DNA of 64,000 nt from NCBI GenBank assembly GCA_028819075.1, contig JAPPMM010000061.1:1-64000 (forward strand). The letters are read 5' to 3'. Made by a program: the position numbers and the translations under genes. Source of the DNA: Gammaproteobacteria bacterium (lineage in GTDB: Bacteria; Gemmatimonadota; Gemmatimonadetes; Longimicrobiales; Gaopeijiaceae). Shown one piece after another: positions 1 to 64,000 of the stretch (within the stretch, counting starts at the first letter, position 1; each line of letters opens with the position of its first letter). Below the pieces are notes generated by a model that saw only the letters and a list, made by a program, of their open reading frames with translations, did not search any database and was not told the origin of the DNA.

Positions 1-69
1 TGCGATCTTCGGACACACCAAGTGACACACGGACCTCAAGTGTGTCGCCAAGTCGGTGTCTCAACATGA

Positions 70-291
70 CTTGCGAGGAATGACCCCGGCTTCGAGCGGG
101 TATCGTACATCAGCAGCGCCGGGCTTCGCGTCTGCCTGGTGCTCGCAAAGCGACTCCGCAGTACCGGACAGGCGTTGGCGATGTGTTCGCTGTCCGATGT
201 CAACCGGGAGATCGTGGCTGTGAGCGGCTTCGACAAGCTCATCATGGTGCACGAGGACCCCGAGAGCGCGATTGCGGCCATGGGATCCTGA
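70..291 (+). pseudogene. C-terminal half of a STAS-domain protein (anti-sigma factor antagonist type), decayed
   Basis: The frame ending at the TGA at 289-291 encodes the second half of a STAS domain. It has the hallmark YISSAGLRV segment at about 106-132, followed by SLSDVN and SGFDKLI, the usual spacing for SpoIIAA-like anti-anti-sigma proteins. The N-terminal beta-strands of the domain are absent. An in-frame stop lies at 67-69, no ATG, GTG or TTG precedes the ISSAG motif, and none of the three frames of the first 66 bases resembles a STAS N-terminus. I read this as a truncated remnant, not an expressed gene. The alternative is a frameshift near 60-70 joining to an N-terminal half lying to the left of the window. 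Confidence 0.6.
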
Positions 292-349
292 TCGCGCTGG
301 TCGCTCACATGCCCCTCCCCCATACCCACCTTCTCCGCAGGAGCAAACC

Positions 350-628
350 ATGACCGATGGCAGCGAGAGGACGATTACCCTGAAGAAAGCGTTTGACCAG
401 AACATCGTCGGGGAGAACATTCTCGAAATCGCCGAGTTCGCCGTGGAAAAGTACGAGTTTCGCCACGACTCGACACTCTCCGACGAGGTCCGGGAGGCGG
501 CGCTGAAGGAGGCCGCCCAGGCTCTCTGGAAGATGGTCGAGGAGCTCCGGCTGCGGCGCAAGCACATCCTGAAACGGATGTTCGACTTGGCGGATGCAAC
601 GGTAAAGGGAGCGGTCGAAGACGGATAG
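350..628 (+). CDS. Small helical protein of unknown function (92 aa)
   Basis: I do not recognise this protein. It is short and charged, rich in Glu, Lys and Arg, and looks almost entirely alpha-helical. There is no signal peptide, membrane segment or cysteine motif. The ATG at 350 was chosen because a purine-rich GCAGGAG lies about 6 bases upstream; an upstream in-frame start at 272 would run back into the STAS remnant. It begins 58 bases after that remnant, so it may once have been co-transcribed with an anti-sigma antagonist. A regulatory partner role is possible, but the sequence does not show it. Confidence 0.6.
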   Translation: MTDGSERTITLKKAFDQNIVGENILEIAEFAVEKYEFRHDSTLSDEVREAALKEAAQALWKMVEELRLRRKHILKRMFDLADATVKGAVEDG

Positions 629-680
629 CGCGGTCCGGGTCGCGAGCCGTGCTCAATGATCACGGCTGCACCCGTCCCAG

Positions 681-1616
681 TCACGCGTGGGAACCGCTCG
701 GCTCCCAGCTCCTCCATCCGCGCCCGCGGTGCCCGAAGTCGAAGCGACCCGGGTGAAGGCACTCCGCCAGGATCTCGGCCGACTCCACCACGCGCGGCCC
801 CGGCCGGTTGAAGTACTGGTTGCCGTCCGTGATCACCACCCGGCCCTCGCGCACGGCGGAGAGCCTGTGCCATTCCGGCCGGGCGGCCAGCGCGGGCATC
901 TCCCGCTCGGCGCGCTCGATGTCGAACCCGCAGGGCATGACCGCGATCACGTCGGGGTCGGCGGCGACGAGCTCATCGATGTCCCGATAGCCGGAGTGCG
1001 CCCCGGCCTCCCCGAGCGGGTCCACCCCGCCGGCGCACTCCACCAGCTCCGGCACCCAGTTGCCTGCCATCATGAGCGGGTCGATCCACTCGATGCAGGC
1101 TATGGAGGGCCGCCGCAGCGCACGCGTGGCGTGGCGGAGTACCTCGAGCCGGCCCGTCAGGCGCGCCACCAGCCCGTCGCCGCGCGCCGGTTCCCCGAGC
1201 GCGGCCGCGACCGCCCGGATGTCGCTCCAGACGTCGCCCAGCGCCATCGGCTCGAGCGACACGATCGCCGGTTGCGAGCGCACCAGGTCGCACACCGCGC
1301 GCTCCACGTCCCGCAGGCTCACCGCGCACACCTCGCACTGGGTCTGGGTGACGATGACGGTGGGCGCCAGCCGGTCGAGCAGGACCGGGTCGACACTGTA
1401 CACCGACAGGCCGTCGCGGACGATCGCCTGCACCTGGTCGTCGATGGCCCGGCTGTAGGCCTCCACCTTCACCTTCGAGCTCGAGCAGGTGGGCAGCCGT
1501 GCGACGCCGGGCGGATGGTCGCACTCGTGCGACCGGCCCACGAGCTCGCGCTCGAAGCCCAGCGCGCACACGATCTCGGTCGCGCTCGCGATGAGCGAGA
1601 CGATGCGGTGGGGCAT
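681..1616 (-). CDS. BtuF-like cobalamin-binding protein (ABC substrate-binding fold)
   Basis: A 311-residue protein of the periplasmic-binding helical-backbone family (BtuF/FepB type), opening with RIVSLIASATEIVCALG, the usual first strand and helix of the family. The interior segments TQTQCEVCAVS and GYRDIDELVAADPDVI fit a cobalamin-binding protein. No signal peptide precedes the first strand at the ATG at 1616, which is odd for an exported binding protein; signal-less BtuF homologues are common, but their role is less clear. It is the last gene of a leftward operon headed by a B12 riboswitch (receptor, DUF6580, this gene), 20 bases after the DUF6580 stop. No BtuC or BtuD partner is present here. 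Confidence 0.8.
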   Translation of the reverse strand: MPHRIVSLIASATEIVCALGFERELVGRSHECDHPPGVARLPTCSSSKVKVEAYSRAIDDQVQAIVRDGLSVYSVDPVLLDRLAPTVIVTQTQCEVCAVSLRDVERAVCDLVRSQPAIVSLEPMALGDVWSDIRAVAAALGEPARGDGLVARLTGRLEVLRHATRALRRPSIACIEWIDPLMMAGNWVPELVECAGGVDPLGEAGAHSGYRDIDELVAADPDVIAVMPCGFDIERAEREMPALAARPEWHRLSAVREGRVVITDGNQYFNRPGPRVVESAEILAECLHPGRFDFGHRGRGWRSWEPSGSHA

Positions 1617-1636
1617 GCCGGTTCCGGCAGTCCGTG

Positions 1637-2242
1637 CTAAGTGCGGCTTGATACGAGCCGGTACAGCGGGATCGGCGCCGGATTCCTCAGGGCGACGCGG
1701 CTGAACAGGAGCGGCAGGAAGACCGCCATGCTGATCAGGGTGTTGCGGAAGAAGGGAATCGCGCGCACGTAGCAGTCCACCAGCCCGGAGAGCGTCTTCG
1801 GGTAGAGCAGTCCGTCGCCGAAGGCCCACACGCCGAAGTTGGTGATCAGGAAGAACCCGACCGAAGACGCCAGCCCGGCGCCCGCTACCCTCGTCCACGA
1901 GGTCTCGCCGCGCAGGGCGAATCCCGTGGTCGCCACCAGCGCGAGCGACAGGTAGACCAGCGGCTGGTCGGGGTAGAACGCCCAGTCGACCCGGCCGGTC
2001 AGCGCCAGGATCCCCAGATCGCCCAGCAGCCACGCGGCGAACGGGAGTAGGTACGCCGTCCCCGCGCGCGCGAAGAACGCTCCCCCGAACAGGCAGAGCG
2101 GCAGCATCGGCGAGAAGTTCCACGGATAGGTGGTCCGCTCCGGGTCGATCGACATCCCGAACTGCGCCAGCAGGTACGGCGCCAGCCGCACGCAGACGGC
2201 CACGGCGAACACCGCCACGATCACGGAAAACCGCGGTTTCAT
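1637..2242 (-). CDS. DUF6580-family integral membrane protein, putative transport component
   Basis: A 201-residue membrane protein with about five hydrophobic segments. It carries signatures I associate with DUF6580: a LCLFGGAFF stretch near residue 50, SSVGFFLITNFGVW near 145, and YPKTLSGLVDCY followed by AIPFFRNTL near the end. Family members resemble small substrate-capture (ECF S-type) components and are often found beside TonB-dependent cobalamin receptors. Here it lies between a BtuB-like receptor and a BtuF-like protein under one B12 riboswitch, so a role in moving cobalamin or a precursor across the inner membrane is a reasonable inference. The ATG at 2242 has a GGAGG about 6 bases upstream. 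Confidence 0.75.
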   Translation of the reverse strand: MKPRFSVIVAVFAVAVCVRLAPYLLAQFGMSIDPERTTYPWNFSPMLPLCLFGGAFFARAGTAYLLPFAAWLLGDLGILALTGRVDWAFYPDQPLVYLSLALVATTGFALRGETSWTRVAGAGLASSVGFFLITNFGVWAFGDGLLYPKTLSGLVDCYVRAIPFFRNTLISMAVFLPLLFSRVALRNPAPIPLYRLVSSRT

Positions 2243-2273
2243 CTCGATTCCTCCCTGTTTGCTGTTCTCGGTC

Positions 2274-4241
2274 CTATCCTTCTCGGCCACCCAGCGCCAA
2301 GCTGCCGCCAACGTAGACGGCCCGCCCGGGCGCGGCGAATCCCCACACCTCATGGTATGCCTGGTCCAGCAGGTTTTCCATGCGCACGGTCAGCCGCATA
2401 CTCGGCCGTCCCGCGCCCGAGCCCATCTCGAAGCTCGCCGCCAGGTCCACAAGCGTGTAGGCGGACAGCGTCACCGGATTGGCCGGCCAGGCGCTGAAGT
2501 CGCGGTCGCTGCGCTCTCCCGTGCGCCGCACGCTCGCGTCCAGCCCGATCCCGCTCGCGACCTGGGCGAAGGCGCTCGCCCCGATGATGTGCCTTGGCCG
2601 GCGCAGCAGCGGCTCGCCCTCCACGAACGTCGCCGACGGGCCCTCGTCGAAGCCCGAGTCCTCCACTTCCGTGTTCAGGCACGTGTAGAAGCTCGACAGC
2701 CGAACCCGGCTGGCGGCAACCGACGCCTCCGCCTCCAGCCCGCGGCTGCGCGCCCTCGCCACGTTGTGGTAGCTGGGGCCTCCCGGCGCGGGCGGCGAGA
2801 AGGTGTACTGAATGAGGTTGCGGTAGTTCTGGCGGAATCCGGTGAGCGAGAGCCGGGCGATGCCCCCCAGCTCCTGGTCCAGCCCCGCCTCGTAGCTGGT
2901 CGATTGCTCCGGTTCGAGATCCGGATTGCCGGTCGCGAAGCCGGTGGCGTACGTCTCGTAGAAGGTGGGTTCCTTGATCCCGGTCCCCGCCGACACCCGC
3001 ACGCGCGTGCCCGAAGAAGCGGCCCGCCACGCAGCGCCAGCCCGCCAGGTCATCGCCGAGCCGAAGCGCTCGTTGTCCTCGAGGCGCACCCCGGCATTCA
3101 GCGCCGCGGGCCCGCGAAACTCCGACAGTTGCGCGTAGAAGGCCCGGTTTCCGCGCTCGTTGCGGGAGTTGGCCGAACTCGGGCCGTACTGGGAGAGCGA
3201 TTCGCTGAAGTCGCGCACCGACTGCTGCTCCAGTTCGTAGCCCGTGGCGACCGAGGTTCCCTCGCCGGGCCTCCAGATCGCGCGCCCTCCGACCGTCGTC
3301 CGGCGCAGGTCGGTGAGGCTCTTGAAGCCGTGGAAGCCGAGCGTGTCGGCCGGACCGTCCGGAGCGTCGTCGGTGCCCGAGTCCGACTCATGGACGTTGA
3401 CTCGGAACCGGGTTTCGAAGGCGTCGTTCCAGCGTCGGCCTGCATCGACGTTGACCGACAGCGCGTCGCCGAAGCTGTGGGCGTTCTCGTCCACCAGGTT
3501 TCCGGAGCCGTCGGTAGGGTAGTGGAAGCGCCGATCCTCGTAGCGTACCGAAACCGAAGCGTCGGTCGCCTCATCGAGCTGCCCCTGGACCCGGCCCGTG
3601 GCCGTGGCATGGCGGAACTGGTTGTTGAACGCGAGGATGCCGTCGGTCTCGTTCCTCCCGACGGAGATGGCGTAGGAAAGCGAACTCGTCCCTCCCGAGA
3701 GCCCACCCTGCCAGCGCCGGGTGCCGTAGCTGCCTCCCTGGAACGACAGGTCTCCCCGGGGCCGGCCGCTTCCGCGCCGGGTGAAGATCTGGATGACCCC
3801 GCTCACCGCGTCGGAGCCGTAGAGCGCGGAGGCGGGCCCGCGCACGACCTCGATGCGTTCCACGTTGTCGGTGGTGAGCGAGGCGAAGTCGAAGGCGCCG
3901 CCGGGCTCGTTCATGCGCACCCCGTCGATCAGCACCTGCACGTAGTCCGACTCGCCACCCCGCAGGAAGAGCGACGTGATGGCGCCGAACGAGCCCCCCC
4001 GGACCAGCGCCACGCCCGGCAGCTGGCGCAGGGCGTCGGCCACGTATTCGATGCCGGCCCGCTCCAGTTCGGCGCCGTAGAGGATGGTCGTGTGGGCCGC
4101 GGCGGCCCATTCGGGTTCGGGTAGCCGGTTGGCGGTGACCACCAGCCCCTGCAGGTTGCCCGGTCCCTGGGCGGCGACGGGCACGGCAAGGCAGGCGGTG
4201 GCGATGGCGGCGGCATAGCGGACGAATCGAACACAACTCAT
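2274..4241 (-). CDS. btuB: TonB-dependent outer-membrane receptor, BtuB-like (cobalamin uptake)
   Basis: A 655-residue TonB-dependent receptor. A Sec signal peptide ends near VPVAAQG (about residue 25). The plug domain follows, with a VTANRLPEP TonB-box-like segment, a LRQLPGVALVRGG segment, the LIDGVRMNEP motif, and VERIEVVRGPASALYGSDAVSGVI, a classic plug signature. The rest is a 22-strand-type barrel with alternating aromatic residues. At this length and with a cobalamin riboswitch directly upstream, B12 or a corrinoid is the likely ligand. It is the first gene of the operon with DUF6580 and BtuF-like genes. TonB and ExbBD are not in the window. The C-terminus lacks the usual final Phe. 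Confidence 0.85.
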   Translation of the reverse strand: MSCVRFVRYAAAIATACLAVPVAAQGPGNLQGLVVTANRLPEPEWAAAAHTTILYGAELERAGIEYVADALRQLPGVALVRGGSFGAITSLFLRGGESDYVQVLIDGVRMNEPGGAFDFASLTTDNVERIEVVRGPASALYGSDAVSGVIQIFTRRGSGRPRGDLSFQGGSYGTRRWQGGLSGGTSSLSYAISVGRNETDGILAFNNQFRHATATGRVQGQLDEATDASVSVRYEDRRFHYPTDGSGNLVDENAHSFGDALSVNVDAGRRWNDAFETRFRVNVHESDSGTDDAPDGPADTLGFHGFKSLTDLRRTTVGGRAIWRPGEGTSVATGYELEQQSVRDFSESLSQYGPSSANSRNERGNRAFYAQLSEFRGPAALNAGVRLEDNERFGSAMTWRAGAAWRAASSGTRVRVSAGTGIKEPTFYETYATGFATGNPDLEPEQSTSYEAGLDQELGGIARLSLTGFRQNYRNLIQYTFSPPAPGGPSYHNVARARSRGLEAEASVAASRVRLSSFYTCLNTEVEDSGFDEGPSATFVEGEPLLRRPRHIIGASAFAQVASGIGLDASVRRTGERSDRDFSAWPANPVTLSAYTLVDLAASFEMGSGAGRPSMRLTVRMENLLDQAYHEVWGFAAPGRAVYVGGSLALGGREG

Positions 4242-4339
4242 GTCGGCTCTCCTCTGCCGCGCGGAAGAAAGAGGAGTTGCCGACCACCGCGAACGCGGAT
4301 TGGAAGGCGCCCCTCACCTCCCCGCGGAGGTGGTGAAAA

Positions 4340-4530
4340 GGGCGCCGGACGGGCTCGTCTCCTGGCTTGAGGCCTCCGGGCTCGCCTTCCCGGGCTCGCC
4401 TCGGAGCCCAGTGGCACATCGGAGCCGGAGTTGTCGGGAAAACCCGGACCTCATCACAGTGGCGGGGCCGCGCCGGATTCGCACCGGCTTCCGTAGGCCC
4501 CTCCGGCCTCTGCTACGCCGGGATTCTAGC
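4340..4530 (-). ncRNA. Cobalamin (B12) riboswitch
   Basis: On the minus strand this leader contains the conserved landmarks of the cobalamin class in order: a GGAAGCCGGTGCGAATCCGGC stem region (complement of about 4475-4498), then the GCCACTG element near 4458, and the downstream AAGCCAGGAGAC box (complement of 4357-4368). A GC-rich hairpin follows, about 100 bases before the BtuB-like start at 4241, and could carry the expression platform. High cobalamin would switch off the uptake operon. Its 5' end touches the stop codon of the upstream Fic gene (4526), so the promoter must lie inside or before that gene's 3' end. Confidence 0.93.
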
Positions 4531-6082
4531 CGGGCGCGTGAAGGGGGTCAACGGCGGGGACGCCGGGTTCGCGCGGATCCGTGGCGAAGGCGCGCTGTAT
4601 GGCGGATTCGATGGCAGCCACTTCGCCATCGCTCAGCTCGCGAAAACGGGGACGCTTCCTCGCCGAGAGCCGTCCTCCGTTCTGCACGCAGAGCCGTATG
4701 AGGAGCGAGGTGCGCCGGTCGGGCATGTCCACGATCTCCGAGACCGCTCTGAAGGCTCGATCGAAAGCGGCGATGAAGCCGAGTTCTTCCCGAAGATCGT
4801 GACGGACCGTCTCGGCCACCCGGTCGTGAAGGTATTCGGCGAACGCGGTCATATCGATGAACCGATAGAGATCGCGCGTGTCGCCTTCCACGAGCAGGCT
4901 TCTGTCCGGACCCCATCGCCAGTCGATGAATTCCAGGATCGGCCGGGAGAAGCTGTCCAGCACCCGATCGTAGCCACGACGATCGCGCAAAATGGCCGCG
5001 GACACAGGGAAGATGAAGTCCCTGGGCGTGTATCCCCTCGAAGCCAGCACGTGATGGATGAGGAACCGGTGGATGCGGCCGTTTCCGTCATCGAAGGGAT
5101 GAACGAAGACAAACGCGAAGGCCAAAACCGCCGCGCCGACGACGGGCGGAACGCTCTCATGCGAGACGCGCTCGGCCAGCTTCATCCAACCCTTCATGAG
5201 CGAGGGCACGTCGCCCGGCCGGGGGCACACGAAGTGGACCTCTTCGCGGAAGCCCGCACCCATCCGGCCGACGAAGATCTGAACGTCGCGCCAGTCCGTG
5301 GCGGCATAGCGCGGGTCGACGATCGACCCTTGAAGCCGGACCAGCGCATCCTTGTCCAGCGGGTCGAAGGTGGCTGCTTCGCTGAGCGCCCGCACGAAGC
5401 GAGCAGCACGACGCGAAGACGGCTTCTCGCCTTCGATTGCAAAGGAGGATCGCGTTTCCCGGGTGTACAGATAGTCGACCGCGCGGGTGAGAAGGCTCCG
5501 GTCGAACGCTGCGCAAAGGGAGCGTGCCTCGTCGTCGATGGGCATCGCCATCTGGCGCAGAAGCTTGGGGGTCCGCCTGACGGTAACACAGAGGTCGGAG
5601 CCGCCGAGCAGATTGTCTATGACCCGGTGCCGCCGGGAGTTGTGGCGCGCCGCTACGACGAACTTTTTCGGATCGAGGACTTCGACGTAGTTGCCGCTGC
5701 GCGCGTCGTCGACATCGAGGGTCCGTCCCGTGAGCGCCTCGTACAGGAACCACGCGCGGCGGCTGTAGGCACCCGTGGGCTCGCTCCGTACCCAGTCTTC
5801 CAGCGTCGCCGCATCGATCTGCCTGAAGGCCGCAGCCAGGATGCGCACATCAAACGGCTCATGGCGCAGCGTGAAACGGAGTTGCCCCGCAAGCGAGTGG
5901 TCCGGCGCGTAGTGCAGAGGATAGTCCTCCCGCACGCGGGTCCCGTGAACCTCGGTCCGGCGCGCGCCGGAAACCACATGACTCTCGACCGCCGGAACGG
6001 GTACGGCCAGGTCCAGCTCCTGGCGGAGCCAGGCCTGCCCCACAGGTCTCCTGCCGGGATGAGCGGTGTATCGTTGTGCCAT
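4526..6082 (-). CDS. Fic-domain protein (probable AMPylase), class II, 518 aa
   Basis: The Fic catalytic motif [12 protein letters not shown] is intact in the C-terminal half, so the protein should transfer AMP or a related group from a nucleotide to a target hydroxyl. An inhibitory-helix motif of the form S-x-x-x-E-G (SFAIEG) lies N-terminal to the core, which defines class II Fic proteins that are self-inhibited. The start is placed at the ATG at 6082; an upstream in-frame extension (to 6172) would overlap the GNAT gene and is hydrophobic and implausible. At 518 residues it is longer than minimal Fic proteins, with an N-terminal region of about 180 residues and a C-terminal helical tail. 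No dedicated antitoxin gene is adjacent, which fits self-inhibition. The physiological target is unknown. Confidence 0.88.
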   Translation of the reverse strand: MAQRYTAHPGRRPVGQAWLRQELDLAVPVPAVESHVVSGARRTEVHGTRVREDYPLHYAPDHSLAGQLRFTLRHEPFDVRILAAAFRQIDAATLEDWVRSEPTGAYSRRAWFLYEALTGRTLDVDDARSGNYVEVLDPKKFVVAARHNSRRHRVIDNLLGGSDLCVTVRRTPKLLRQMAMPIDDEARSLCAAFDRSLLTRAVDYLYTRETRSSFAIEGEKPSSRRAARFVRALSEAATFDPLDKDALVRLQGSIVDPRYAATDWRDVQIFVGRMGAGFREEVHFVCPRPGDVPSLMKGWMKLAERVSHESVPPVVGAAVLAFAFVFVHPFDDGNGRIHRFLIHHVLASRGYTPRDFIFPVSAAILRDRRGYDRVLDSFSRPILEFIDWRWGPDRSLLVEGDTRDLYRFIDMTAFAEYLHDRVAETVRHDLREELGFIAAFDRAFRAVSEIVDMPDRRTSLLIRLCVQNGGRLSARKRPRFRELSDGEVAAIESAIQRAFATDPREPGVPAVDPLHAPG

Positions 6083-6155
6083 GAGAAACCGCGGAATACC
6101 GCGAGAAATGATTAGAAAAAAGTATCTCGATGATAAATCGATTACAAGAATCGGG
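6083..6155 (-). promoter_or_regulatory. AT-rich promoter/operator region of the Fic gene
   Basis: The 73 bases between the GNAT stop and the Fic start are strikingly AT-rich for this genome. On the minus strand, TTGTAA and TACTTT are separated by 17 bases, an acceptable sigma-70-like pair. Nearer the start codon a palindrome CGCGG-AATA-CCGCG is flanked by a repeated TTTCTC. The palindrome lies between the putative -10 and the ATG, a natural place for a repressor. Assignments are by eye only. Confidence 0.4.
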
Positions 6156-7286
6156 CTACAGCGGAGCCTCATAGAGGCGGTAGGTGCGGTAGATCCTGCC
6201 CCCCATCCGTTCGATCGCGGCGTTCATTCGGTGGTTCCCCTCCAGGATCCAGGACATATCCGCCTCCCTCATCCCGGCGGCGCTGGCGTTTCGGAACAGC
6301 GCGAGGTAGAGGAGCGCATCGATGCCCTTGCCCCGCCACTTCTCCAGGAGCCCCAGAATGAGGACGCGCAGGCGGGTGATCCTGCGCCTGTGGGCCAGCA
6401 GCTTCATGATCGCGAGCGGGGTGAGCCGTCCGTTGAGCTTGTGCAGAACCTGGTTGAAGTCCGGAAAGGCGACCGCGAGCCCGATCGCTTCCCCTTCGCG
6501 CGTTTCTGCGAAGAGAACGAGGTTCGGGTCGATGATCGGCCTCAGTTCGGCGGCCATGTGATCGATCTCGGCGTCCGTCAAGGGGACGAACCCCCAGTTC
6601 TTCCTCCAGGCGGAATTGTAGAGTCGCCGAACGAGGGCGAGTTCCTCGTCGAACCTCGACATTTCCAATGTGCGGATGCGGATGCCGTAGCGGTGCGTCA
6701 CGATCCTCTCGGCGCGAAACAGGTATTCGGGCCAGTTCCCTGCCACGATGTGCCAGGCGTAGAGGTCCTTGACCTTGCGGAGCCCGCAGCCTTCGAGCAG
6801 GGCCGGATACCACGGCGGGTTGTGGGCCAGAAGCAGCGCCGGCGGTCCGCTGTCTCCCTCGACCAGGAGGCCGGTGGTCTCGTTGGTGGAAAAGCTGGTC
6901 GGGCCGCGCATGGCCGTGAGACCGCGTTCGCGGAGCCACGCCCGAACGGCGTCGAACAGCGCTTCCGCCACCTCCGGATCGTCGATGCACTCGAACCAGC
7001 CGAAGAAACCGACCGCCTCCCCGTGCACCCGTTCGTGATTCCGGTTGCGGATCGCGCAGATGCGCCCCACCACTCTGCCGCCGCGGAGCGCGAGCCAGGG
7101 CTGAACCTCGGAGTGAAGGTGGAAGGGATGTCTTGCCGTGTCGAAGGCGGCGCGGACGTCCCGCTTCAGGGGCGGCACCCAGTCGGGGTCGGCGCGATAG
7201 ATCGACCAGGGCAGGTTGACGAAGCGTCGCAGGTCGGCTCGGCTCTCGACCGGCGCCACTGCGAGCGGCGAAGTGGGATTCCTCAT
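6156..7286 (-). CDS. GNAT-fold acyltransferase-like protein (376 aa)
   Basis: A soluble 376-residue protein with the layout of the long GNAT-like family: an N-terminal half with LALRGGRVVGRICAI (a typical beta-strand pair of the fold) and a C-terminal half ending in EKWRGKGIDALLYLALF, which resembles the acetyl-CoA pyrophosphate-binding loop and helix, followed by ILEGNHRMNAAIERMGG. The substrate is unknown. It lies 73 bases upstream of the Fic gene on the same strand, but each has its own AT-rich leader, so they need not be co-regulated. Three phased direct repeats sit just upstream of its ATG. No signal peptide or membrane segment is evident. Confidence 0.75.
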   Translation of the reverse strand: MRNPTSPLAVAPVESRADLRRFVNLPWSIYRADPDWVPPLKRDVRAAFDTARHPFHLHSEVQPWLALRGGRVVGRICAIRNRNHERVHGEAVGFFGWFECIDDPEVAEALFDAVRAWLRERGLTAMRGPTSFSTNETTGLLVEGDSGPPALLLAHNPPWYPALLEGCGLRKVKDLYAWHIVAGNWPEYLFRAERIVTHRYGIRIRTLEMSRFDEELALVRRLYNSAWRKNWGFVPLTDAEIDHMAAELRPIIDPNLVLFAETREGEAIGLAVAFPDFNQVLHKLNGRLTPLAIMKLLAHRRRITRLRVLILGLLEKWRGKGIDALLYLALFRNASAAGMREADMSWILEGNHRMNAAIERMGGRIYRTYRLYEAPL

Positions 7287-7300
7287 GGCGTCCAGAGTTC

Positions 7301-7361
7301 CAAACCGCTTACACAGCCGCCAAAACGCTTAGAAACAAGCTTCTGGATTCAGAATCGCTTA
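7301..7361 (-). promoter_or_regulatory. Three phased direct repeats upstream of the GNAT gene
   Basis: Plus-strand copies CAAACCGCTTA (7301), CAAAACGCTTA (7321) and AGAATCGCTTA (7351) read as TAAGCG-type boxes on the gene's strand. Their spacings of 20 and 30 bases are two and three helical turns, so all three face the same side of the DNA. This suggests cooperative binding of a regulator 15-75 bases before the GNAT start. The binding protein is unknown. Confidence 0.45.
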
Positions 7362-7434
7362 CGCGTGCTATCGCCAGCCTGTCAGCCCATGGATGCATCG
7401 CCGCTCGAATGTCGGGAAGAGTTCGTCCCGGGGG

Positions 7435-8742
7435 CTACCGCTCCACCTGGTTGCCCGCGATCCACACCGATTCGATGGAACGCATGTTCATGATGTCGGC
7501 GAGGGGATCCTCCGCGACGACAATGAAGTCGGCCCACTTCCCGGGCTCGAGGGTGCCCACGTCGTCGAGCTCCAGGCATGCGGCGGCGTCGCGGGTGGCC
7601 GTGGCCAGGATCTGGGCGGGAGTGAGACCGGCGTTGGCCATGATCTCCATCTCCATGTGCTCGAAGAAGCCCTGGAAGCGCCCGACGGGACCGGTGTCGG
7701 TTCCGAAGGACAGCGTGACCCCCGCGTCCGAGGCCGCCTTCAGGTTGTCGAGCGCGACGTCCAGCGCCTCCTCGTAGAGCGCCGCCGAGCGGCTCTCGAG
7801 GAACGAGCGGCGGCGGTCCTCCTGATCCAGTCCGGCCACTTCCTCGGCGTTGGCGTGGCGCGTGAAGAAGTCGTCGAAGAAGAAGTCGGGCTGCTCGCGG
7901 TAGATGAAGGTGGACACCTCGCGGGTCAGGGTGGGGCAGTAGCAGACCCCGGTTTCGGCGATGAGGTCGATGAATTCCTGGTCGATGGGCACGTCGCGCA
8001 CGCTGTGGGCGAGGAAGTCGGCGCCCGAGCGCAGCAGGTCCTTGCCGTCGTCCAGATAGAAGAGGTGGGCCGCCAGGCCGACGCCCATCTCGTGCGCCGC
8101 GTCGATGGCCGCGCGGTAGGCCTCGGGAGGCATCTTGGTGCTGGCGCCCAGATTGTCGTCCACCCGCAGCTTGAGCCAGTCCGGGTTGAGGCGCGCGTTG
8201 TCGGCGACCTCGGCGCGCACCTCCTCGGCGGTCGAGCCGGTGAGGACCGGCCCCGCCATGAGCAGGCGCGCGTGCGTGAGACCGGAGTCGTCGTTGTTGG
8301 CATCCCGTACGCGCATGCTGGGCTCCGTGCCCCCGCCCAGGCTGTTCACCGTGGTGACGCCGTAGGCCGCGTACAGCCGCAGCTCGTTGCGGACGGCCTC
8401 GTCGGCGGCTTCTCCCTCGAGCCCGCCGGCGGTGCGGCCCACGTGGCCGTGGGTGTTGATGAGTCCGGGCACCACGTGCCGGCCGCTCAGGTCGACCTGT
8501 TCGGCGCCGTCCGGGATCTGCACCCCGGCGGCCGCGCCCACCGCCTCGATGCGCCCGTCCCGCACCACCATCGCCGCGTTCTCGACCGGGTCGCCCCCGA
8601 CGCCGTCGATGAGGCGCATGCCGGTGAAGGCGACCACGCCGTCCGCAGATGGCGCGTCGGCGGGAGCGCAGCCGGCGAGCGTCAGGACAAGCAGGAGGGC
8701 AGCGACAACGTGGGTTGAGCCATGCCGTGGATGATCGAACAT
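7435..8742 (-). CDS. Amidohydrolase-family lipoprotein (metal-dependent hydrolase)
   Basis: The ATG at 8742 gives a lipoprotein signal peptide ending in the lipobox LAGC near residue 22. The mature part is an amidohydrolase-superfamily TIM barrel: the first metal motif HGH in INTHGHVG, a central K in DWLKLRVDD, His residues in GLAAHLFY and AHSVRD, and the late Asp in SFGTDTG. The ending ADFIVVAEDPLADI is the usual return of the small beta-sandwich domain seen in imidazolonepropionase- and prolidase-like members. It is likely periplasmic, lipid-anchored and active on cyclic amides or peptides; the exact substrate cannot be read. It follows the lactate permease on the same strand with a 127-base gap. 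Confidence 0.85.
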   Translation of the reverse strand: MFDHPRHGSTHVVAALLLVLTLAGCAPADAPSADGVVAFTGMRLIDGVGGDPVENAAMVVRDGRIEAVGAAAGVQIPDGAEQVDLSGRHVVPGLINTHGHVGRTAGGLEGEAADEAVRNELRLYAAYGVTTVNSLGGGTEPSMRVRDANNDDSGLTHARLLMAGPVLTGSTAEEVRAEVADNARLNPDWLKLRVDDNLGASTKMPPEAYRAAIDAAHEMGVGLAAHLFYLDDGKDLLRSGADFLAHSVRDVPIDQEFIDLIAETGVCYCPTLTREVSTFIYREQPDFFFDDFFTRHANAEEVAGLDQEDRRRSFLESRSAALYEEALDVALDNLKAASDAGVTLSFGTDTGPVGRFQGFFEHMEMEIMANAGLTPAQILATATRDAAACLELDDVGTLEPGKWADFIVVAEDPLADIMNMRSIESVWIAGNQVER

Positions 8743-8869
8743 GCGAGACCGTCCTTGTTCGGGGGCGAGACTTCGGCTGAGCCCCGCGGAGGCGAGCCTG
8801 AACGCGGCGACTCCCACCTCATTCAAGAGATTGGCCCACCACACCCCGGTCAAGGATGCCCGCGCCGCG

Positions 8870-10582
8870 TCAGGGACTCCCGCCGCCCGCGCCCATCAGC
8901 GGATCGGCCAGTCCGATGACGTGCACGGCGATCAGCCCCAGCACGCCGATGACCGTGAGGTAGTAGATGGTGGGCAGGATGGTCTTGCGCAGCGTCACCC
9001 CCTCCTGGCCCAGCAGGCCCACCGTAGCGGACGCCGCCACTACGTTGTGGATCGCGACCATGTTGCCCGCCGCCGCCCCGACCGCCTGCAGCGCCACGAT
9101 CATCGCGCTCGACACCGCCAGCCTCTCGGCTACGCCGTGCTGGAAGAGCGAGAACATGAGATTGCTGACCGTGTTCGATCCGGCGATGAAGGCGCCCAGC
9201 GCGCCGGTGACGCCCGCGAACATCGGCCACACCTGTCCCACGTTGTCCGCGACCCAGGCGGCCATGGCGATGGGCATGCTGACCAGGTCGGCCGCGTTCA
9301 CGCCCGACTGGATGTAGATGCGCACCATGGGCACGGTGAAGATGAGCACGAAGCCGGCCCCGAGGAGCACGCGCGACGACTTGGTGAACGCCCGCTGCAG
9401 CTCGGGGAACTTCATCCGGTGCAGGAAAAAGGTCACGGCGACCACCGCGATCAGGATGGTTCCAGGCAGGTAGAGGGGGGTGGTGGTGGCGGTGATGTCG
9501 GTGCCGAACACGTTCGCCCAGGTGATGGCGGGGGCGCGCAGCCAGTTCTGCACGGGCAGCTCCGACAGCCGGCTCAGGACCAGCAGCACGGCCAGCAGCG
9601 CATAGGGTGCCCAGGCCATCCCCACGGAGACGCGCTCGTCGTCGTCCTCCAGATCCTGCCGCGCTTCCAGCCCGCTGGCCCAGCCCCGGCCCCAGCGGCT
9701 GCGCTCCGGGAAGTCCCACGTGTCGTCCGGAATCAGGAAGCCGCGGCGCGCCGCGAAGATCACGATCGCAAGCCCGACCGGAGCGCCCAGCAGCGCGGGA
9801 AACTCCGGCCCCAGCAGCCATCCCGTGAACATGTAGGGGACGGTGAAGGCCACCCCGGCGAAGAGGGCGAAGGGGAAGATCGACAGCCCTTCCGTCCACG
9901 ACCGGTTGGCGCCGAAGAAACGGGTGGTCATGACGATCATGAAGGTGGGCATCAGGGTGCCGGCGATCGCGTGCAGGACCACGACCCGGTCGGTCACCAG
10001 CCGCAGGAAGTCGTCCATGGTGATGCCGGCGGCGAGGAGTTGGGCGTCGAAGGCCTCTCCCCCCAGGCCGCCCTGCACCCCCACCAGCACGGGCGTGCCC
10101 ACGGCCCCGAAGGTCACCGCGGTGCTCTGGATCATCATGCCGATCATGACCGCCCCGGCGGCCGGGAAGCCCATCGCCACCATGAGCGGTGCCGCCACCG
10201 CGGCCGGTGTCCCGAATCCCGCCGCGCCCTCGATGAAGGACCCGAACAGCCAGGCGATGATGATGATCTGGACCCGGCGATCCTCGCTGATGCTGCGGAA
10301 GCTGCGCCGGATCGCGGAGACGCCGCCCGACTGTTCCAGTGTGTTCAGCAACAAAATCGCGCCGAAGATGATGACCAGCAGATCGAAGGTCAGGAACAGC
10401 CCCTGGACCGAGGACGCCGCGACGCGGACCGGAGCCACCTGCCACGCCGTCAGCGCCACGACGACGGCCGAGACGTAGGCGATGGGCATCGCGAACTTCG
10501 CCGGCACCCGGAATCCGACGAGCAGGGTGCCCCCGATGAGAATGGGGAGGAGCGCGAGCGCGGCCTGAACGCCTGGGGACAT
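8870..10582 (-). CDS. lctP: L-lactate permease (LctP family)
   Basis: A 570-residue polytopic membrane protein with about 13-14 hydrophobic helices and the LctP signature region [20 protein letters not shown] near residue 120, followed by [15 protein letters not shown]. LctP transporters import L- or D-lactate, and sometimes glycolate, with protons. The length matches the family's usual 530-590. No lactate dehydrogenase or LldR-type regulator is adjacent. The start at 10582 places the first transmembrane helix immediately, as usual. It is divergent from the hydrolase lipoprotein at 10749, so the roughly 165-base gap is shared promoter space. Confidence 0.9.
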
Positions 10583-10748
10583 GGAAGCCTCCGGGTTGAA
10601 TCACCTGACGGACCGCGCGAATGTGCGTCTCCGCATCCCGTGCGGGCAAGCGGAGGGCCATGCGACGCAGGACACGGTTTGCGTTATCGTTTCCGCGGCA
10701 AGGGGATGCCGGGGGACGATCCTGAGAGGGCATTTGAGGAGGCTTGAT

Positions 10749-12125
10749 TTGTCGGGATGTTGGCGCCGGCTGTTGCCGCTGCTGGTGGTCCCAACCCTCG
10801 CGGCGTGCGAGCGGGCCAGCGATCCGGTCGAGCCCGGCGCCTCGTCCTCGGCGGCCGCCATCGCCGTCGTGTCCGGAGGGGGTCAGCCCGCCTTTGTCGG
10901 CACCCGCCTCGACGAACCGATCGTATTCCGCGCCGTGGATGCGGGAGGGCTGCCGGTTGCCGGCATCGCCGTCGACTTCGTGACGACTCCGGGGAGCGGC
11001 CGGGTGGAGCCGGGTCGAGCCACTACCGACCAGAACGGCGACGTGGCGATCACCTGGACCCTCGGTCCCGATCCGGGGACGCAGACGGTGCTGGTCGCGG
11101 GGGGCCTGGCCGCCACGGCGATCCATGCCTGGGCGGTCGATCTGGAGGCGGAACTCGAGGTCCTGTTCGCGCCGCCCACCGCCGAAGAGATCGCGGCTGT
11201 GCGCGCTGACTGGGCGGATCGCGACATCTCGCCCGCCGCCCTGACCATCGAGTTGACCGAGGCCTATTCCCTTTTCGGCTCCCCGGCGACCCTGCGCGTG
11301 GTGTCCCACCAGGTCGGCGAAGCGCGTCACTACGGAGCGATCGTCGTCCCGAAGTCGAGGAAGGCGGCCAGCCTGCCCGTCCTGATGTACCTGCACGGGG
11401 GCGACAACGGCGTCGACGTGGACGATGTCCAGTTCCTCGCCTTCGCGCTCGGGGAGCTGCGCGACAGCTTCGTGTACGTGATTCCGTCGTTCCGCAGCGA
11501 GCCCCTGGAGCATGACGACCGGGAGTGGGTCTCAACCGGTCCCGGCGGGCACTGGGATTACGACGTGGACGATGCCCTGGCGCTCCTGAACGTCGCGCTG
11601 GCGATCACGCCGCAGGCCAAACCCGAAGCCCTCAGCCTGGTGGGAGCCAGCCGGGGCGGAGGCGTCGCCCTTCTGGCCGGCATTCGGGACGAGCGGGTCG
11701 AGAACATCGTCACCCTGTTCGGTCCCACCGATTTCTTCGACGAATGGGTGAGGGAGATCGTGCGCGAGGCGGCGCTGGGAATGCCGCGCGACCTCACCGG
11801 GGTGGCGCACATGGACTCGACGCTCATCCAGCCGTACATGGGAGGGCGAATCGAACTTGCCAGGGTGCGCATGGAGCTGGTTCGCCGCTCCGCCGTGCTG
11901 TTCGCCGAGGATCTGCCCGCCGTCCAGCTGCACCACGGGACCGGCGACGAGACCGTCTCCGTCAGCCAGGCCCAGTCCATGATCCGGGTCATGGAGGAGT
12001 TGGGGAAAGAACCGCCGGAATTCGAGGCCTTCATCTACGAGGGCGCCGGACACGACGTCTTCGACCTGAGCGGGGTCATTCCGCGCGCGGCGACGTTCCT
12101 GCGAAGAGCGCTGGGAAGGGGCTGA
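10749..12125 (+). CDS. Lipoprotein with Ig-like domain and alpha/beta-hydrolase domain
   Basis: A TTG start at 10749 is preferred because GAGGAGG lies 6 bases upstream and it yields a compact lipoprotein signal ending in the lipobox LAAC near residue 20. Residues of about 40-130 resemble a bacterial Ig-like (Big-1) module (FRAVDAGGLPVAGIAVDFVT followed by TTDQNGDVAITWTLG). The rest is an alpha/beta hydrolase of the prolyl-oligopeptidase/dienelactone hydrolase type: oxyanion region YLHGGDNG, nucleophile elbow GASRGG, and a late His in EGAGHDVFD. It is a surface- or periplasm-anchored esterase or peptidase of unknown substrate. It ends 6 bases before the kinase/M23/aminotransferase fusion and is probably co-transcribed with it. 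Confidence 0.8.
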   Translation: MSGCWRRLLPLLVVPTLAACERASDPVEPGASSSAAAIAVVSGGGQPAFVGTRLDEPIVFRAVDAGGLPVAGIAVDFVTTPGSGRVEPGRATTDQNGDVAITWTLGPDPGTQTVLVAGGLAATAIHAWAVDLEAELEVLFAPPTAEEIAAVRADWADRDISPAALTIELTEAYSLFGSPATLRVVSHQVGEARHYGAIVVPKSRKAASLPVLMYLHGGDNGVDVDDVQFLAFALGELRDSFVYVIPSFRSEPLEHDDREWVSTGPGGHWDYDVDDALALLNVALAITPQAKPEALSLVGASRGGGVALLAGIRDERVENIVTLFGPTDFFDEWVREIVREAALGMPRDLTGVAHMDSTLIQPYMGGRIELARVRMELVRRSAVLFAEDLPAVQLHHGTGDETVSVSQAQSMIRVMEELGKEPPEFEAFIYEGAGHDVFDLSGVIPRAATFLRRALGRG

Positions 12126-12131
12126 GGCGCC

Positions 12132-15100
12132 ATGCGAGTGCGGCCCGACTTCACGACCGCCGAGGCGGAGGCTCTGGCCAGGGACCGTTACGGCATTCTG
12201 GCTCGCGCCAGAGAACTCCCGAGCGAGCGGGACCGGAACTTTCTGCTCCGCGCCACGGGGGACGGGCGGGGTTCGAGTCGGGAGCCGAGCGAGGGGGCGA
12301 AAGACTCCGGAGCCGAGGGCGCCGCTGAAGCGTTCGTGCTCAAGATCGGGAACCCGGAGGAATCCCGGGCGTCGCTGGAGATGCAGGGCGCGATCCTGGC
12401 GAGGTTGGCGAAGCGGTGGCTGGAGGACGGCGGTGCTCTTCGGTCGACGTTCCCCGCGGTGGTTCCCGATCTCGCTGGAGCCCCTCTCGCGACGGTTGAA
12501 AAGGGGGGAATCCATTACCCTTTGCGCCTGGTCACCTGGCTGCACGGGGTGACGGTTGCCGAGGTAAACCCGCACAGCCCGGAGCTGCTGCGTTCCTGGG
12601 GAGGCGTGCTGGCCCGCCTGAACACCGCCCTCGCCGACTTCGAGCATCCCGCGGCCGAGACCGGCTTCCACTGGGACCTGCGCACTGCGTCCGCCCTTTT
12701 CGAGGAGCGGGTGGGGAGCGTGAAGGGAAAAGGCCGCCGGGCGTTGCTGCGCCGCCGGATGGTGGACTGCGAGGAGAGGCTGGGGCCTCTGATCCCGGGC
12801 TTGCGCACCCAGGTGGTACACGGCGACGCCAACGACTACAACGTGCTCGCCAATCGGGTCGAGGACACGCCCCCGGGCGGGCGCTACGGGGACCGGCGGG
12901 TCACCGGCATCATCGACTTCGGCGACGCCATGCGCACCTGGCTGGCTTCCGAGCCGGCGGTCGCGGGGGCCTACGCGATGCTCTCGAAGCGCGATCCCGT
13001 GGGGGCTCTGGCGCAGCTCGCGAGCGGATTCCACGAGGAGTATCCACTCGGAGAGGAGGAAATCGCCGCCGTCTTCCCGCTTACCGGGATGCGGCTCTGC
13101 CTGAGCGCCACCATGGCTGCCTGGCAACGGGCCCGGGAGCCGGACAACGAGTATCTGAGCATCAGTGAAACGCACGTGTGGGAACTGCTGGAGCGCATGG
13201 ACCGCGGAGAGGAATTCCATCCGGACTTCGTGCACTATCGGTTGCGCGAGGCCTGCGGACTGGAGCCGAACCCGCGTGCTCCGGGCCTGCGCGCATGGCT
13301 GAGGCGGCAGCGCGACGAAGGGCGTTTCGCCTCGGTGCTGCCGTCGGAACTGGCGGAGAGCCCGCACACCGTCTTCGACCTGAGCGTGGGCAGCCGGTGG
13401 CTCGGCACCACGGGCGACCTGGACGCGCGAGGGTGGACCGATCTTCTGTTCCGCCACACGCGGGCCGTTGGGGCGGCCATCGGGATCGGCCGATACGACG
13501 AGGCCCGCCGCTGGTACGACTCCGACGCGTTTGCGATCCAGGGCGAGGACGGGCTGGAGCGGCGAACGGTTCATGTGGGCATCGATCTCTTCGCGGAACC
13601 CGGAACGCCGATCCACGCTCCCTGCGATGCAACCGTCCACAGCTTCCGCGACAACGACGCCCGCCTCGACTACGGGCCGGCCATCATTCTGCGCCACGAG
13701 GGGGGTGGGCTGGGCGCGTGGTACACCCTCTACGGCCACCTCTCGCGGGACTCGCTGGCCGGGCTCCGCCCAGGACAGCAGATCGCCGCCGGAGACGAGA
13801 TCGGCAGGATCGGGCCGTATCCGGAGAACGGCGACTGGGCCCCTCATCTTCATTTCCAGCTGATGACGGACCTGCTGGGCCGCGAAGGCGACTTCCCCGG
13901 CGTGGCGCCGCCCAGCCAGCGGGACGTGTGGCTCAGCCTTTCGCCGGACCCGAACCTGGTGCTCGGGATCCCGGATCTGGCTCCCGCCGGCAGGAATGCG
14001 GCCTCGGAGCTGCTGGGCGCGCGCCGGAAGCTGCTCGGGCCCTCGCTTTCCATCTCCTACCGGCGTCCGCTGGAGATGGTGCGTGGCAAGGGCGCCTACC
14101 TGTACGACGATGCAGGCCAGCCCTACCTGGACTGCGTCAACAACGTCGCGCAGGTGGGCCACGCGCACCCGCGCGTGGTCGAGGCCGGTCAGGACCAGAT
14201 GGCTGTCCTCAACACCAACACCCGCTACCTGCACGACAGCCTCACGGAGTACGCCCGGCGTCTCGCCGCCACGCTGCCCGACCCGCTGGGCGTCTGCTTC
14301 TTCGTGTGCACCGGGAGCGAAGCCAACGAGCTGGCGCTGCGCATGGCGCGGACCCACACGGGGCGCGAGGGCATGGTCGTGCTGGAGGGCGGGTATCACG
14401 GCAACACGAGTTCACTGGTGCAGCTCAGTTCGTACAAGTTCGACGGGCCGGGGGGCGCGGGGCCGCCGCGGTGGGTCGCGTGCGTCCCCATGCCCGACGG
14501 CTATCGCGGCCGTTACCGGTTCTCCGATCCCGACTGCGGCGCGCTCTACGCGGAGGAGGTCGGTCGCGCCGTCGACGCGCTCGGCGGACGGCCCGCCGGC
14601 TTCCTCTTCGAGTCGATCCTGAGTTGCGGCGGCCAGATCGTGCTTCCCGACGGCTTCCTGCGCGGCGCGTTCGAGCGCGTGCGGGCGGCAGGCGGGGTTT
14701 GCATCGCCGACGAGGTGCAGGTCGGGTTCGGGCGCGCCGGCTCGTCCTTCTGGGCATTCGAGGATCACGGGGTGGTGCCGGACATCGTCACCATGGGCAA
14801 GCCCATCGGCAACGGCCATCCGCTCGCCGCCGTGGTGACCACCCCGGAGATCGCCGAGTCCTTCAACAACGGGATGGAGTACTTCAACACCTTCGGCGGC
14901 AACCCGGTGTCGTGCCGCATCGGCCTGGCGGTGCTGGACGTGATCGAAGAAGAGAGGCTGCAGGACCACGCCCGGCGGGTCGGTGAGCGGCTGCTCGCGG
15001 GGCTGAAGGGCCTGGTGGAGCGCCATCCGATCGTCGGGGACGCGCGTGGGACCGGGCTCTTTCAGGGCATCGAGCTTGTGACGGACCGGGAATCGCTCGA

Positions 15101-15290
15101 TCCGGCCCCTCGCCACGCGACCTGCCTGGTGGAGCGCATGCGCGACCGGGGCATCCTGCTCAGCACCGACGGCCCGCTCCACAACGTGGTGAAGATCAAG
15201 CCGCCGCTGGTCTTCGACGAAGACGACGCCGACCGGCTGGTGAGCAACCTCGACGAGGTGTTGGGGGAGGACGCGCTGCGCACGGTGTAG
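12132..15290 (+). CDS. Trifunctional fusion: APH-type kinase, M23-like domain, class III PLP phospho-lyase/aminotransferase
   Basis: A 1052-residue protein with three modules. Residues of about 1-370 form an aminoglycoside-phosphotransferase/choline-kinase fold, with catalytic HGDANDYN near 230 and metal-binding IIDFGD soon after. Residues of about 470-600 are a LytM/M23 metallopeptidase-like domain with HVGID near 479 and HLHFQ near 571. Residues of about 635-1052 are a class III aminotransferase with the PLP lysine in MGKPIGNG near 890. In animals the same kinase and lyase folds occur as separate hydroxylysine kinase and phosphohydroxylysine (or phosphoethanolamine) phospho-lyase, so a kinase-then-lyase route for a hydroxylated amine is a fair inference. 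There is no signal peptide, so a peptidoglycan-type M23 domain in the cytoplasm is puzzling. RBS and start overlap the previous stop region. Confidence 0.88.
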
Positions 15291-15309
15291 CGGACTAAGC
15301 TAATCGAAC

Positions 15310-16137
15310 TTAGTCATTTCCGGCCCACACCTTCACCAGTGTGTGAAACTCTCCGTTCTCGCCGAAGCGGTCCACGCCGTCCGGCAGCCCCATCATCGCC
15401 TCGCGGTCGAAGCGTTGGCCGGGGACGAGCGCGCCCAGCGCCGCATCGGTCACGGCGGACACCTCGCAGACGATTCCGCTGGCCTCCAGATCCGCCATGA
15501 GCGCCTCGTAGGGAACTTGCCAGATGGGGAAGTGGAGCGATGCGCCGCGGGTCGCTGCCAGCTCCCGGAATGCTCCCGTGCGCCACTCGCGAATGTGCTC
15601 GAGGTGCAGATCGCCGAACACGAAGCGGGCGATCGCGGGAATCGACGTGACGGCTTCGGCGACGCGCGCCTCGTAGGCGAGGCCGGGATGGAGGGGAACG
15701 CCCAGCAGGGGCACGCGCAGGTGCTCGGCCTGTCGGACCACAAGCTCCACCCGCAGCTCCTGGTGCGCGATCGTCCGGCTCGCCGCGTCGAAGGTCGTCA
15801 GCAGGACCGCGGGGCGGGCCCCCTCGCGCAGCAGCGCCCGGTAGGCGAGAAAGCTGTCCTTGCCGCCGCTCCAGAAGAGCACGTCGACGGGCTCGGGCCC
15901 GGGGCGCAGCGGTGTGAGCCAGAGCGGAGGCTCCACGGTCGCGGCACCCTCCCCGTCATCCGCCCTCCCGGCCTCGTAGGGGCAGTGCCGGCAGCCGCTC
16001 CAGCAGCAGCTGCCCCGCTGGCGCAGGCCGAACTCGGTGAAGACGGCGAGGCCGGTCTCCGGGTCGAGGTAGAAGGTCTCCCCGTTACTCGAGGCTTCTT
16101 CGTGAAGCCGGCTGGTGATGGAACGATTGGATGTCAT
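15310..16137 (-). CDS. DUF5522 + diphthine-ammonia-ligase-like ATP-pyrophosphatase (275 aa)
   Basis: The N-terminal 60 residues carry a cysteine-rich DUF5522 motif ([23 protein letters not shown] is its core; Cys residues at the CC and CRHC positions). The remainder is an adenine-nucleotide alpha-hydrolase of the ATP_bind_4 family, with the PP-loop [15 protein letters not shown] and the [13 protein letters not shown] segment typical of diphthine-ammonia-ligase relatives. Bacteria lack diphthamide, so this is probably an amide- or thiol-forming enzyme on another substrate, with the Cys cluster possibly binding a metal. The ATG at 16137 was chosen as the first start before the conserved Cys motif, although no clear Shine-Dalgarno precedes it. 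Confidence 0.8.
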
Positions 16138-16286
16138 CGGAGGATGGCCTGCCCGCGAGCCGGTGAACTGCCTTTCCGGGATCAGGGCACCAATACTATT
16201 GAGGGAGCCCACTGGCCAACAGCGCCATCAGGCGCGATGATGGCACGCGACCCCCATCCCGGACACGGCGAATCCGAGAGCAGAAG

Positions 16287-16679
16287 ATGAACGTGTTTCC
16301 CCTGGCGACCCTTGACCGCGAATCTTCGGACCCGGCCAACTTCACCGGCCCCGGGAGCCTGCGCCGCATCGAGGGCGCGCTTTCCGCGGATCCGCGCGTC
16401 AACGTCTACCGCGTGCACTTCGAGGCCCGCTCGCGCACCAACTGGCACACGCACAGCGGCCATCAGATGCTCTTCATCGTGGCGGGCCGCTGCCGATACC
16501 AGAAGGAAGGCGAGCCCGTCGGCGAAGCGGGACCGGGAGATCTCATCGTCGTGGAGCCCGGCGAGAACCACTGGCACGGCGCCGCTCCCGGCGGAGCCAT
16601 GACCCACATCGCGCTCAACGTGAACGCGGTTACGAGCTGGGGCGACCCGGTGAGCGAGGACGAGTACGATGCAGGGTAG
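16287..16679 (+). CDS. Small cupin-domain protein (130 aa)
   Basis: A single-domain cupin. Motif 1 is recognisable as NWHTHSGHQMLFIVAG, with three His available for metal, and motif 2 as PGDLIVVEPGENHWHGA. Such small RmlC-fold proteins bind a divalent metal and act as enzymes or sensors; the sequence does not settle which. Its last 11 bases overlap the next gene (cory-CC-star) in another frame, which implies translational coupling. The spacing to ArsA-like and CstA genes makes this the first gene of a rightward run. It is divergent from the DUF5522 gene, with a 149-base shared gap. Confidence 0.8.
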   Translation: MNVFPLATLDRESSDPANFTGPGSLRRIEGALSADPRVNVYRVHFEARSRTNWHTHSGHQMLFIVAGRCRYQKEGEPVGEAGPGDLIVVEPGENHWHGAAPGGAMTHIALNVNAVTSWGDPVSEDEYDAG

Positions 16680-16986
16680 CGAAAGCAGGATGGCGTCCGA
16701 AACCTGGATCCGGAAGGCCTTCCGGCGCGTGAGGAAGGGTCTCCGCGCCGCGGGCGAGATCTACGAAGGCATCTACTTCGCCCCCTATCGATCCCAGATC
16801 TATCGATCGTACCGCCAGGAGCGCGACACCTTCCTGCTGCTGGGATTCGCGGATCTGCTGGGCGCCCCCAACCCCGTGGCGTTCTACGCCCTCGAGATCT
16901 ATCCCGACGTGATCGAGGAATTCCACCAGTGGCACGTGCGCATCGGCATGCCCAGTGCTCCCGACGGCGGCTTCAGGTGCTGTTGA
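16669..16986 (+). CDS. cory-CC-star family protein (105 aa)
   Basis: A short protein that ends exactly in a Cys-Cys pair before the stop (GGFRCC), with the internal QIYRSYRQERDTFLLLGFADLLG and a conserved PNPVAFYALEIYPD segment. These are the features of the family named cory-CC-star, which is known to be encoded next to ArsA/GET3-type ATPases, as it is here. The terminal Cys pair may bind a metal or tether a cargo or lipid; the function is undetermined. The ATG at 16669 lies inside the cupin gene; an alternative ATG at 16690 sits just after a purine-rich AGCAGG. The ArsA-like gene starts 78 bases downstream. Confidence 0.8.
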   Translation: MQGSESRMASETWIRKAFRRVRKGLRAAGEIYEGIYFAPYRSQIYRSYRQERDTFLLLGFADLLGAPNPVAFYALEIYPDVIEEFHQWHVRIGMPSAPDGGFRCC

Positions 16987-17064
16987 GCCGGCCGCCGGTG
17001 ACGCCGAGACGCCGCGCGAGCTGCTGGGCGGACAGCCGGTGAGGCGCGCTCCGGTGCCCTCCTG

Positions 17065-18042
17065 ATGGCAAGGCCGCGCCGCATCCTCGACCGCGAGGTT
17101 CTCTTTTTCGGCGGCAAGGGCGGCGTGGGCAAGACCACGCTGGCCGCCACGATGGCGCTCGAGGCCGCGCGCGAGGGGCACCCCACGCTTCTGGTCTCCA
17201 CCGATCCCGCGCACTCGACCTCCGACGTGCTCGAGACGCGGCTCGGAGGGGAGGCGCGGGAGGTTCGCCCGCGGCTGTGGGCGCTCGAGATCGATCCCGC
17301 GGAGGAAGCAGACCGTTACATCGACGACGTGAAGGCGCGCATCGCCGACAGCACGCCGCCCCGGCTGATGGCGGAGGTCGAGCGCCAGATCGACATCGCG
17401 CGCGTGACCCCCGGCGCCGAGGAGTCGGCGCTGTTCGATCGGTTCACGCGCATCGCCGAGGAGGCCGGCCACGCCTACGACCGCCTCATCTTCGATACCG
17501 CCCCGCTGGGTCACACGCTGCGGCTGCTCTCGCTGCCGGAGCTGATGGATGCGTGGATCAGCGGGCTCATCTCGCGGCGCAGGAAGGTCAACGTGCTCGG
17601 GCGCATGTGGCGCAACGTGGCGGGGGCGGCGGCGGGAACCGAGGACTCCGGGGAGGATCCGGTGCTAGGCGCGCTCACCGAACGCCAGACCCGCTTCCGC
17701 CATGCGCGCGCCCTGATCACGGACCCGCATCGCACCGGCTTCGTCTTCGTCGTCACGCCGGAACATCTGCCCGTGTCGGAGACCGAGCGGTCGGTGAAGA
17801 TGCTCGACAAGTACGGGATCCCGGTTGCGGCCATCTTCCTGAACCAGGTGGTGCCCGAGGACGCGGACGGCGCGCTGCTGGGGGCCCGGAGGGATCGCCA
17901 GCGCGAGTACGCCGATCGGGTGCGCAGGAGTTTCTCCAGGTATCCGGTGCACGCCATCCCTCTGTTCGATGGCCGGCTGCACGGGCTGGAGGCGCTGGAA
18001 CGCCTGGCGGGGACGTTGCCGATGTCGGAGCGCGCGACGTAA
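17065..18042 (+). CDS. ArsA/TRC40/GET3-family ATPase
   Basis: A 325-residue P-loop ATPase of the SIMIBI class with the deviant Walker A GGKGGVGKTT near residue 14, STDPAHSTSDV (ArsA switch region) near 48, and FDTAPLGHTLRLL near 145. It is about half the length of classical double-domain ArsA, so it should work as a homodimer like GET3. No arsenite pump, ArsD or ArsR is nearby. The neighbour is the cory-CC-star protein, the typical partner of this ATPase branch, which argues for protein or membrane-protein handling and against arsenic resistance. The ATG at 17065 immediately precedes the first strand; the Shine-Dalgarno is weak. Confidence 0.88.
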   Translation: MARPRRILDREVLFFGGKGGVGKTTLAATMALEAAREGHPTLLVSTDPAHSTSDVLETRLGGEAREVRPRLWALEIDPAEEADRYIDDVKARIADSTPPRLMAEVERQIDIARVTPGAEESALFDRFTRIAEEAGHAYDRLIFDTAPLGHTLRLLSLPELMDAWISGLISRRRKVNVLGRMWRNVAGAAAGTEDSGEDPVLGALTERQTRFRHARALITDPHRTGFVFVVTPEHLPVSETERSVKMLDKYGIPVAAIFLNQVVPEDADGALLGARRDRQREYADRVRRSFSRYPVHAIPLFDGRLHGLEALERLAGTLPMSERAT

Positions 18043-18129
18043 ACTGACCGTTCCGCGCCCGGCAGGCGGGCGAAGGCGTCTTGCTTCCGCAACACGTCGT
18101 CTCCGTGTCCCGAACAAAGGACGGCTTCC

Positions 18130-19899
18130 GTGAGTTCAATCGTACTGCTACTGGTCGGATTGTCCGCGTTTGCCACCGGGTACCTGGTCTACTCCCGGTA
18201 CGTCGCCCGCAAGATCTACCAGCTCGACCCCGACTTCCGCACGCCGGCGCACGAGTTCGAGGACGGGGTGGACTTCCTGCCCACCAACCGCAACGTGCTC
18301 TTCGGCCACCACTTCACCTCGGTGGCGGGGGCGGCGCCCATCGTGGGGCCGGCGATCGCGGTCATCTGGGGGTGGCTGCCCGCGTTCCTGTGGGTGGTGC
18401 TGGGGACGATCTTCGCGGGGGCGGTGCACGACTTCGGCACGCTGTGGATTTCGACCCGGCACAAGGCGAACTCCATCGGGACGCTGGCCGGGAAGATCGT
18501 GGGGGATCGCGGCCGGGTGCTCTTCATGCTGGTGATCTTCTTCCTGCTGCTGCTGGTGAACGCGGTCTTCGCGGTGGTCATCTCCAACCTGTTCATCGGC
18601 AACCCGGGGGCGGTGCTGCCGGTCTGGGGGAGCCTGGTGGTCGCGATCACGGTGGGCTTCCTGATCTACCGCTCGGGTGCCGGGCTGCTGCTGCCGTCGC
18701 TGGGGGCGCTGGCGGTGCTCTACTTCCTGATCTGGGTGGGCCAGTCGGTGCCGCTCGAACTGCCCGACTTCTTCGGCTTCGACCCGACGCCCGCCCAGAT
18801 CGAGGCTGCCGGGGGCGATCAGGCGGCGGCCGCGGCGGCTGCCACCACCGACGGCGTGCGCGCGGGCTGGGTCATCGTGCTTTTCGTCTACGCCTTCTTC
18901 GCCAGCGTGCTGCCGGTCTGGCTCCTGCTCCAGCCCCGCGACTACGTCAACAGCCATCAGCTCTTCGTGGCGCTCGGCATCATCGGGCTGGGGATCATCT
19001 TCACCAATGCGCCGGTCGTGGCTCCCGCAATCAACACCAATCTGCCACCCGACACTCCCAACTGGTTCCCGCTCCTGTTCGTGACGATCGCCTGCGGCGC
19101 CATCAGCGGCTTCCACGGGCTGGTTTCGTCGGGGACCTCATCGAAGCAACTCGACAAGGAGACGGATGCCCGCTACGTGGGCTACGGGGGCGCGGTCGGT
19201 GAGGGGTCGCTGGCGCTCACCGCGATCCTGGCGACCACGGCGGGGTTTGCAGTGGTGGTCGGGGTGGACGGCTGGCATGACCACTACGGGTCGTTCGCGT
19301 CGGCATCGGCGGGCGCCACCCAGGCGTTCGTGCAGGGCGTGGGATTCCTGGCGCAGGGGATCGGCATTCCCCAGGGGCTCGCGGTCACCTTTGCGGCGGT
19401 GGTGGTGATCAGCTTCGCGGCCACCACCATGGACACCGGGGTGCGCCTGCAGCGCTACATCATCTCCGAGCTGGGGGCCGAGTACGGGGTCAAGCTCGCG
19501 CAGAATCGCTGGATCGCGACCACCCTGGCCGTGTCCAGTTGCGCCCTGCTGGCGCTCGGCGTCGACCGGGGCGCCGGGGGCATGCGCCTGTGGCCGCTCT
19601 TCGGCACCACCAACCAGCTTACCGGGGCGATGAGCCTGCTGGTGATCAGCCTCTTCCTCTTCAGCCTGAAGCGGAGGATCTGGGTGACGGTGATGCCGCT
19701 GGCCTTCCTGCTGGTGATGACGACGTGGGCCATGGTGATCAACATGATCGGCTACTGGACCAGCGAGACCTGGCTCCTGTTCGGCGTCGGCGGTGCGATC
19801 TTCGTGCTGGTGCTTTGGCTGGTGTTCGAGGCGCTGGCGGCGATTCGGTTGGCAATTGCCGCCAGCGGACCGGGGGCGCCCGCCCGTCGCGGGTCGTGA
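18130..19899 (+). CDS. cstA: Carbon starvation protein A family transporter (peptide/pyruvate type)
   Basis: A 589-residue polytopic membrane protein starting at GTG 18130. The family's characteristic N-terminal block is present: NRNVLFGHHFTSVAGAAP near residue 55 and WGWLPAFLWVVLGTIFAGAVHD near 80. Later segments such as GFHGLVSSGTSSKQL near 325 and ATTMDTGVRLQRY near 430 are also typical. CstA-family proteins import peptides or pyruvate when carbon is scarce. It lies 87 bases after the ArsA-like gene, and its stop (TGA) overlaps the GTG start of the M14 peptidase gene, which suggests a functional link between peptide import and peptide hydrolysis. Confidence 0.92.
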   Translation: MSSIVLLLVGLSAFATGYLVYSRYVARKIYQLDPDFRTPAHEFEDGVDFLPTNRNVLFGHHFTSVAGAAPIVGPAIAVIWGWLPAFLWVVLGTIFAGAVHDFGTLWISTRHKANSIGTLAGKIVGDRGRVLFMLVIFFLLLLVNAVFAVVISNLFIGNPGAVLPVWGSLVVAITVGFLIYRSGAGLLLPSLGALAVLYFLIWVGQSVPLELPDFFGFDPTPAQIEAAGGDQAAAAAAATTDGVRAGWVIVLFVYAFFASVLPVWLLLQPRDYVNSHQLFVALGIIGLGIIFTNAPVVAPAINTNLPPDTPNWFPLLFVTIACGAISGFHGLVSSGTSSKQLDKETDARYVGYGGAVGEGSLALTAILATTAGFAVVVGVDGWHDHYGSFASASAGATQAFVQGVGFLAQGIGIPQGLAVTFAAVVVISFAATTMDTGVRLQRYIISELGAEYGVKLAQNRWIATTLAVSSCALLALGVDRGAGGMRLWPLFGTTNQLTGAMSLLVISLFLFSLKRRIWVTVMPLAFLLVMTTWAMVINMIGYWTSETWLLFGVGGAIFVLVLWLVFEALAAIRLAIAASGPGAPARRGS

Positions 19900-22800
19900 G
19901 CGCGCTCCGGCCGGGGAGCCTCCGCACGCGGTGCGGGGCGCGGCCGGCTGCGTGGGCGGCAACCGTTTCTGCGTGGATTGCGATCGTGTTGTGCATCGGT
20001 GTACCCGAACCCGGCCGGGCGCAGACGCCGGCCGCCTCGGTTCCCGGTGACCTGACCACGCTCTTCGAGATCGGGGGCCTGGTCCTCGATACCAACGGTG
20101 ACGAGGTGCCTGACTTCGTCAACGCCTCGCTGGTGACCGGTGAGACGCCTACGCTGGCCGAGACGCGCGCGGCCGCCGAGATCGCCGCCCGGCTGGGCTT
20201 CGAGACCATGGCGCTGGACCTGCCGGTGGCGCGGGGGACCGCGGCGGAGGGCGTGCTCGTCGTGGTCGGCCGGGGAGGGCTGGCTGCCTCGGGGCTGGTG
20301 TCGCCGGGGGTCGACCCGGCGTCGCTGGACACCGGCGAGGGGGCGGTGGTGGTGCGCGAGGCGGATGGCCGCCGCTGGGTGGTGGTGGTGGGCGGGGATG
20401 ACGAGGGGCTGGTCGCGGCCGCCCGCATGTTCGCGGGGGTATTGCCGCACACGCGCACTCTGTCGGCGCCGCTGCTGGGCGACGCGGGGGACGACGTGCG
20501 CGCGGCACTGGAAGGATCGGGGGTCGAGGTGGAGGAGGTCCGGCTCTGGCAGGCTCGGGCGCGCGCCAGATCTGACGGGGTGAACCGCCTGATCGCGAAC
20601 GTGGAAGTGGCGGCGGCCGACGTGGAGGAGGCCGCCGGGGTGCTGCGCGCGCTCGCGGCCGGAGAGGAAGTCCCGACAGCGACCGGGCAGGAAGACGCCG
20701 CCGGCCCGGACGACCCGCAGGCGGCGGAAACACCGGACGAATCGGACGAACCGTTCGCCTACCCCGGCCTGGGCTCGGTGGAGGTGCGCCTGGCGTCCGG
20801 CCCGGTGGTGCGCATCCCCGGCAGGGCCGCCCCGGACGCGCCCGGACCGGTCGCGGGTCGACCGGGCAGCGGAGGGAAGGGGTCGCTCGACCTGTCCAAC
20901 CTGTACACCCCCGACGGCCTGCTGGGCGACTCCGACAACAACGAGATCCCCGACCGGGTCGATGCCCTGCTCGCCCCGGGCGCGGCCGCGGTGGAAGCGC
21001 TGCCCGACCTGGCCGCCCGCCTCGGGCTGGAGTCGACCGGGCTGGTCGTGCCGCTGGTGGAACCCGCCGCCGGCCTGGACCGCCCGGCCTCCCGTCCCAC
21101 CCTGGTGCTGGCGGGCAACGACAACCCGCTCACGCAGCAACTGGCCGACAGCGGCAGAGTCGACCTCGCGGGCCTCCAGGCCGGAGAGGGACTCATCCAG
21201 CTGGTTCCCGACGCCTTCGGCAGCAAGCCCTCGCTGGTCGTGACCGGCGGGGACGCCGCGGGCGCCCGGCGAGCCCTCGACCACCTCGCCCTCACCCTCC
21301 CCCACCTGGAAGCCCGGGGCGACGACCGCCCCACCCTCGACCATGTGGAACAGGCCCTCTGGAGTGCGCTTTCCGGCCGCTCCCCCGCGGGTCAGGCGGC
21401 CATCGGCCTCTACAAGCTCGACCGCATCCTCACCGATCTCGCCGACCGCGACCTGGCCGGCGCCGAAGTCTTGATCTCGGTGGAGAAACCCGACCCCGGC
21501 CTGGCCGACCTCGTCCGCGAGCGGGCGGCCGCCCTGGGCGCCGGCGAACTCGACGTGATCATCGACGACCGCGACGTGCAGAACGCCGCGCCCGTCTTCT
21601 CGGAATCCATCACGTTTCCCTCCGAGGTGGACCGCTTCCGCGCCATCGTGAACGAGAGCGTGCTCCCGGCCACCGCGTCCGGCGAACCGGTCACCATCCA
21701 CGCCCGCCTTAGCGAACCGCCCGAAGTGCGCCGCCGGCTGGAAGAAGAAGTCCGCACCGCGCTCCTCGAACGCGGCGCCGACCCCGAAGCCACCCTGGTC
21801 GAAGTACGCTCAGCCTTCAAGCAGGGCTACTACTGGCTCTACGAGGGCGTGCGGCCGCGGCTGGAAGGCGCCGACATCGGCGAAATCCTCATCCGCTTCC
21901 GCCGCAACGACCCGCCCGTGGAGTGGCCCCAGCAGGCCATCCACACGCCCGTGCGCTGGCTGCACGAGATCTTCCCCATCGACGAGGTGCTGGCACGCGA
22001 CCTCGGCATCGATCTCGAACGCATCCGCTTCGAGCAGGTGCTGGAAGGACCGACCTACGAAGTGGTGGTCACGGGTTCCGGCGGCGACATCATCCTCACC
22101 GAGACCTTCGACCCCAAATGGGTGCTCCGCCCCTACGTCGACCGCTTCCGCGACTACGAGCAGGTGCGCGTCACCACCGGCTGGATCGAGGCGCGCGCAG
22201 GCGACCGCACCCTCGCCGACGAGCGCATCGTCACCGACCCGGAGGCGTTCTGGGACTACTACCAGGGGACCATCCTCCCGGCCGTCTACGACTACGTGAT
22301 GGACCGCCACGAGGGCATCCCGCGCGGTGGCAACGCCGATGCCCCCTTCTTCGGCGAGCTCGTCGTCGAAGCGCAGTTCAGCGAGCCCGACTACCGCCTG
22401 GACATCGACAACGAGATCCACTCCACCATGGACGCCCTCCACGAGGAGGTCTATTTCGGCACCATCGAGTTCTTCGACCTGATCGGCCGCAACTCGCGCG
22501 GGCAGGGGCTCACCTTCCCCGGCCGCATCATCCCCGTGATGCTCCCGAAGTCCGACGGGGCCGCGGGCACCGCGAACATCTCCTTCTCGGGGTTCGCCAC
22601 CTCACGGCCGGCGGCGATGGTCCGTTATCGCGAGAACTCCGGCGAGACCGGGGAGATGCGCCTGGACATCCCGCGCATCACCATGGAACGCCCATCGGCC
22701 CGGCGCGCGCACGTGCGCGAAGGCACCCCCGGCCTCTCCCACCTCGCGCTGCGTGTGCGCGTCGACACCGACGCCGACATGCGCGACAGCCTGCTCGCCT

Positions 22801-24203
22801 ACGCTCAGCCCCTGCAAGTCGACGAGCGCATGCTCTCGGCCGAGCAGGTGGAAGCGGCCATCGGCCACATCGAGGCCATGCGCGCCCGCGGCATGTATGC
22901 GTCCGCGCTGGCGTTCCCCGGCCTGGGATCGCTGGAGGTGCAGGCCGAATGGACGCATGAAGAGGACCCCGAATCCCGCCGCACCGCCCATCTTGCGGCC
23001 AACGGCACGCCCGACCCGCTACCGGACTGGCGCGCGCTTCTCCCGGAGGGCTGGAGCTACTCGGGCGAGCGCCTGGTGCAGTGGGAAACGCCCATGCCGC
23101 CCCCGGAAGGGCATCGCATCCTGGCGCAGATGGGCGCCACCTTCGAGGAAGCGCGCGTCTACAAGGCCGGCGAGTCCTACCTGGGCAGGACCACCTGGGC
23201 GATGGACCTGATGCCGCCGATCACCGCCTCGCACTGGTCGCGCGCCAAGGCCACCACCCACAAGCCGACCGTCATCTACTCGGCGCGCCAGCACGCCAAC
23301 GAGGTGTCCTCCACCAGCCACGTGCTGCGCCATGCCGAGCTGCTCCTCACCGACCCTGAGCAGCGCCGCAGGCTGGACCGCGTGAACGTCATCATCCACC
23401 CCTTCACCAACCCCGACGGCGCCCAGCTTGCGTACGACCTGTACCGCTCCACCCCCGACTACATTCTGCACGCCGGTTACCTGGGCTCGCTCGGCATAGA
23501 CGTCAGCTCGGGCTCGGGCGACGACCACCCCATCTATCCGGAGTCGCAGGTGCGCGGCCGGCTCTGGGAGTCCTGGCTGCCGGACATCTTCCTCAACCCG
23601 CACGGCTATCCGTCGCACCAGGTGGTGCAGCTCTTCTCGGAGTACACGGGGCTCGTGCGCCGCGGGCGCGTGACCGAGCGCAACTGGGGCTTCAACAAGG
23701 GCTGGTTCATGCCGGGATTCGGCTACGTCGACAGCCCCGACTTTCCGCGGCACCGCGACGCCGCCTTCCAGCTGCGCGACTATATCACGCGGGGCATCAA
23801 TTCAAATCGCGATGTCTTCGAGATGAACCAGCGCACCTACGCCCGCTACCAGCGCTACGGGGCAGACTTCGACACCGATGTCTTCCGTCTGCCCATGACC
23901 GACAGTGTCCTGATCCACATGCCCCTCAGGGGGTCATCGGGAGGCGGCGGAGGCTACAACCCGCGGGTCACGATCTGGAGCGGCACCACCGAAGCGCCCG
24001 ACGAGACCGCGCACGGCCCGTGGATGGAGCTCGTGGCGAAGGCGGGGCTTTCGTGGGACCAGGCCATCCTCGACTACCTGTACGAGGGCGACCACAAGGT
24101 CGAGCGCTCCGGCTCCACCTTCTTCGGCGGGGTCACGCTGCGGATGAACCGCCCGCGGCCGCCCGAAGAGGAGGAAGAGGATCCGCCGCCGGTGAGTGAC
24201 TGA
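19896..24203 (+). CDS. Very large exported M14-family zinc carboxypeptidase (1435 aa)
   Basis: The GTG at 19896 overlaps the CstA stop and gives a signal peptide ending near GRAQTPA. The N-terminal 600 residues hold two copies of a module that opens with a calcium-loop-like DTNGDEVPD (about residue 65) or DSDNNEIPD (about residue 345), each followed by an alpha/beta segment. The C-terminal region is an M14 metallopeptidase: zinc ligands HANE (SARQHANEVSS, about residue 1130) and the His of LNPHGYPSH, plus HPFTNPDGAQ for the substrate site. It probably degrades peptides outside the cytoplasm for the coupled CstA transporter. It is several times longer than classical carboxypeptidases; the middle region is unrecognised. 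Confidence 0.85.
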   Translation: MSALRPGSLRTRCGARPAAWAATVSAWIAIVLCIGVPEPGRAQTPAASVPGDLTTLFEIGGLVLDTNGDEVPDFVNASLVTGETPTLAETRAAAEIAARLGFETMALDLPVARGTAAEGVLVVVGRGGLAASGLVSPGVDPASLDTGEGAVVVREADGRRWVVVVGGDDEGLVAAARMFAGVLPHTRTLSAPLLGDAGDDVRAALEGSGVEVEEVRLWQARARARSDGVNRLIANVEVAAADVEEAAGVLRALAAGEEVPTATGQEDAAGPDDPQAAETPDESDEPFAYPGLGSVEVRLASGPVVRIPGRAAPDAPGPVAGRPGSGGKGSLDLSNLYTPDGLLGDSDNNEIPDRVDALLAPGAAAVEALPDLAARLGLESTGLVVPLVEPAAGLDRPASRPTLVLAGNDNPLTQQLADSGRVDLAGLQAGEGLIQLVPDAFGSKPSLVVTGGDAAGARRALDHLALTLPHLEARGDDRPTLDHVEQALWSALSGRSPAGQAAIGLYKLDRILTDLADRDLAGAEVLISVEKPDPGLADLVRERAAALGAGELDVIIDDRDVQNAAPVFSESITFPSEVDRFRAIVNESVLPATASGEPVTIHARLSEPPEVRRRLEEEVRTALLERGADPEATLVEVRSAFKQGYYWLYEGVRPRLEGADIGEILIRFRRNDPPVEWPQQAIHTPVRWLHEIFPIDEVLARDLGIDLERIRFEQVLEGPTYEVVVTGSGGDIILTETFDPKWVLRPYVDRFRDYEQVRVTTGWIEARAGDRTLADERIVTDPEAFWDYYQGTILPAVYDYVMDRHEGIPRGGNADAPFFGELVVEAQFSEPDYRLDIDNEIHSTMDALHEEVYFGTIEFFDLIGRNSRGQGLTFPGRIIPVMLPKSDGAAGTANISFSGFATSRPAAMVRYRENSGETGEMRLDIPRITMERPSARRAHVREGTPGLSHLALRVRVDTDADMRDSLLAYAQPLQVDERMLSAEQVEAAIGHIEAMRARGMYASALAFPGLGSLEVQAEWTHEEDPESRRTAHLAANGTPDPLPDWRALLPEGWSYSGERLVQWETPMPPPEGHRILAQMGATFEEARVYKAGESYLGRTTWAMDLMPPITASHWSRAKATTHKPTVIYSARQHANEVSSTSHVLRHAELLLTDPEQRRRLDRVNVIIHPFTNPDGAQLAYDLYRSTPDYILHAGYLGSLGIDVSSGSGDDHPIYPESQVRGRLWESWLPDIFLNPHGYPSHQVVQLFSEYTGLVRRGRVTERNWGFNKGWFMPGFGYVDSPDFPRHRDAAFQLRDYITRGINSNRDVFEMNQRTYARYQRYGADFDTDVFRLPMTDSVLIHMPLRGSSGGGGGYNPRVTIWSGTTEAPDETAHGPWMELVAKAGLSWDQAILDYLYEGDHKVERSGSTFFGGVTLRMNRPRPPEEEEEDPPPVSD

Positions 24204-24209
24204 GGCGCG

Positions 24210-24232
24210 GAGTCGGGCGGGCCGCCCGACTC
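24210..24232 (+). terminator. Strong hairpin after the M14 peptidase gene
   Basis: Seven bases after the stop codon, arms GAGTCGGGCG and CGCCCGACTC pair perfectly around a 3-base loop. There is no T-tract after it on the plus strand, so it may act as a Rho-assisted or 3'-protecting hairpin, not a canonical intrinsic terminator. Confidence 0.5.
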
Positions 24233-24303
24233 CCCCCGCGATCCCGGACAGGCGGTAGCCGGGGAAGGCGCCGAGCGACCAAGTAGACTCTTGGCTTGAG
24301 GCA

Positions 24304-24338
24304 GCGTGATACTACTGGAGCATATCGCGTGATACTAC
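24304..24338. repeat. Pair of 12-bp direct repeats with 23-bp period
   Basis: GCGTGATACTAC occurs at 24304-24315 and again at 24327-24338, a period of exactly 23 bases. The second copy covers the stop codon of the TumA-like gene. The sequence is more AT-rich than its surroundings. Function is unknown. Confidence 0.5.
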
Positions 24339-24727
24339 CGATCGGCGCCGCCCGCTTCGCTCGCCGTGCCGGTCAACGAGACATCAAGCCGCACATGGTC
24401 GTACGGCACGCGCGGCACCAGCGTGCCCCGCTCGCCCCGCCGCAGTTCCACCAGTCCATATTGCGACATCGTCTTCAGCGTCCGTGACAGGTTCGATTTG
24501 CTCCGCCCGGCCATCTCCGCAAGCTCCGTGAGCGAACGCGGACTCTCCCGGGCGATCAGCTCCAAGAGGCGCCGGTTATGCTCCGACAGCAACTTCGCGA
24601 AGCTGTCGAGCGAAGTGAACCACACCTTCGGCTCATCCCTGGCGGGCGTGTGCTCGCCCCGCGCGATCGCCAGGGTGCGCGCCTTCATCCGGTCGTAGTC
24701 GGCGATGCCGATTGTCAGTGTCCTCAT
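24335..24727 (-). CDS. TumA-like antitoxin, winged-helix DNA-binding protein (HVO_A0114 family)
   Basis: A 130-residue protein with a central winged helix-turn-helix: NRRLLELIARESPRSLTELA, then MAGRSKSNLSRTLKTM as the recognition region, then a wing with RRGERGTLVPRVPYD. This matches the HVO_A0114 DNA-binding family that serves as the antitoxin of TumE-type systems. Its ATG overlaps the stop of the upstream toxin-like gene by 4 bases (ATGA), so the two are translationally coupled in toxin-first order. It probably represses its own promoter through the palindrome at 25104-25122 and neutralises the TumE-like partner. Confidence 0.82.
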   Translation of the reverse strand: MRTLTIGIADYDRMKARTLAIARGEHTPARDEPKVWFTSLDSFAKLLSEHNRRLLELIARESPRSLTELAEMAGRSKSNLSRTLKTMSQYGLVELRRGERGTLVPRVPYDHVRLDVSLTGTASEAGGADR

Positions 24728-25095
24728 CGAATCGATCCTCTCTTCCGGAGTACCCGGTCCACTTCCGTCCAGAAATCCTCGAGGAGCGTTGCCGCGTCCT
24801 CGTACTCGTAGAGACGGACCGTGCCGAGCCGGTGCCGGTGGTCCTGTTCCGTTCGCGGCCGCCCGCCGGGACCGCGCCGCTCCCGCACCGGGTGCGCGTT
24901 GTCGAATCCGACCAGCCTCCCGCCGTCCGGCGCGTGCAGCGTCAGCGAATAACTGAGGCCGTGCGGACGCTCCGGCGTTGGCTCCGCCCGCACCGCGACG
25001 AACTTCACCCAGTGCCCCGCGTCGTCCACGAACAGCGTCTCGCCGTGCAGCTCGAGCAGCGTGTCCAGCCCCGGATCCAGATACGGTGTCGTCAC
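24724..25095 (-). CDS. TumE-like toxin (DUF6516 family)
   Basis: A 123-residue protein with the layout of DUF6516/TumE toxins: an opening LLELHGETLFVDDAGHWVKF strand pair, a YSLTLHAPDGGRLVGFDNAH core (the GFDNAHP motif is characteristic), and a C-terminal helix DFWTEVDRVL. The GTG start at 25095 is supported by a GAGGGGG just upstream. It is the first gene of a two-gene operon with a winged-helix antitoxin. The biochemical activity of TumE proteins is not something I can state from sequence; by position and family it is the toxic partner. Confidence 0.8.
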   Translation of the reverse strand: MTTPYLDPGLDTLLELHGETLFVDDAGHWVKFVAVRAEPTPERPHGLSYSLTLHAPDGGRLVGFDNAHPVRERRGPGGRPRTEQDHRHRLGTVRLYEYEDAATLLEDFWTEVDRVLRKRGSIR

Positions 25096-25103
25096 CCCCT
25101 CAT

Positions 25104-25122
25104 GTTATCTTAATCTGATAAC
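25104..25122 (-). promoter_or_regulatory. Palindromic operator of the TumE/TumA operon
   Basis: Perfect arms GTTATC and GATAAC flank a 7-base AT-rich centre, 8 bases upstream of the TumE start codon. This is where autorepression by the HTH antitoxin would be expected, so it is a good candidate operator. Confidence 0.55.
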
Positions 25123-25461
25123 CATAGGCAAGTGCTAAAGCTGAATGGGATCGGTGCGGATGCGAGCCATGCTCGCCGTCCACACCAGACGCCCGCTCCT
25201 CCATCATGAGATCCCCGGCGACGGGGAGGTGCGATAGGGGCAACCCAAGCTGCGGAAGACCGCCGCTCTTCGCGAGTGTACCGGAGGCCGAGCCGAGTCC
25301 ATCCCGTCACCTCGTCAATCGGCGCGAGTCAACAGGTGGAAACCGGTCGGCGGCTCAGCGACACAGCACCACAACTCAGCGCCCCCGTCTCTTCAACGAG
25401 CGGAGGCGCTGAAACGCGACCCGCGGGCCGCGGGGGTGATCCGGCGGCTCGGAGCCCGTCC
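25123..25461. other. Non-coding stretch of about 340 bases
   Basis: No credible gene is visible on either strand: the open frames are short, low in hydrophobic pattern and have no ribosome-binding site. The left edge presumably carries the TumE/TumA promoter. The right edge, near 25420-25440, has a GC-rich CCGCGGGCCGCGG self-complementary run just past the stop of the Ig-like lipoprotein gene that could fold at the transcript end. Confidence 0.4.
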
Positions 25462-27108
25462 CTATCCCTCCGGCTTCTCGAAGGTGTTGGTCTTGTAGTG
25501 CCCGGTCTCCTCGCCGATCCGCACGTGCCCGACCAGGCGGTAGGTGCCTGGCGGGAACTCCTCATCGTCGATGTTGATGGGGCAGACCGAGCCACCTGGG
25601 TTACTTGGGTTGTAGGTTGTCCCGGCTCGATGGGCCTCGTTGTTGTCTTGGGCGACGACCCAGCCGCTCCCCACCGCGCGCTGCCACTCAGACCAGATCA
25701 CGCCGAAGGTCTGGCCGGCGACCTGGATGACCTCGATCTGGAGGCAGATGGAGAGCGCAAGGGGCGGGGCACCGGCTGCCAACTCCGCAAGTAGAACGCC
25801 GTCCTCCCTCACCGTGATTCCCGGCAAGCTGTCGTACTCCTCCCGGTGCACCCTCACCATGATCGAGTCCTGGGTGACGGATAACCCGTCCTCGTTCGTA
25901 GCCGTCACCGAAAGCAGCGCCACGCTGATGCTATCCTCGACCGCGCCCACGCCCGTCGTGGTCACAGTACTCCCGTCCACGGACGCCACCGCCACCGTGT
26001 CGGGCGACGTCGCGGCCGTGTAGGTCAGGTCGCTGTCCTCCTGCTCGAAGTACGAAGACACGTCCAACACAACCATGCTATCCACAATCATGTCGTGGGT
26101 GGGGATCGTCTCGACGATCTCGGGTGGCACCGGCGGCGGCGTCACGGTCACGCCGAACTCCAGGCTGGCCGAGAGCATGCCCGCATCCGAGGCGGTCACG
26201 GTCACGGTGGCGCTCCCCTCCGCGACGCCCGTGACGGTCACCACGGCACCCTCGGTCGAGACCGTCGCAACCGCCTCATCGTCGCTGGTCGCCGCGTACA
26301 TCAGTTCGTCGTCGTCCGGGTCGCTGAAGTTGCCGCTTACGTCCACCTCCACCGAGCTGCCCGCGTCCACGCTCTGGTCGTCGATGGTCCCCTCCGCAAC
26401 GGGCGGCTCGTTCGCTTCCTCCACCGTCACGCCGAACTCCTGGCTGGCGGAGAGCTCGCCCGGATCGGTGGCGGTCACGGTCACGGTGGCGCTCCCCGCT
26501 GCGACCGCCGTGACGGTCACCATCGCGCCGTCGGTCGCGACGGTCGCCACGGTGGTGTCGGAGCTGGCGGCGGCGTACGTCAGCTCGTCCCCGTCCGGGT
26601 CGCTGAAGCTGGCCGCCACGTCCACCGTCGTCTCGCCGCCTACAACCAGGCCGAGGTCGTCGATGGTGCCCTCCGCCACGGGCGCCTGGTTGGCGGCTTC
26701 CACCGTCACGCTGATGCTCTGCGTCGCGCTCAGTCCGCCGGGGTCGCTGGCCGTCACGGTCACGGTCGCCGTTCCCGCGGAAACGCCCTCGATAGTCACG
26801 TTGCTCCCCGATACCGAAGCCGTTGCGACCGCGTCATCGGAGCTCGCCGCCGCAAACGACAGCGTGTTTCCGTCCGGATCGGTGAAGTTGCCGGCCACGT
26901 TGACCGTGACGCTGTCCCCGGCCGCGATCGTCTGCGCCTCGATGCTGCCCGAGGCTGTGGGCGCGCGATTCGCCGGCGGCGTGGGAGGTGGGGGCGTGGG
27001 AGGGGTGGTCGGCGTCGGTTCGGTTCCGCCGTCACCGCCGCAGGTGGCCACCCACAAGGGGGCTCCCGCCGTGATCAATACCAGGGCCAGGACTCGGATC
27101 GCTCGCAT
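25462..27108 (-). CDS. Ig-like (cadherin/Big-type) repeat lipoprotein, 548 aa
   Basis: The ATG at 27108 opens a signal peptide that reaches a Cys in WVATCGGDGG, a likely lipid-anchored N-terminus, followed by a Thr/Pro linker. Three tandem modules of about 95 residues follow. Each begins with a variant of NxAPVAEGTIDDQ, contains SFSDPDGDELTYAAASSD with acidic calcium-type residues, and ends in SASQEFGVTVE. A more divergent fourth module and a C-terminal domain with paired Cys complete the protein. This is a surface adhesion or scaffold architecture. It lies about 200 bases downstream of, and on the same strand as, an OMP beta-barrel gene, which may be its export or binding partner. Confidence 0.8.
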   Translation of the reverse strand: MRAIRVLALVLITAGAPLWVATCGGDGGTEPTPTTPPTPPPPTPPANRAPTASGSIEAQTIAAGDSVTVNVAGNFTDPDGNTLSFAAASSDDAVATASVSGSNVTIEGVSAGTATVTVTASDPGGLSATQSISVTVEAANQAPVAEGTIDDLGLVVGGETTVDVAASFSDPDGDELTYAAASSDTTVATVATDGAMVTVTAVAAGSATVTVTATDPGELSASQEFGVTVEEANEPPVAEGTIDDQSVDAGSSVEVDVSGNFSDPDDDELMYAATSDDEAVATVSTEGAVVTVTGVAEGSATVTVTASDAGMLSASLEFGVTVTPPPVPPEIVETIPTHDMIVDSMVVLDVSSYFEQEDSDLTYTAATSPDTVAVASVDGSTVTTTGVGAVEDSISVALLSVTATNEDGLSVTQDSIMVRVHREEYDSLPGITVREDGVLLAELAAGAPPLALSICLQIEVIQVAGQTFGVIWSEWQRAVGSGWVVAQDNNEAHRAGTTYNPSNPGGSVCPINIDDEEFPPGTYRLVGHVRIGEETGHYKTNTFEKPEG

Positions 27109-27310
27109 GTGCGCTCTTGCTCCGCGTAGCTGGTGTGCGCTGCGTCTCAAACGGGCGCGGGCCGTCGCGCACGAGGAGATCCTCAGGCATGACGAGCCCG
27201 AACACAACGCAAGGCTATTGCATGCGCGCAGAGCACGCAACGCGACAGGAACGCAGTCTGGCAGCCCGCGGACGCGCCCCCGGCATTCGAAGCCGCGATG
27301 CGTCCGGCCC

Positions 27311-30130
27311 CTACCGCCCTCTCCGCGACCCCCTGCGGTTCATCGGCGTTCCCAGCCGGTACATCACCCGGAGCATGAAGTACTGTCCGAGCGAGTCCGT
27401 GCGCGATTCCTGGATGTAGTTCGCCGAATTGGTGATCGCGACGCCCTGGTTCTGGTTCAGGAGGTCGTAGGCCCGCAGCTCGATCTCGGCGCGTTCGTCG
27501 AGCACGCGCCGGGAAATGGCGGCATCCCAGCGCGCGACGTTGCGCGCGTCCCCGAAGAGTCCCTGGTCGAAGACCCGGTGGCGGAAATCGGATTCCAGGG
27601 TCCAGGCGTCGCCGATGTGCCAGGTGGCTTCCGCGCGGTACTGGCTGTTGACGTAGCCGCGGTCGAGCTCCTGGTTCAGCGAGTACGCGACGTCGTTGAA
27701 GTTGAAGCTGACCGAAGCGCGCACGTCGATCCGGTCCTTCTCGCGGTTGTCCACCCCGATCTCGAGCGAGTTGCGCAGGATGCGGCTTTCGTTGGCCGCG
27801 TGGTTCACGAGCTCCGTCCCCTCTGAATAGCTGACGTCGTATTCGAGCTCGACGTCGATGCCCAGCTTCCTGATCGGGGTGTCGAAATTGGCTCCCAGGC
27901 TGCCGGACCATTCGCCGCTGGTGTTGACCGGCATCCGCGTCTGGAAGCCGCGCTCGTCGAAAACCCGCGACATCGAGATGTTGTTGTCGGTGTAGGTGAA
28001 GCGGGTGAAGGTGCGGAGGTTGATGAAGGTCACCTCGTTGAACAGACGGAAGTCCGCGTTTACCCGGTGCCGGTATTCCGGGCTCAGATCCGGGTTCCCG
28101 GAATAGACGTTGAGGGGATCGGTGTTGTCGGCGTAGGGCTGCAGCTGCGTGAGCGACGGTTCGCGGCTCGAGCCGTCGTACCGGATCTGGAGGGTCTGTC
28201 CTTCCTTGATCTCCTTCTTCAGCCGCGCGTTGGCGAGCAGGTGCGTGTAGCCGTTGGCGATGGACGCGCCCCGGCCCAGGATGACGCCCTCGAGGTTGGA
28301 TCTCTGCAGGCGGATCCCGAGTGTGAGCCAGGAGGTCTCGGTGTCGCGGCTGTAGCGCGTGCCGCCCTGGAGATAGGTGTAGGCTCGTTCGAATCCCGAA
28401 CTCATCCCCGGGTTGTGAACCAGGGTGCCGTCGACGTGATCGTAGACCGCGTTGTTGCGGTCCTGGTGGGTCGCGTTGCGCTGGCCGAAGAGCTCGACCG
28501 TGTGCCCTTCCGCGAGCGGCTGGGTCAGCGAGAGGCGCGCCGAATTGGTCCGGGTCCAGCCCACGCGCGAGTGGTCCTGCAGGATCTCGCGCACATCGTC
28601 GACATCGTTGTCTCCGTCCCGGGTGCGCCTCTCCCCCGTAACCAGCGAGGACAAGTCGGCGGAGACGTCGGAGTCCTCGAGGTCGCTGGTCAACTCCGCG
28701 ACGATGCTGCGGCCCTCTTCGTTCAGGCGCCTGCGCCAGGTGAGCCGTCCGTCCCCGCCCAGCTCGTTGCCATCCACGAAGTAGTCGGTGGTGGCCGAAT
28801 TGAGCATGTCCCCGCCGAGGGTATGCGTCTGCCGGTTGGCGAACGAAGTGAGCGACGACGCGCGCGCGTTCCCTCTCATGCGCAGGCGCAGCTCATGCCC
28901 TTCGGAGATTTCGAGCTGCCCGTTCAGGTCCAGGCGATGACTCACGTTGCCGGCTTCCTGCTTGCTGGTCTGGTCGACCAGCGACGCGACATCCGATCCA
29001 AAGAGCGCCCGCTGCTGCAGGCTCCGGTCCTGGAGATTGTCCAGCTCCCTGATGGTGTAGCTGCCTCGGAGCCAAGTCTCCTCGCTGAATTCCCGGCTTC
29101 CGTTTACCCCGAGGCTCATGGTTTCGGTGAGACCGTCGCTCGACCTCCCGCCGCCGCCGCCCGGCATGCCGGCGGCGAGATTCGGAAACCCGCCGCGGGA
29201 GCGTCCCTGGTTCACGTTGTTCGCGTTTGCGGTCAGCGCCAACTGGATGGTGGGAGAAAAGCGATTCAGGGAAAGCGAACCGTTGTACCTCGCTTCGCTG
29301 CCCACGGGCGCGGTGAGCCGGGCCCGGCTGCCCCCGTCACCGCCGATGTCGCCCCTGGCGCGCCCGAAGTACCCGCTTCTCGCCTCTTCCCTGAGCTTCA
29401 GGTTGATCGTGCGCTCTTCCTCGCCGTCGGGAATGCCCGTGAACTCGGCCATGTCCGACTCCTTGTCGTACACGGCGATCTGCTCGATCGCGTCCGCGGG
29501 CAGATTCTCCAATGCGACCGAGGGATCGTCGCCGAAGAACTCCTTGCCGTCCACGAGGATCTTCGTGACCTCCTCGCCCTGTGCCGTGATCGACCCGTCG
29601 GCATCGACGTCGACCCCGGGAAGCCGCCGCAGCAGCTCCTCGACGGTCGCGTTGGGCGGCGTCGGGAACGCCTGCACGTTGTAGCTGAAGGTGTCGCGCT
29701 GATTCACGAAGGGGACGTGTTCCACGCTGACCACCACCGAGTCCACTTCCAGCGCCGTGACCGCAAGCATCACGCTGCCGGCGTCCACGCCGGCGTTCGC
29801 GACGTCGAAGTCGCGGCGCAGGGTCCGGTACCCGATCAGCGTGACCTGGAGGATGTAGCTTCCCGCAGACAGACCGTCGATGGTGAAGCGGCCGTCCTGC
29901 GACGAGAGGGTGTACTCGGTCAGCACCGAGTCCGGCCTGGAGAGCGCGACCACCATGGCGTTGTGAAGCGCCGCGCCCGTGGAGTCCGTGACGACGCCGC
30001 GGACCCAATGCCGGTCAGGTGTCTGCGCCGCCGACGCAGTCGCCTGCGCGAGCAAGGCCATGACGAGAATGGCGAGAGCCCAGCCTCCGACGGCGCGTCG
30101 GTGGCGGGCTCTCGCCTTGTTCCACTTCAT
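27311..30130 (-). CDS. TonB-receptor-like outer-membrane beta-barrel with CarboxypepD_reg domain
   Basis: About 939 residues from the ATG at 30130 (a GTG 21 bases upstream is an alternative). A signal peptide ends near ATASAAQ. A carboxypeptidase-regulatory-like module follows (VRGVVTDSTGAALHNAMVV through AGSYILQVTLIGYRTL), then a plug-like region with TVEELLRRLPGVDVDADG and ILVDGKEFFGDDP, then a long barrel of the outer-membrane beta-barrel family 3 type. The ending RVMYRLGTPMNRRG is atypical because it runs on past the last aromatic strand. Such proteins occur in Bacteroidota and Gemmatimonadota as importers or assembly platforms of unknown ligand. The partner may be the repeat lipoprotein immediately downstream. 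Confidence 0.82.
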   Translation of the reverse strand: MKWNKARARHRRAVGGWALAILVMALLAQATASAAQTPDRHWVRGVVTDSTGAALHNAMVVALSRPDSVLTEYTLSSQDGRFTIDGLSAGSYILQVTLIGYRTLRRDFDVANAGVDAGSVMLAVTALEVDSVVVSVEHVPFVNQRDTFSYNVQAFPTPPNATVEELLRRLPGVDVDADGSITAQGEEVTKILVDGKEFFGDDPSVALENLPADAIEQIAVYDKESDMAEFTGIPDGEEERTINLKLREEARSGYFGRARGDIGGDGGSRARLTAPVGSEARYNGSLSLNRFSPTIQLALTANANNVNQGRSRGGFPNLAAGMPGGGGGRSSDGLTETMSLGVNGSREFSEETWLRGSYTIRELDNLQDRSLQQRALFGSDVASLVDQTSKQEAGNVSHRLDLNGQLEISEGHELRLRMRGNARASSLTSFANRQTHTLGGDMLNSATTDYFVDGNELGGDGRLTWRRRLNEEGRSIVAELTSDLEDSDVSADLSSLVTGERRTRDGDNDVDDVREILQDHSRVGWTRTNSARLSLTQPLAEGHTVELFGQRNATHQDRNNAVYDHVDGTLVHNPGMSSGFERAYTYLQGGTRYSRDTETSWLTLGIRLQRSNLEGVILGRGASIANGYTHLLANARLKKEIKEGQTLQIRYDGSSREPSLTQLQPYADNTDPLNVYSGNPDLSPEYRHRVNADFRLFNEVTFINLRTFTRFTYTDNNISMSRVFDERGFQTRMPVNTSGEWSGSLGANFDTPIRKLGIDVELEYDVSYSEGTELVNHAANESRILRNSLEIGVDNREKDRIDVRASVSFNFNDVAYSLNQELDRGYVNSQYRAEATWHIGDAWTLESDFRHRVFDQGLFGDARNVARWDAAISRRVLDERAEIELRAYDLLNQNQGVAITNSANYIQESRTDSLGQYFMLRVMYRLGTPMNRRGSRRGR

Positions 30131-30257
30131 CTTCCTGTCCACCCTGTCCACCCCAACCTCTTTCGGGTCCCTCCCACGGGCGTCGGCCCGTGTTCGGAAT
30201 CCCGCCGGCGCCCGGAGTTCCGCTTCGGAAGCGCCGGTCAGCCTTAAAGACTCTTTC

Positions 30258-31073
30258 CTACAGCGGTCTGTTGGGGTTCGCCATTGTGCGCCACATGTGC
30301 GCGACCGGGCTGTTGTCGTACCCCAGCCCTTCCCTCGGCTGCCTGAACTGGCGCCCGATGATGTCGGTGAACACCTCGATGTCCACGTCCATTTCGTCCT
30401 GGAACGCGTAGGTGTCGTTCACCGTGATCAGCCGCGCCTCCCCGTACCAGGCGTGGCCGCGGGCGTGCTCGTAGGCCTGCTTGATGTAGGGTTCCGGCAC
30501 GTAGTCGTGGCCGAAGATGCGGTTGTACATCTCCGGATACTCGTAGCCGAAGTCGTCATCCGCATAGAAGCGCAGCGGCCCGTGGTAACGGATGCCCCAG
30601 GCGACGCGCGGGTCCACGTAGGGCTCGATCAGCTGGGCGCCCCAGAAACCGTGGTCGCCCCTGATGAGGTTGAGCACCACGTCGTGCATCAGGCAGGCGA
30701 AGATGGTGCGCTCGGGCTGCCCCGTGGTGAGCGCGTGCGTGGCGCTCTGCAGGACGTGGTTCGCGGGCGCGAAGCGCAGCCGGAAGAAGTCGAGCAGCGT
30801 CGGAGCCTCCGGCATCGGTGCGAACTCGTCTTCCCGCGGCGTGAAGAGCCGCCCGGTGCCGCGCGGCGCCCGGGGGCCCTCCTGCTCCAGCTCTTCAAGC
30901 GTGATGATGGAGCCGGCTTCACCGTCCGCCTCCCCTCGCCGTGCGGCGATCTTCTTGTCCAGCTCGTCTTCCATGTAGTGCTCGAGGGCCTCCGCCTTGT
31001 CTTCGTGGGACATGACGGCGAGAGCACCTGCGGGAAGGCTTGCGAGGAAGGTTTTGCGATCGACTTCCACCAT
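30258..31073 (-). CDS. HD-fold (PhnZ/MIOX-like) metalloprotein with Tat-like N-terminus, 271 aa
   Basis: The start at 31073 is chosen because GGAGGT lies 4-5 bases upstream and it places VDRKTFLASLPAGALAVM at the very N-terminus, reminiscent of a twin-arginine (Tat) signal with RK in place of RR; an upstream ATG at 31139 is possible. The core has the His/Asp ladder of HD-domain oxygenases and phosphohydrolases: THALTTGQ, LMHD, RGDHGFW, IRYH, then ADDDFGYEYPE. Mixed-valence diiron oxygenases of the PhnZ/MIOX type share this arrangement, but a phosphohydrolase cannot be excluded. It lies downstream of the LVIVD gene's hairpin, on the same strand. Confidence 0.6.
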   Translation of the reverse strand: MVEVDRKTFLASLPAGALAVMSHEDKAEALEHYMEDELDKKIAARRGEADGEAGSIITLEELEQEGPRAPRGTGRLFTPREDEFAPMPEAPTLLDFFRLRFAPANHVLQSATHALTTGQPERTIFACLMHDVVLNLIRGDHGFWGAQLIEPYVDPRVAWGIRYHGPLRFYADDDFGYEYPEMYNRIFGHDYVPEPYIKQAYEHARGHAWYGEARLITVNDTYAFQDEMDVDIEVFTDIIGRQFRQPREGLGYDNSPVAHMWRTMANPNRPL

Positions 31074-31193
31074 CTCGACCTCCGGCCAGGGTGAGCGGCT
31101 GGCCTCCCGCCACCGGTCCCCGGCGACGCGAAGAGCCATGCATCCAATTGACTAGTAGGGCGCGCGCGGGCGTGCGGCAAGGGACCAACGCAA

Positions 31194-31225
31194 ACGGCCC
31201 GCCCCCCGAGCAGGGGACGGGCCGT
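31194..31225 (-). terminator. Hairpin terminator after the LVIVD gene
   Basis: On the minus strand the arms ACGGCCCG and CGGGCCGT pair, extended by a G/C run on each side, and are followed by TTTGCGTT. It begins about 20 bases after the stop at 31247. The stem is strong and a short T-run follows, so termination here is plausible. Confidence 0.6.
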
Positions 31226-31246
31226 AGCTTCGGTGGGACTTCCTCG

Positions 31247-33256
31247 CTAACCTGCGTCTGCCAGTTCCCCCACGGCGTCCGCGAGCATCTCCACCTTGGC
31301 GGCATCGAGCGCACCACGCGCGTCACCGCGGAGCGCATCCGCCAGCGAGCGCAGCGCCGAGGCGCGTCCCGATCCCATCATGCCCTCGGCGGCGGCCAGT
31401 TCGTCCCGCGCCGACGCGATTCGGGCCGCGTCCAGCCCGCGGTGCCGCTCGAGCTGGTCCAGGTAGGCCCGGGCCAGCGCGAAGGTCGCGGGCCACTCGA
31501 AGATGGGCTGGCCCTGGGAATTGAGATGGGTCAGCTGTACGGCGTTGGCCGCGTCGATCTCGTTCTGCGTCATCGCCTCGCTGGGGACTAGCTCGAGGAT
31601 GTCCAGCCCGCGCGCGATCTCGGAGTTGACGATCACGCCGTTGTACCAGTACACCGACCAGCTGCCGCCCATGCGCATCACCTCGCCGTCGACGGGCCCG
31701 CGGTCGAAGTACGCGATCTCCACCGGATTCACCGGATCCGTCCAGTCGATCAGGGAAATGCCGCCCTGGTACCACCCCTGGATCATGATGTCGCGGCCGG
31801 GGATCGGAATGAGCGAGCCGTTGTGCGCGACGCAGTTCTCCTCCGGCGTCTGCGGCGCCGGCAGCTTGAAGTAGCTGCGGAACACCATCTCCCCGTCCTC
31901 GACGGTGAAGATCGCGTTGGCGCCCCACTCCGGCGGGTCGGAGGCACGGCACTTGGGCGCGCCGCCGCCGCCCCACTCGTCGGTGAACATGACGGCAGTG
32001 CCGTCGTTGTTGAACGTGGCCGAGTGCCAGTAGGAGAAGTTGGAGTCGGCCACTGCGGAGAGCCGAATCGGGTTCTCGGGGTCGCTGATGTCGATCAGCA
32101 TGCCGTATCCCTCGCAGGCCCCGCCCGCGAGCCCGATGGCCGGGTATACGGTGATGTCGTGGCACTGGGTCGGGCCGGAAGCTTCTCCATGCGCCTGTCC
32201 CGTCATCTCCGCCATGATCGCCGGCAGCGCCTCGCGCAGCGCCGTGCTGTCGGCTGCCGTGGGCGGGCCTTCGCCCCCGCGCTGGGCCACGATCTGCGCC
32301 AGCAGCGGCTCGATGTAGCGCTCCGGCAGCACGACCGCCATGCCCATCATCTCCACGACGAAGGCGCCGCTCTCGCGGGCAGCCTCGATCTCGGCGAGGT
32401 CATCGGGCGCGAGGCCGTGCGTGGGGGGCGCCACCAGGTCCTCGAAGATGCGGGGCGAGCTCACGATGGCGGCGCTCGCCGGGTCCGCCAGGGGCACCTT
32501 GATGACCTCGATGCGGAAGAGCGCCGTGTTGGGATCCTCCTCCGGGGGTGCGTCGGAACAGCCGGGCAGCTCTTCGGCGGGCCGTACCGGAGCCGAGCCG
32601 GAGACGTAGACGTACACGTTCTCGTCGTCGCCGGGGTGCTCGAGCACGGTGTGCGTGTGCGAGCCGCGGCAGGTCTGCACGTTGGCGACGTACTCGGGCG
32701 CGGTGATGTCGGAAATATCGAAGATGCGGATGCCGCGCAGGCGGTCGTGGCTCACGGCCTCCTCGATGCCCTCCCCGCCGCAGTCGAGCCGTCCGCCGAA
32801 CCCCTCGCCCGACACGAACAGCAGATGGTCGTAGACGGAGACGTCGCTCTGTGAGGCGGGGCACACGTAGGTGATCACCGACTCGGGGCTGCCCGGATCG
32901 GAGATGTCCCAGATCTGGATGCCGTCGTAGTTGCCCTGGATCGCGTACGGGCCGGTGAAAGCCAGGTCAGAGTTGGTCTGGCCCACGAAGGGCTCGGTCG
33001 GAGGCGTGGCCGAAACCAGCCGCAGGTTCCAGATCGCCTCCCCGGCGTCGAAGAGTCCAGGGGCCAGCCCCACGCGCGGGTCGGGCGCAGGCGGATTCAC
33101 GCTCAGGGGCGTGAGACCCGCGGGGGTCATGCCGGTATCGGGCGACGAAAAGCCGCCGCACGCGGACAGGAGCACGAGCAGCGCCGCGCAGGAGAACAGG
33201 GCGCCAGCGGGCGCCGGCCCCCGGACGCGGTCACGTGTCGATGGGAGAGAGGTCAT
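31247..33256 (-). CDS. LVIVD-repeat lipoprotein, copy 1 (669 aa)
   Basis: A lipobox LSACGG near residue 33 marks a lipoprotein. The mature protein contains LVIVD-type blades, each of the form IQIWDISDPGSP, IRIFDISDITAP, MLIDISDPENP or ISLIDWTDPVNP, spread over a beta-propeller-like fold. Conserved His-rich patches (CRGSHTHTVLEHPGDD, CHDITVYPAIG, YWHSATFNNDG) could bind metal. Residues of about 300-370 form an insertion containing THGLAPDD. It is a close paralogue of the next gene upstream (33297-35288), with the same length, order of motifs and N-terminal MTS-STRDRV opening. It lies 40 bases downstream of that copy. Function is unknown. Confidence 0.78.
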   Translation of the reverse strand: MTSLPSTRDRVRGPAPAGALFSCAALLVLLSACGGFSSPDTGMTPAGLTPLSVNPPAPDPRVGLAPGLFDAGEAIWNLRLVSATPPTEPFVGQTNSDLAFTGPYAIQGNYDGIQIWDISDPGSPESVITYVCPASQSDVSVYDHLLFVSGEGFGGRLDCGGEGIEEAVSHDRLRGIRIFDISDITAPEYVANVQTCRGSHTHTVLEHPGDDENVYVYVSGSAPVRPAEELPGCSDAPPEEDPNTALFRIEVIKVPLADPASAAIVSSPRIFEDLVAPPTHGLAPDDLAEIEAARESGAFVVEMMGMAVVLPERYIEPLLAQIVAQRGGEGPPTAADSTALREALPAIMAEMTGQAHGEASGPTQCHDITVYPAIGLAGGACEGYGMLIDISDPENPIRLSAVADSNFSYWHSATFNNDGTAVMFTDEWGGGGAPKCRASDPPEWGANAIFTVEDGEMVFRSYFKLPAPQTPEENCVAHNGSLIPIPGRDIMIQGWYQGGISLIDWTDPVNPVEIAYFDRGPVDGEVMRMGGSWSVYWYNGVIVNSEIARGLDILELVPSEAMTQNEIDAANAVQLTHLNSQGQPIFEWPATFALARAYLDQLERHRGLDAARIASARDELAAAEGMMGSGRASALRSLADALRGDARGALDAAKVEMLADAVGELADAG

Positions 33257-33296
33257 CGGGTTCCTCGATTCGAGTTGACGGATTCGATGTTGACGG

Positions 33297-35288
33297 TCAT
33301 GAGGCGGCCAGGTCGCGCACCGCGTCGGCCAGCTTCGTCACCTTGGCGCCATCCAGCGCCCCGAGGGCATCCGAGCTGAGCGCGTCGGCCAGCGAGCGCA
33401 GCGCCGCGCCCCGCGCCGGCCACGCCATTCCCTCGGCCCGGGCCAGCTCGTCCCGCACCTCCGCGATCCGCGCTGCACCCAATCCGCGGTGCCGCTCCAA
33501 CTGGTCCAGATACGCCCGGGCCAGCGCGTAGGTTGCAGGCCACTCGAAGATGGGCTGACCCTGGGAGTTGAGTTCGGTCAGGCGCACGGAGTTGGCGGCG
33601 TCGATCTCGTTCTGCGTCATGACTTCGCTGGGGACCAGTTCGAAGACGTCGAGCCCACGCGCGATCTCGGAGTTCACGATCAGCCCGTTGTACCAGTAGA
33701 CCGACCAGCTGCCGCCGCTGCGCATGACCTGCGCGTCCACTGGCCCGCGGTCGAAGAACGCGATCTCGACCGGATTGGCCGGATCGGTCCAGTCGATCAG
33801 CGAGATGCCGCCCTGGTACCATCCCTGGATCATGATGTCGCGGCCCGGAATCGGGATGAGCGAGCCGTTGTGCGCGACGCAGTTCTCAAGGGTCGTCTGC
33901 GGCGCCGGCATCTTGTAGTAGCTCTGGAACACCATGTCGCCGTCCTCGATGGTGAACACGGCGTTGGCGCCCCACTCCATGGGGTCGGACTCCCGGCACT
34001 TGGGCGATCCGCCGCCGCCCCACTCGTCGGTGAACATGATGGCGGTGCCGTCGTTGTTGAACGTGGCCGAGTGCCAGTACGAGAAGTTGGAATCGGCCAC
34101 CGCGGACAGCCGGAACGGGTTCCCGGGGTCGCGGATGTCGATCAGCATGCCGTAACCCCCGCAGGCGCCGCCCGCCAGCCCGATGGCGGGATACACGGTG
34201 ATGTCGTGGCACTGGGTCGGGCCGGTGTCGCCCCTGGGGGGGACCTGCGCTTCCAGTTGGGGAATCATCTGTCTCAGGGTGGCGCTGTCGGCCGCGGTGG
34301 GCGGGCCTTCGCCGCCGCGCTGCCGGACGATCTGCTCGAGCAGATCGGTCACCTGCCGGTCGCGCATCACCCTGGGCTGCCCGCGGACCTCCATGACGAA
34401 GGCGCCGCGCGCGCGCGCCTGCTCGATCTCCTCGATGTCGGCGGGCGCGAGGCCATGGGTCGGAGGCGCAACCAGGTCTTCGAAAATGCGGGGCGAACTC
34501 ACGATTTCGGCGGCGGTCGGATCGGCCAGGGGCACCCGGATGACCTCGATGCGGAAGAGGGCCGTGTTGGGATCCTCCTCGGGCGACAGTCCGGAACAGC
34601 CCGCAAGTTCCTCGGCGGGCCGGACGGCGGACGAACCCGACACGTAGATGTAGACGTTCTCGTCGTCGCCGGGATGCTCGAGCGCGGTATGCGTGTGCGA
34701 GCCGCGGCAGGTCTGCACGTTGGCGACGTACTCGGGTGCCGTGATGTCGGAGATGTCGAAGATGCGGATGCCGCGCAGGCGGTCGTGGCTCACTGCCTCC
34801 TCCACGCCCTGGTCCCCGCAGTCGAGCCGCCCTCCGAGCCCCTCGCCCGAGACGAAGAGCAGGTCGCCGTGGACGGAGACGTCGCTCTGCGAGGCGGGAC
34901 ACACGTAGGTGACCACCGACTGCGGGCTGGTGGGCGTCGAGATGTCCCAGATCTGGATGCCGTCGTAGTTGCCCTGGATGACGTAGTCGCCGGTGAAGGC
35001 GAGGTCCGAATTGGTGCTCCCGACGAATACCTCGGATGGCGGTGTGGTCGACACCAGGCGCAGGTTCCAGATGGCCTCGCCGGCGTCGAACAGCCCGGGA
35101 GCCAGGCCGACGCGCGGATCCGGGGTGGGCGCGTTCACGCGCAGCGGCGCGAGACCGGCGGGCGCCATCCCGGTGTCGGGGGACTGATAGGCGGAGCAGG
35201 CCGGCAGGAGCGCCAGCAGCAGCGCGCACGACAGGAGCGCACCGGGGCGCACGGGGACGCGGTCACGCGTCGATCGCTGGGAGGTCAT
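33297..35288 (-). CDS. LVIVD-repeat lipoprotein, copy 2 (663 aa)
   Basis: This is the tandem paralogue of the gene at 31247-33256. It has the lipobox LPACSA near residue 31 and the same run of blades (IQIWDISTPTSP, IRIFDISDITAP, MLIDIRDPGNP, ISLIDWTDPANP), and the same His clusters are conserved. The copies differ most in the insert around residues 290-360 (here ARGAFVMEVRGQPRVMRDR), where divergence may set specificity. It is on the same strand as, and 90 bases downstream of, a DUF305 lipoprotein whose paired-His sites suggest metal handling. The tandem arrangement shows a local gene duplication. The family's biochemical role is not established. Confidence 0.78.
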   Translation of the reverse strand: MTSQRSTRDRVPVRPGALLSCALLLALLPACSAYQSPDTGMAPAGLAPLRVNAPTPDPRVGLAPGLFDAGEAIWNLRLVSTTPPSEVFVGSTNSDLAFTGDYVIQGNYDGIQIWDISTPTSPQSVVTYVCPASQSDVSVHGDLLFVSGEGLGGRLDCGDQGVEEAVSHDRLRGIRIFDISDITAPEYVANVQTCRGSHTHTALEHPGDDENVYIYVSGSSAVRPAEELAGCSGLSPEEDPNTALFRIEVIRVPLADPTAAEIVSSPRIFEDLVAPPTHGLAPADIEEIEQARARGAFVMEVRGQPRVMRDRQVTDLLEQIVRQRGGEGPPTAADSATLRQMIPQLEAQVPPRGDTGPTQCHDITVYPAIGLAGGACGGYGMLIDIRDPGNPFRLSAVADSNFSYWHSATFNNDGTAIMFTDEWGGGGSPKCRESDPMEWGANAVFTIEDGDMVFQSYYKMPAPQTTLENCVAHNGSLIPIPGRDIMIQGWYQGGISLIDWTDPANPVEIAFFDRGPVDAQVMRSGGSWSVYWYNGLIVNSEIARGLDVFELVPSEVMTQNEIDAANSVRLTELNSQGQPIFEWPATYALARAYLDQLERHRGLGAARIAEVRDELARAEGMAWPARGAALRSLADALSSDALGALDGAKVTKLADAVRDLAAS

Positions 35289-35378
35289 GTCACTTCCTCA
35301 TCTCGAGTGGATGTATCCGTCAGAACAGGCGGGTGTCGGGTCAGGCGGGTGGGTCGGAGCGGGGCCGGCGCGTCCAGG

Positions 35379-36050
35379 TCACGGGCCGGGCGTCGTCATC
35401 TCCTCGAGCATCAGCTCCATGCGGGCGATCTCGGTGGCCTGATCGACCTGGATGTCGGAGGCGATCTTGAAGATGAAGTCGCCCTGGGCCGCGCCGTCGC
35501 TGGCGAAGAGGTCGTGCACCATGGTGACGGCGCCCTCGTGGTGTTCGATCATGTAGGTGAGGAAGAGCCGGTCGAAGTCCGCTCTGCGGGCTTCCTCCAG
35601 TTCGCGCAGCTGCTCGGGGGAGATCATCCCCGGCATGTTCATGGCGTGCTCCGGTCCGTGGACCATGAGGGTGCTGCCCTCGATATGGATCTCGGGCACC
35701 GGAAGGCCTCGGTCGCGCAGCCAGCGCTGCATGATGTCGATCTCGTCGCTCTGGGCGTTGATGATGCGCGCGCACAGGACCTGGACCGCCGGGCTGGCGC
35801 CGTTGTCGGGCGCGAAACCCGCCATCACCAGCGCCTGGGCGTGGTGCCCGATCATCCCGGTGATGAAGTGCACGTCGGCCTCGTGCGGGTTGAGCAGAAG
35901 GCTGTCGGCACGCGCCTGGTAGATGGCCTCGAGCCGGGCGACGCGGTCGGCGTCGGGGCGCGCGGCAGGCGCGGGCGCGCCCGGACCGGAGCCCGCGCAG
36001 GCCTGGGTGGCGGCGAGGAGAACGAAGAGCACGGTGCGGCAGGTATTCAT
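35379..36050 (-). CDS. DUF305 lipoprotein (223 aa)
   Basis: A short signal peptide with a Cys in TQACAGSG (about residue 19) suggests lipid anchoring. The mature part is the four-helix DUF305 fold with two paired-His repeats, HFITGMIGHHAQALVMA and YMIEHHEGAVTMVHD, plus Met-rich HAMNMPGMI between them. These resemble copper- or other metal-binding ferritin-like bundles. The start at 36050 is preferred over an ATG 12 bases upstream because GGAGG precedes it, although the spacing is short. It is the first gene of a leftward run with the two LVIVD lipoproteins, which may form a periplasmic metal-related unit. Confidence 0.8.
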   Translation of the reverse strand: MNTCRTVLFVLLAATQACAGSGPGAPAPAARPDADRVARLEAIYQARADSLLLNPHEADVHFITGMIGHHAQALVMAGFAPDNGASPAVQVLCARIINAQSDEIDIMQRWLRDRGLPVPEIHIEGSTLMVHGPEHAMNMPGMISPEQLRELEEARRADFDRLFLTYMIEHHEGAVTMVHDLFASDGAAQGDFIFKIASDIQVDQATEIARMELMLEEMTTPGP

Positions 36051-36203
36051 GGCCTCCAACATACTAGGTTTGAGGGTGGTTCGCTTCAGCGGTCGGCGGC
36101 GTCGGGCCTGTGTGGTATCAACCAGTCGTCCGGTCCGCCCGGATCGTTTCAAGATCGAGTTTTGAACTGGCTCGCACCCCGCTTTGAAGCCTCCCTGTTT
36201 CGA

Positions 36204-36238
36204 TTGTTTGGAGGTAAAAATCAGTCTATTTTACCCAC
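36204..36238 (+). promoter_or_regulatory. Promoter with overlapping palindromic operator, near-leaderless
   Basis: TTGTTT (36204-36209) and TATTTT (36227-36232) are separated by 17 bases, a good sigma-70-like spacing. The -10 box ends only 6 bases before the ATG at 36239, so the transcript would start at or next to the start codon. A perfect inverted repeat, GGTAAAA at 36213-36219 and TTTTACC at 36229-36235, covers the spacer and the -10 box, which would let a bound dimer block polymerase. Confidence 0.5.
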
Positions 36239-37405
36239 ATGTACCCTAGATTGCTGGCTGCCATACTTCGTTCCACCCGGAAGAGTGCCCTGATCCTCGG
36301 ACCTCGGCAGGTAGGGAAGTCGACGCTCCTGTCTTCGCTTGGGCCCGACATCTCGGTGAATCTGGCCAGCCCGCGGGCGTTCCGCGACTACGTGAGCCAT
36401 CCGGAGCGGCTGGAGCGGGAACTCCACGCTTGTTCGCCCGGAAACAGGACTGTGTTTATCGACGAAGTCCAGCGGGTGCCGGCGTTGCTCGATGTCGTCC
36501 AGGTGTTCGTCGACGAGCAGCCCGATCGCTTCCGGTTCCTGCTCTCGGGATCCAGCGCGCGCAAGCTTCGTCGTGGCCAGGCCAATCTTCTCCCCGGGCG
36601 GATTCACGTTCACCACATGCACCCCTTGCTCGCTTGCGAACTGGGGGCCGGCTTCGATGTGAATCGCGCCCTGGCCCACGGCACGCTCCCCGGAATCTAC
36701 GCGGAACCGGACGAGCGCATCCGGAGCGCGGACCTCAGGAGCTATGCGGACGTCTATCTGCGGGAGGAGATCCAGGCCGAAGCCCTGGTTCGAAATCTCG
36801 GCGGCTTCTCGCGGCTCCTGGACCTGGTTGCGGCCTCGTCGGGCCGGATTCTCAACGTGCACGCGCTTTGCAAGGATGCTGGCCTGGGCTACGAGACCGC
36901 CCGTCGCTACGTCGAGGTTCTCGAAGATACGCTGGTCGCCTTCCGGGTTCCGGCATGGAGCGGATCGGACCGGTCCAGCCTGGTCCGCCACGGAAAGTTG
37001 TTCCTGTTCGACATCGGTGTCCGCAATGCACTGCTCAGGCGCCCTCTGGACGAGCCCCTGCCCGACGAGCGCGGATTCCTTCTGGAACATCTCGTCGCTT
37101 CCGAACTGCATCGGCGACTCGGCACGCTCTGGCCCGAGGCGGCGCTCTTCCACTACCGGACGCGGGGCGGCGCCGAGGTGGATTTCGTCCTGGAGGTGGG
37201 ACGCGAGCTGTGGGGCATCGAGGTGAAGGCGGGCCGGGACGTGACCCGCCGAATGCTCCGCGGGCTTGCTTCGCTGGCAGCGCGGAGTTCGCGCGTCAAA
37301 CGCCGGATCGTCGTCTTTCTGGGAGATCGTCCCCAGACGATCGCCGGAGTCGAGGTCCTGCCGCTGGCAGGTTTCCTGGGGCTGCTACCCGGCGAACTCG
37401 GCTAA
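36239..37405 (+). CDS. AAA_14/DUF4143 ATPase (388 aa)
   Basis: A stand-alone P-loop ATPase of the AAA_14 family: Walker A GPRQVGKST near residue 21, Walker B TVFIDEVQRVP near 75, and sensor LLSGSSARKL near 100. The C-terminal third is DUF4143, with the nuclease-like GAEVDFVLE followed by GIEVKAG, a PD-(D/E)XK-type pattern. These proteins are widespread accessory genes of unknown role, often with strong self-contained regulation. No Shine-Dalgarno is present and the predicted promoter lies right against the start codon, so the mRNA may be leaderless. It is on the opposite strand to its neighbours on both sides. Confidence 0.9.
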   Translation: MYPRLLAAILRSTRKSALILGPRQVGKSTLLSSLGPDISVNLASPRAFRDYVSHPERLERELHACSPGNRTVFIDEVQRVPALLDVVQVFVDEQPDRFRFLLSGSSARKLRRGQANLLPGRIHVHHMHPLLACELGAGFDVNRALAHGTLPGIYAEPDERIRSADLRSYADVYLREEIQAEALVRNLGGFSRLLDLVAASSGRILNVHALCKDAGLGYETARRYVEVLEDTLVAFRVPAWSGSDRSSLVRHGKLFLFDIGVRNALLRRPLDEPLPDERGFLLEHLVASELHRRLGTLWPEAALFHYRTRGGAEVDFVLEVGRELWGIEVKAGRDVTRRMLRGLASLAARSSRVKRRIVVFLGDRPQTIAGVEVLPLAGFLGLLPGELG

Positions 37406-37418
37406 CGTCCGAACCTCC

Positions 37419-39074
37419 TCACCGCCCCACCCCCTTTCGCGGAATGCGGGCGTCCGCGATCGCGGCGTGATAGACGAAGGAAGCCATGATGACGGCGTTC
37501 TTCATCAGGTCGTCGATGGGGAGGGTGTCGTAGAAGTCGAGGTTGGTGTGGCCTCCCGTGCCGCCCACGCGCGCCTGCAGGAACTGGAATGCGGGCAGGC
37601 CGGCGCGGTCGAAGGGGACGTGGTCGGTGCTGCCTACGCCCTGGGTCGAGAGAGTCGTCATGCCCATGTCGCGCAGCGGCTCCATCCAGGCTTCGAAGAT
37701 GGGGCGCACGTGCTCGTTCTCCTGCAGCCAGACCCCCCGGTACTGGCCCGGGCCGTAGTCCTGGTTGAAGTAGACCGAGAAGTTCTCGTACTCGCGGGTG
37801 GTGCCGGACGCCGGACTCCCGAAATGCTGGCGCACGTACTCGCTGGAGCCGAACAGCCCCTGCTCCTCGCCGGACCAGAGCGCCACCCGGATGGTGCGTC
37901 GCGGCCGCGCGCCGATGGCGTTCAGGATGCGCGCGGCCTCGAGCATCACCGCCACCCCGGAGGTGTTGTCGCTCGCGTTGGGACTCGCGTGCCAGGTGTC
38001 GAAGTGGGCTCCCAGCATGACCACCTCGTGCGCGAGGTCGGTGCCGGGGATCTCGCCCACCACGTTGCTTGCCTCCGTGACCTCGTCCCCGTGGCGGTTG
38101 CGCACCTCCGCCTCCATGGTCACCGGGATGCCGCGCCGCAGGATGCGGTACATGCGGTTGTAGTGCTCCGGGGTGACCGCCACGACCGGCACGGAGGACA
38201 GGGTTTCTTCGAGCGACCAGCGGTCCACGCGGGCGCCGGGGCGGGCGAAGCCGCGCACCGCCCCGGGCCAGCCGCTGTTGGACTCGAGCACCAGCGCGAC
38301 CCCCTCCTCCACGTAGAAGGCGAGCCGCTCGGCCGCGGTCAGGATGTCGAGGTTGGCCGGGGCATCGGGGTAGAGGCCGGAGAAGTAGTCGTCCGGGGCC
38401 GGTGCAGGCGGGATCACGGCCTCGGCGAGCGCGCGCATCTCCTCGTCGGTGCGGCGCGGGGTGCCGGTCGCGAAGCGGGTCAGGTCGATGGCGGGGGGCG
38501 GGGTGGAGAGCACGGCGCGTCCGCGCAGCGTCCCCCGAAGCGGGGCCAGGCCGGTCCAGGTGCGCACGTCGGCGATGACGACGTCCAGCTCGAGCCTGCC
38601 GTCCGTGCCCGGCGTGTGGGCGATGGGGTAGGCCACCAGGGGCTGGTAGGCGGGCGCGGTCATGTGGACCGACACGTACTCGTTGTCCCAGCTGACCCCG
38701 TAGGGCATGAAGGGCTCGCGGGCGACGTTGACGAGGCCGATGCGCTCCATCTCGCCGACTACCCAGCGCTGCGCCCGGTCCATGGCGTCCGAGTTGGTCA
38801 GGCGGCCGCCGAGCACGTCGGTCATGTAGGAGAGGGTGCCCGGCAGTTGCGAGCGCTTGAGGCCTTCCTCGCGGATGCGCGCGATCGTCGCCCGGTCGAC
38901 CGGGAAGGCGGCGGCGGGGTCGGCGGGTGGGGCATTCTGGGTTGCCGCGGGCGCCGGGATGGCCAGCAGCGCCAGCAGCAACGCAGACTTCGGGATCCGA
39001 GTCAGCGCCGGGCCGATTTTCGCCGAAGTCGGCTTGCGACCGGCCTGACCCATCGTACGCAGGCTCACGCTCAC
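37419..39074 (-). CDS. Exported M28-family zinc aminopeptidase (551 aa)
   Basis: The GTG at 39074 overlaps the upstream serine-hydrolase stop (GTGA) and is taken as the start; an ATG at 39053 is an alternative. The hydrophobic signal LLLALLAIPAPAATQ follows about 20 residues of charged N-region. The peptidase domain, from about residue 330, has GAHFDTWHASPNASDNTSG (metal ligands His and Asp), the catalytic WSGEEQG, a late Asp in FNQDYGPG and the final His in GGHTNLDF. A PA-like inserted region occupies residues of about 140-300. It probably acts as a periplasmic aminopeptidase or dipeptidase. It is coupled to the serine hydrolase, and a shared peptide or amide substrate is plausible. Confidence 0.88.
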   Translation of the reverse strand: MSVSLRTMGQAGRKPTSAKIGPALTRIPKSALLLALLAIPAPAATQNAPPADPAAAFPVDRATIARIREEGLKRSQLPGTLSYMTDVLGGRLTNSDAMDRAQRWVVGEMERIGLVNVAREPFMPYGVSWDNEYVSVHMTAPAYQPLVAYPIAHTPGTDGRLELDVVIADVRTWTGLAPLRGTLRGRAVLSTPPPAIDLTRFATGTPRRTDEEMRALAEAVIPPAPAPDDYFSGLYPDAPANLDILTAAERLAFYVEEGVALVLESNSGWPGAVRGFARPGARVDRWSLEETLSSVPVVAVTPEHYNRMYRILRRGIPVTMEAEVRNRHGDEVTEASNVVGEIPGTDLAHEVVMLGAHFDTWHASPNASDNTSGVAVMLEAARILNAIGARPRRTIRVALWSGEEQGLFGSSEYVRQHFGSPASGTTREYENFSVYFNQDYGPGQYRGVWLQENEHVRPIFEAWMEPLRDMGMTTLSTQGVGSTDHVPFDRAGLPAFQFLQARVGGTGGHTNLDFYDTLPIDDLMKNAVIMASFVYHAAIADARIPRKGVGR

Positions 39075-40549
39075 ATCCCCGCGGGGCGCACGCTGTAGTT
39101 GTCGTTGCGCCACATGCGCATGCTTCCGTCGGGCATCTCCTCGAAGATGAACTCCTCGCCCAGGTCACCGTTGTCGCGCACGCGCCGGAAGGTGCCGTCC
39201 TCGACGTGACGAAGCCGGGTGAGGGAGCTGAGCGGGTTGTTGGTGGGGAGCGACAGCACCTGCACGGAGCCGTCCCACATCAGGACCGCGCTCTCGCCGC
39301 CGAGGGGCCGCTGATAGGTGCCGGTGAAGCGCTGCAGATCTTCCTGCACCGCGTCGACAGCCGGGCCATCCTCGGCCGACCGCTTTTCCGCGCGTTGGAG
39401 GGCGGGCGCGACGATGTCGAACGCGGTCTGCGCGAACTGGCGGGAGTTCACGCCCTGACCGTTGGTCATGAAGGCCGTGGCCACCTTGTCCTGCGGCCGC
39501 AGCAGCAGGTGGCTGCGGTATCCGGGGCACGATCCGCCATGGCCCACGAAGGTGTCGTCGTCGGACTTCCACACCGAGAAGCCCAGCCCGTAGGTGGTGT
39601 TGCCGTCGGGCTCGGACCAGTGCACGCGGTGCATCTCGCGCAGCGTGTTGCGGTCGAGCAGGGCATCACCCCCCTCGAGCACCCGGAACTGCCACGAAGC
39701 GAAGCGGCCGAGATCCTCCACCGTCGAAATGAAGCCCGCCGCGGCGCTGATGCCGCGCACCCAGTAGTCGGGAATCACATGGCGCTTGCCGTCGCGGCCG
39801 CGCGCCGTGTAGCCGGTCGCCAGGCGGTTGCCGCGGAAGCGGTCTTCCAGGTCGGTGAAGGTGCTCGTCATCCCCAGCGGATCCAGGATGTGCGCGCGCA
39901 CGTAGTCGTCGTAGCTCTGTCCCGACGCCTCCGCCACGATCTCGCCCGCCAGGGTCAGGGCCAGATTCGAGTACTGGAAGTACGTCCGAGGAGGGTAGAG
40001 CATCGTCTGCGTGGGCAGCGTCTCGACGATCTTCTCGTGGGTCGGGAAGGGGTAGTCGGGGCCGGTCCAGTAGGGCACCCCGGCCTCGCGCGGCAGGCCT
40101 GAGCTGTGCGTGAGCAGGCCCTCGATGTCGACCGGGCCCGCCTTCGGGTACTTGTCCTGGATGTTGAACCAGTCAAGGTGGTTCGCCACGGGATCGTTCA
40201 GCGCCAGCTTGCCCTGGTCGCGCAGCTGCATCACGCCGACGGCCGTGAAGAGCTTGGAGATGGAGCAGATCGAATACATGGTCGATGGAGTCGCCGGTTC
40301 CCCGCTTTCGATGTGCGCGAATCCGTATCCCTTCGCCCACACCAGCTCCTGGTCGTGGACCACGGAGAGCGAAGCTCCGGGGATGCCCCCGTAGGCCTGC
40401 GCGGCGTCCATCCAGATGTCCAGGAGATGGAGGGCCGACGCGACCTCGGCGTCGTCGGCGAGCGACTGCTGGGCTTCGGCTGGAGGCGCCGAAAGCAGAA
40501 GCGCCAGGGTGGCCACGCCGGCGTGTTGGCGGATTCGGTGGTGTCTCAT
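39071..40549 (-). CDS. Exported serine hydrolase, beta-lactamase/penicillin-binding (class C) fold
   Basis: A 492-residue protein with signal peptide LALLLSAPPAEAQQ. Active-site motifs of the serine beta-lactamase superfamily are present: SxxK as SISK in YSICSISKLF near residue 96, YxN as YSN in FQYSNLAL near 195, and a GHGG triad-like motif (DDTFVGHGGSCPG) near 340. The C-terminal 130 residues are a lipocalin-like tail with a GTYQRPLGG start. Such proteins are esterases, D-aminopeptidases or carboxypeptidases, rarely true beta-lactamases. GAGGAGG lies about 8 bases before the ATG at 40549. The gene leads a two-gene operon with the M28 peptidase. Confidence 0.88.
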   Translation of the reverse strand: MRHHRIRQHAGVATLALLLSAPPAEAQQSLADDAEVASALHLLDIWMDAAQAYGGIPGASLSVVHDQELVWAKGYGFAHIESGEPATPSTMYSICSISKLFTAVGVMQLRDQGKLALNDPVANHLDWFNIQDKYPKAGPVDIEGLLTHSSGLPREAGVPYWTGPDYPFPTHEKIVETLPTQTMLYPPRTYFQYSNLALTLAGEIVAEASGQSYDDYVRAHILDPLGMTSTFTDLEDRFRGNRLATGYTARGRDGKRHVIPDYWVRGISAAAGFISTVEDLGRFASWQFRVLEGGDALLDRNTLREMHRVHWSEPDGNTTYGLGFSVWKSDDDTFVGHGGSCPGYRSHLLLRPQDKVATAFMTNGQGVNSRQFAQTAFDIVAPALQRAEKRSAEDGPAVDAVQEDLQRFTGTYQRPLGGESAVLMWDGSVQVLSLPTNNPLSSLTRLRHVEDGTFRRVRDNGDLGEEFIFEEMPDGSMRMWRNDNYSVRPAGM

Positions 40550-40828
40550 CGGGGCATCCTCCTCGAGATACTGCGGAGCGGGCTTCAAGGCCTGGGAGCG
40601 TTCGGAGAGGCGCGATGGCATGTCCGCGTCCCTGGCAGGATACAGTGTAGTGCGTGCCGTCCTACGCGGACAACGGTGGATTCCCGTGCGGACACGGGCT
40701 CCGGAGGCCCGACCTCGACGTCCGCGGCGTCCGGGCCGATTCACGCGCGCCGGACAGGCTCCCGTTGCGGCCGGACGGGGCGTAGAATGTCAGTTCGAGC
40801 GAGATCTGTTCCGGAGGAGAAGACGACA

Positions 40829-43800
40829 ATGAACTCGATTGACTGGCGGCGTGCGGTGTTCACCTGGGCGGCTGTGGCTGCCTTGCTGGTCCCGGTCTGG
40901 CCCGCGGATGCCGCGGCGCAGACGGATGCGGCGAGGATCGAGGCCGCGGTCGCCAGCCTTGAGTGGCGAAACATCGGTCCGACCATCATGGGCGGGCGGG
41001 TCTCGGACCTGGCCGTGGTGGAGTCCGACCCCGCCACCTTCTACGTGGGCACCGCGACCGGCGGGGTGTGGAAGACGGTCAACCACGGCACCACCTTCGA
41101 GTCGGTGTTCGAAGACCAGCCGACCCAGTCGGTCGGCGACGTGACGGTCGCGCCCTCCAACCCCAACGTGGTGTGGGTGGGGAGCGGCGAGCCACAGAAC
41201 CGCCAGAGCTCGCCGTGGGGGAACGGCGTCTACAGGTCCACCGATGCCGGGCGTTCCTGGCGGCACATGGGGCTCGAGGAGACCCACCACATCTCCCGCA
41301 TCCGCGTCCACCCGCGCGACCCGAACATCGTGTACGTGGCGGCGGTCGGGCGGCTGTGGGGCGCCAACCCGGAGCGGGGCATCTACAAGACCACCGATGG
41401 CGGGGAGAGTTGGGAGCTGGTGCTCTTCGTGGACGAGGACACGGGCGCCATCGACCTGGCGATGGACCCGACCGACCCCGAGACCCTGTTCGCCGCGATG
41501 TATCAGCGCCGGCGCACCGGGTGGGGCTTCAACGGGGGCGGACCCGGGAGCGGCATCCATCGCACCACCGACGGCGGGGCTACCTGGGTGGAGCTCACAG
41601 AGGGGCTGCCTGATGGCGACATGGGACGCATCGGGCTGGACATCTTCCGGGGTGACGGCAACCTGGTGTTCGCCATCGTGGAAGCCGACAAGCGCACGCC
41701 CGGGCAGGGATTCGGCGGGGGTGGAGGCGGCTCGTCGCAGAACGGCGTGTACCGCTCCACCGACCGGGGCGAGACGTGGGAACAGATCAGCACGACCAAC
41801 AACCGTCCCATGTATTACAGCCAGATCTGGGTGGATCCCACCGACCCGGAGCGCATCTACACCGCCGGGTCGAGCCTCTTCAAGTCGCTCGACGGGGGCA
41901 ACAACTTCACCCCCGACGCCGCGTCCGAAGTCCACCCCGACCACCACGCCATGTGGATCAATCCTGCGAACTCCGACCACATCATTCTGGGCGGCGACGG
42001 CGGCGTGTCGATCAGCTGGGACCGTTCCGACACCTGGCGCCAGCTGACCAATCTGTCCCTGGCCCAGTTCTACGAGATCGGCGTGGACATGCGCGATCCC
42101 TACCATGTGTGCGGCGGACTCCAGGACAACGGCTCCTGGTGCGGTCCGAGCGACACCTGGTCCAACCAGGGCATTCGCACCCGCGACTGGTACAACGTCG
42201 GGGGCGGCGACGGCTTCTATACGGTCATGCACCCGACCAACCCGCGCGTGATGTTCTCCGAGTCGCAGGGCGGCAACCTCATGCGCGTCGACCTGGTGAC
42301 CATGGAGCGCACCCGCATGCGGCCGGTGGGTCGGCCATCGGGAGATGACGAGGACCGGGAGCTGCGCTGGAACTGGGACACCCCGGTGCTCCTCTCCCAG
42401 CACGACGAGAACACCGTCTACGTGGGGAGCAACGTGCTCTTCCGCTCGCGCGATCTGGGGATGACCTGGGAGGAGATCAGCCCCGACCTCACCCACGCCA
42501 TGGACCGCACGGAACTGGAGATCATGGGCGTCCTCGGCTCGGAGCCGCAGATGTCGGCCAACGATGGACAGGCCTCCTACGGCAATCTGGAGACGATCTC
42601 GGAGTCGCCGTTCGACGCCGAGTTGCTCTACGTGGGCAGCGACGACGGCAGGGTGCACGCAACGCGCGACGGAGGCGGCTCCTGGGCGGACGTGACCGGC
42701 AACATCCCCGGGCTGCCCGAGCGCACCTACGTGAGCCGGGTGGTGGCGTCGGCGCACGATCAGGGCACCGTCTACGCCACCTTCGACGGCCACCGCAACA
42801 ACGACTTCGCGGCCCACGTCTACGTGAGCACCGATTACGGGGAGAGCTGGCGGCGCATCGTCGACGGGCTGCCGGCGACCTCCGTCAATGTCATTGCCGA
42901 ACACCATCGCACGGCCGGCCTGCTCTTCGTGGGCCACGAGCTCGGAGTGTCCTTCTCGGTCGACGGCGGGGAACAGTGGGTGGCCCTCGACAACGGGCTG
43001 CCCGCGGTTCCGGTCGACGACATCAAGATCCACTCGCGCGAGAACGATCTCGTGCTGGGTACGCACGGGCGCGGCATCTACATCATGGAGGACATCGCGC
43101 CGCTGGAGGGTCTTACTGCCGAGGTGTTGGCGGCGAACGTCCACCTCTTCCCGGTGCGGCGCGCCACCTCGTACAACCCCTACACGCCACAGGGCTGGAC
43201 GCCGGGGGTGTACGTGTCGCCCAACCCGGCGGCCGGGGCGTTGATTCGGTACTACCTCGGTGAGGACATTGCGGCGGCAGCGCAGGTTGCCGCGTCCTCG
43301 GGGGAAAACGGCGATGGCGCGGACGATGGCTCCTCTGGCGCCCCCGGCGAGCCGAAGATCACCATCCTCGACGAAGGCGGCGAGGTGGTGCGCGAGCTCA
43401 CCGGGCCGGGTGCCGCGGGCATCCGGCAGGTGCGGTGGGATCTGCGAATCGAGCCTCCCTACACGCCATCGGGTCCGCCCCAGCAGTTCGGCGGAGGCTT
43501 CGGGGGTGGACAGGCGCGCGGTCCGCGGGTGCTCCCCGGCACCTACACGGTGCGGCTGGAGGCCGCCGGCGTGACACAGGAAAAGCAGGTGGCGGTGCGC
43601 CTGGATCCGCGGGTCGAGATGAGCCGAGCCGACCTTGAGGCGCGACAGGCCGCGCTGCTGAGCGCCTATGACCTCGCGGGTCCCGTTTACGAGGCCGGGC
43701 AGGCCGTCCAGCGCGTCACCACTCAGCTCATGGAGGTCAGCGCGCTCCTGCGGGAGCAGCAAGAGGCGCCGGAAGACCTGAGCGATGAAGTGAGCGCCCT

Positions 43801-44074
43801 GCTCGAAGAGGCGCGTGAACTCGGCCGCGACATCAACCAGGCGGCCGCGGGAGCGCGGGGCGCGGGCGCCATCGAGTCGTCCAGCACGCGACCCACCGCC
43901 GACCAGCTCTGGCAACTCGACCAGGCCTGGGAGAAGGTGCCGCCGCTCATCGAACGCCTGAACGAGATCGTGACGGACGAGATGCCGGCGCTCTACCGCC
44001 GGCTTGACGAGCAGGGGATCCGCCCCGACCCGGGCGAGGCGGTGACGATGCCGGTGCGGCGGCGCGGGGGGTAA
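40829..44074 (+). CDS. Exported BNR-repeat/sortilin (VPS10-like) beta-propeller protein, 1081 aa
   Basis: A Sec signal peptide ends near WPADAAAQT. The first 750 residues carry repeated Asp-box/BNR motifs of the form S-T-D-x-G-x-T-W (YRSTDAGRSW, YKTTDGGESW, HRTTDGGATW, YRSTDRGETW, YVSTDYGESW), which build two stacked propellers as in VPS10/sortilin-like and xyloglucanase-type glycosidases. The final part adds an Ig-like or Pro/Gly-rich segment and a coiled helical tail. No catalytic Asp pair is obvious, so a binding or scaffold role is as likely as hydrolysis. The start is supported by GGAGGAG about 10 bases upstream; an earlier in-frame extension lacks any signal and is disregarded. Confidence 0.88.
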   Translation: MNSIDWRRAVFTWAAVAALLVPVWPADAAAQTDAARIEAAVASLEWRNIGPTIMGGRVSDLAVVESDPATFYVGTATGGVWKTVNHGTTFESVFEDQPTQSVGDVTVAPSNPNVVWVGSGEPQNRQSSPWGNGVYRSTDAGRSWRHMGLEETHHISRIRVHPRDPNIVYVAAVGRLWGANPERGIYKTTDGGESWELVLFVDEDTGAIDLAMDPTDPETLFAAMYQRRRTGWGFNGGGPGSGIHRTTDGGATWVELTEGLPDGDMGRIGLDIFRGDGNLVFAIVEADKRTPGQGFGGGGGGSSQNGVYRSTDRGETWEQISTTNNRPMYYSQIWVDPTDPERIYTAGSSLFKSLDGGNNFTPDAASEVHPDHHAMWINPANSDHIILGGDGGVSISWDRSDTWRQLTNLSLAQFYEIGVDMRDPYHVCGGLQDNGSWCGPSDTWSNQGIRTRDWYNVGGGDGFYTVMHPTNPRVMFSESQGGNLMRVDLVTMERTRMRPVGRPSGDDEDRELRWNWDTPVLLSQHDENTVYVGSNVLFRSRDLGMTWEEISPDLTHAMDRTELEIMGVLGSEPQMSANDGQASYGNLETISESPFDAELLYVGSDDGRVHATRDGGGSWADVTGNIPGLPERTYVSRVVASAHDQGTVYATFDGHRNNDFAAHVYVSTDYGESWRRIVDGLPATSVNVIAEHHRTAGLLFVGHELGVSFSVDGGEQWVALDNGLPAVPVDDIKIHSRENDLVLGTHGRGIYIMEDIAPLEGLTAEVLAANVHLFPVRRATSYNPYTPQGWTPGVYVSPNPAAGALIRYYLGEDIAAAAQVAASSGENGDGADDGSSGAPGEPKITILDEGGEVVRELTGPGAAGIRQVRWDLRIEPPYTPSGPPQQFGGGFGGGQARGPRVLPGTYTVRLEAAGVTQEKQVAVRLDPRVEMSRADLEARQAALLSAYDLAGPVYEAGQAVQRVTTQLMEVSALLREQQEAPEDLSDEVSALLEEARELGRDINQAAAGARGAGAIESSSTRPTADQLWQLDQAWEKVPPLIERLNEIVTDEMPALYRRLDEQGIRPDPGEAVTMPVRRRGG

Positions 44075-44106
44075 GGCCAGACGCGCTCCGCCCGCAAACC
44101 CTGACG

Positions 44107-44841
44107 TTACGTCAGCCTTCGCGCGATCCACACCGTGCGGAAGACGGCGGTGGCAACTGTTCCCACCGCGGTCACTACCAATGCGCCCAGCAGGACCGTG
44201 CCCGGGTCGCGCCCCAGGAGCGCGGAGCCGGTGCCGTCGAGGATCGCGCCGAAGCCGATCAGCAGGAGCCGCTCGGCGCGCTGCATGACGCCCGCCGTGC
44301 ACAGCACGCCCTGGCTCTCGCCGCGGGCGCGCGTATAGCTGACCAGTAGCGAGCCGCCCAGCGCCGCGGCCACCACCGCGAGCGCCCCACCCGAGGCGCG
44401 AAAAGCCACCGCCAGCCCCACGAACGCGGCCACCTCGGCGAACCGGTCGATGGTCGAGTCCAGGAACGCCCCCCGCGGCCCCGCAAGGCCTCGCGCCCGC
44501 GCAACCCGGCCGTCCAGGGCATCCGCGACGCCGCTGAGCAGGACCGCCCAGCCTCCCATCGCGAACCGCCCCGAAGCGAAGAACCACCCCGCCACCGCGC
44601 CGAAGGCGAACCCCAGCAGGTTGTAGAAGAGGGGCGAAAGCCCGAGAAGCAGCGACGCCCGCTCCACCGGCCGCACGAACCAGAAGAACCAGCGGCGCAC
44701 GAAGGATCCCAGCACGAACTTGCCCCGGGCCGAGGACTCGAGCGCGTCGGCCGCGCGGTTGGCGCCGCTCAACGCGAAGACCGGCATGGTGGCGAGCGCA
44801 ATCCCCACGACCACGACCAGAGCTGTCAGCTCGGACCTCAC
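44107..44841 (-). CDS. CDP-alcohol phosphatidyltransferase family enzyme (244 aa)
   Basis: A polytopic protein with about six membrane segments and the complete family motif D-x2-D-G-x2-A-R-x8-G-x3-D-x3-D, seen as DALDGRVARARGLAGPRG followed by AFLDSTIDR near residue 115. The reaction is transfer of an alcohol onto a CDP-lipid (or a phospholipid headgroup exchange), with CMP release. The alcohol is not evident; phosphatidylinositol-, glycerol- and choline-type synthases share the motif. The GTG start at 44841 overlaps the stop of the TAM41-like gene (GTGA). It is the last gene of the leftward three-gene lipid operon and sits where the headgroup would be installed. Confidence 0.85.
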   Translation of the reverse strand: MRSELTALVVVVGIALATMPVFALSGANRAADALESSARGKFVLGSFVRRWFFWFVRPVERASLLLGLSPLFYNLLGFAFGAVAGWFFASGRFAMGGWAVLLSGVADALDGRVARARGLAGPRGAFLDSTIDRFAEVAAFVGLAVAFRASGGALAVVAAALGGSLLVSYTRARGESQGVLCTAGVMQRAERLLLIGFGAILDGTGSALLGRDPGTVLLGALVVTAVGTVATAVFRTVWIARRLT

Positions 44842-45872
44842 GATGCCCCGGCTCCGTTGGATGCCCGCGAGCTCCCCCTCCCGCCGGTTCGGGTCTCGGG
44901 CGCCGGGCGCCCCCGCCCGCCCCCGGACTTCCGGTCCACTCTCGATTGCACCCGCCCGGCCCGCAGCACCCGCAACGCCTTGGGAAGCAGCAGTGGAAAC
45001 GGAAAGCGCCGCTCCAGGGGCGTGATCTCGAGCGTCATCCCGGTGCGCCGCTCCACCTTGCGCACGATGTAGGGGAACCAGCTGTCGAAGGTCAGCATGT
45101 GCTTGACCCAGCGGGTGGTGGCTCGCGCCTTGCTGATGCCGAAATACGCGTTCAACCTGAGTTGGGCCACGGACGACGCGGGACGAGCGGCGCGGTACCT
45201 GCCGTTCGATCGCTCGAGTATCCCGGACGCCACCTCGGCCTCCAGGATGGGCGCGTAGATGCCACGCAGCGTTTCCCGCTGAGCCTCGTACACGGCGCTC
45301 ACCCGGCCTCCGCGTTCCGGACGGATCTCTCCGGCGTACGAAATCTCGAGCATGCGCCGGCAGAAGTCGTCCACGGAAAACGAGCCCTCCAGGAACGGCA
45401 GGGTCCAGTCGAGCACCATCCGCCTCGCCCCGGCGATCAGCTCCTCGACCCACGCGGCCGCCTCCGGGTCGCGGGCATGCACCACCGAGATGTGATGCGC
45501 CATGCGGCCCAGGCAGAAATGGTCGAGGCGGCGCGGCCCGAGTTCCCGCTGGAAGTCGGCTCGCGAAAGCACGAGGCACTTGGCCAGCGGACCGTCCGGC
45601 GGAGCAGGCCAGAAGGCAATGACGGTCGGAGGCAGCACCCGGCTCACCGTGGCCAGCAGGCCCGCGCTGCGCGCCGTGTAGCCGCCGTCGGAGAGCGCGC
45701 GATAGAACGCCCCGTAGTCGTCAACGACGACGATCAGGTCGTAGGCGCTGTGCCGGTCCGGGCTTGCCGACACGAGCCGCGAGCCGTACGCGAGCACGGC
45801 CACCAGGCCGTCGCCGCCGGTCTTGCGCAGCCTTGAAACCAGATGCGCGATGGGCCCGTCCATCCCCTTCAT
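44838..45872 (-). CDS. TAM41/MMP37-like nucleotidyltransferase, candidate CDP-diacylglycerol synthase (344 aa)
   Basis: A soluble-looking protein with a nucleotidyltransferase-fold opening: AVLAYGSRLVSAS followed by AYDLIVVVDDYGAFY, the G-S and paired acidic residues of the fold. The middle has KCLVLSRADFQRE, and the C-terminal part KARATTRWVKHMLTF and WFPYIVRKVERRTGM. I recognise this overall pattern from bacterial relatives of mitochondrial TAM41, which makes CDP-diacylglycerol from phosphatidic acid and CTP; the identification is moderate. Context supports it strongly: it lies between an acylglycerol-phosphate acyltransferase and a CDP-alcohol phosphatidyltransferase, overlapping both by 4 bases. 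The other possibility is a nucleotidyltransferase acting on a different phospholipid. Confidence 0.6.
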   Translation of the reverse strand: MKGMDGPIAHLVSRLRKTGGDGLVAVLAYGSRLVSASPDRHSAYDLIVVVDDYGAFYRALSDGGYTARSAGLLATVSRVLPPTVIAFWPAPPDGPLAKCLVLSRADFQRELGPRRLDHFCLGRMAHHISVVHARDPEAAAWVEELIAGARRMVLDWTLPFLEGSFSVDDFCRRMLEISYAGEIRPERGGRVSAVYEAQRETLRGIYAPILEAEVASGILERSNGRYRAARPASSVAQLRLNAYFGISKARATTRWVKHMLTFDSWFPYIVRKVERRTGMTLEITPLERRFPFPLLLPKALRVLRAGRVQSRVDRKSGGGRGRPAPETRTGGRGSSRASNGAGAS

Positions 45873-46693
45873 GCGGGCTCCGCCGCCGGAGTGACGCCAC
45901 GCATTTCACCGAGCATGCCGGTCATGACGCTTCGCATCTCTCTGATGAACCCATCCAGATCCTCATCCGCCGCCGGCGACTCGAAGGGTCCCCGGCACTC
46001 GACTCGGGTCCGCATCAGCGGTAGGTTTCCGAAGAAGTCCTTGAGCCGTGTCCACTTCCACAATCCGTCCGCCACCACCACGTACACGCTCCAGCGGCGT
46101 GCCGCCAGAATGGTCGCCAGCCCCAGCGTCTTGAAAGGGCCGATGCGACCCGTCCTGCTCCGGGTTCCCTCCGGGTAGATGACGAGGGGGTGCGTGGAAG
46201 CGGCCGCTTCCCTGCGGAGCTGCTTCAACTCGCCGCGCAGGGTTGCTCTCGCATCGACGAGGGGGTATCGGTACAGCCTTGTCATGTGGGATATTAGGGG
46301 AACGCCGCGTGCGTATCGCCGGCGCGTCACGATGCGGGGGTAGACGCCGTGCATCGACGCGACGACGAGCGGGATGTCCAGCAGCGACTGGTGGTTCATG
46401 AGCACCAGCACGCCGGCAGTTGCCGGGACGTCAGGCAACTGGCCGAAACGGACCCCGCCCATATGACGAAGAAAAAAAATGACCACATGAGCCGTGAAGC
46501 GCTGCCACTCGGTGAGCAGAGCGTCACGATTCCCCGGCAGCAATCGCGCCATGGGTGCGATCAGGAGGCGCTGAATCAGATCGCAAGCCAATAGAGCCGC
46601 GCCCAGCGCGGTCAGCGTAGAGGCGCCACGGAGGTCCAATGACGTGTCCTGTATGGCGGGTGTGGTCCGATCGGAAGAACATCGGGCAAACAT
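45869..46693 (-). CDS. plsC: PlsC-like 1-acyl-sn-glycerol-3-phosphate acyltransferase (274 aa)
   Basis: The acyltransferase blocks are intact: the catalytic H-x4-D as NHQSLLD near residue 100, YARGVPL for acceptor binding, and block III YPEGTRSRTG near 175. An N-terminal membrane segment of about 25 residues precedes them. It would esterify lysophosphatidic acid or a related lipid. The stop overlaps the start of the TAM41-like gene by 4 bases (ATGA). The assigned start abuts the start of the divergent gene at 46694 with no gap, so one or both starts are probably a little further inside; here a TTG near residue 19, preceded by AGGA, is an option. Confidence 0.82.
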   Translation of the reverse strand: MFARCSSDRTTPAIQDTSLDLRGASTLTALGAALLACDLIQRLLIAPMARLLPGNRDALLTEWQRFTAHVVIFFLRHMGGVRFGQLPDVPATAGVLVLMNHQSLLDIPLVVASMHGVYPRIVTRRRYARGVPLISHMTRLYRYPLVDARATLRGELKQLRREAAASTHPLVIYPEGTRSRTGRIGPFKTLGLATILAARRWSVYVVVADGLWKWTRLKDFFGNLPLMRTRVECRGPFESPAADEDLDGFIREMRSVMTGMLGEMRGVTPAAEPA

Positions 46694-48103
46694 ATGAGTG
46701 ACAACGGAAACGCTAGCAGGAAATCCGCTTCGGCGTCAACGCGACGGGCGGTCCGCGACGGGACCGGGGATTCCTTCGCCGCCGCGACGGACGGAAGGAC
46801 GGCCGTGGCCCAGCGCCGAGCCGAGCCTGGGGATGAGCGCCCGCCGCTTCGCGGGCTGAGCGACTACGACTACACCAACTTCTACTTCGCGGCGGGCACG
46901 GATCCGTTCAGCATCCTGCAGCCGTTCGGCGAATGGTGGAAGGACGCCGAGTTCGACGGAGGCTACTACCTCTACGGGCTGCCGATGGGCTCGGCGCCCG
47001 CGACGCGGGTCGAGATCGGCGATCCCAAGACGAGCGAGACGCGCGAGGGACTGATCAACTTCGCGTCCTACAACTACCTGGGCCTTTCCTATCGTCCCGA
47101 AGTGATCGAGGCGGTCTGCGACGCGGTTCGCAAGTACGGCGCCGGAGCCTCGGGGTCGCCGGTGCTTTCGGGCACCATGGACCTGTACAAGCGGCTGGCG
47201 ACGGAGATGGCGGACTTCAAGGGCAAGGAAGGCGCCCTCATCTTCCCGACGGGATACAGCGCCAACGTGGGGCTCATCTCGGGGCTGATGCGTCCCGGCG
47301 ACCTGATCGTGGCCGACAAGCTGGCCCACGCCAGCATCGTCGACGGCATGATCCTCTCCAAGGCGACCTCACGTTTCTTCAAGCACAACAACCCGGAGGA
47401 TCTCGACCGCAAGCTCCGCGGATTCAGCGGCAAGAAGCTGGTGGTCGTCGAGGGCGTCTACTCGATGGACGGTGACGTGGCCAGGCTGCCCGAGATCGTC
47501 GACGTCTGCAGGAAGCACGGTGCGCGTCTGCTCATCGACGAGGCGCATTCCACCTTCGTCTACGGTCCGAACGGCCGCGGCGTCGCGGAGCATTTCGGCC
47601 TCGACGACGAGGTCGACATCCACCTGGGCACGTTTTCAAAGAGCCTCGGGGGCCTGGGCGGGTTCGTCGCCGGCCCGGCCGAGCTCATCTACTACCTGCG
47701 CGGCTTCGCGCGCTCCCGGGTGTTCTCGTGCGCGCTTCCGCCCCCGGTCACGGCCGGCCTGCTGAAGGCGCTGGAGATCGCGAGGGCCGAGCCGGAGCTG
47801 CGCGACAGGCTCTGGGACAATGCCCGCTACATGCATGGGCTGCTGGGCGAGGCCGGCGTGGACGTGGGCGATTCCACCTCGCAGGTGATCTCGATCATGA
47901 TCCGCGACGACGCCGGCATCTTCCAGATCGCCGAGGACCTTCTGCACCGGGGGGTCTACATCAACCCGGTCCGCTTCCCCGCCGTGGGCAAGCACAAGTC
48001 ACGCTTCCGCATGTCCATCTCGGCGGCGCACACCCGATCCGAACTCGAGGAGGGCGCCGAAATCATCATCTCCATCCTCCAGAAATACGGAAAATGCCCC
48101 TGA
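46694..48103 (+). CDS. Alpha-oxoamine synthase-family PLP enzyme (serine palmitoyltransferase-like), 469 aa
   Basis: A fold-type I PLP enzyme of the KBL/AONS/SPT family. It has the glycine-rich substrate region YGAGASGSPVLSGT near residue 150, the conserved LLIDEAHSTFVYGPNGRG near 280, and the PLP lysine in GTFSKSLGGLGGF near 318. These enzymes condense an acyl-CoA or acyl-ACP with an amino acid. A long N-terminal extension (about 110 residues) resembles long-chain-base synthases more than glycine acetyltransferase. The first in-frame ATG abuts the divergent plsC start; a GTG at 46805, preceded by GGAAGGA, would give a protein starting MAQRRAEP and may be the true start. It leads the rightward lipid operon. 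Confidence 0.82.
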   Translation: MSDNGNASRKSASASTRRAVRDGTGDSFAAATDGRTAVAQRRAEPGDERPPLRGLSDYDYTNFYFAAGTDPFSILQPFGEWWKDAEFDGGYYLYGLPMGSAPATRVEIGDPKTSETREGLINFASYNYLGLSYRPEVIEAVCDAVRKYGAGASGSPVLSGTMDLYKRLATEMADFKGKEGALIFPTGYSANVGLISGLMRPGDLIVADKLAHASIVDGMILSKATSRFFKHNNPEDLDRKLRGFSGKKLVVVEGVYSMDGDVARLPEIVDVCRKHGARLLIDEAHSTFVYGPNGRGVAEHFGLDDEVDIHLGTFSKSLGGLGGFVAGPAELIYYLRGFARSRVFSCALPPPVTAGLLKALEIARAEPELRDRLWDNARYMHGLLGEAGVDVGDSTSQVISIMIRDDAGIFQIAEDLLHRGVYINPVRFPAVGKHKSRFRMSISAAHTRSELEEGAEIIISILQKYGKCP

Positions 48104-48756
48104 CCCGATATCACTATTCCCAGGCCGTCAGCGCCTTTTTCGAGATCGCAACGTCGGACGCCCGGCGCATCCTTCCCCCGCACCTTCAGCCGCTCGAAGT
48201 CCAGCACGAAGCCAGCATCCTCGCCGTCACGGCCTTCGATTTCACCGGCAGCATGGTCGGCACCTATCAGGAGATCGTGCTTTCCGTGATCGTGCCGCCG
48301 CTGATCGCCCCGGGCCAGGGCATGGCGAAATCGGCCTTCTATCCCTTCCTGGTGGGCACGAGCACCGAGGCGTCGCGCGAGCACGCCATCGAGCGCTGGC
48401 ACCTTCCGCACTACATGCAGGACCTCGACATCCGCTTTCTGCCTTCGGACGGGCGCATGCGCGTGGAGGTGAGCGAGGGCGATCGGCCGATCCTGGACTT
48501 CGAGGTCGCGGACCACGATTCGGAGCCCGTCGATCACCTGTACCAGTCGTTCATGATCAACGGCGAAGACCGCTTCAAGGTGGACATCCACATGCGGGGG
48601 CCGCACAGCGAGCACGAGGAGGAGGCCGGGTCGCTGAAGCTCCACGAGCATCCCATGACCTCCCAGCTCACGCTGGACCAGGTGGCCACCTATCCGTTCC
48701 GCGAGCAGTGGATGACGGACGGCGTCCAGGTATTCGAGGAGCTCGAGCGCATCTGA
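48094..48756 (+). CDS. Acetoacetate-decarboxylase-fold protein (220 aa)
   Basis: A single-domain protein of the acetoacetate decarboxylase superfamily, judged from its length and from VTAFDFTGSMVGTYQEIVLSV followed by an APGQGMAKSAFYPFLVGTSTE segment, a pattern typical of the fold. I cannot place the Schiff-base lysine with confidence, so catalysis by decarboxylation is not assured; the superfamily includes oxidised-lipid, aldolase-like and binding members. It overlaps the previous oxoamine-synthase gene by 10 bases and is overlapped by the kinase gene, so all three are translated together. A role in processing the beta-keto product of the upstream synthase is attractive but unproven. Confidence 0.65.
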   Translation: MPLTRYHYSQAVSAFFEIATSDARRILPPHLQPLEVQHEASILAVTAFDFTGSMVGTYQEIVLSVIVPPLIAPGQGMAKSAFYPFLVGTSTEASREHAIERWHLPHYMQDLDIRFLPSDGRMRVEVSEGDRPILDFEVADHDSEPVDHLYQSFMINGEDRFKVDIHMRGPHSEHEEEAGSLKLHEHPMTSQLTLDQVATYPFREQWMTDGVQVFEELERI

Positions 48757-49715
48757 GCGGCAGGGCGCGCACCTTCGTCATCTTCAACCCGGCCTCGGGG
48801 CACGGCCGGGGCGCGCGCCGCATCCCGCTCTACCGGGAACTTCTCAAGAGGCACCTCGCTTCCTGGGAGTGGGCGGCGACCACGGCGCCCGGCGAGGAAG
48901 CCGAACTCGCGGACAGGGCCATCGCCGGGGGTGCGAAGCTGGTCGTGGCGGTCGGCGGCGACGGCACCTGGAGCCAGGTGGCGGATCGCGTGGTGGCGGC
49001 CGGGCGCCCGGATGTCACGCTGGGACTGCTGGCTTCGGGAACCGGCAACGACTTCGGCAAGAGCCTCGGGCTCAGCTACGGCGACCCGGAGCAGGCCGTG
49101 GCGGCGCTGGCGGCGGGCCGGACCCGGCGCATCGATGTCGGGCGGGTGGTGTCGGAGTGGCGGCCGGCCCCGCATCCGGAGGTGGATGACGCCGAGCCCT
49201 GGCGGGATGCACCGCGCCACTTCTTGAACTTGGTCGGCTTCGGCTTCGACATCGCGGTCATCGATGCCACGCTGCGGGCACGCTTCCTGCGGGGAGCGGT
49301 CCTGTACAAGGTCACCGCGCTGCAGCAACTGTTCCTGTACAGGAGTCCCCGGCTCCGGCTGACGGACGGCGGCGGATGGAGCACCGAAGGACGGCATCTC
49401 ATACTCACGATATCGAACGGACGCATCTTCGGGGGCGGATTCCCGATCGCTCCGGACGCGGACCTCGAGGACGGCCGTCTGGACGCGTGCGCGATCGCCG
49501 ATTCCTCGCCCCTGGGCCGAGCGCGCCTGTTCAGCCTGGCCGAGAAGGGCAGGCATGTGGGGGCGAAGGAGGTCTCTTTGCGTCAGGACCGCGCTTTTGC
49601 CGTACAGTTCGACGAGCGCGTACGTTACGAGGTCGACGGCGACGTGCATCAGTCGCGCACGGGCGAGGTGCGGGTCGATGTCGTCCCGTCGGCGCTCCCG
49701 GTGATCGTTCCGTGA
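48708..49715 (+). CDS. Diacylglycerol-kinase/LCB5-family lipid kinase (335 aa)
   Basis: A DAGK-catalytic-domain protein: [10 protein letters not shown] near residue 26, the nucleotide loop [10 protein letters not shown] near 85 and [12 protein letters not shown] near 110, then the C-terminal beta-sandwich with [15 protein letters not shown] and [11 protein letters not shown]. It phosphorylates a lipid hydroxyl with ATP; candidates are diacylglycerol, a long-chain base or ceramide. The GTG at 48708 lies inside the previous gene (49-base overlap); a CTG at 48753 after GAGGAG is an alternative that would shorten the protein by 15 residues. It ends the rightward lipid operon and is followed 10 bases later by icmF. 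Confidence 0.85.
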
Positions 49716-49725
49716 AGGAGGCTGG

Positions 49726-52700
49726 ATGGATCGCCTTGCTGCCGCCCCGCCGAGCACCGCTCAGCCCATCCGCGTAGTCACGGCGGCGTCGCTCTTCGAC
49801 GGGCACGACGCCGCCATCAACGTGATGCGCCGGATCCTCCAGGATTCGGGTGCGGAGGTCATCCACCTGGGGCACAACCGGTCCGCCCTCGAGATCGTGG
49901 AGTGCGCGGTCCAGGAAGACGCGCACGCCATCGCGATCAGCTCGTACCAGGGCGGTCACATGGAGTTCTTCACCTACGTGCGCGACCTGCTGCGCGAGCG
50001 GGGCGCGGACATCCGCATCTTCGGCGGCGGCGGCGGGACCATTCTGCCCGCGGAGGCCGAGGAGCTGCACCGGCGCGGCATCGACCGGGTCTTCTCTCCC
50101 GATGACGGGCGGGCGATGGGGCTTCAGGGGATGATCGACGAGGTGCTGAAGGGCGCGCGCGATTCGGTGCGAACGTCGCTCGAGGATCCGGTGGGCGAGG
50201 TGCGCGCGCTCGGGCAGGGGGACGCGGGCGCGGTGGCGCGCCTGATCTCGGCGGCCGAGAACGGCTACGCCGGTGCCGACGAAGCGATGGAGATGGTGGC
50301 CGAGATGGCGACAGCCCGGCGGGTGCCGGTGCTGGGCGTCACGGGCACGGGCGGCTCGGGCAAATCGTCGCTGGTGGACGAGCTGGTGCGGCGCTACCTG
50401 TCCGGCACCTCGGACGGCCGGGTCGCGATCATCTCGGTGGACCCGTCCAAGCGGCGGACCGGGGGCGCGCTCCTGGGCGACCGCATCCGGGTGAACGCCG
50501 CCGCGAGCCCGCGGGTGTACATGCGCTCGCTGGCCACCCGCGCCTCGACGCTCGGCCTGTCGCCGCACGTGCGCCAGGCGGTGGACGTCTGCAAGGCCGC
50601 GGGCTACGACCTGGTCATCATCGAGACGCCCGGGATCGGTCAGTTCGGCGCCGAGGTGGTGGGGCATTCGGATGTGTCGCTGTACGTGATGACGGCCGAA
50701 TACGGCGCCGCCAGCCAGCTCGAGAAGATCGACATGCTGGACTATGCGGATGTGGTTGCCATCAACAAGTTCGACCGCCCAGGGGCGCTGGACGCGCTGC
50801 GGGACGTGCGCAAGCAGTACCGGCGCAACCACCGCCTGTGGAGCGTGCCCGACGAGGCGCTCCCGGTGTACGGAACGGTGGCCTCGCGCTTCAACGACGC
50901 CAGCGTGAACCGCCTGTACCTGGCGCTGCTCGACCAGTTGCGGCGCAAGACGGGCGCGGCGCTCGCGACCGAACGCGACCCCGTCGACGACGACCGGGCG
51001 GAGCACACGCCGATACCCCCCGAGCGCACCCGCTACCTGGCCGAGATCGTGGAGGCGGGCCGCGACTACGGCCGCCGCGTGGACGAACAGGCCGCGCTGG
51101 CCCGCCAGCTGTATCAACTGCACGGGGCGATCCGGCTGCTGCGGACCGACCCGGACGCTGGCGGCGGAGACGAAACGGAAGAAGTCGCGCCCGAACTGCA
51201 CATCGCGGATGGGGAGGACGAAGCGCTCGCCCGCCTGATCGACCTCTACCGCAATACGCGCGCGCGGCTCGACGAACGCAGCCTGGCCCTGCTCGAGGAA
51301 TGGCCGGCGGTGAAGCGCCGCTACCAGGCCGACACCTACGCCTATGAGGTTCGCGGGCGGACCGTGGAGCGGAGCCTCTACAGCGAATCGCTCGCCGGCT
51401 CGCGCATCCCGCGAGTGGTGCTCCCCCGCTTTCACGACTGGGGCGAGGTGCTGCGCTGGCGGCTCACCGAGAACGTCCCGGGGGCGTTTCCCTACACCGC
51501 CGCGGTCTTCCCCCTGCGGCGCCTGGAGGAGCATCCACAGCGCATGTTCGCGGGCGAGGGCGGTCCCGAGCGCACCAACCGGCGCTTCCACTTCCTCAGC
51601 CGCGCCAGCCTGGCCAACCGGCTTTCCACCGCCTTCGACTCGGTGACGCTCTACGGCGAGGATCCGGACGAGCGCATGGACATCTACGGCAAGGTGGGCA
51701 ACTCGGGCGTGAGCGTGGCTTCGGTGGACGACGCCAAGAAGCTGTACTCCGGGTTCAACCTCGCGAACCCGTCCACCAGCGTGTCCATGACCATCAACGG
51801 CCCGGCGCCCATGCTGCTCGGCTTCTTCCTCAACGCGGCCATCGACCAGCAGTGCGAACTCCACATACGAGAGAACGGTCTCGAGGCCGAGGTCGAGGAG
51901 CGCATCCAGGCCCTGTACCACGAGCGCGGCGTGGAGCGTCCCCGCTACCAGGGCGCGCTTCCCGAAGGCAACGACGGCCTCGGCCTGATGCTGCTCGGCG
52001 TGAGCGGCGACGAGGTCCTTGCCGCCGACGTCTACGAGCGCATCCGGCGCGAGACCCTCGCCGTGGTCCGAGGCACCGTCCAGGCCGACATCCTCAAGGA
52101 GGATCAGGCGCAGAACACCTGCATCTTCTCCATCGAGCTGGCGCTCCGGCTGATGGGCGACATCCAGCAGTACTTCATCGACGAAGGGGTGCGGAACTTT
52201 TACTCGGTTTCGATCTCGGGATACCACATCGCGGAAGCCGGCGCCAACCCCGTCACCCAGCTCGCGCTCACCCTCGCCAACGGCTTCACCTACGTCGAGT
52301 ACTACCGCTCGCGCGGGATGCGCGTCGACGACTTCGCGCCCAACCTGTCGTTCTTCTTCTCCAACGGCATGGACCCGGAATACGTGGTCCTGGGGAGGGT
52401 TGCGCGCCGCATCTGGGCGAAGGCGATGAAGCACGTGTACGGCGCCAACGCCCGCTCGCAGAGGCTCAAGTATCACATCCAGACCTCGGGACGCAGCCTG
52501 CACGCGCAGGAGATCGCCTTCAACGACATCCGCACCACGCTGCAGGCCCTCTACGCCCTCTGCGACAACTGCAACTCGCTGCACACCAACGCCTACGACG
52601 AGGCCATCACCACGCCCACCGAGGAGAGCGTGCGCCGTGCACTGGCGATTCAGCTGGTCATCAGCAGGGAGCTGGGGCTTTCGAAGAACGAGAACCCGCT

Positions 52701-53169
52701 GCAGGGCTCGTTCATCATCGAGGAGCTGACCGACCTGGTGGAGGAGGCGGTGATGCGCGAGTTCCTGCGGCTGTCGGAGCGCGGAGGCGTGCTCGGGGCG
52801 ATGGAACGCATGTACCAGCGCGGCCGCATCCAGGACGAATCGCTCGAGTACGAGTCGCGCAAGCACAGCGGGGAGCTGCCCATCGTGGGGGTGAACACTT
52901 TCCTGGGGCCCGAGGGATCGCCCACGCGGGTTCCCGACGAGGTCATCCGCGCCAACCCCGAAGAGAAGGACTACGCCATCGCGTCAAACCGGGCTTTCAG
53001 GGCGCGCAACCGGGGCCGTGCCGACGCCGCGCTCGACGAGCTGAGGCGGGTGGCGCTGGCGGGCGGAAACACCTTCGCCGCGCTCATGGAGGCCTGCAAG
53101 GTGTGTACGCTGGGGCAGATCACGGGCGTGCTGTACGAAGTGGGCGGGCAGTACCGGCGGAACATGTAG
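49726..53169 (+). CDS. icmF: IcmF: fused isobutyryl-CoA mutase with G-protein chaperone
   Basis: A 1147-residue fusion that matches IcmF. Residues 1-150 are a B12-binding domain ([20 protein letters not shown], then the [11 protein letters not shown] loop). Residues of about 200-430 are a MeaB-type P-loop GTPase ([43 protein letters not shown]). The rest is the methylmalonyl-CoA-mutase-like barrel ([24 protein letters not shown] region, ending [16 protein letters not shown]). It interconverts isobutyryl-CoA and n-butyryl-CoA, or acts on a related acyl-CoA, using adenosylcobalamin, while the GTPase protects and reloads cofactor. It is placed 10 bases after a lipid kinase gene, so branched-acyl supply to lipids is a possible context. 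It explains part of the B12 demand implied by the riboswitch-controlled uptake operon. Confidence 0.93.
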
Positions 53170-53357
53170 GGGCCGGGCTTTGGGAGATCTCCGCGAGGTT
53201 GGCGAGAGTCGTGGGGTCGTAGATTACCGAGGGGCCATACGTGGAAGATACCGGACGAGGTGACATGTCATCAGATTGGCGAAGGGCTGGATGCAGGGCG
53301 ATTTGGCCGGAGCGCAGCGTCGAACGACGCGTATGGGTGAGACACGCGGGCGCTCGC

Positions 53358-56300
53358 ATGCCGTCGGTGGTTCAACAGGGGCTGCTGGGCACGAGCATCC
53401 TGTGCGCCGTCATGATCACCGCCTCGTGCGCGCCCCCCGGGCCGCGTGCCCGCATCTCCGAGGAGGTGCGCGTCCTCGAAACCTATCCGTTCTCCGACCC
53501 GAATCCCGTGCCGGTGCTCGCCACCGACCGCAGGCTGTATCCCTACCACACCTTCGAGGGATACGCGGCGACGCCCGAGCCGAGGGAATGGAACGTGGTG
53601 CGGATGGAGAACGATCTCATCGAGGTCTTCGTCCTTCCCGAAGTAGGCGGCAAGGTGTGGGGCGCGGTGGTGAAGGCGACCGGCCACGAGTTCATCTACC
53701 GGAACGAGGTGATGAAATTCCGGGACATCGCCCTGCGCGGCCCGTGGACCTCGGGCGGCATCGAATTCAACTTCGGGGTGATCGGGCACACGCCGGCCAC
53801 CGCCACCCCCGTCGACTATGACCTGCGGGAGAACGCGGACGGCAGCGTGAGCGCCATCGTGGGCGCCATGGACCTCCCGTCGCGCACCCCGTGGCGCGTC
53901 GAGATACGCCTGCCTCCGGACCGGGCCGCCTTCGAGACGCACGTTCTCTGGTACAATCCGACCCCGCTGGAGCAGCCCTACTACAACTGGATGACGGCCG
54001 CGGCCTTCGCGCAGGACGACCTGGAGCTGTTCGTGCCCGGAAACGCCTACCTGGAGCACTCCGGGCGGGTGCGCTCCTGGCCCGCGGACGAGGACGGGCG
54101 CTTCCTGCCCTTCTACAGCAACAACGCGTTCGGGAGGAGCAAGTCGTACCACGTCGTGGGCGCGCTGAACGACTTCTTCGGCGGCTACTATCACGACGAT
54201 GGTTACGGCTGGGGACACTGGGCGCCGCATGAAGAGATGCCCGGGCGCAAGATGTGGCTCTGGGCGCTGTCGCGCGAAGGCGGGATCTGGGAGGACCTCC
54301 TCACCGACACGGACGGGCAATATGTCGAGTTCCAGGCGGGGCGGCTGCACGTGCAGTACCAGCCGGGGGCGGATCGCAACCCCATCTCGCAGGCCGGGTT
54401 CGAGCCTCTCTCGGCCAGCCGCTGGACGGAGGTCTGGTTTCCGCTGGAGGGGACCGGCGGCCTGACCGACGCTTCTCCCCACGGCGCCATGCACGTCGAG
54501 CAGGAGGATGGCCGCCTTCGGGTGGTGGTTCAGGCCTTCGGGACAAGTGCCGACACGGTGACTGCGTGGTCCGGCGGCGAACAGGTGGGGGCGCGCACGG
54601 TGGCGCTCGAACCGCTGGAGCCGGTGGTGGTCGAGTTCGACGTGGACCCCGACGGCCCCTGGCGCGTTTCGGCGCCCGGACTCGGTCTGGAGGGCTGCTC
54701 GAATCCGGGAGAGGCCGGGTTTGGCGGGATTTGCGGACTCGATGGTGATCGCGCGCTGTCCCGGCCGTTCGCGACGAACGCCGAGGCCTGGGATGCCCTC
54801 CCGGAGACGGATCGGCTCGTGTTCGAGGCACGAGAGCTGGCGCGTGGCCGGCTCTACCCTGAGGCGCGGGCGCTCTACGACCGGGCGCTCGCCGCCGAAC
54901 CGTGGAATCGGCAGGCGCTGCTGGGTCTCGGCGCGCTGGCGCTGAGGTCGGCCCGCTACGAGGAGGGCCTCGTCCATGCGCGCCGTGCGCTCCAGCTCGA
55001 CACGTACGATCCGGAGGCCAACTTCCTTGCCGGGAACCTGTACCTCGCCCTGGGGCGCCGCGCCGACGCGCTCGACTCGTTCGGCTGGGCGGCTCGGTCG
55101 GTGGCCTTCCGGGCCGCGGCGCGCGTTCGGCTGGCGGAACTGGCGCTCGACGGTGGAGATCTGGCGGCGGCACGCCGCAACGCCGCGCTGGCGCTCGAAC
55201 ATGATCAGGGGAGCATTCCGGCCCGGGAAGTGCTGGCGATCGCATCGCGTTTGGCGGGGGACGGGATCGGCGCGGCGCGTGTGCTCGCGGAGCTGCTCGA
55301 GCTTGATCCACTCAACCATTTCTTCCTGGCCGAACGGTACCTCGCGGCGCGCGACGATCGATACGGAGAGCCCGCGGACGGGGCCGCCGCCCGCCTCGCC
55401 GCATCGATGCGGAGCGAGTATCCGGAGCAGACGCTGCTGGAACTCGCCGTGGGCTACGCCAACCGCGGGCTGCCGGACGATGCCGCCTACCTGCTGGAGC
55501 TGGCTGACGAGGTGGCCGGCGGCCCGGTGGCCGCGGCGTGGCGCGCCTTCCTGGCTGACGATGCCGACATGCTGCGCGGCGGGGTCGATCCCGCTTTCGC
55601 CTTCCCCTACCGGCCCGAGACCTTGCCGGTGCTGCGCTGGGCGGCTGCCGAAGACCCGCACTGGGCCTGGCGCTACCTGCTGGGCCTCAACCTGTGGGCG
55701 CTCGACCGCGACGCCGAAGCGGCCGACGTGCTGGCAGCCCTCGGCGACGAACCCGACTACGGACCCGCGTACGCGGCGCGCGCGCACTTGGCGGAGGCGA
55801 TGGGCGGTGACCCGGGGCCGGACTTCCGTCGCGCGGCCGCCCTGGATCCCGACAGCCGTCTCCTCCGCATCGCCCTCGTCCGGCACCTGCAGGAGGCTGG
55901 ACGATGGGCGGAGGCGCTGGAGGCGTCCGATCGGGGCCGGGAACTCTTCCCGGGCGACTTCAACCTCGACCTCCTCCACGTGCGCGGCCTCCTCCAGGCG
56001 GGCGACAACGGCGAGGCGATCCGGATTCTGGCGGAGACGCGCGTCCTTCCCTCGGAGAACGCCCGCGAGAGCCACCGCCTGTACGAGTTCGCGCATGTCG
56101 GGGCCGCGCTGGACGAACTCGATGCCGGGAATCGCGCGGCCGCTCGTGGCCATCTGGAGACGGCGCTCGAGTGGCCGGAATCGCTCGGTCAGGGCCGTCC
56201 CTTCGATCCGGACGAGCGGATGGTGCGGTTTCTGCTCGGGGTTGTCGGGGATGTGGGCGGTGGGCCCGGCGGCGGGTCTGCGGATGCCGAGGCCGCGGAC

Positions 56301-56414
56301 GCACTGCGCGCCCGCGCCGATTCGCCCGCCGGCGCGGCGTCGCCGACTGAAATGATCGAGCAAGCCCTTGTCCGCCGCGCGCTCGCGACGGCGGGACGTG
56401 TCGCCGGCAGGTAG
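53358..56414 (+). CDS. DUF5107 + TPR-repeat lipoprotein (1018 aa)
   Basis: The ATG at 53358 starts a lipoprotein signal ending near MITASCAPP; an ATG at 53265 with a better Shine-Dalgarno would give a long odd N-region. The N-terminal 450 residues are DUF5107, a galactose-mutarotase-like fold with VFVLPEVGGKVWGAV and IALRGPWTSGGIEFNFG. The C-terminal 550 residues are at least eight tetratricopeptide-like units (ARELARGRLYPEARALYDRA, LGALALRSARYEEGLVHARRAL and so on). This pairing of a sugar-binding or sugar-processing fold with TPRs is typical of periplasmic polysaccharide-related proteins in Bacteroidota and related phyla. No adjacent glycosidase confirms the substrate. Confidence 0.82.
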   Translation: MPSVVQQGLLGTSILCAVMITASCAPPGPRARISEEVRVLETYPFSDPNPVPVLATDRRLYPYHTFEGYAATPEPREWNVVRMENDLIEVFVLPEVGGKVWGAVVKATGHEFIYRNEVMKFRDIALRGPWTSGGIEFNFGVIGHTPATATPVDYDLRENADGSVSAIVGAMDLPSRTPWRVEIRLPPDRAAFETHVLWYNPTPLEQPYYNWMTAAAFAQDDLELFVPGNAYLEHSGRVRSWPADEDGRFLPFYSNNAFGRSKSYHVVGALNDFFGGYYHDDGYGWGHWAPHEEMPGRKMWLWALSREGGIWEDLLTDTDGQYVEFQAGRLHVQYQPGADRNPISQAGFEPLSASRWTEVWFPLEGTGGLTDASPHGAMHVEQEDGRLRVVVQAFGTSADTVTAWSGGEQVGARTVALEPLEPVVVEFDVDPDGPWRVSAPGLGLEGCSNPGEAGFGGICGLDGDRALSRPFATNAEAWDALPETDRLVFEARELARGRLYPEARALYDRALAAEPWNRQALLGLGALALRSARYEEGLVHARRALQLDTYDPEANFLAGNLYLALGRRADALDSFGWAARSVAFRAAARVRLAELALDGGDLAAARRNAALALEHDQGSIPAREVLAIASRLAGDGIGAARVLAELLELDPLNHFFLAERYLAARDDRYGEPADGAAARLAASMRSEYPEQTLLELAVGYANRGLPDDAAYLLELADEVAGGPVAAAWRAFLADDADMLRGGVDPAFAFPYRPETLPVLRWAAAEDPHWAWRYLLGLNLWALDRDAEAADVLAALGDEPDYGPAYAARAHLAEAMGGDPGPDFRRAAALDPDSRLLRIALVRHLQEAGRWAEALEASDRGRELFPGDFNLDLLHVRGLLQAGDNGEAIRILAETRVLPSENARESHRLYEFAHVGAALDELDAGNRAAARGHLETALEWPESLGQGRPFDPDERMVRFLLGVVGDVGGGPGGGSADAEAADALRARADSPAGAASPTEMIEQALVRRALATAGRVAGR

Positions 56415-56433
56415 CGCCTTCAGCCCATGCAGG

Positions 56434-56607
56434 ATGCTGGTGGGTCTCGGGGGATGCCTGGCTTTCGACACCCCGCGGCTCATGGTCGAACTCGGCACGC
56501 CGCCGGAGGATGCGATCAGCCGCGTGCGCGAATCGCGGTCTTGGCGCGCCATCGAGACCGCCGAGCAGGAAGCGCACGTAAGGAGTTGCCGGGCACTGGC
56601 AGAGTGA
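56434..56607 (+). CDS. Doubtful small protein or gene remnant (57 aa)
   Basis: A short frame starting ATGCTGGTGGGT with a GCAGG 3 bases upstream. The product (MLVGLGGCLAFDTPRL, then an arginine-rich amphipathic helix ending in RSCRALAE) matches nothing I recognise. It sits between the stop of the DUF5107 gene and the 23-bp repeat array. It may be a remnant of a larger gene or a chance frame in GC-rich DNA. Confidence 0.25.
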   Translation: MLVGLGGCLAFDTPRLMVELGTPPEDAISRVRESRSWRAIETAEQEAHVRSCRALAE

Positions 56608-56695
56608 TCTGGCGGACGCCGCTTCGGACCACGGTTCAGGGCTAGCTGCAAGCCTGTAGCCGATTGGGAACGTGTCCCTGGGCGGAGCCGGGCGA

Positions 56696-56811
56696 ATTGC
56701 AAATCCACGGCTGATGGAATTGCGAAGACACGATTGATGGCATTGCAAATAGTCGGTCACATCGATTGCAAAAGCACGACCGATATCGTTGCAAAACCAC
56801 GATTGGGTGCA
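56696..56811 (+). repeat. Five tandem 23-bp imperfect direct repeats
   Basis: Copies of TTGCAAA-xx-CACGA-x-TGATxG begin at 56697, 56720, 56743, 56766 and 56789, each exactly 23 bases after the last. The best-conserved parts are TTGCAAA at the start and CACGATTGAT in the middle. Unit 3 is the most divergent. The array is AT-rich against a GC-rich background and ends about 200 bases before the Fic start. Being contiguous without spacers, it is not a CRISPR array; it resembles iterons or a multimeric regulator-binding array. Confidence 0.85.
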
Positions 56812-57018
56812 CCGGTCAGCCGGCAGCGCTCGCTGTCATCACCGGCAGCGGTCACGGATACCAGCGGCCCGATGGCGTGGGCGTTATTCCGGTGGGGGTG
56901 TTGGGGCCGTGAGGGAGAGAACTTGGAACTCTCATGTGTCAGTTTGCACATTGGTGCAGCCTCCGCCCGGCGGGGTACGAGCCGCGGGGACGGAGACGGA
57001 CGGAACGTGCGGGGGAGG

Positions 57019-58401
57019 ATGATGGATTCGAAGGCGTTGGCGGTGGCGATCGCGGCATGGCGGGAACGCCGGGCAACCATGCGTGAGGAAGATGACGAGC
57101 GGCTGTGGAGGAAACTGCGTCTCGAGTGGAACTACAACAGCAACCACATCGAGGGAAACACGCTTACCTACCACGAGACCGAGTTGCTGCTCATCTTCGG
57201 CCGCACATCCGGTGGGCACCCGATGCGGCACTACGAGGAGATGAAGGCGCACGATGTGGCTATCGACCATACGCGACACTTGGCCACCGCAGAGCGGATC
57301 CTGGGAGAGGGCGACATCCGGGATCTGAACAAGATGCTTCTCAAGGAGCCGTTCTGGCACATTGCACAGACCCCGGACGGGCAGCAGACCCGGAAACGGA
57401 TCGTTCCGGGTGAGTACAAGACCCAGCCGAACCACGTACGAACTGCTACCGGGGAAATCCATCGGTTCGCGGAGCCCGAGGAGACGCCGGCGCTCATGCA
57501 GGCGTGGGTCCATGACTTTCGGCGCGACTTGCGCGACTCGGACATGAGCGAGTCGCAATTGCCGCTGTTTCTGGCCCGGTCACACTGGAATTTCCTGCGC
57601 ATTCATCCGTTCGATGACGGAAATGGGCGAACCGCGCGGCTTCTGACCAACTACGTTCTGCTGAGGTCCGGTTTGCCTCCGATGGTGATCAAGAGCGCCG
57701 AGCGGGACCGCTACATCGGGGCGCTGCAGAACGCCGATCTGGGTCGAATGGCGCCGCTTGAGGGGTTCATGCTGGAGAGTGTCCTGTGGTCGCTTGGCCT
57801 TGCGATCCGAGCTGCGAAGGGAGAATCACTCCGAGAGAGCGAGGATGTAGGAAAGGAGATTGCTTTCTTCGTCCGACGCCACAGGGCTGATGAGCCGAAG
57901 GCGTCCGATGTCGAATTGCTGGACGATATTGTTAGCCAACGGATTCGTCCGACGTTTCAACGTGTCAAGGAGACGCTTGAGCCCTTGGGTGATTTGTTTG
58001 CGGCTAGCAGTTGGCAGTTCTTTGTCAAACGCGGTCAGAGAGACGTCGTCCAAGGCGTAGGCTCGTTCGGAAGTCGCCTGTGGGAAAGCCTGAAGGAGTA
58101 TGTGGTGGTGCCGGGATTTCGGCTCTCCAACGAACCAAGGCTCAGGTTGGAGAGCAGATCTCTTTGGCGGGACTACGCGGGTCGCGAAGGGAAGACCTTT
58201 TCGCTTGAGCTCTTTCTCATCTGGGAATTCGACGAAAAAGGGGTGGTGTTCTCGGTCGAGATCGACGGTAGGCGCATCTTCGTCCAACGTGTTCGTTACG
58301 CCGAGGTGCTGACGCTTGGTGCGGAAGCGGATCGCACCGAAGACTTTGTCAGCCAGGCCATGATGGCCGAGATCGACCATCGTTCAGCGGAGCAAGAGTG
58401 A
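57019..58401 (+). CDS. Fic-domain protein, class II (460 aa)
   Basis: It has an intact catalytic motif [13 protein letters not shown] and, N-terminal to it, the inhibitory-helix motif S-x-x-x-E-G-N (SNHIEGNTL), so it belongs to the self-inhibited class II group. The N-terminal half has the DUF4172-like [15 protein letters not shown] context and the C-terminal part is an unfamiliar region of about 150 residues after the Fic core. The ATG pair at 57019/57022 follows GGGGGAGG. Upstream, over 300 bases contain a remnant frame and the five-unit repeat array, so regulation is likely elaborate. Target and donor nucleotide are not evident. It is only distantly similar to the first Fic protein (4526-6082) outside the core. 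Confidence 0.88.
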
Positions 58402-58492
58402 CTCTGCCACGCTCCGACGCGGACTTGCTCCGTGCCCGCAAGCTGGACCGTGTGACCTCTCCGCGCGTCGCGGTCGGAAGCGTCGTTGAGGG

Positions 58493-60535
58493 CTATCCCG
58501 GCACCGGCTCCGGCACTCTCGCCAGCGCGCGCGCCTTAGCCACCACCGCCTCCGTCGTGATCCCGAACTTCTCGAACAGCACCGCACCGGGGGCCGACGC
58601 CCCGAAGTGGTCGATGCCCACCGAGGCGCCGCGGTCGCCGGTCCAGCGGGTCCAGTCGGCCGTGGTTCCTGCTTCCACTGACACGCGCGCCCTGACCTCC
58701 GGAGGAAGCACCTCGTCGCGGTAACCCTGCGGCTGACGGGAGAAAAGGAACCAACTGGGAAGCGAGACCACCCGCGTTGGCACGCCCTCCGCCTGGAGCA
58801 CCGCGCGCGCCTGCACGGCAACCCCCACCTCGGAGCCGCTCGCGATGAGGATCGCCTCCGGGTCGCCGCCGTCCGCTTCCAGCAGGACGTAGCCGCCGCG
58901 GTGCAGCCCGCTCGCGGGGGCCGCCTCGTCGCGGTCGATGATCGCCACCGCCTGGCGGGTGAGCGCCAGGAAGCTGGGCCCGCCGGCGTACGCGAGCGCC
59001 GCCCGCCACGCCTCCGCCGTCTCGGGCCCGTCGCCGGGTCGCAGGTCGAGCACGCCCGGGATCGCGCGCAGTGACATCAGCTGCTCGATGGGCTGGTGGG
59101 TGGGGCCGTCCTCGCCCACGCCGATGCTGTCGTGGGTGAACACGTAGGTGACCGGCACATGCATGAGCGCCGCCAGCCGGATCGACGGGCGCATGTAGTC
59201 CGAGAAGATGAGGAAGGTGCCCCCGTACGGGCGCACGCCGCCGTGCAGGGCCAGCCCGTTCAGGATGCCGCCCATGGCGTGCTCGCGGACGCCGAAATGG
59301 ATGGTGCGCGCGCCCGGCGTCCCGGCGAGCAGGTTGTCCTCCCAGGGCAGAGTGGTCTTGTTGGAGCCGGCCAGGTCGGCCGAGCCGCCCAGCAGGTTGG
59401 GGATGCGCCGGCCCAGTCCCTGAAGCACCTGCCCGGAGTACACGCGGGTCGCGAGCGGCTTCGGCGGCGCGCTCAGGTCGGGGATGTCCGCGTCCCAGTC
59501 GGCCGGCAGCTCGCCCGCCAGGGCCGCCCGCAGCTCCTCGGCCGCGGCCGGATGCTCCGCCCGGTAGGCCTCCCACCGGCCCCGCCACTCCTCCTCCAGC
59601 CCCGCCCCCCGCGCCGCCGTCTCCCGCCAGTGCGCCAGCGCTTCCGCCTCCACGTGGAAGGGGTCGCCGGACGGGTAGCCCAGGTTGCGCTTGGTGGCGC
59701 CCACCTCCTCCACCCCCAGCGGCGCGCCGTGCGACGACGACGACCCCGCCTTGCCGGGGCTGCCGTACCCGATGGTGGTGCGCACGACCACCAGGGAAGG
59801 CCGCTCCGTCTCCGCCCTTGCCCCCGCGACCGCCGCGTCGAGAGCGGCCAGGTCGGTGCCGTCGTCCACCCGGCGCACGTCCCACCCGTACGAGCGGAAG
59901 CGCTGCTCGTGGTCGGTGGAGCAGGAGAGGTCCGTCCCGCCGTCGATGGTGACCTGATTGTCGTCGAACACCCAGATCAGCTTGCCCAGACGCTGGTGTC
60001 CGGCGAACTCCGCCGCCTCGTGCGAGATCCCCTCCATGAGGTCGCCGTCGGAGCAGAGCGCCCAGGTGTGATGGTCCACCACGGCGTGCCCGGGCCGGTT
60101 GAACCGGTGCGCCAGCCAGCGCTCGGCGAGCGCCATCCCCACCGAATTCGCCACTCCCTGACCGAGCGGGCCGGTAGTGGTCTCGACTCCCACCGTGTGC
60201 CCGTATTCCGGGTGCCCGGGTGTGCGTGAACCCCACTGCCGGAACTGCCGGATCTCCTCCAGCGGCAGGTCGTATCCGGTCAGATGCAGCAGCGAGTAGA
60301 TGAGCATCGACGCGTGCCCCGCCGACAGCACGAAGCGGTCTCTGTTGCTCCACTCCGGGTTCGCCGGGTTGTGGCGCAGGTGCCGGGTCCAGAGCAGATA
60401 CCCCACCGGCGCCAACCCCATCGGAGCCCCCGGATGCCCGGAGTTGGCCTTCTGCACGGCGTCCATGGAGAGCACGCGCACGGCGTCGACGGCGAGCCGC
60501 GAGAGTGCGGGGTCAGGAAGCGGGGAAGCGGGCAT
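58493..60535 (-). CDS. tkt: Transketolase
   Basis: A full-length 680-residue transketolase of the pentose-phosphate pathway and Calvin-type carbon shuffling, using thiamine diphosphate and Mg2+. Visible motifs are [12 protein letters not shown] near residue 30, the TPP-binding [14 protein letters not shown] near 165, HSFGAS-like GAPLGVEEV, and the second-half signatures [18 protein letters not shown] near 400 and [14 protein letters not shown] soon after. GAGGAAAGG lies about 7 bases before the ATG at 60535. It reads leftward with its own AT-rich upstream region. The Fic gene converges on it from the left, about 90 bases away. Confidence 0.96.
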
Positions 60536-60561
60536 TTCAGCCTTTCCTCAGGATGCGGGAG

Positions 60562-60600
60562 CAAATACGCAAAATGCGTAAATTGTGTAAAACGCATAGT
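60562..60600 (-). promoter_or_regulatory. AT-rich palindromes upstream of transketolase
   Basis: A perfect 15-base palindrome, TACGC-AAAAT-GCGTA (60566-60580), is nested with a second inverted pair, ATGCGT (60574-60579) and ACGCAT (60592-60597). They lie 30-62 bases before the tkt start in the gap after leuS. The AT-rich run would suit a promoter with overlapping operators, but I cannot fix a single -35/-10 pair. Confidence 0.4.
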
Positions 60601-60680
60601 CGACGGGCGGCGAGGACGTGGAACGTCGCATCAGCGGATGGGGTTCGCGTGGCGCGGCCGCGCGTCGGGACGGAACAACC

Positions 60681-63140
60681 TCACCCGACCACCAGGTTGA
60701 TCAGCCGCCCCGGCACGTAGATCACCCGTCGCACGGACCCGTTCTGGAGGAAGCGCGCGACGTTCTCCTGCTCGCGCGCGAGCGCCTCCGCATCGTCCCG
60801 GCTCATCTCCGAAGGCCCCTCGATGGTGCCGCGCACCTTGCCGTTGACCTGTACCGCAAGCTTGACGATGCGCCGCCTGGCCTTCTCGGGATCGTATTCG
60901 GGCCAGCGGGCGCGTCCGAAGACGCCGCCTCCATGCCCGAGCCGCTCCCACAGCTCCTCGGCGATGTGCGGCGCGAAGGGCGCCACCATCAGCACCACGG
61001 GCTCGATCTCGGCCCGCGCCGGCCGCCGTCCCCCCGCGCGCACCGCGTTCAGGTACTCCATCATCCCCGAGATGCAGGTGTTGTACTGGAGGTCCGCGAT
61101 CTGGCGCGTCACCTGCTCGATGGTGCGGTGGAGCTGCCCCTCGAGGCGGGGATCGGGGTCCGCGTCGTTGTCCGCGGCGCGCAGCACGGCGTCCCAGAGC
61201 CTCCTCAGAAAGCCCAGCGGTCCCCGGATGCCGTCGTCGCGATAGTCCCCGCCCTCGGTGAAGGGTCCCAGGAACATCAGGTACAGGCGGAAGGTGTCGG
61301 CGCCGAATTCCTCGATGACCGGATCGGGCGTGACCACGTTGCCCCTGGTCTTCGACATCTTGCGCCCGTCCTTGACGATGATGCCGTGGGCGCGGAAGCG
61401 GGTGAAGGGCTCCTCGAAGTCCAGCAGCCCGATGTCGTGAAGCGCCATGGTGATGAAGCGCGCGTACATCAGGTGCAGCACCGCGTGCTCGTTGCCGCCG
61501 ATGTAGCTGTTCACCGGCAGCCAGCGCCGGGTGATGTCGGGGTCGAAGGCGATTGCGTCGTCTCCGACCGAGGGATAGCGCAGGAAATACCAGGAGCTGT
61601 CCAGGAAGGTGTCCGAGACGTCGGTCTCGCGGCGCGCGGCGGCTCCGCAGGCCGGACAGTCCACGCTGTACCACGACTCCACGCGCGCGAGCGGGCTCAC
61701 GCCGTCGTCGTCGGGCTTGAAGTCCTCGACGCGGGGAAGGATCACCGGCAGTTCGCGCTCGGGAACCGGGACTGCGCCGCACTCGGGGCAGTACACGATG
61801 GGGATGGGCGGGCCCCAGTAGCGCTGGCGCGATATGCACCAGTCGCGCAACTGGTAGTTGACCTGCTGCTCGCCCAGTCCCCGCTCCGCCAGGTCGGCGG
61901 TGATGGCGGCCTTCCCCTCCGCGACGCTCATCCCGTCGAAGCGGCCGGAGTTGACCATGTGGCCGGCATCGTGGTCGGTGTAGGCTTCGTCGAGCGGGGT
62001 GTCGGCGTCGTCGTCCGGTCCCGCCACCACGCGCACCACCGGCAATCCGAACTCGTTCGCGAACTCGAAGTCGCGCTCGTCGTGGCCGGGCACCGCCATG
62101 ATCGCCCCGGTGCCGTACCCCGCCAGCACGTAGTCGGCGATCCAGATCGGGATTTCGGCCCCGGTTGCGGGGTTCACGCAGTAGCCTCCGGTGAAGACGC
62201 CGGTCTTCTTCTCGCCGGCGGTCTTCTGGCGGCTGACCACGTCCATCGCGGCCACGCGGTCCACGTACGCGCGCACGTCGTCGCGGTGGGACGGGGCGGT
62301 GATGCGCTCCACCAGCGGGTGCTCGGGCGCGAGTACCATGTACGTCGCCCCGAAGATCGTGTCCGGGCGGGTGGTGAAGACCTCGATCACGTCATCCGAG
62401 CCGGCCACCGGGAATACGAGTCGGGCGCCCTCGCTGCGGCCGATCCAGTTGGCCTGCGCCTTGCGCGTCGACTCCGACCAGTCGATGTGGTCCAGGTTGT
62501 TGAGCAGCCGCTGCGAGTAGTCGCTGATGCGGAAGAACCACTGCGCGATCACGCGCTGTTCGACGGTGGCGTCGCAGCGCTCGCAGCGGCCGTCCTCGAC
62601 CTGTTCGTTGGCCAGCACCGTCTTGCACGACGTACACCAGTTGACCGGCGCCTTCTTGCGCTCCGCGAGCCCGGCCTCGAACAGCTTCAGGAAGATCCAC
62701 TGGGTCCAGCGATAGTAGTCGGGGGCAGTCGTGTCCACCGAGTGATCCCAGTCGAACATCCCGCCGATGCGGCGCAGCTGGCGCGTGAAGTTGGCCACGT
62801 TCGCCGGGATCAGATCCATGGGATGCGTCCCGTGCTTCAGCGCGAAGTTCTCGGAGTGGATGCCGAAGGCGTCGAAGCCGATGGGCTCGAAGACATCGTG
62901 GCCGCGCAGCCGCTGGAAGCGCCCGTGGATGTCCGCCCCGGTGAAGGCGTAGATGTTGCCCACGTGAAGCCCCTCCGCAGAGGGGTAGGGGAACATCATC
63001 AGGTTGAAGTAGGGCGACCGGGAACCGCGAAGCTCCTCTGTCGAGAAGGAGTTGGCGCCGCGTTCCTCCCAGATCCGCTGCCACTTCGCTTCGACCTGGG
63101 AGGGGGAGTAGCTCGGGGAGGGCCTCTCTTCCATGCCCAT
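60681..63140 (-). CDS. leuS: Leucyl-tRNA synthetase, HVGN/KMSKT variant
   Basis: An 819-residue class I aminoacyl-tRNA synthetase. The N-terminal FPYPSAEGLHVGNIYAFTG carries HVGN in place of the usual HxGH (HIGH) signature, and the second motif is KMSKTRGN instead of KMSKS. The editing CP1 insertion is present (from about residue 220 to 420, with TTRPDTIFGATYM and GYGTGAIMAVPGHDERDFEF). Zinc-binding-like Cys pairs occur in CTSCKTVLANEQVEDGRC and CPECGAVPVPE. The length and order fit bacterial LeuRS; the HVGN/KMSKT combination marks a distinct lineage that occurs in several phyla. The gene follows a putative hydrolase on the same strand with about 30 bases between. Confidence 0.95.
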   Translation of the reverse strand: MGMEERPSPSYSPSQVEAKWQRIWEERGANSFSTEELRGSRSPYFNLMMFPYPSAEGLHVGNIYAFTGADIHGRFQRLRGHDVFEPIGFDAFGIHSENFALKHGTHPMDLIPANVANFTRQLRRIGGMFDWDHSVDTTAPDYYRWTQWIFLKLFEAGLAERKKAPVNWCTSCKTVLANEQVEDGRCERCDATVEQRVIAQWFFRISDYSQRLLNNLDHIDWSESTRKAQANWIGRSEGARLVFPVAGSDDVIEVFTTRPDTIFGATYMVLAPEHPLVERITAPSHRDDVRAYVDRVAAMDVVSRQKTAGEKKTGVFTGGYCVNPATGAEIPIWIADYVLAGYGTGAIMAVPGHDERDFEFANEFGLPVVRVVAGPDDDADTPLDEAYTDHDAGHMVNSGRFDGMSVAEGKAAITADLAERGLGEQQVNYQLRDWCISRQRYWGPPIPIVYCPECGAVPVPERELPVILPRVEDFKPDDDGVSPLARVESWYSVDCPACGAAARRETDVSDTFLDSSWYFLRYPSVGDDAIAFDPDITRRWLPVNSYIGGNEHAVLHLMYARFITMALHDIGLLDFEEPFTRFRAHGIIVKDGRKMSKTRGNVVTPDPVIEEFGADTFRLYLMFLGPFTEGGDYRDDGIRGPLGFLRRLWDAVLRAADNDADPDPRLEGQLHRTIEQVTRQIADLQYNTCISGMMEYLNAVRAGGRRPARAEIEPVVLMVAPFAPHIAEELWERLGHGGGVFGRARWPEYDPEKARRRIVKLAVQVNGKVRGTIEGPSEMSRDDAEALAREQENVARFLQNGSVRRVIYVPGRLINLVVG

Positions 63141-63170
63141 ACGTTCGCCCCGGGTCCGGCCTCTCGCAAG

Positions 63171-64000
63171 CTACTCGCGGGGATCGGTGCCCAGGAAGCG
63201 GATCAGCTCCGCGTTGACGATGTCCGGCGCCTCCTCGTGGGGGTTGTGGCCGATGTTCGGGATGAGAAAGAGCTCCCCGTTGGGCAGGATCCCGGCGGCC
63301 CGGCGGGCGTTGGCGGGAAAGTCCGGTCCGTCGATCTCGCCGCCGAGGATCAGCGCCTTCGTCCTGATGTGCGGCCAATCGTCCACGATGGTGTCCATCG
63401 AGCGCAGGTTGCCGCCGAGCCGGCGCACGTACGCGAGCCGGGGCCAGTCCCCGCTCAGCCGCTGGCCGTGCCGGATGCGCAGGTGGTCAAGGTACTCCGG
63501 CTTCCACTCCACGTAGCGGCGCGTGTCGGTCCGCACGTCCGCCTCGTAGGCGCGCTGGAGGTCCGGGTCGGCGTCGATCTCGCCATCGAACGGACGAAAC
63601 CCGCGCCCGGCGCGGTTGTCGGTCAGACCGATCTGGTTGATGGTGACCAGATGAGTCGTCTTCTCCGGATACAGGAAGGCGAAACGGGTCGCCATCTGCC
63701 CGCCCATGGAGTGTCCGATGACAGCGGCCTCGGAGATGCCGAGGTGTTCCATGAGCCTGGCCGTGTTCGAGGCGTGCAGGCTCATGCTGTACGGCAGAAT
63801 CGGCTTGGACGATTTTCCCCAGCCGAGCCGGTCCTTCACGACGACCCGGTACCCCTCGTTGGCGAGGGCCTCGATCTGGCTCTTCCAGTACCAGCCGTAG
63901 TAGCTGCCTCCATGGAGGAAGACCGCGGCGCGACCGTTCGCGGGCCCGACCGGAGCGATGTCCATGTAGGCGATCCGCACATCCTGGTCGTAGACGCGCA
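63171..64000 (-). CDS. Alpha/beta hydrolase, partial at the right edge
   Basis: The visible part encodes about 276 residues of an alpha/beta-fold hydrolase: oxyanion region VFLHGGSYYGWYW, strand-helix RVVVKDRLGWGKSS, nucleophile elbow GHSMGG, acid region LILGGEIDGPDF and catalytic His in NIGHNPHEE. The reading frame stays open to the window end upstream of the apparent ATG at 63980 (RVYDQDVRIAYM), so the true start lies beyond 64000. The family covers esterases, haloalkane dehalogenases and epoxide hydrolases; the substrate is not evident. It lies 30 bases upstream of leuS on the same strand. Confidence 0.85.
   Translation of the reverse strand, partial: RVYDQDVRIAYMDIAPVGPANGRAAVFLHGGSYYGWYWKSQIEALANEGYRVVVKDRLGWGKSSKPILPYSMSLHASNTARLMEHLGISEAAVIGHSMGGQMATRFAFLYPEKTTHLVTINQIGLTDNRAGRGFRPFDGEIDADPDLQRAYEADVRTDTRRYVEWKPEYLDHLRIRHGQRLSGDWPRLAYVRRLGGNLRSMDTIVDDWPHIRTKALILGGEIDGPDFPANARRAAGILPNGELFLIPNIGHNPHEEAPDIVNAELIRFLGTDPRE

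Follow-up and report, generated by a model that had tools for sequence, protein, structure and literature searches.

The locus considered here lies in a window of 64,000 nucleotides, which is the whole stretch of DNA that was analysed. It runs from a TPR-repeat gene to a transketolase gene and contains an array of short direct repeats, the end of a deleted ATPase gene and a Fic gene:

53241..56414, + strand: TPR-repeat gene, 5' flank of the locus and syntenic marker
56696..56811, + strand: five-unit phased 23-bp array, putative orphan PDC-S01 operator array (TRF; the same array lies 5' of the intact ATPase in G001, G005 and G006)
56811..56912, + strand: remnant of the deleted AAA_14/DUF4143 ATPase, last 33 codons (TGQPAALAVITGSGHGYQRPDGVGVIPVGVLGP) plus stop (tblastn, translation)
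57022..58401, + strand: Fic/DOC-family gene, 459 aa, downstream partner of the lost ATPase (Pfam Fic, E 1e-15)
58493..60535, - strand: transketolase gene, 3' flank of the locus and syntenic marker

The five units start at 56696, 56719, 56742, 56765 and 56788, with TTGC at +1 and a spacing of exactly 23 bp throughout, and read ATTGCAAATCCACGGCTGATGGA, ATTGCGAAGACACGATTGATGGC, ATTGCAAATAGTCGGTCACATCG, ATTGCAAAAGCACGACCGATATC and GTTGCAAAACCACGATTGGGTGC. The array was recovered independently by TRF (period 23, score 70), in agreement with a sequence-only reading of this DNA, which had described five exactly phased 23-bp repeats, AT-rich within GC-rich DNA. The GC content is 46.6% in the array vs. 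68.3% in the whole window. That reading gave TTGCAAA and CACGA as the shared core; the gene-oriented core is (A/G)TTGC(A/G)AA-N3-CACGR, in which TTGCRAA is found in 5/5 units and CACGR in 4/5 (unit 3 has AGTCGG), and the pairwise identity between units is 11–17 of 23 positions. A genome-wide low-complexity repeat, the outcome that would have told against that reading, was rejected, because a search of the whole genome for a three-unit pattern gave 3 overlapping matches, all at the window array (0 matches with the reversed control), and the 14-mer core with one mismatch allowed gave elsewhere in the 4.4-Mb assembly isolated single matches only; no second array with this core was found in the assembly. 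A known RNA element was also rejected, as there is no Rfam match at the array. The three-unit pattern was matched in 17 of the 154 genomes of the order, and the copy-number variation that had been proposed as a check is seen among relatives, with about 2 to 5 units across the genus.

In the sisters G001, G005 and G006, the gene order is TPR gene, array, AAA_14/DUF4143 ATPase, Fic and transketolase (the G005 contig stops short of the transketolase gene), Fic being the third gene of the ancestral locus. The ATPase family is PDC-S01, a PADLOC phage-defence candidate defined as a COG1373-type ATPase with AAA_14 and DUF4143; the PADLOC model consists of the single protein, whereas here an upstream array is added and the gene is deleted in the window. 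The window species (G000 and G009) has kept the array but lost the ATPase by deletion. The roughly 200 bp before Fic, previously taken to be free of genes, in fact encode at 56811-56912 the C-terminal 33 residues and the stop of the deleted ATPase, 82% identical to the G001 protein over its residues 405-437 (tblastn, E 1.6e-12). This remnant is joined directly to the last array unit, so that the deletion junction connects the last unit with codon 405. The ATPase has also been lost and the array kept in G008; three units are retained in G007, from which both ATPase and Fic are gone, and the TPR-transketolase junction is bare in G003. Because the AAA_14 plus DUF4143 gene, intact in the three sisters, is absent from the window locus save its last 33 codons, the array is an orphan there. 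Its identity as the leftover control array of a deleted PDC-S01 ATPase gene is well supported, and with the ATPase gone, it probably became a relic recently, unless it is read by a different PDC-S01 protein. About 280 bp at 56414-56696, between the TPR stop and the array, are absent in the sisters, whose array begins almost at the TPR stop.

The synteny also shows that the link between the array and Fic is accidental: the intact ATPase stands between the two in G001, G005 and G006, and Fic adjoins the window array because the intervening gene was deleted. The Fic gene has an ATG preceded by GGAGG and resembles PDC-S04 in PADLOC (E 1.9e-29). Upstream of Fic genes in the window's family, a strong 22/23-bp lag was found in 1 of 30 regions, and three phased 7-mers at lag 22 or 23 were found at no Fic locus. 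An operator of Fic was therefore rejected, on the synteny with the ATPase and the array-poor Fic upstream regions. The proposals of a regulator-binding array or an iteron set were close in kind, although their attachment to Fic was wrong; a recombination site is unlikely, although it would agree with occasional 3' arrays and with the three units of G007 minus both genes. The window contains a further DUF4143 gene (36764-37234, + strand) and another Fic gene (5045-5362, - strand), neither with a 22/23-bp array.

An array 5' of the PDC-S01 gene is found across two domains of life. We scanned the DNA of 84,980 species genomes blindly for ATTGCAA at 23-bp spacing in three units and obtained 74 loci, whose hosts range from methanogens to Bifidobacterium, Chloroflexota and Pseudomonadota. 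With a profile of ATPases taken from the window's family, the ATPase was detected at 40 of the 74 loci; at 37 of these 40, the phased units stand on the 5' side of its start. The commonest unit in the scan loci, in gene orientation, is TTGCAA-(T/A)-Y-R-G-M-C-G. Several of the 34 loci without the ATPase are other near-identical repeats, gene-coding repeats or clipped by locus ends, and one (L216) has a more distant AAA_14-like ATPase nearby. A phage-wide feature was also considered and rejected, the commonest length among the viral matches listed being 49 bases, which corresponds to a period of 21 bp and not 23.

Arrays on the 3' side were seen at 3-4 of about 40 ATPase loci. Same-motif 23-bp units are present on this side at L265 (G000:C45; about four units after the ATPase), L205 and L214. 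At L270 (2106-2200), a DUF4143 ATPase without a 5' array is followed immediately on its 3' side by three copies of TTGTCGGTTAG spaced 23 bp apart. Two units lie 3' of Fic in G005 and G010 (L283 5321-5366; L361 1445-1490), beside the transketolase-side boundary. Three loci in Clostridia (L211, L213 and L232) carry TTTGCAATAAAA-type 23-bp arrays without an adjoining ATPase and are possible orphans like the window array. Bacteroides E30 bin188 (L162, L180, L181, L189 and L219) has intergenic 23-bp near-identical repeats, ATTGCAACxxTGTTTCA, with no adjacent PDC-S01 gene.

A scan with a 23-bp pattern imposes its own spacing, and spacing counts from it are biased by the query; our claim on the period therefore rests on gene sets that were not selected for arrays. 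Of the upstream regions of 80 DUF4143 genes from the window's family, 13 contain 10-mer pairs at lag 23, more than for any other lag, and 6 contain such pairs at lag 22. Visible arrays are present at about 15 of these 80 genes, almost all within one clade, and at 5 of the 16 DUF4143 genes in the window's own genome (motifs TTTTCACC, TTTCGTTTGGACGA, TTTCTGCCG, CGATTGGACGC (22 bp) and TTGCAA). In all such counts, arrays may be missed or merged by metagenome assembly. In the DUF4143 tree, arrays are found in 49 of the 51 rows of one large clade. We further examined 60 PDC-S01 paralogs in eight genomes, to which array loci had led; each genome was entered via at least one TTGCAA array, so that a few of the 60 genes are entry loci and the others are unselected. 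The best lag upstream of these paralogs is 23 in 42 of 60 and 22 in 1 of 60, with every other lag at 2 or fewer. The median lag-23 score is 35.5 in the paralogs vs. 4.0 in block shuffles and 5.0 inside genes, and strong lag scores were rare in the controls (0/300 block shuffles, 1/40 gene interiors, 1/30 Fic upstream regions). Arrays stand at 18 of the 20 PDC-S01 genes tested in a methanogen (G154, L170) and at 12 of the 13 tested in Bifidobacterium panos (G156, L212). Among plasmid-borne relatives in named isolates, the best lag is 22 or 23 in 9 of 10, one of the nine weakly.

The period is held at 22-23 bp, and the unit sequence is specific to the paralog, with related ATPases having related units. 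Compared within and between genomes, the consensus units of 36 arrays are almost as dissimilar as shuffled units: the mean best-rotation identity is 0.472, vs. 0.452 for shuffled units, and only 4.3% of the unit pairs lie above the 99% null limit. Array similarity nevertheless increases with protein similarity (rho about 0.27; Mantel, 0/300), and the motif class tracks the ATPase tree, with 11 changes vs. 47.7 in shuffled data (0/200 shuffles). Two private units, searched through the whole genome with up to 3 mismatches, were found only in their own arrays. Since units have diverged between paralogs and the two tested are confined to their own arrays, spacing is conserved while wording is gene-specific. 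This combination, read from sequence, points to a local, cognate reader rather than a regulon or a single host factor.

For most arrays of the bacterial TTGCAA class, the distance from the end of the array to the ATPase start codon is no more than about 60 bp, and some arrays overlap the codon; in several the last unit contains the ATG or GTG (TTRCAATYRGMCGATG). There are also arrays that stop 70-170 bp short of the start and probably lie upstream of the transcript. Unit orientation with respect to the gene is constant. In the window genus, CATACT or CATGTT comes 17 bp after the last TTGCAA. We considered TTGCAA as a sigma-70 -35 box with the -10 box one period on, which the window genus fits (17-bp spacer, CATACT), but across the arrays as a whole the register shows only weak enrichment, in part because the next degenerate unit occupies the same place. 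It is suggestive in the window genus and not general.

The array-linked ATPases have AAA_14 and DUF4143 domains (Pfam), and four of the array-bearing ones match the PADLOC PDC-S01 model with E values of 3e-65 to 3e-172 (for the Pseudoxanthomonas homologue vs. PDLC04790, E 2.7e-172). In an AlphaFold2 model of the Corynebacterium homologue (pLDDT 93.4), the nearest solved folds to residues 1-294 are the STAND ATPases 2qen (Z 15.2) and 2fna (Z 13.4), with NLR and CED-4 modules ranking behind them (Z 12-15 for the matches as a whole); Foldseek matches to the model include DNA-bound Cdc6/Orc1. The protein is thus predicted to have the nucleotide-binding and winged-helix fold of STAND/AAA ATPases. 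In the C-terminal part, E312, D342, E357 and K359 are invariant in 32 of 32 sequences, and these presumptive catalytic residues, together with a predicted alpha-beta-beta-beta-alpha-beta core, suggest a PD-(D/E)XK domain. The DNA-reading part was localised neither by domain-wise similarity nor by column mutual information, segment scores being flat. The core is shared with the STAND/Orc-like archaeal ATPases PABY2304 (2qen) and SSO1545 (2fna) and with the NOD modules of NLRs and CED-4, from all of which the PDC-S01 ATPase differs in its added C-terminal PD-(D/E)XK-like domain. To our knowledge, the descriptions of STAND/Orc-like ATPases and NLR/CED-4 do not include a phased cognate array. The passages on PDC-S01 in PMC12988326 describe an ATPase fused to PD-(D/E)XK, place PDC-S01 fourth by abundance among prokaryotic defences in a 2026 count, and state that most PDCs still await validation; PDC-S01 is also reported to be the single locus met most often in rumen genomes (PMC12988326, PMC13356809). 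In the open-access literature that we searched, its passages on PDC-S01 included, we came upon no account of the array, and DUF4143 is mentioned there only in a Thermus gene table.

Among known systems, plasmid iterons offer the closest working analogy. Those of R6K pi and pPS10 RepA are direct 22-bp repeats bound sequence-specifically by a winged-helix initiator (PMC4980987), and the R6K pi protein is cited in that source as autorepressing. The PDC-S01 arrays share with them several direct repeats per array and fit the iteron pattern of about 17-22 bp at constant spacing (lag 23 in 42/60 paralogs, 22 or 23 in 9/10 plasmid cases); they differ in that the protein is a STAND/AAA ATPase with a nuclease-like domain, that the array is placed where its own gene starts, and that private arrays number dozens per genome. 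Because no replicon is evident, we do not claim membership in iterons proper. CRISPR arrays likewise place regular repeats near an immunity-type gene. The PDC-S01 arrays, in contrast, have whole units head to tail (23 bp here, 22-24 bp only overall) without unique spacers, which is not the CRISPR arrangement; they require no cas genes, and the two tested units are absent elsewhere in the genome.

We favor, as reasonably probable, the interpretation that the array is an iteron-like operator of the PDC-S01 gene, read by the gene's own STAND-like ATPase-nuclease for local autoregulation, with units diverged for insulation. Both the binding of the ATPase to its own array and the autoregulation are what we infer here. 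ATPase copies would bind side by side, one protomer per unit (about two helical turns), and shut their own promoter and start region; the ATPase would be held in a bound, low-level state, as with iteron plasmid initiators. A trigger, for example infection, might alter oligomerisation or occupancy, relieving repression and licensing the nuclease. The divergence of units between paralogs of the same genome could reflect harmful cross-recognition, comparable to plasmid incompatibility. Four findings count against this interpretation: co-variation between arrays and proteins did not localise the DNA-reading part of the ATPase, many DUF4143 genes have no visible array, the 3' arrays at a few loci are left unexplained by simple autoregulation, and an array can outlast its own gene, as in the window. 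A bolder extension, possible but rather doubtful, is that PDC-S01 forms a class of immune-type ATPase-nucleases in which each gene has a private, self-specific DNA ruler, the array, fixed at 22-23 bp but free to diverge in sequence, serving as both resting platform and sensor. The trigger would be loss of occupancy, for instance when a phage interferes with host DNA or transcription, and a single genome could hold dozens of orthogonal pairs of protein and array.

Other explanations account for parts of these data. The arrays could act as RNA, as repeated leader elements at the 5' end of the ATPase mRNA for translation control or protein binding, which would suit the extension of several arrays into the start codon and the single orientation of the units; this is unlikely, given the lack of an Rfam match at the window array, the arrays that probably end upstream of the transcript, and the exact two-turn helical spacing, which is expected of double-stranded DNA binding. 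Similarly unlikely is a mobile unit (array, ATPase, cargo, array) that has the arrays as its ends or recombination sites and from which array-by-array recombination removes genes. Such a unit would agree with the same-motif arrays on both sides of the ATPase at L265, the pair of units that follows Fic in G005 and G010, the three units of G007 without ATPase or Fic, and the bare junction in G003. However, 3' arrays are confined to a few loci, no transposase or integrase common to the loci was seen, and the window deletion joins the last unit to codon 405 and not array to array.

Reading by a host-encoded regulator instead of the ATPase is given little weight here. A reading domain did not map within the ATPase, as this explanation would have it, but the arrays track the ATPase gene through archaea and many bacterial phyla, and with units private to single paralogs, dozens of dedicated host factors would be needed per genome. 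It is very improbable that the arrays are replication or partition iterons of chromosomally captured episomes: 22-23-bp direct repeats beside an Orc/STAND-like ATPase do recall iteron origins, and several relatives are plasmid-borne, but there are up to 53 copies per genome in mostly chromosome-sized assemblies, no replication genes are adjacent at the window site, and the array lies at the gene's own start.

If the operator interpretation is correct, the array is the first handle on the control of a very common candidate defence gene. Its constant geometry and paralog-specific sequence make testable which part of the ATPase reads DNA, whether the array silences the gene, and how 50 copies are tolerated. 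The arrays could also help to recognise PDC-S01 loci, degraded ones included, and they offer many natural protein-DNA specificity pairs. The copy number of PDC-S01 reaches extremes in small genomes, with 50 in the 1.6-Mb methanogen G154 and 53 in the 1.9-Mb Bifidobacterium panos G156.
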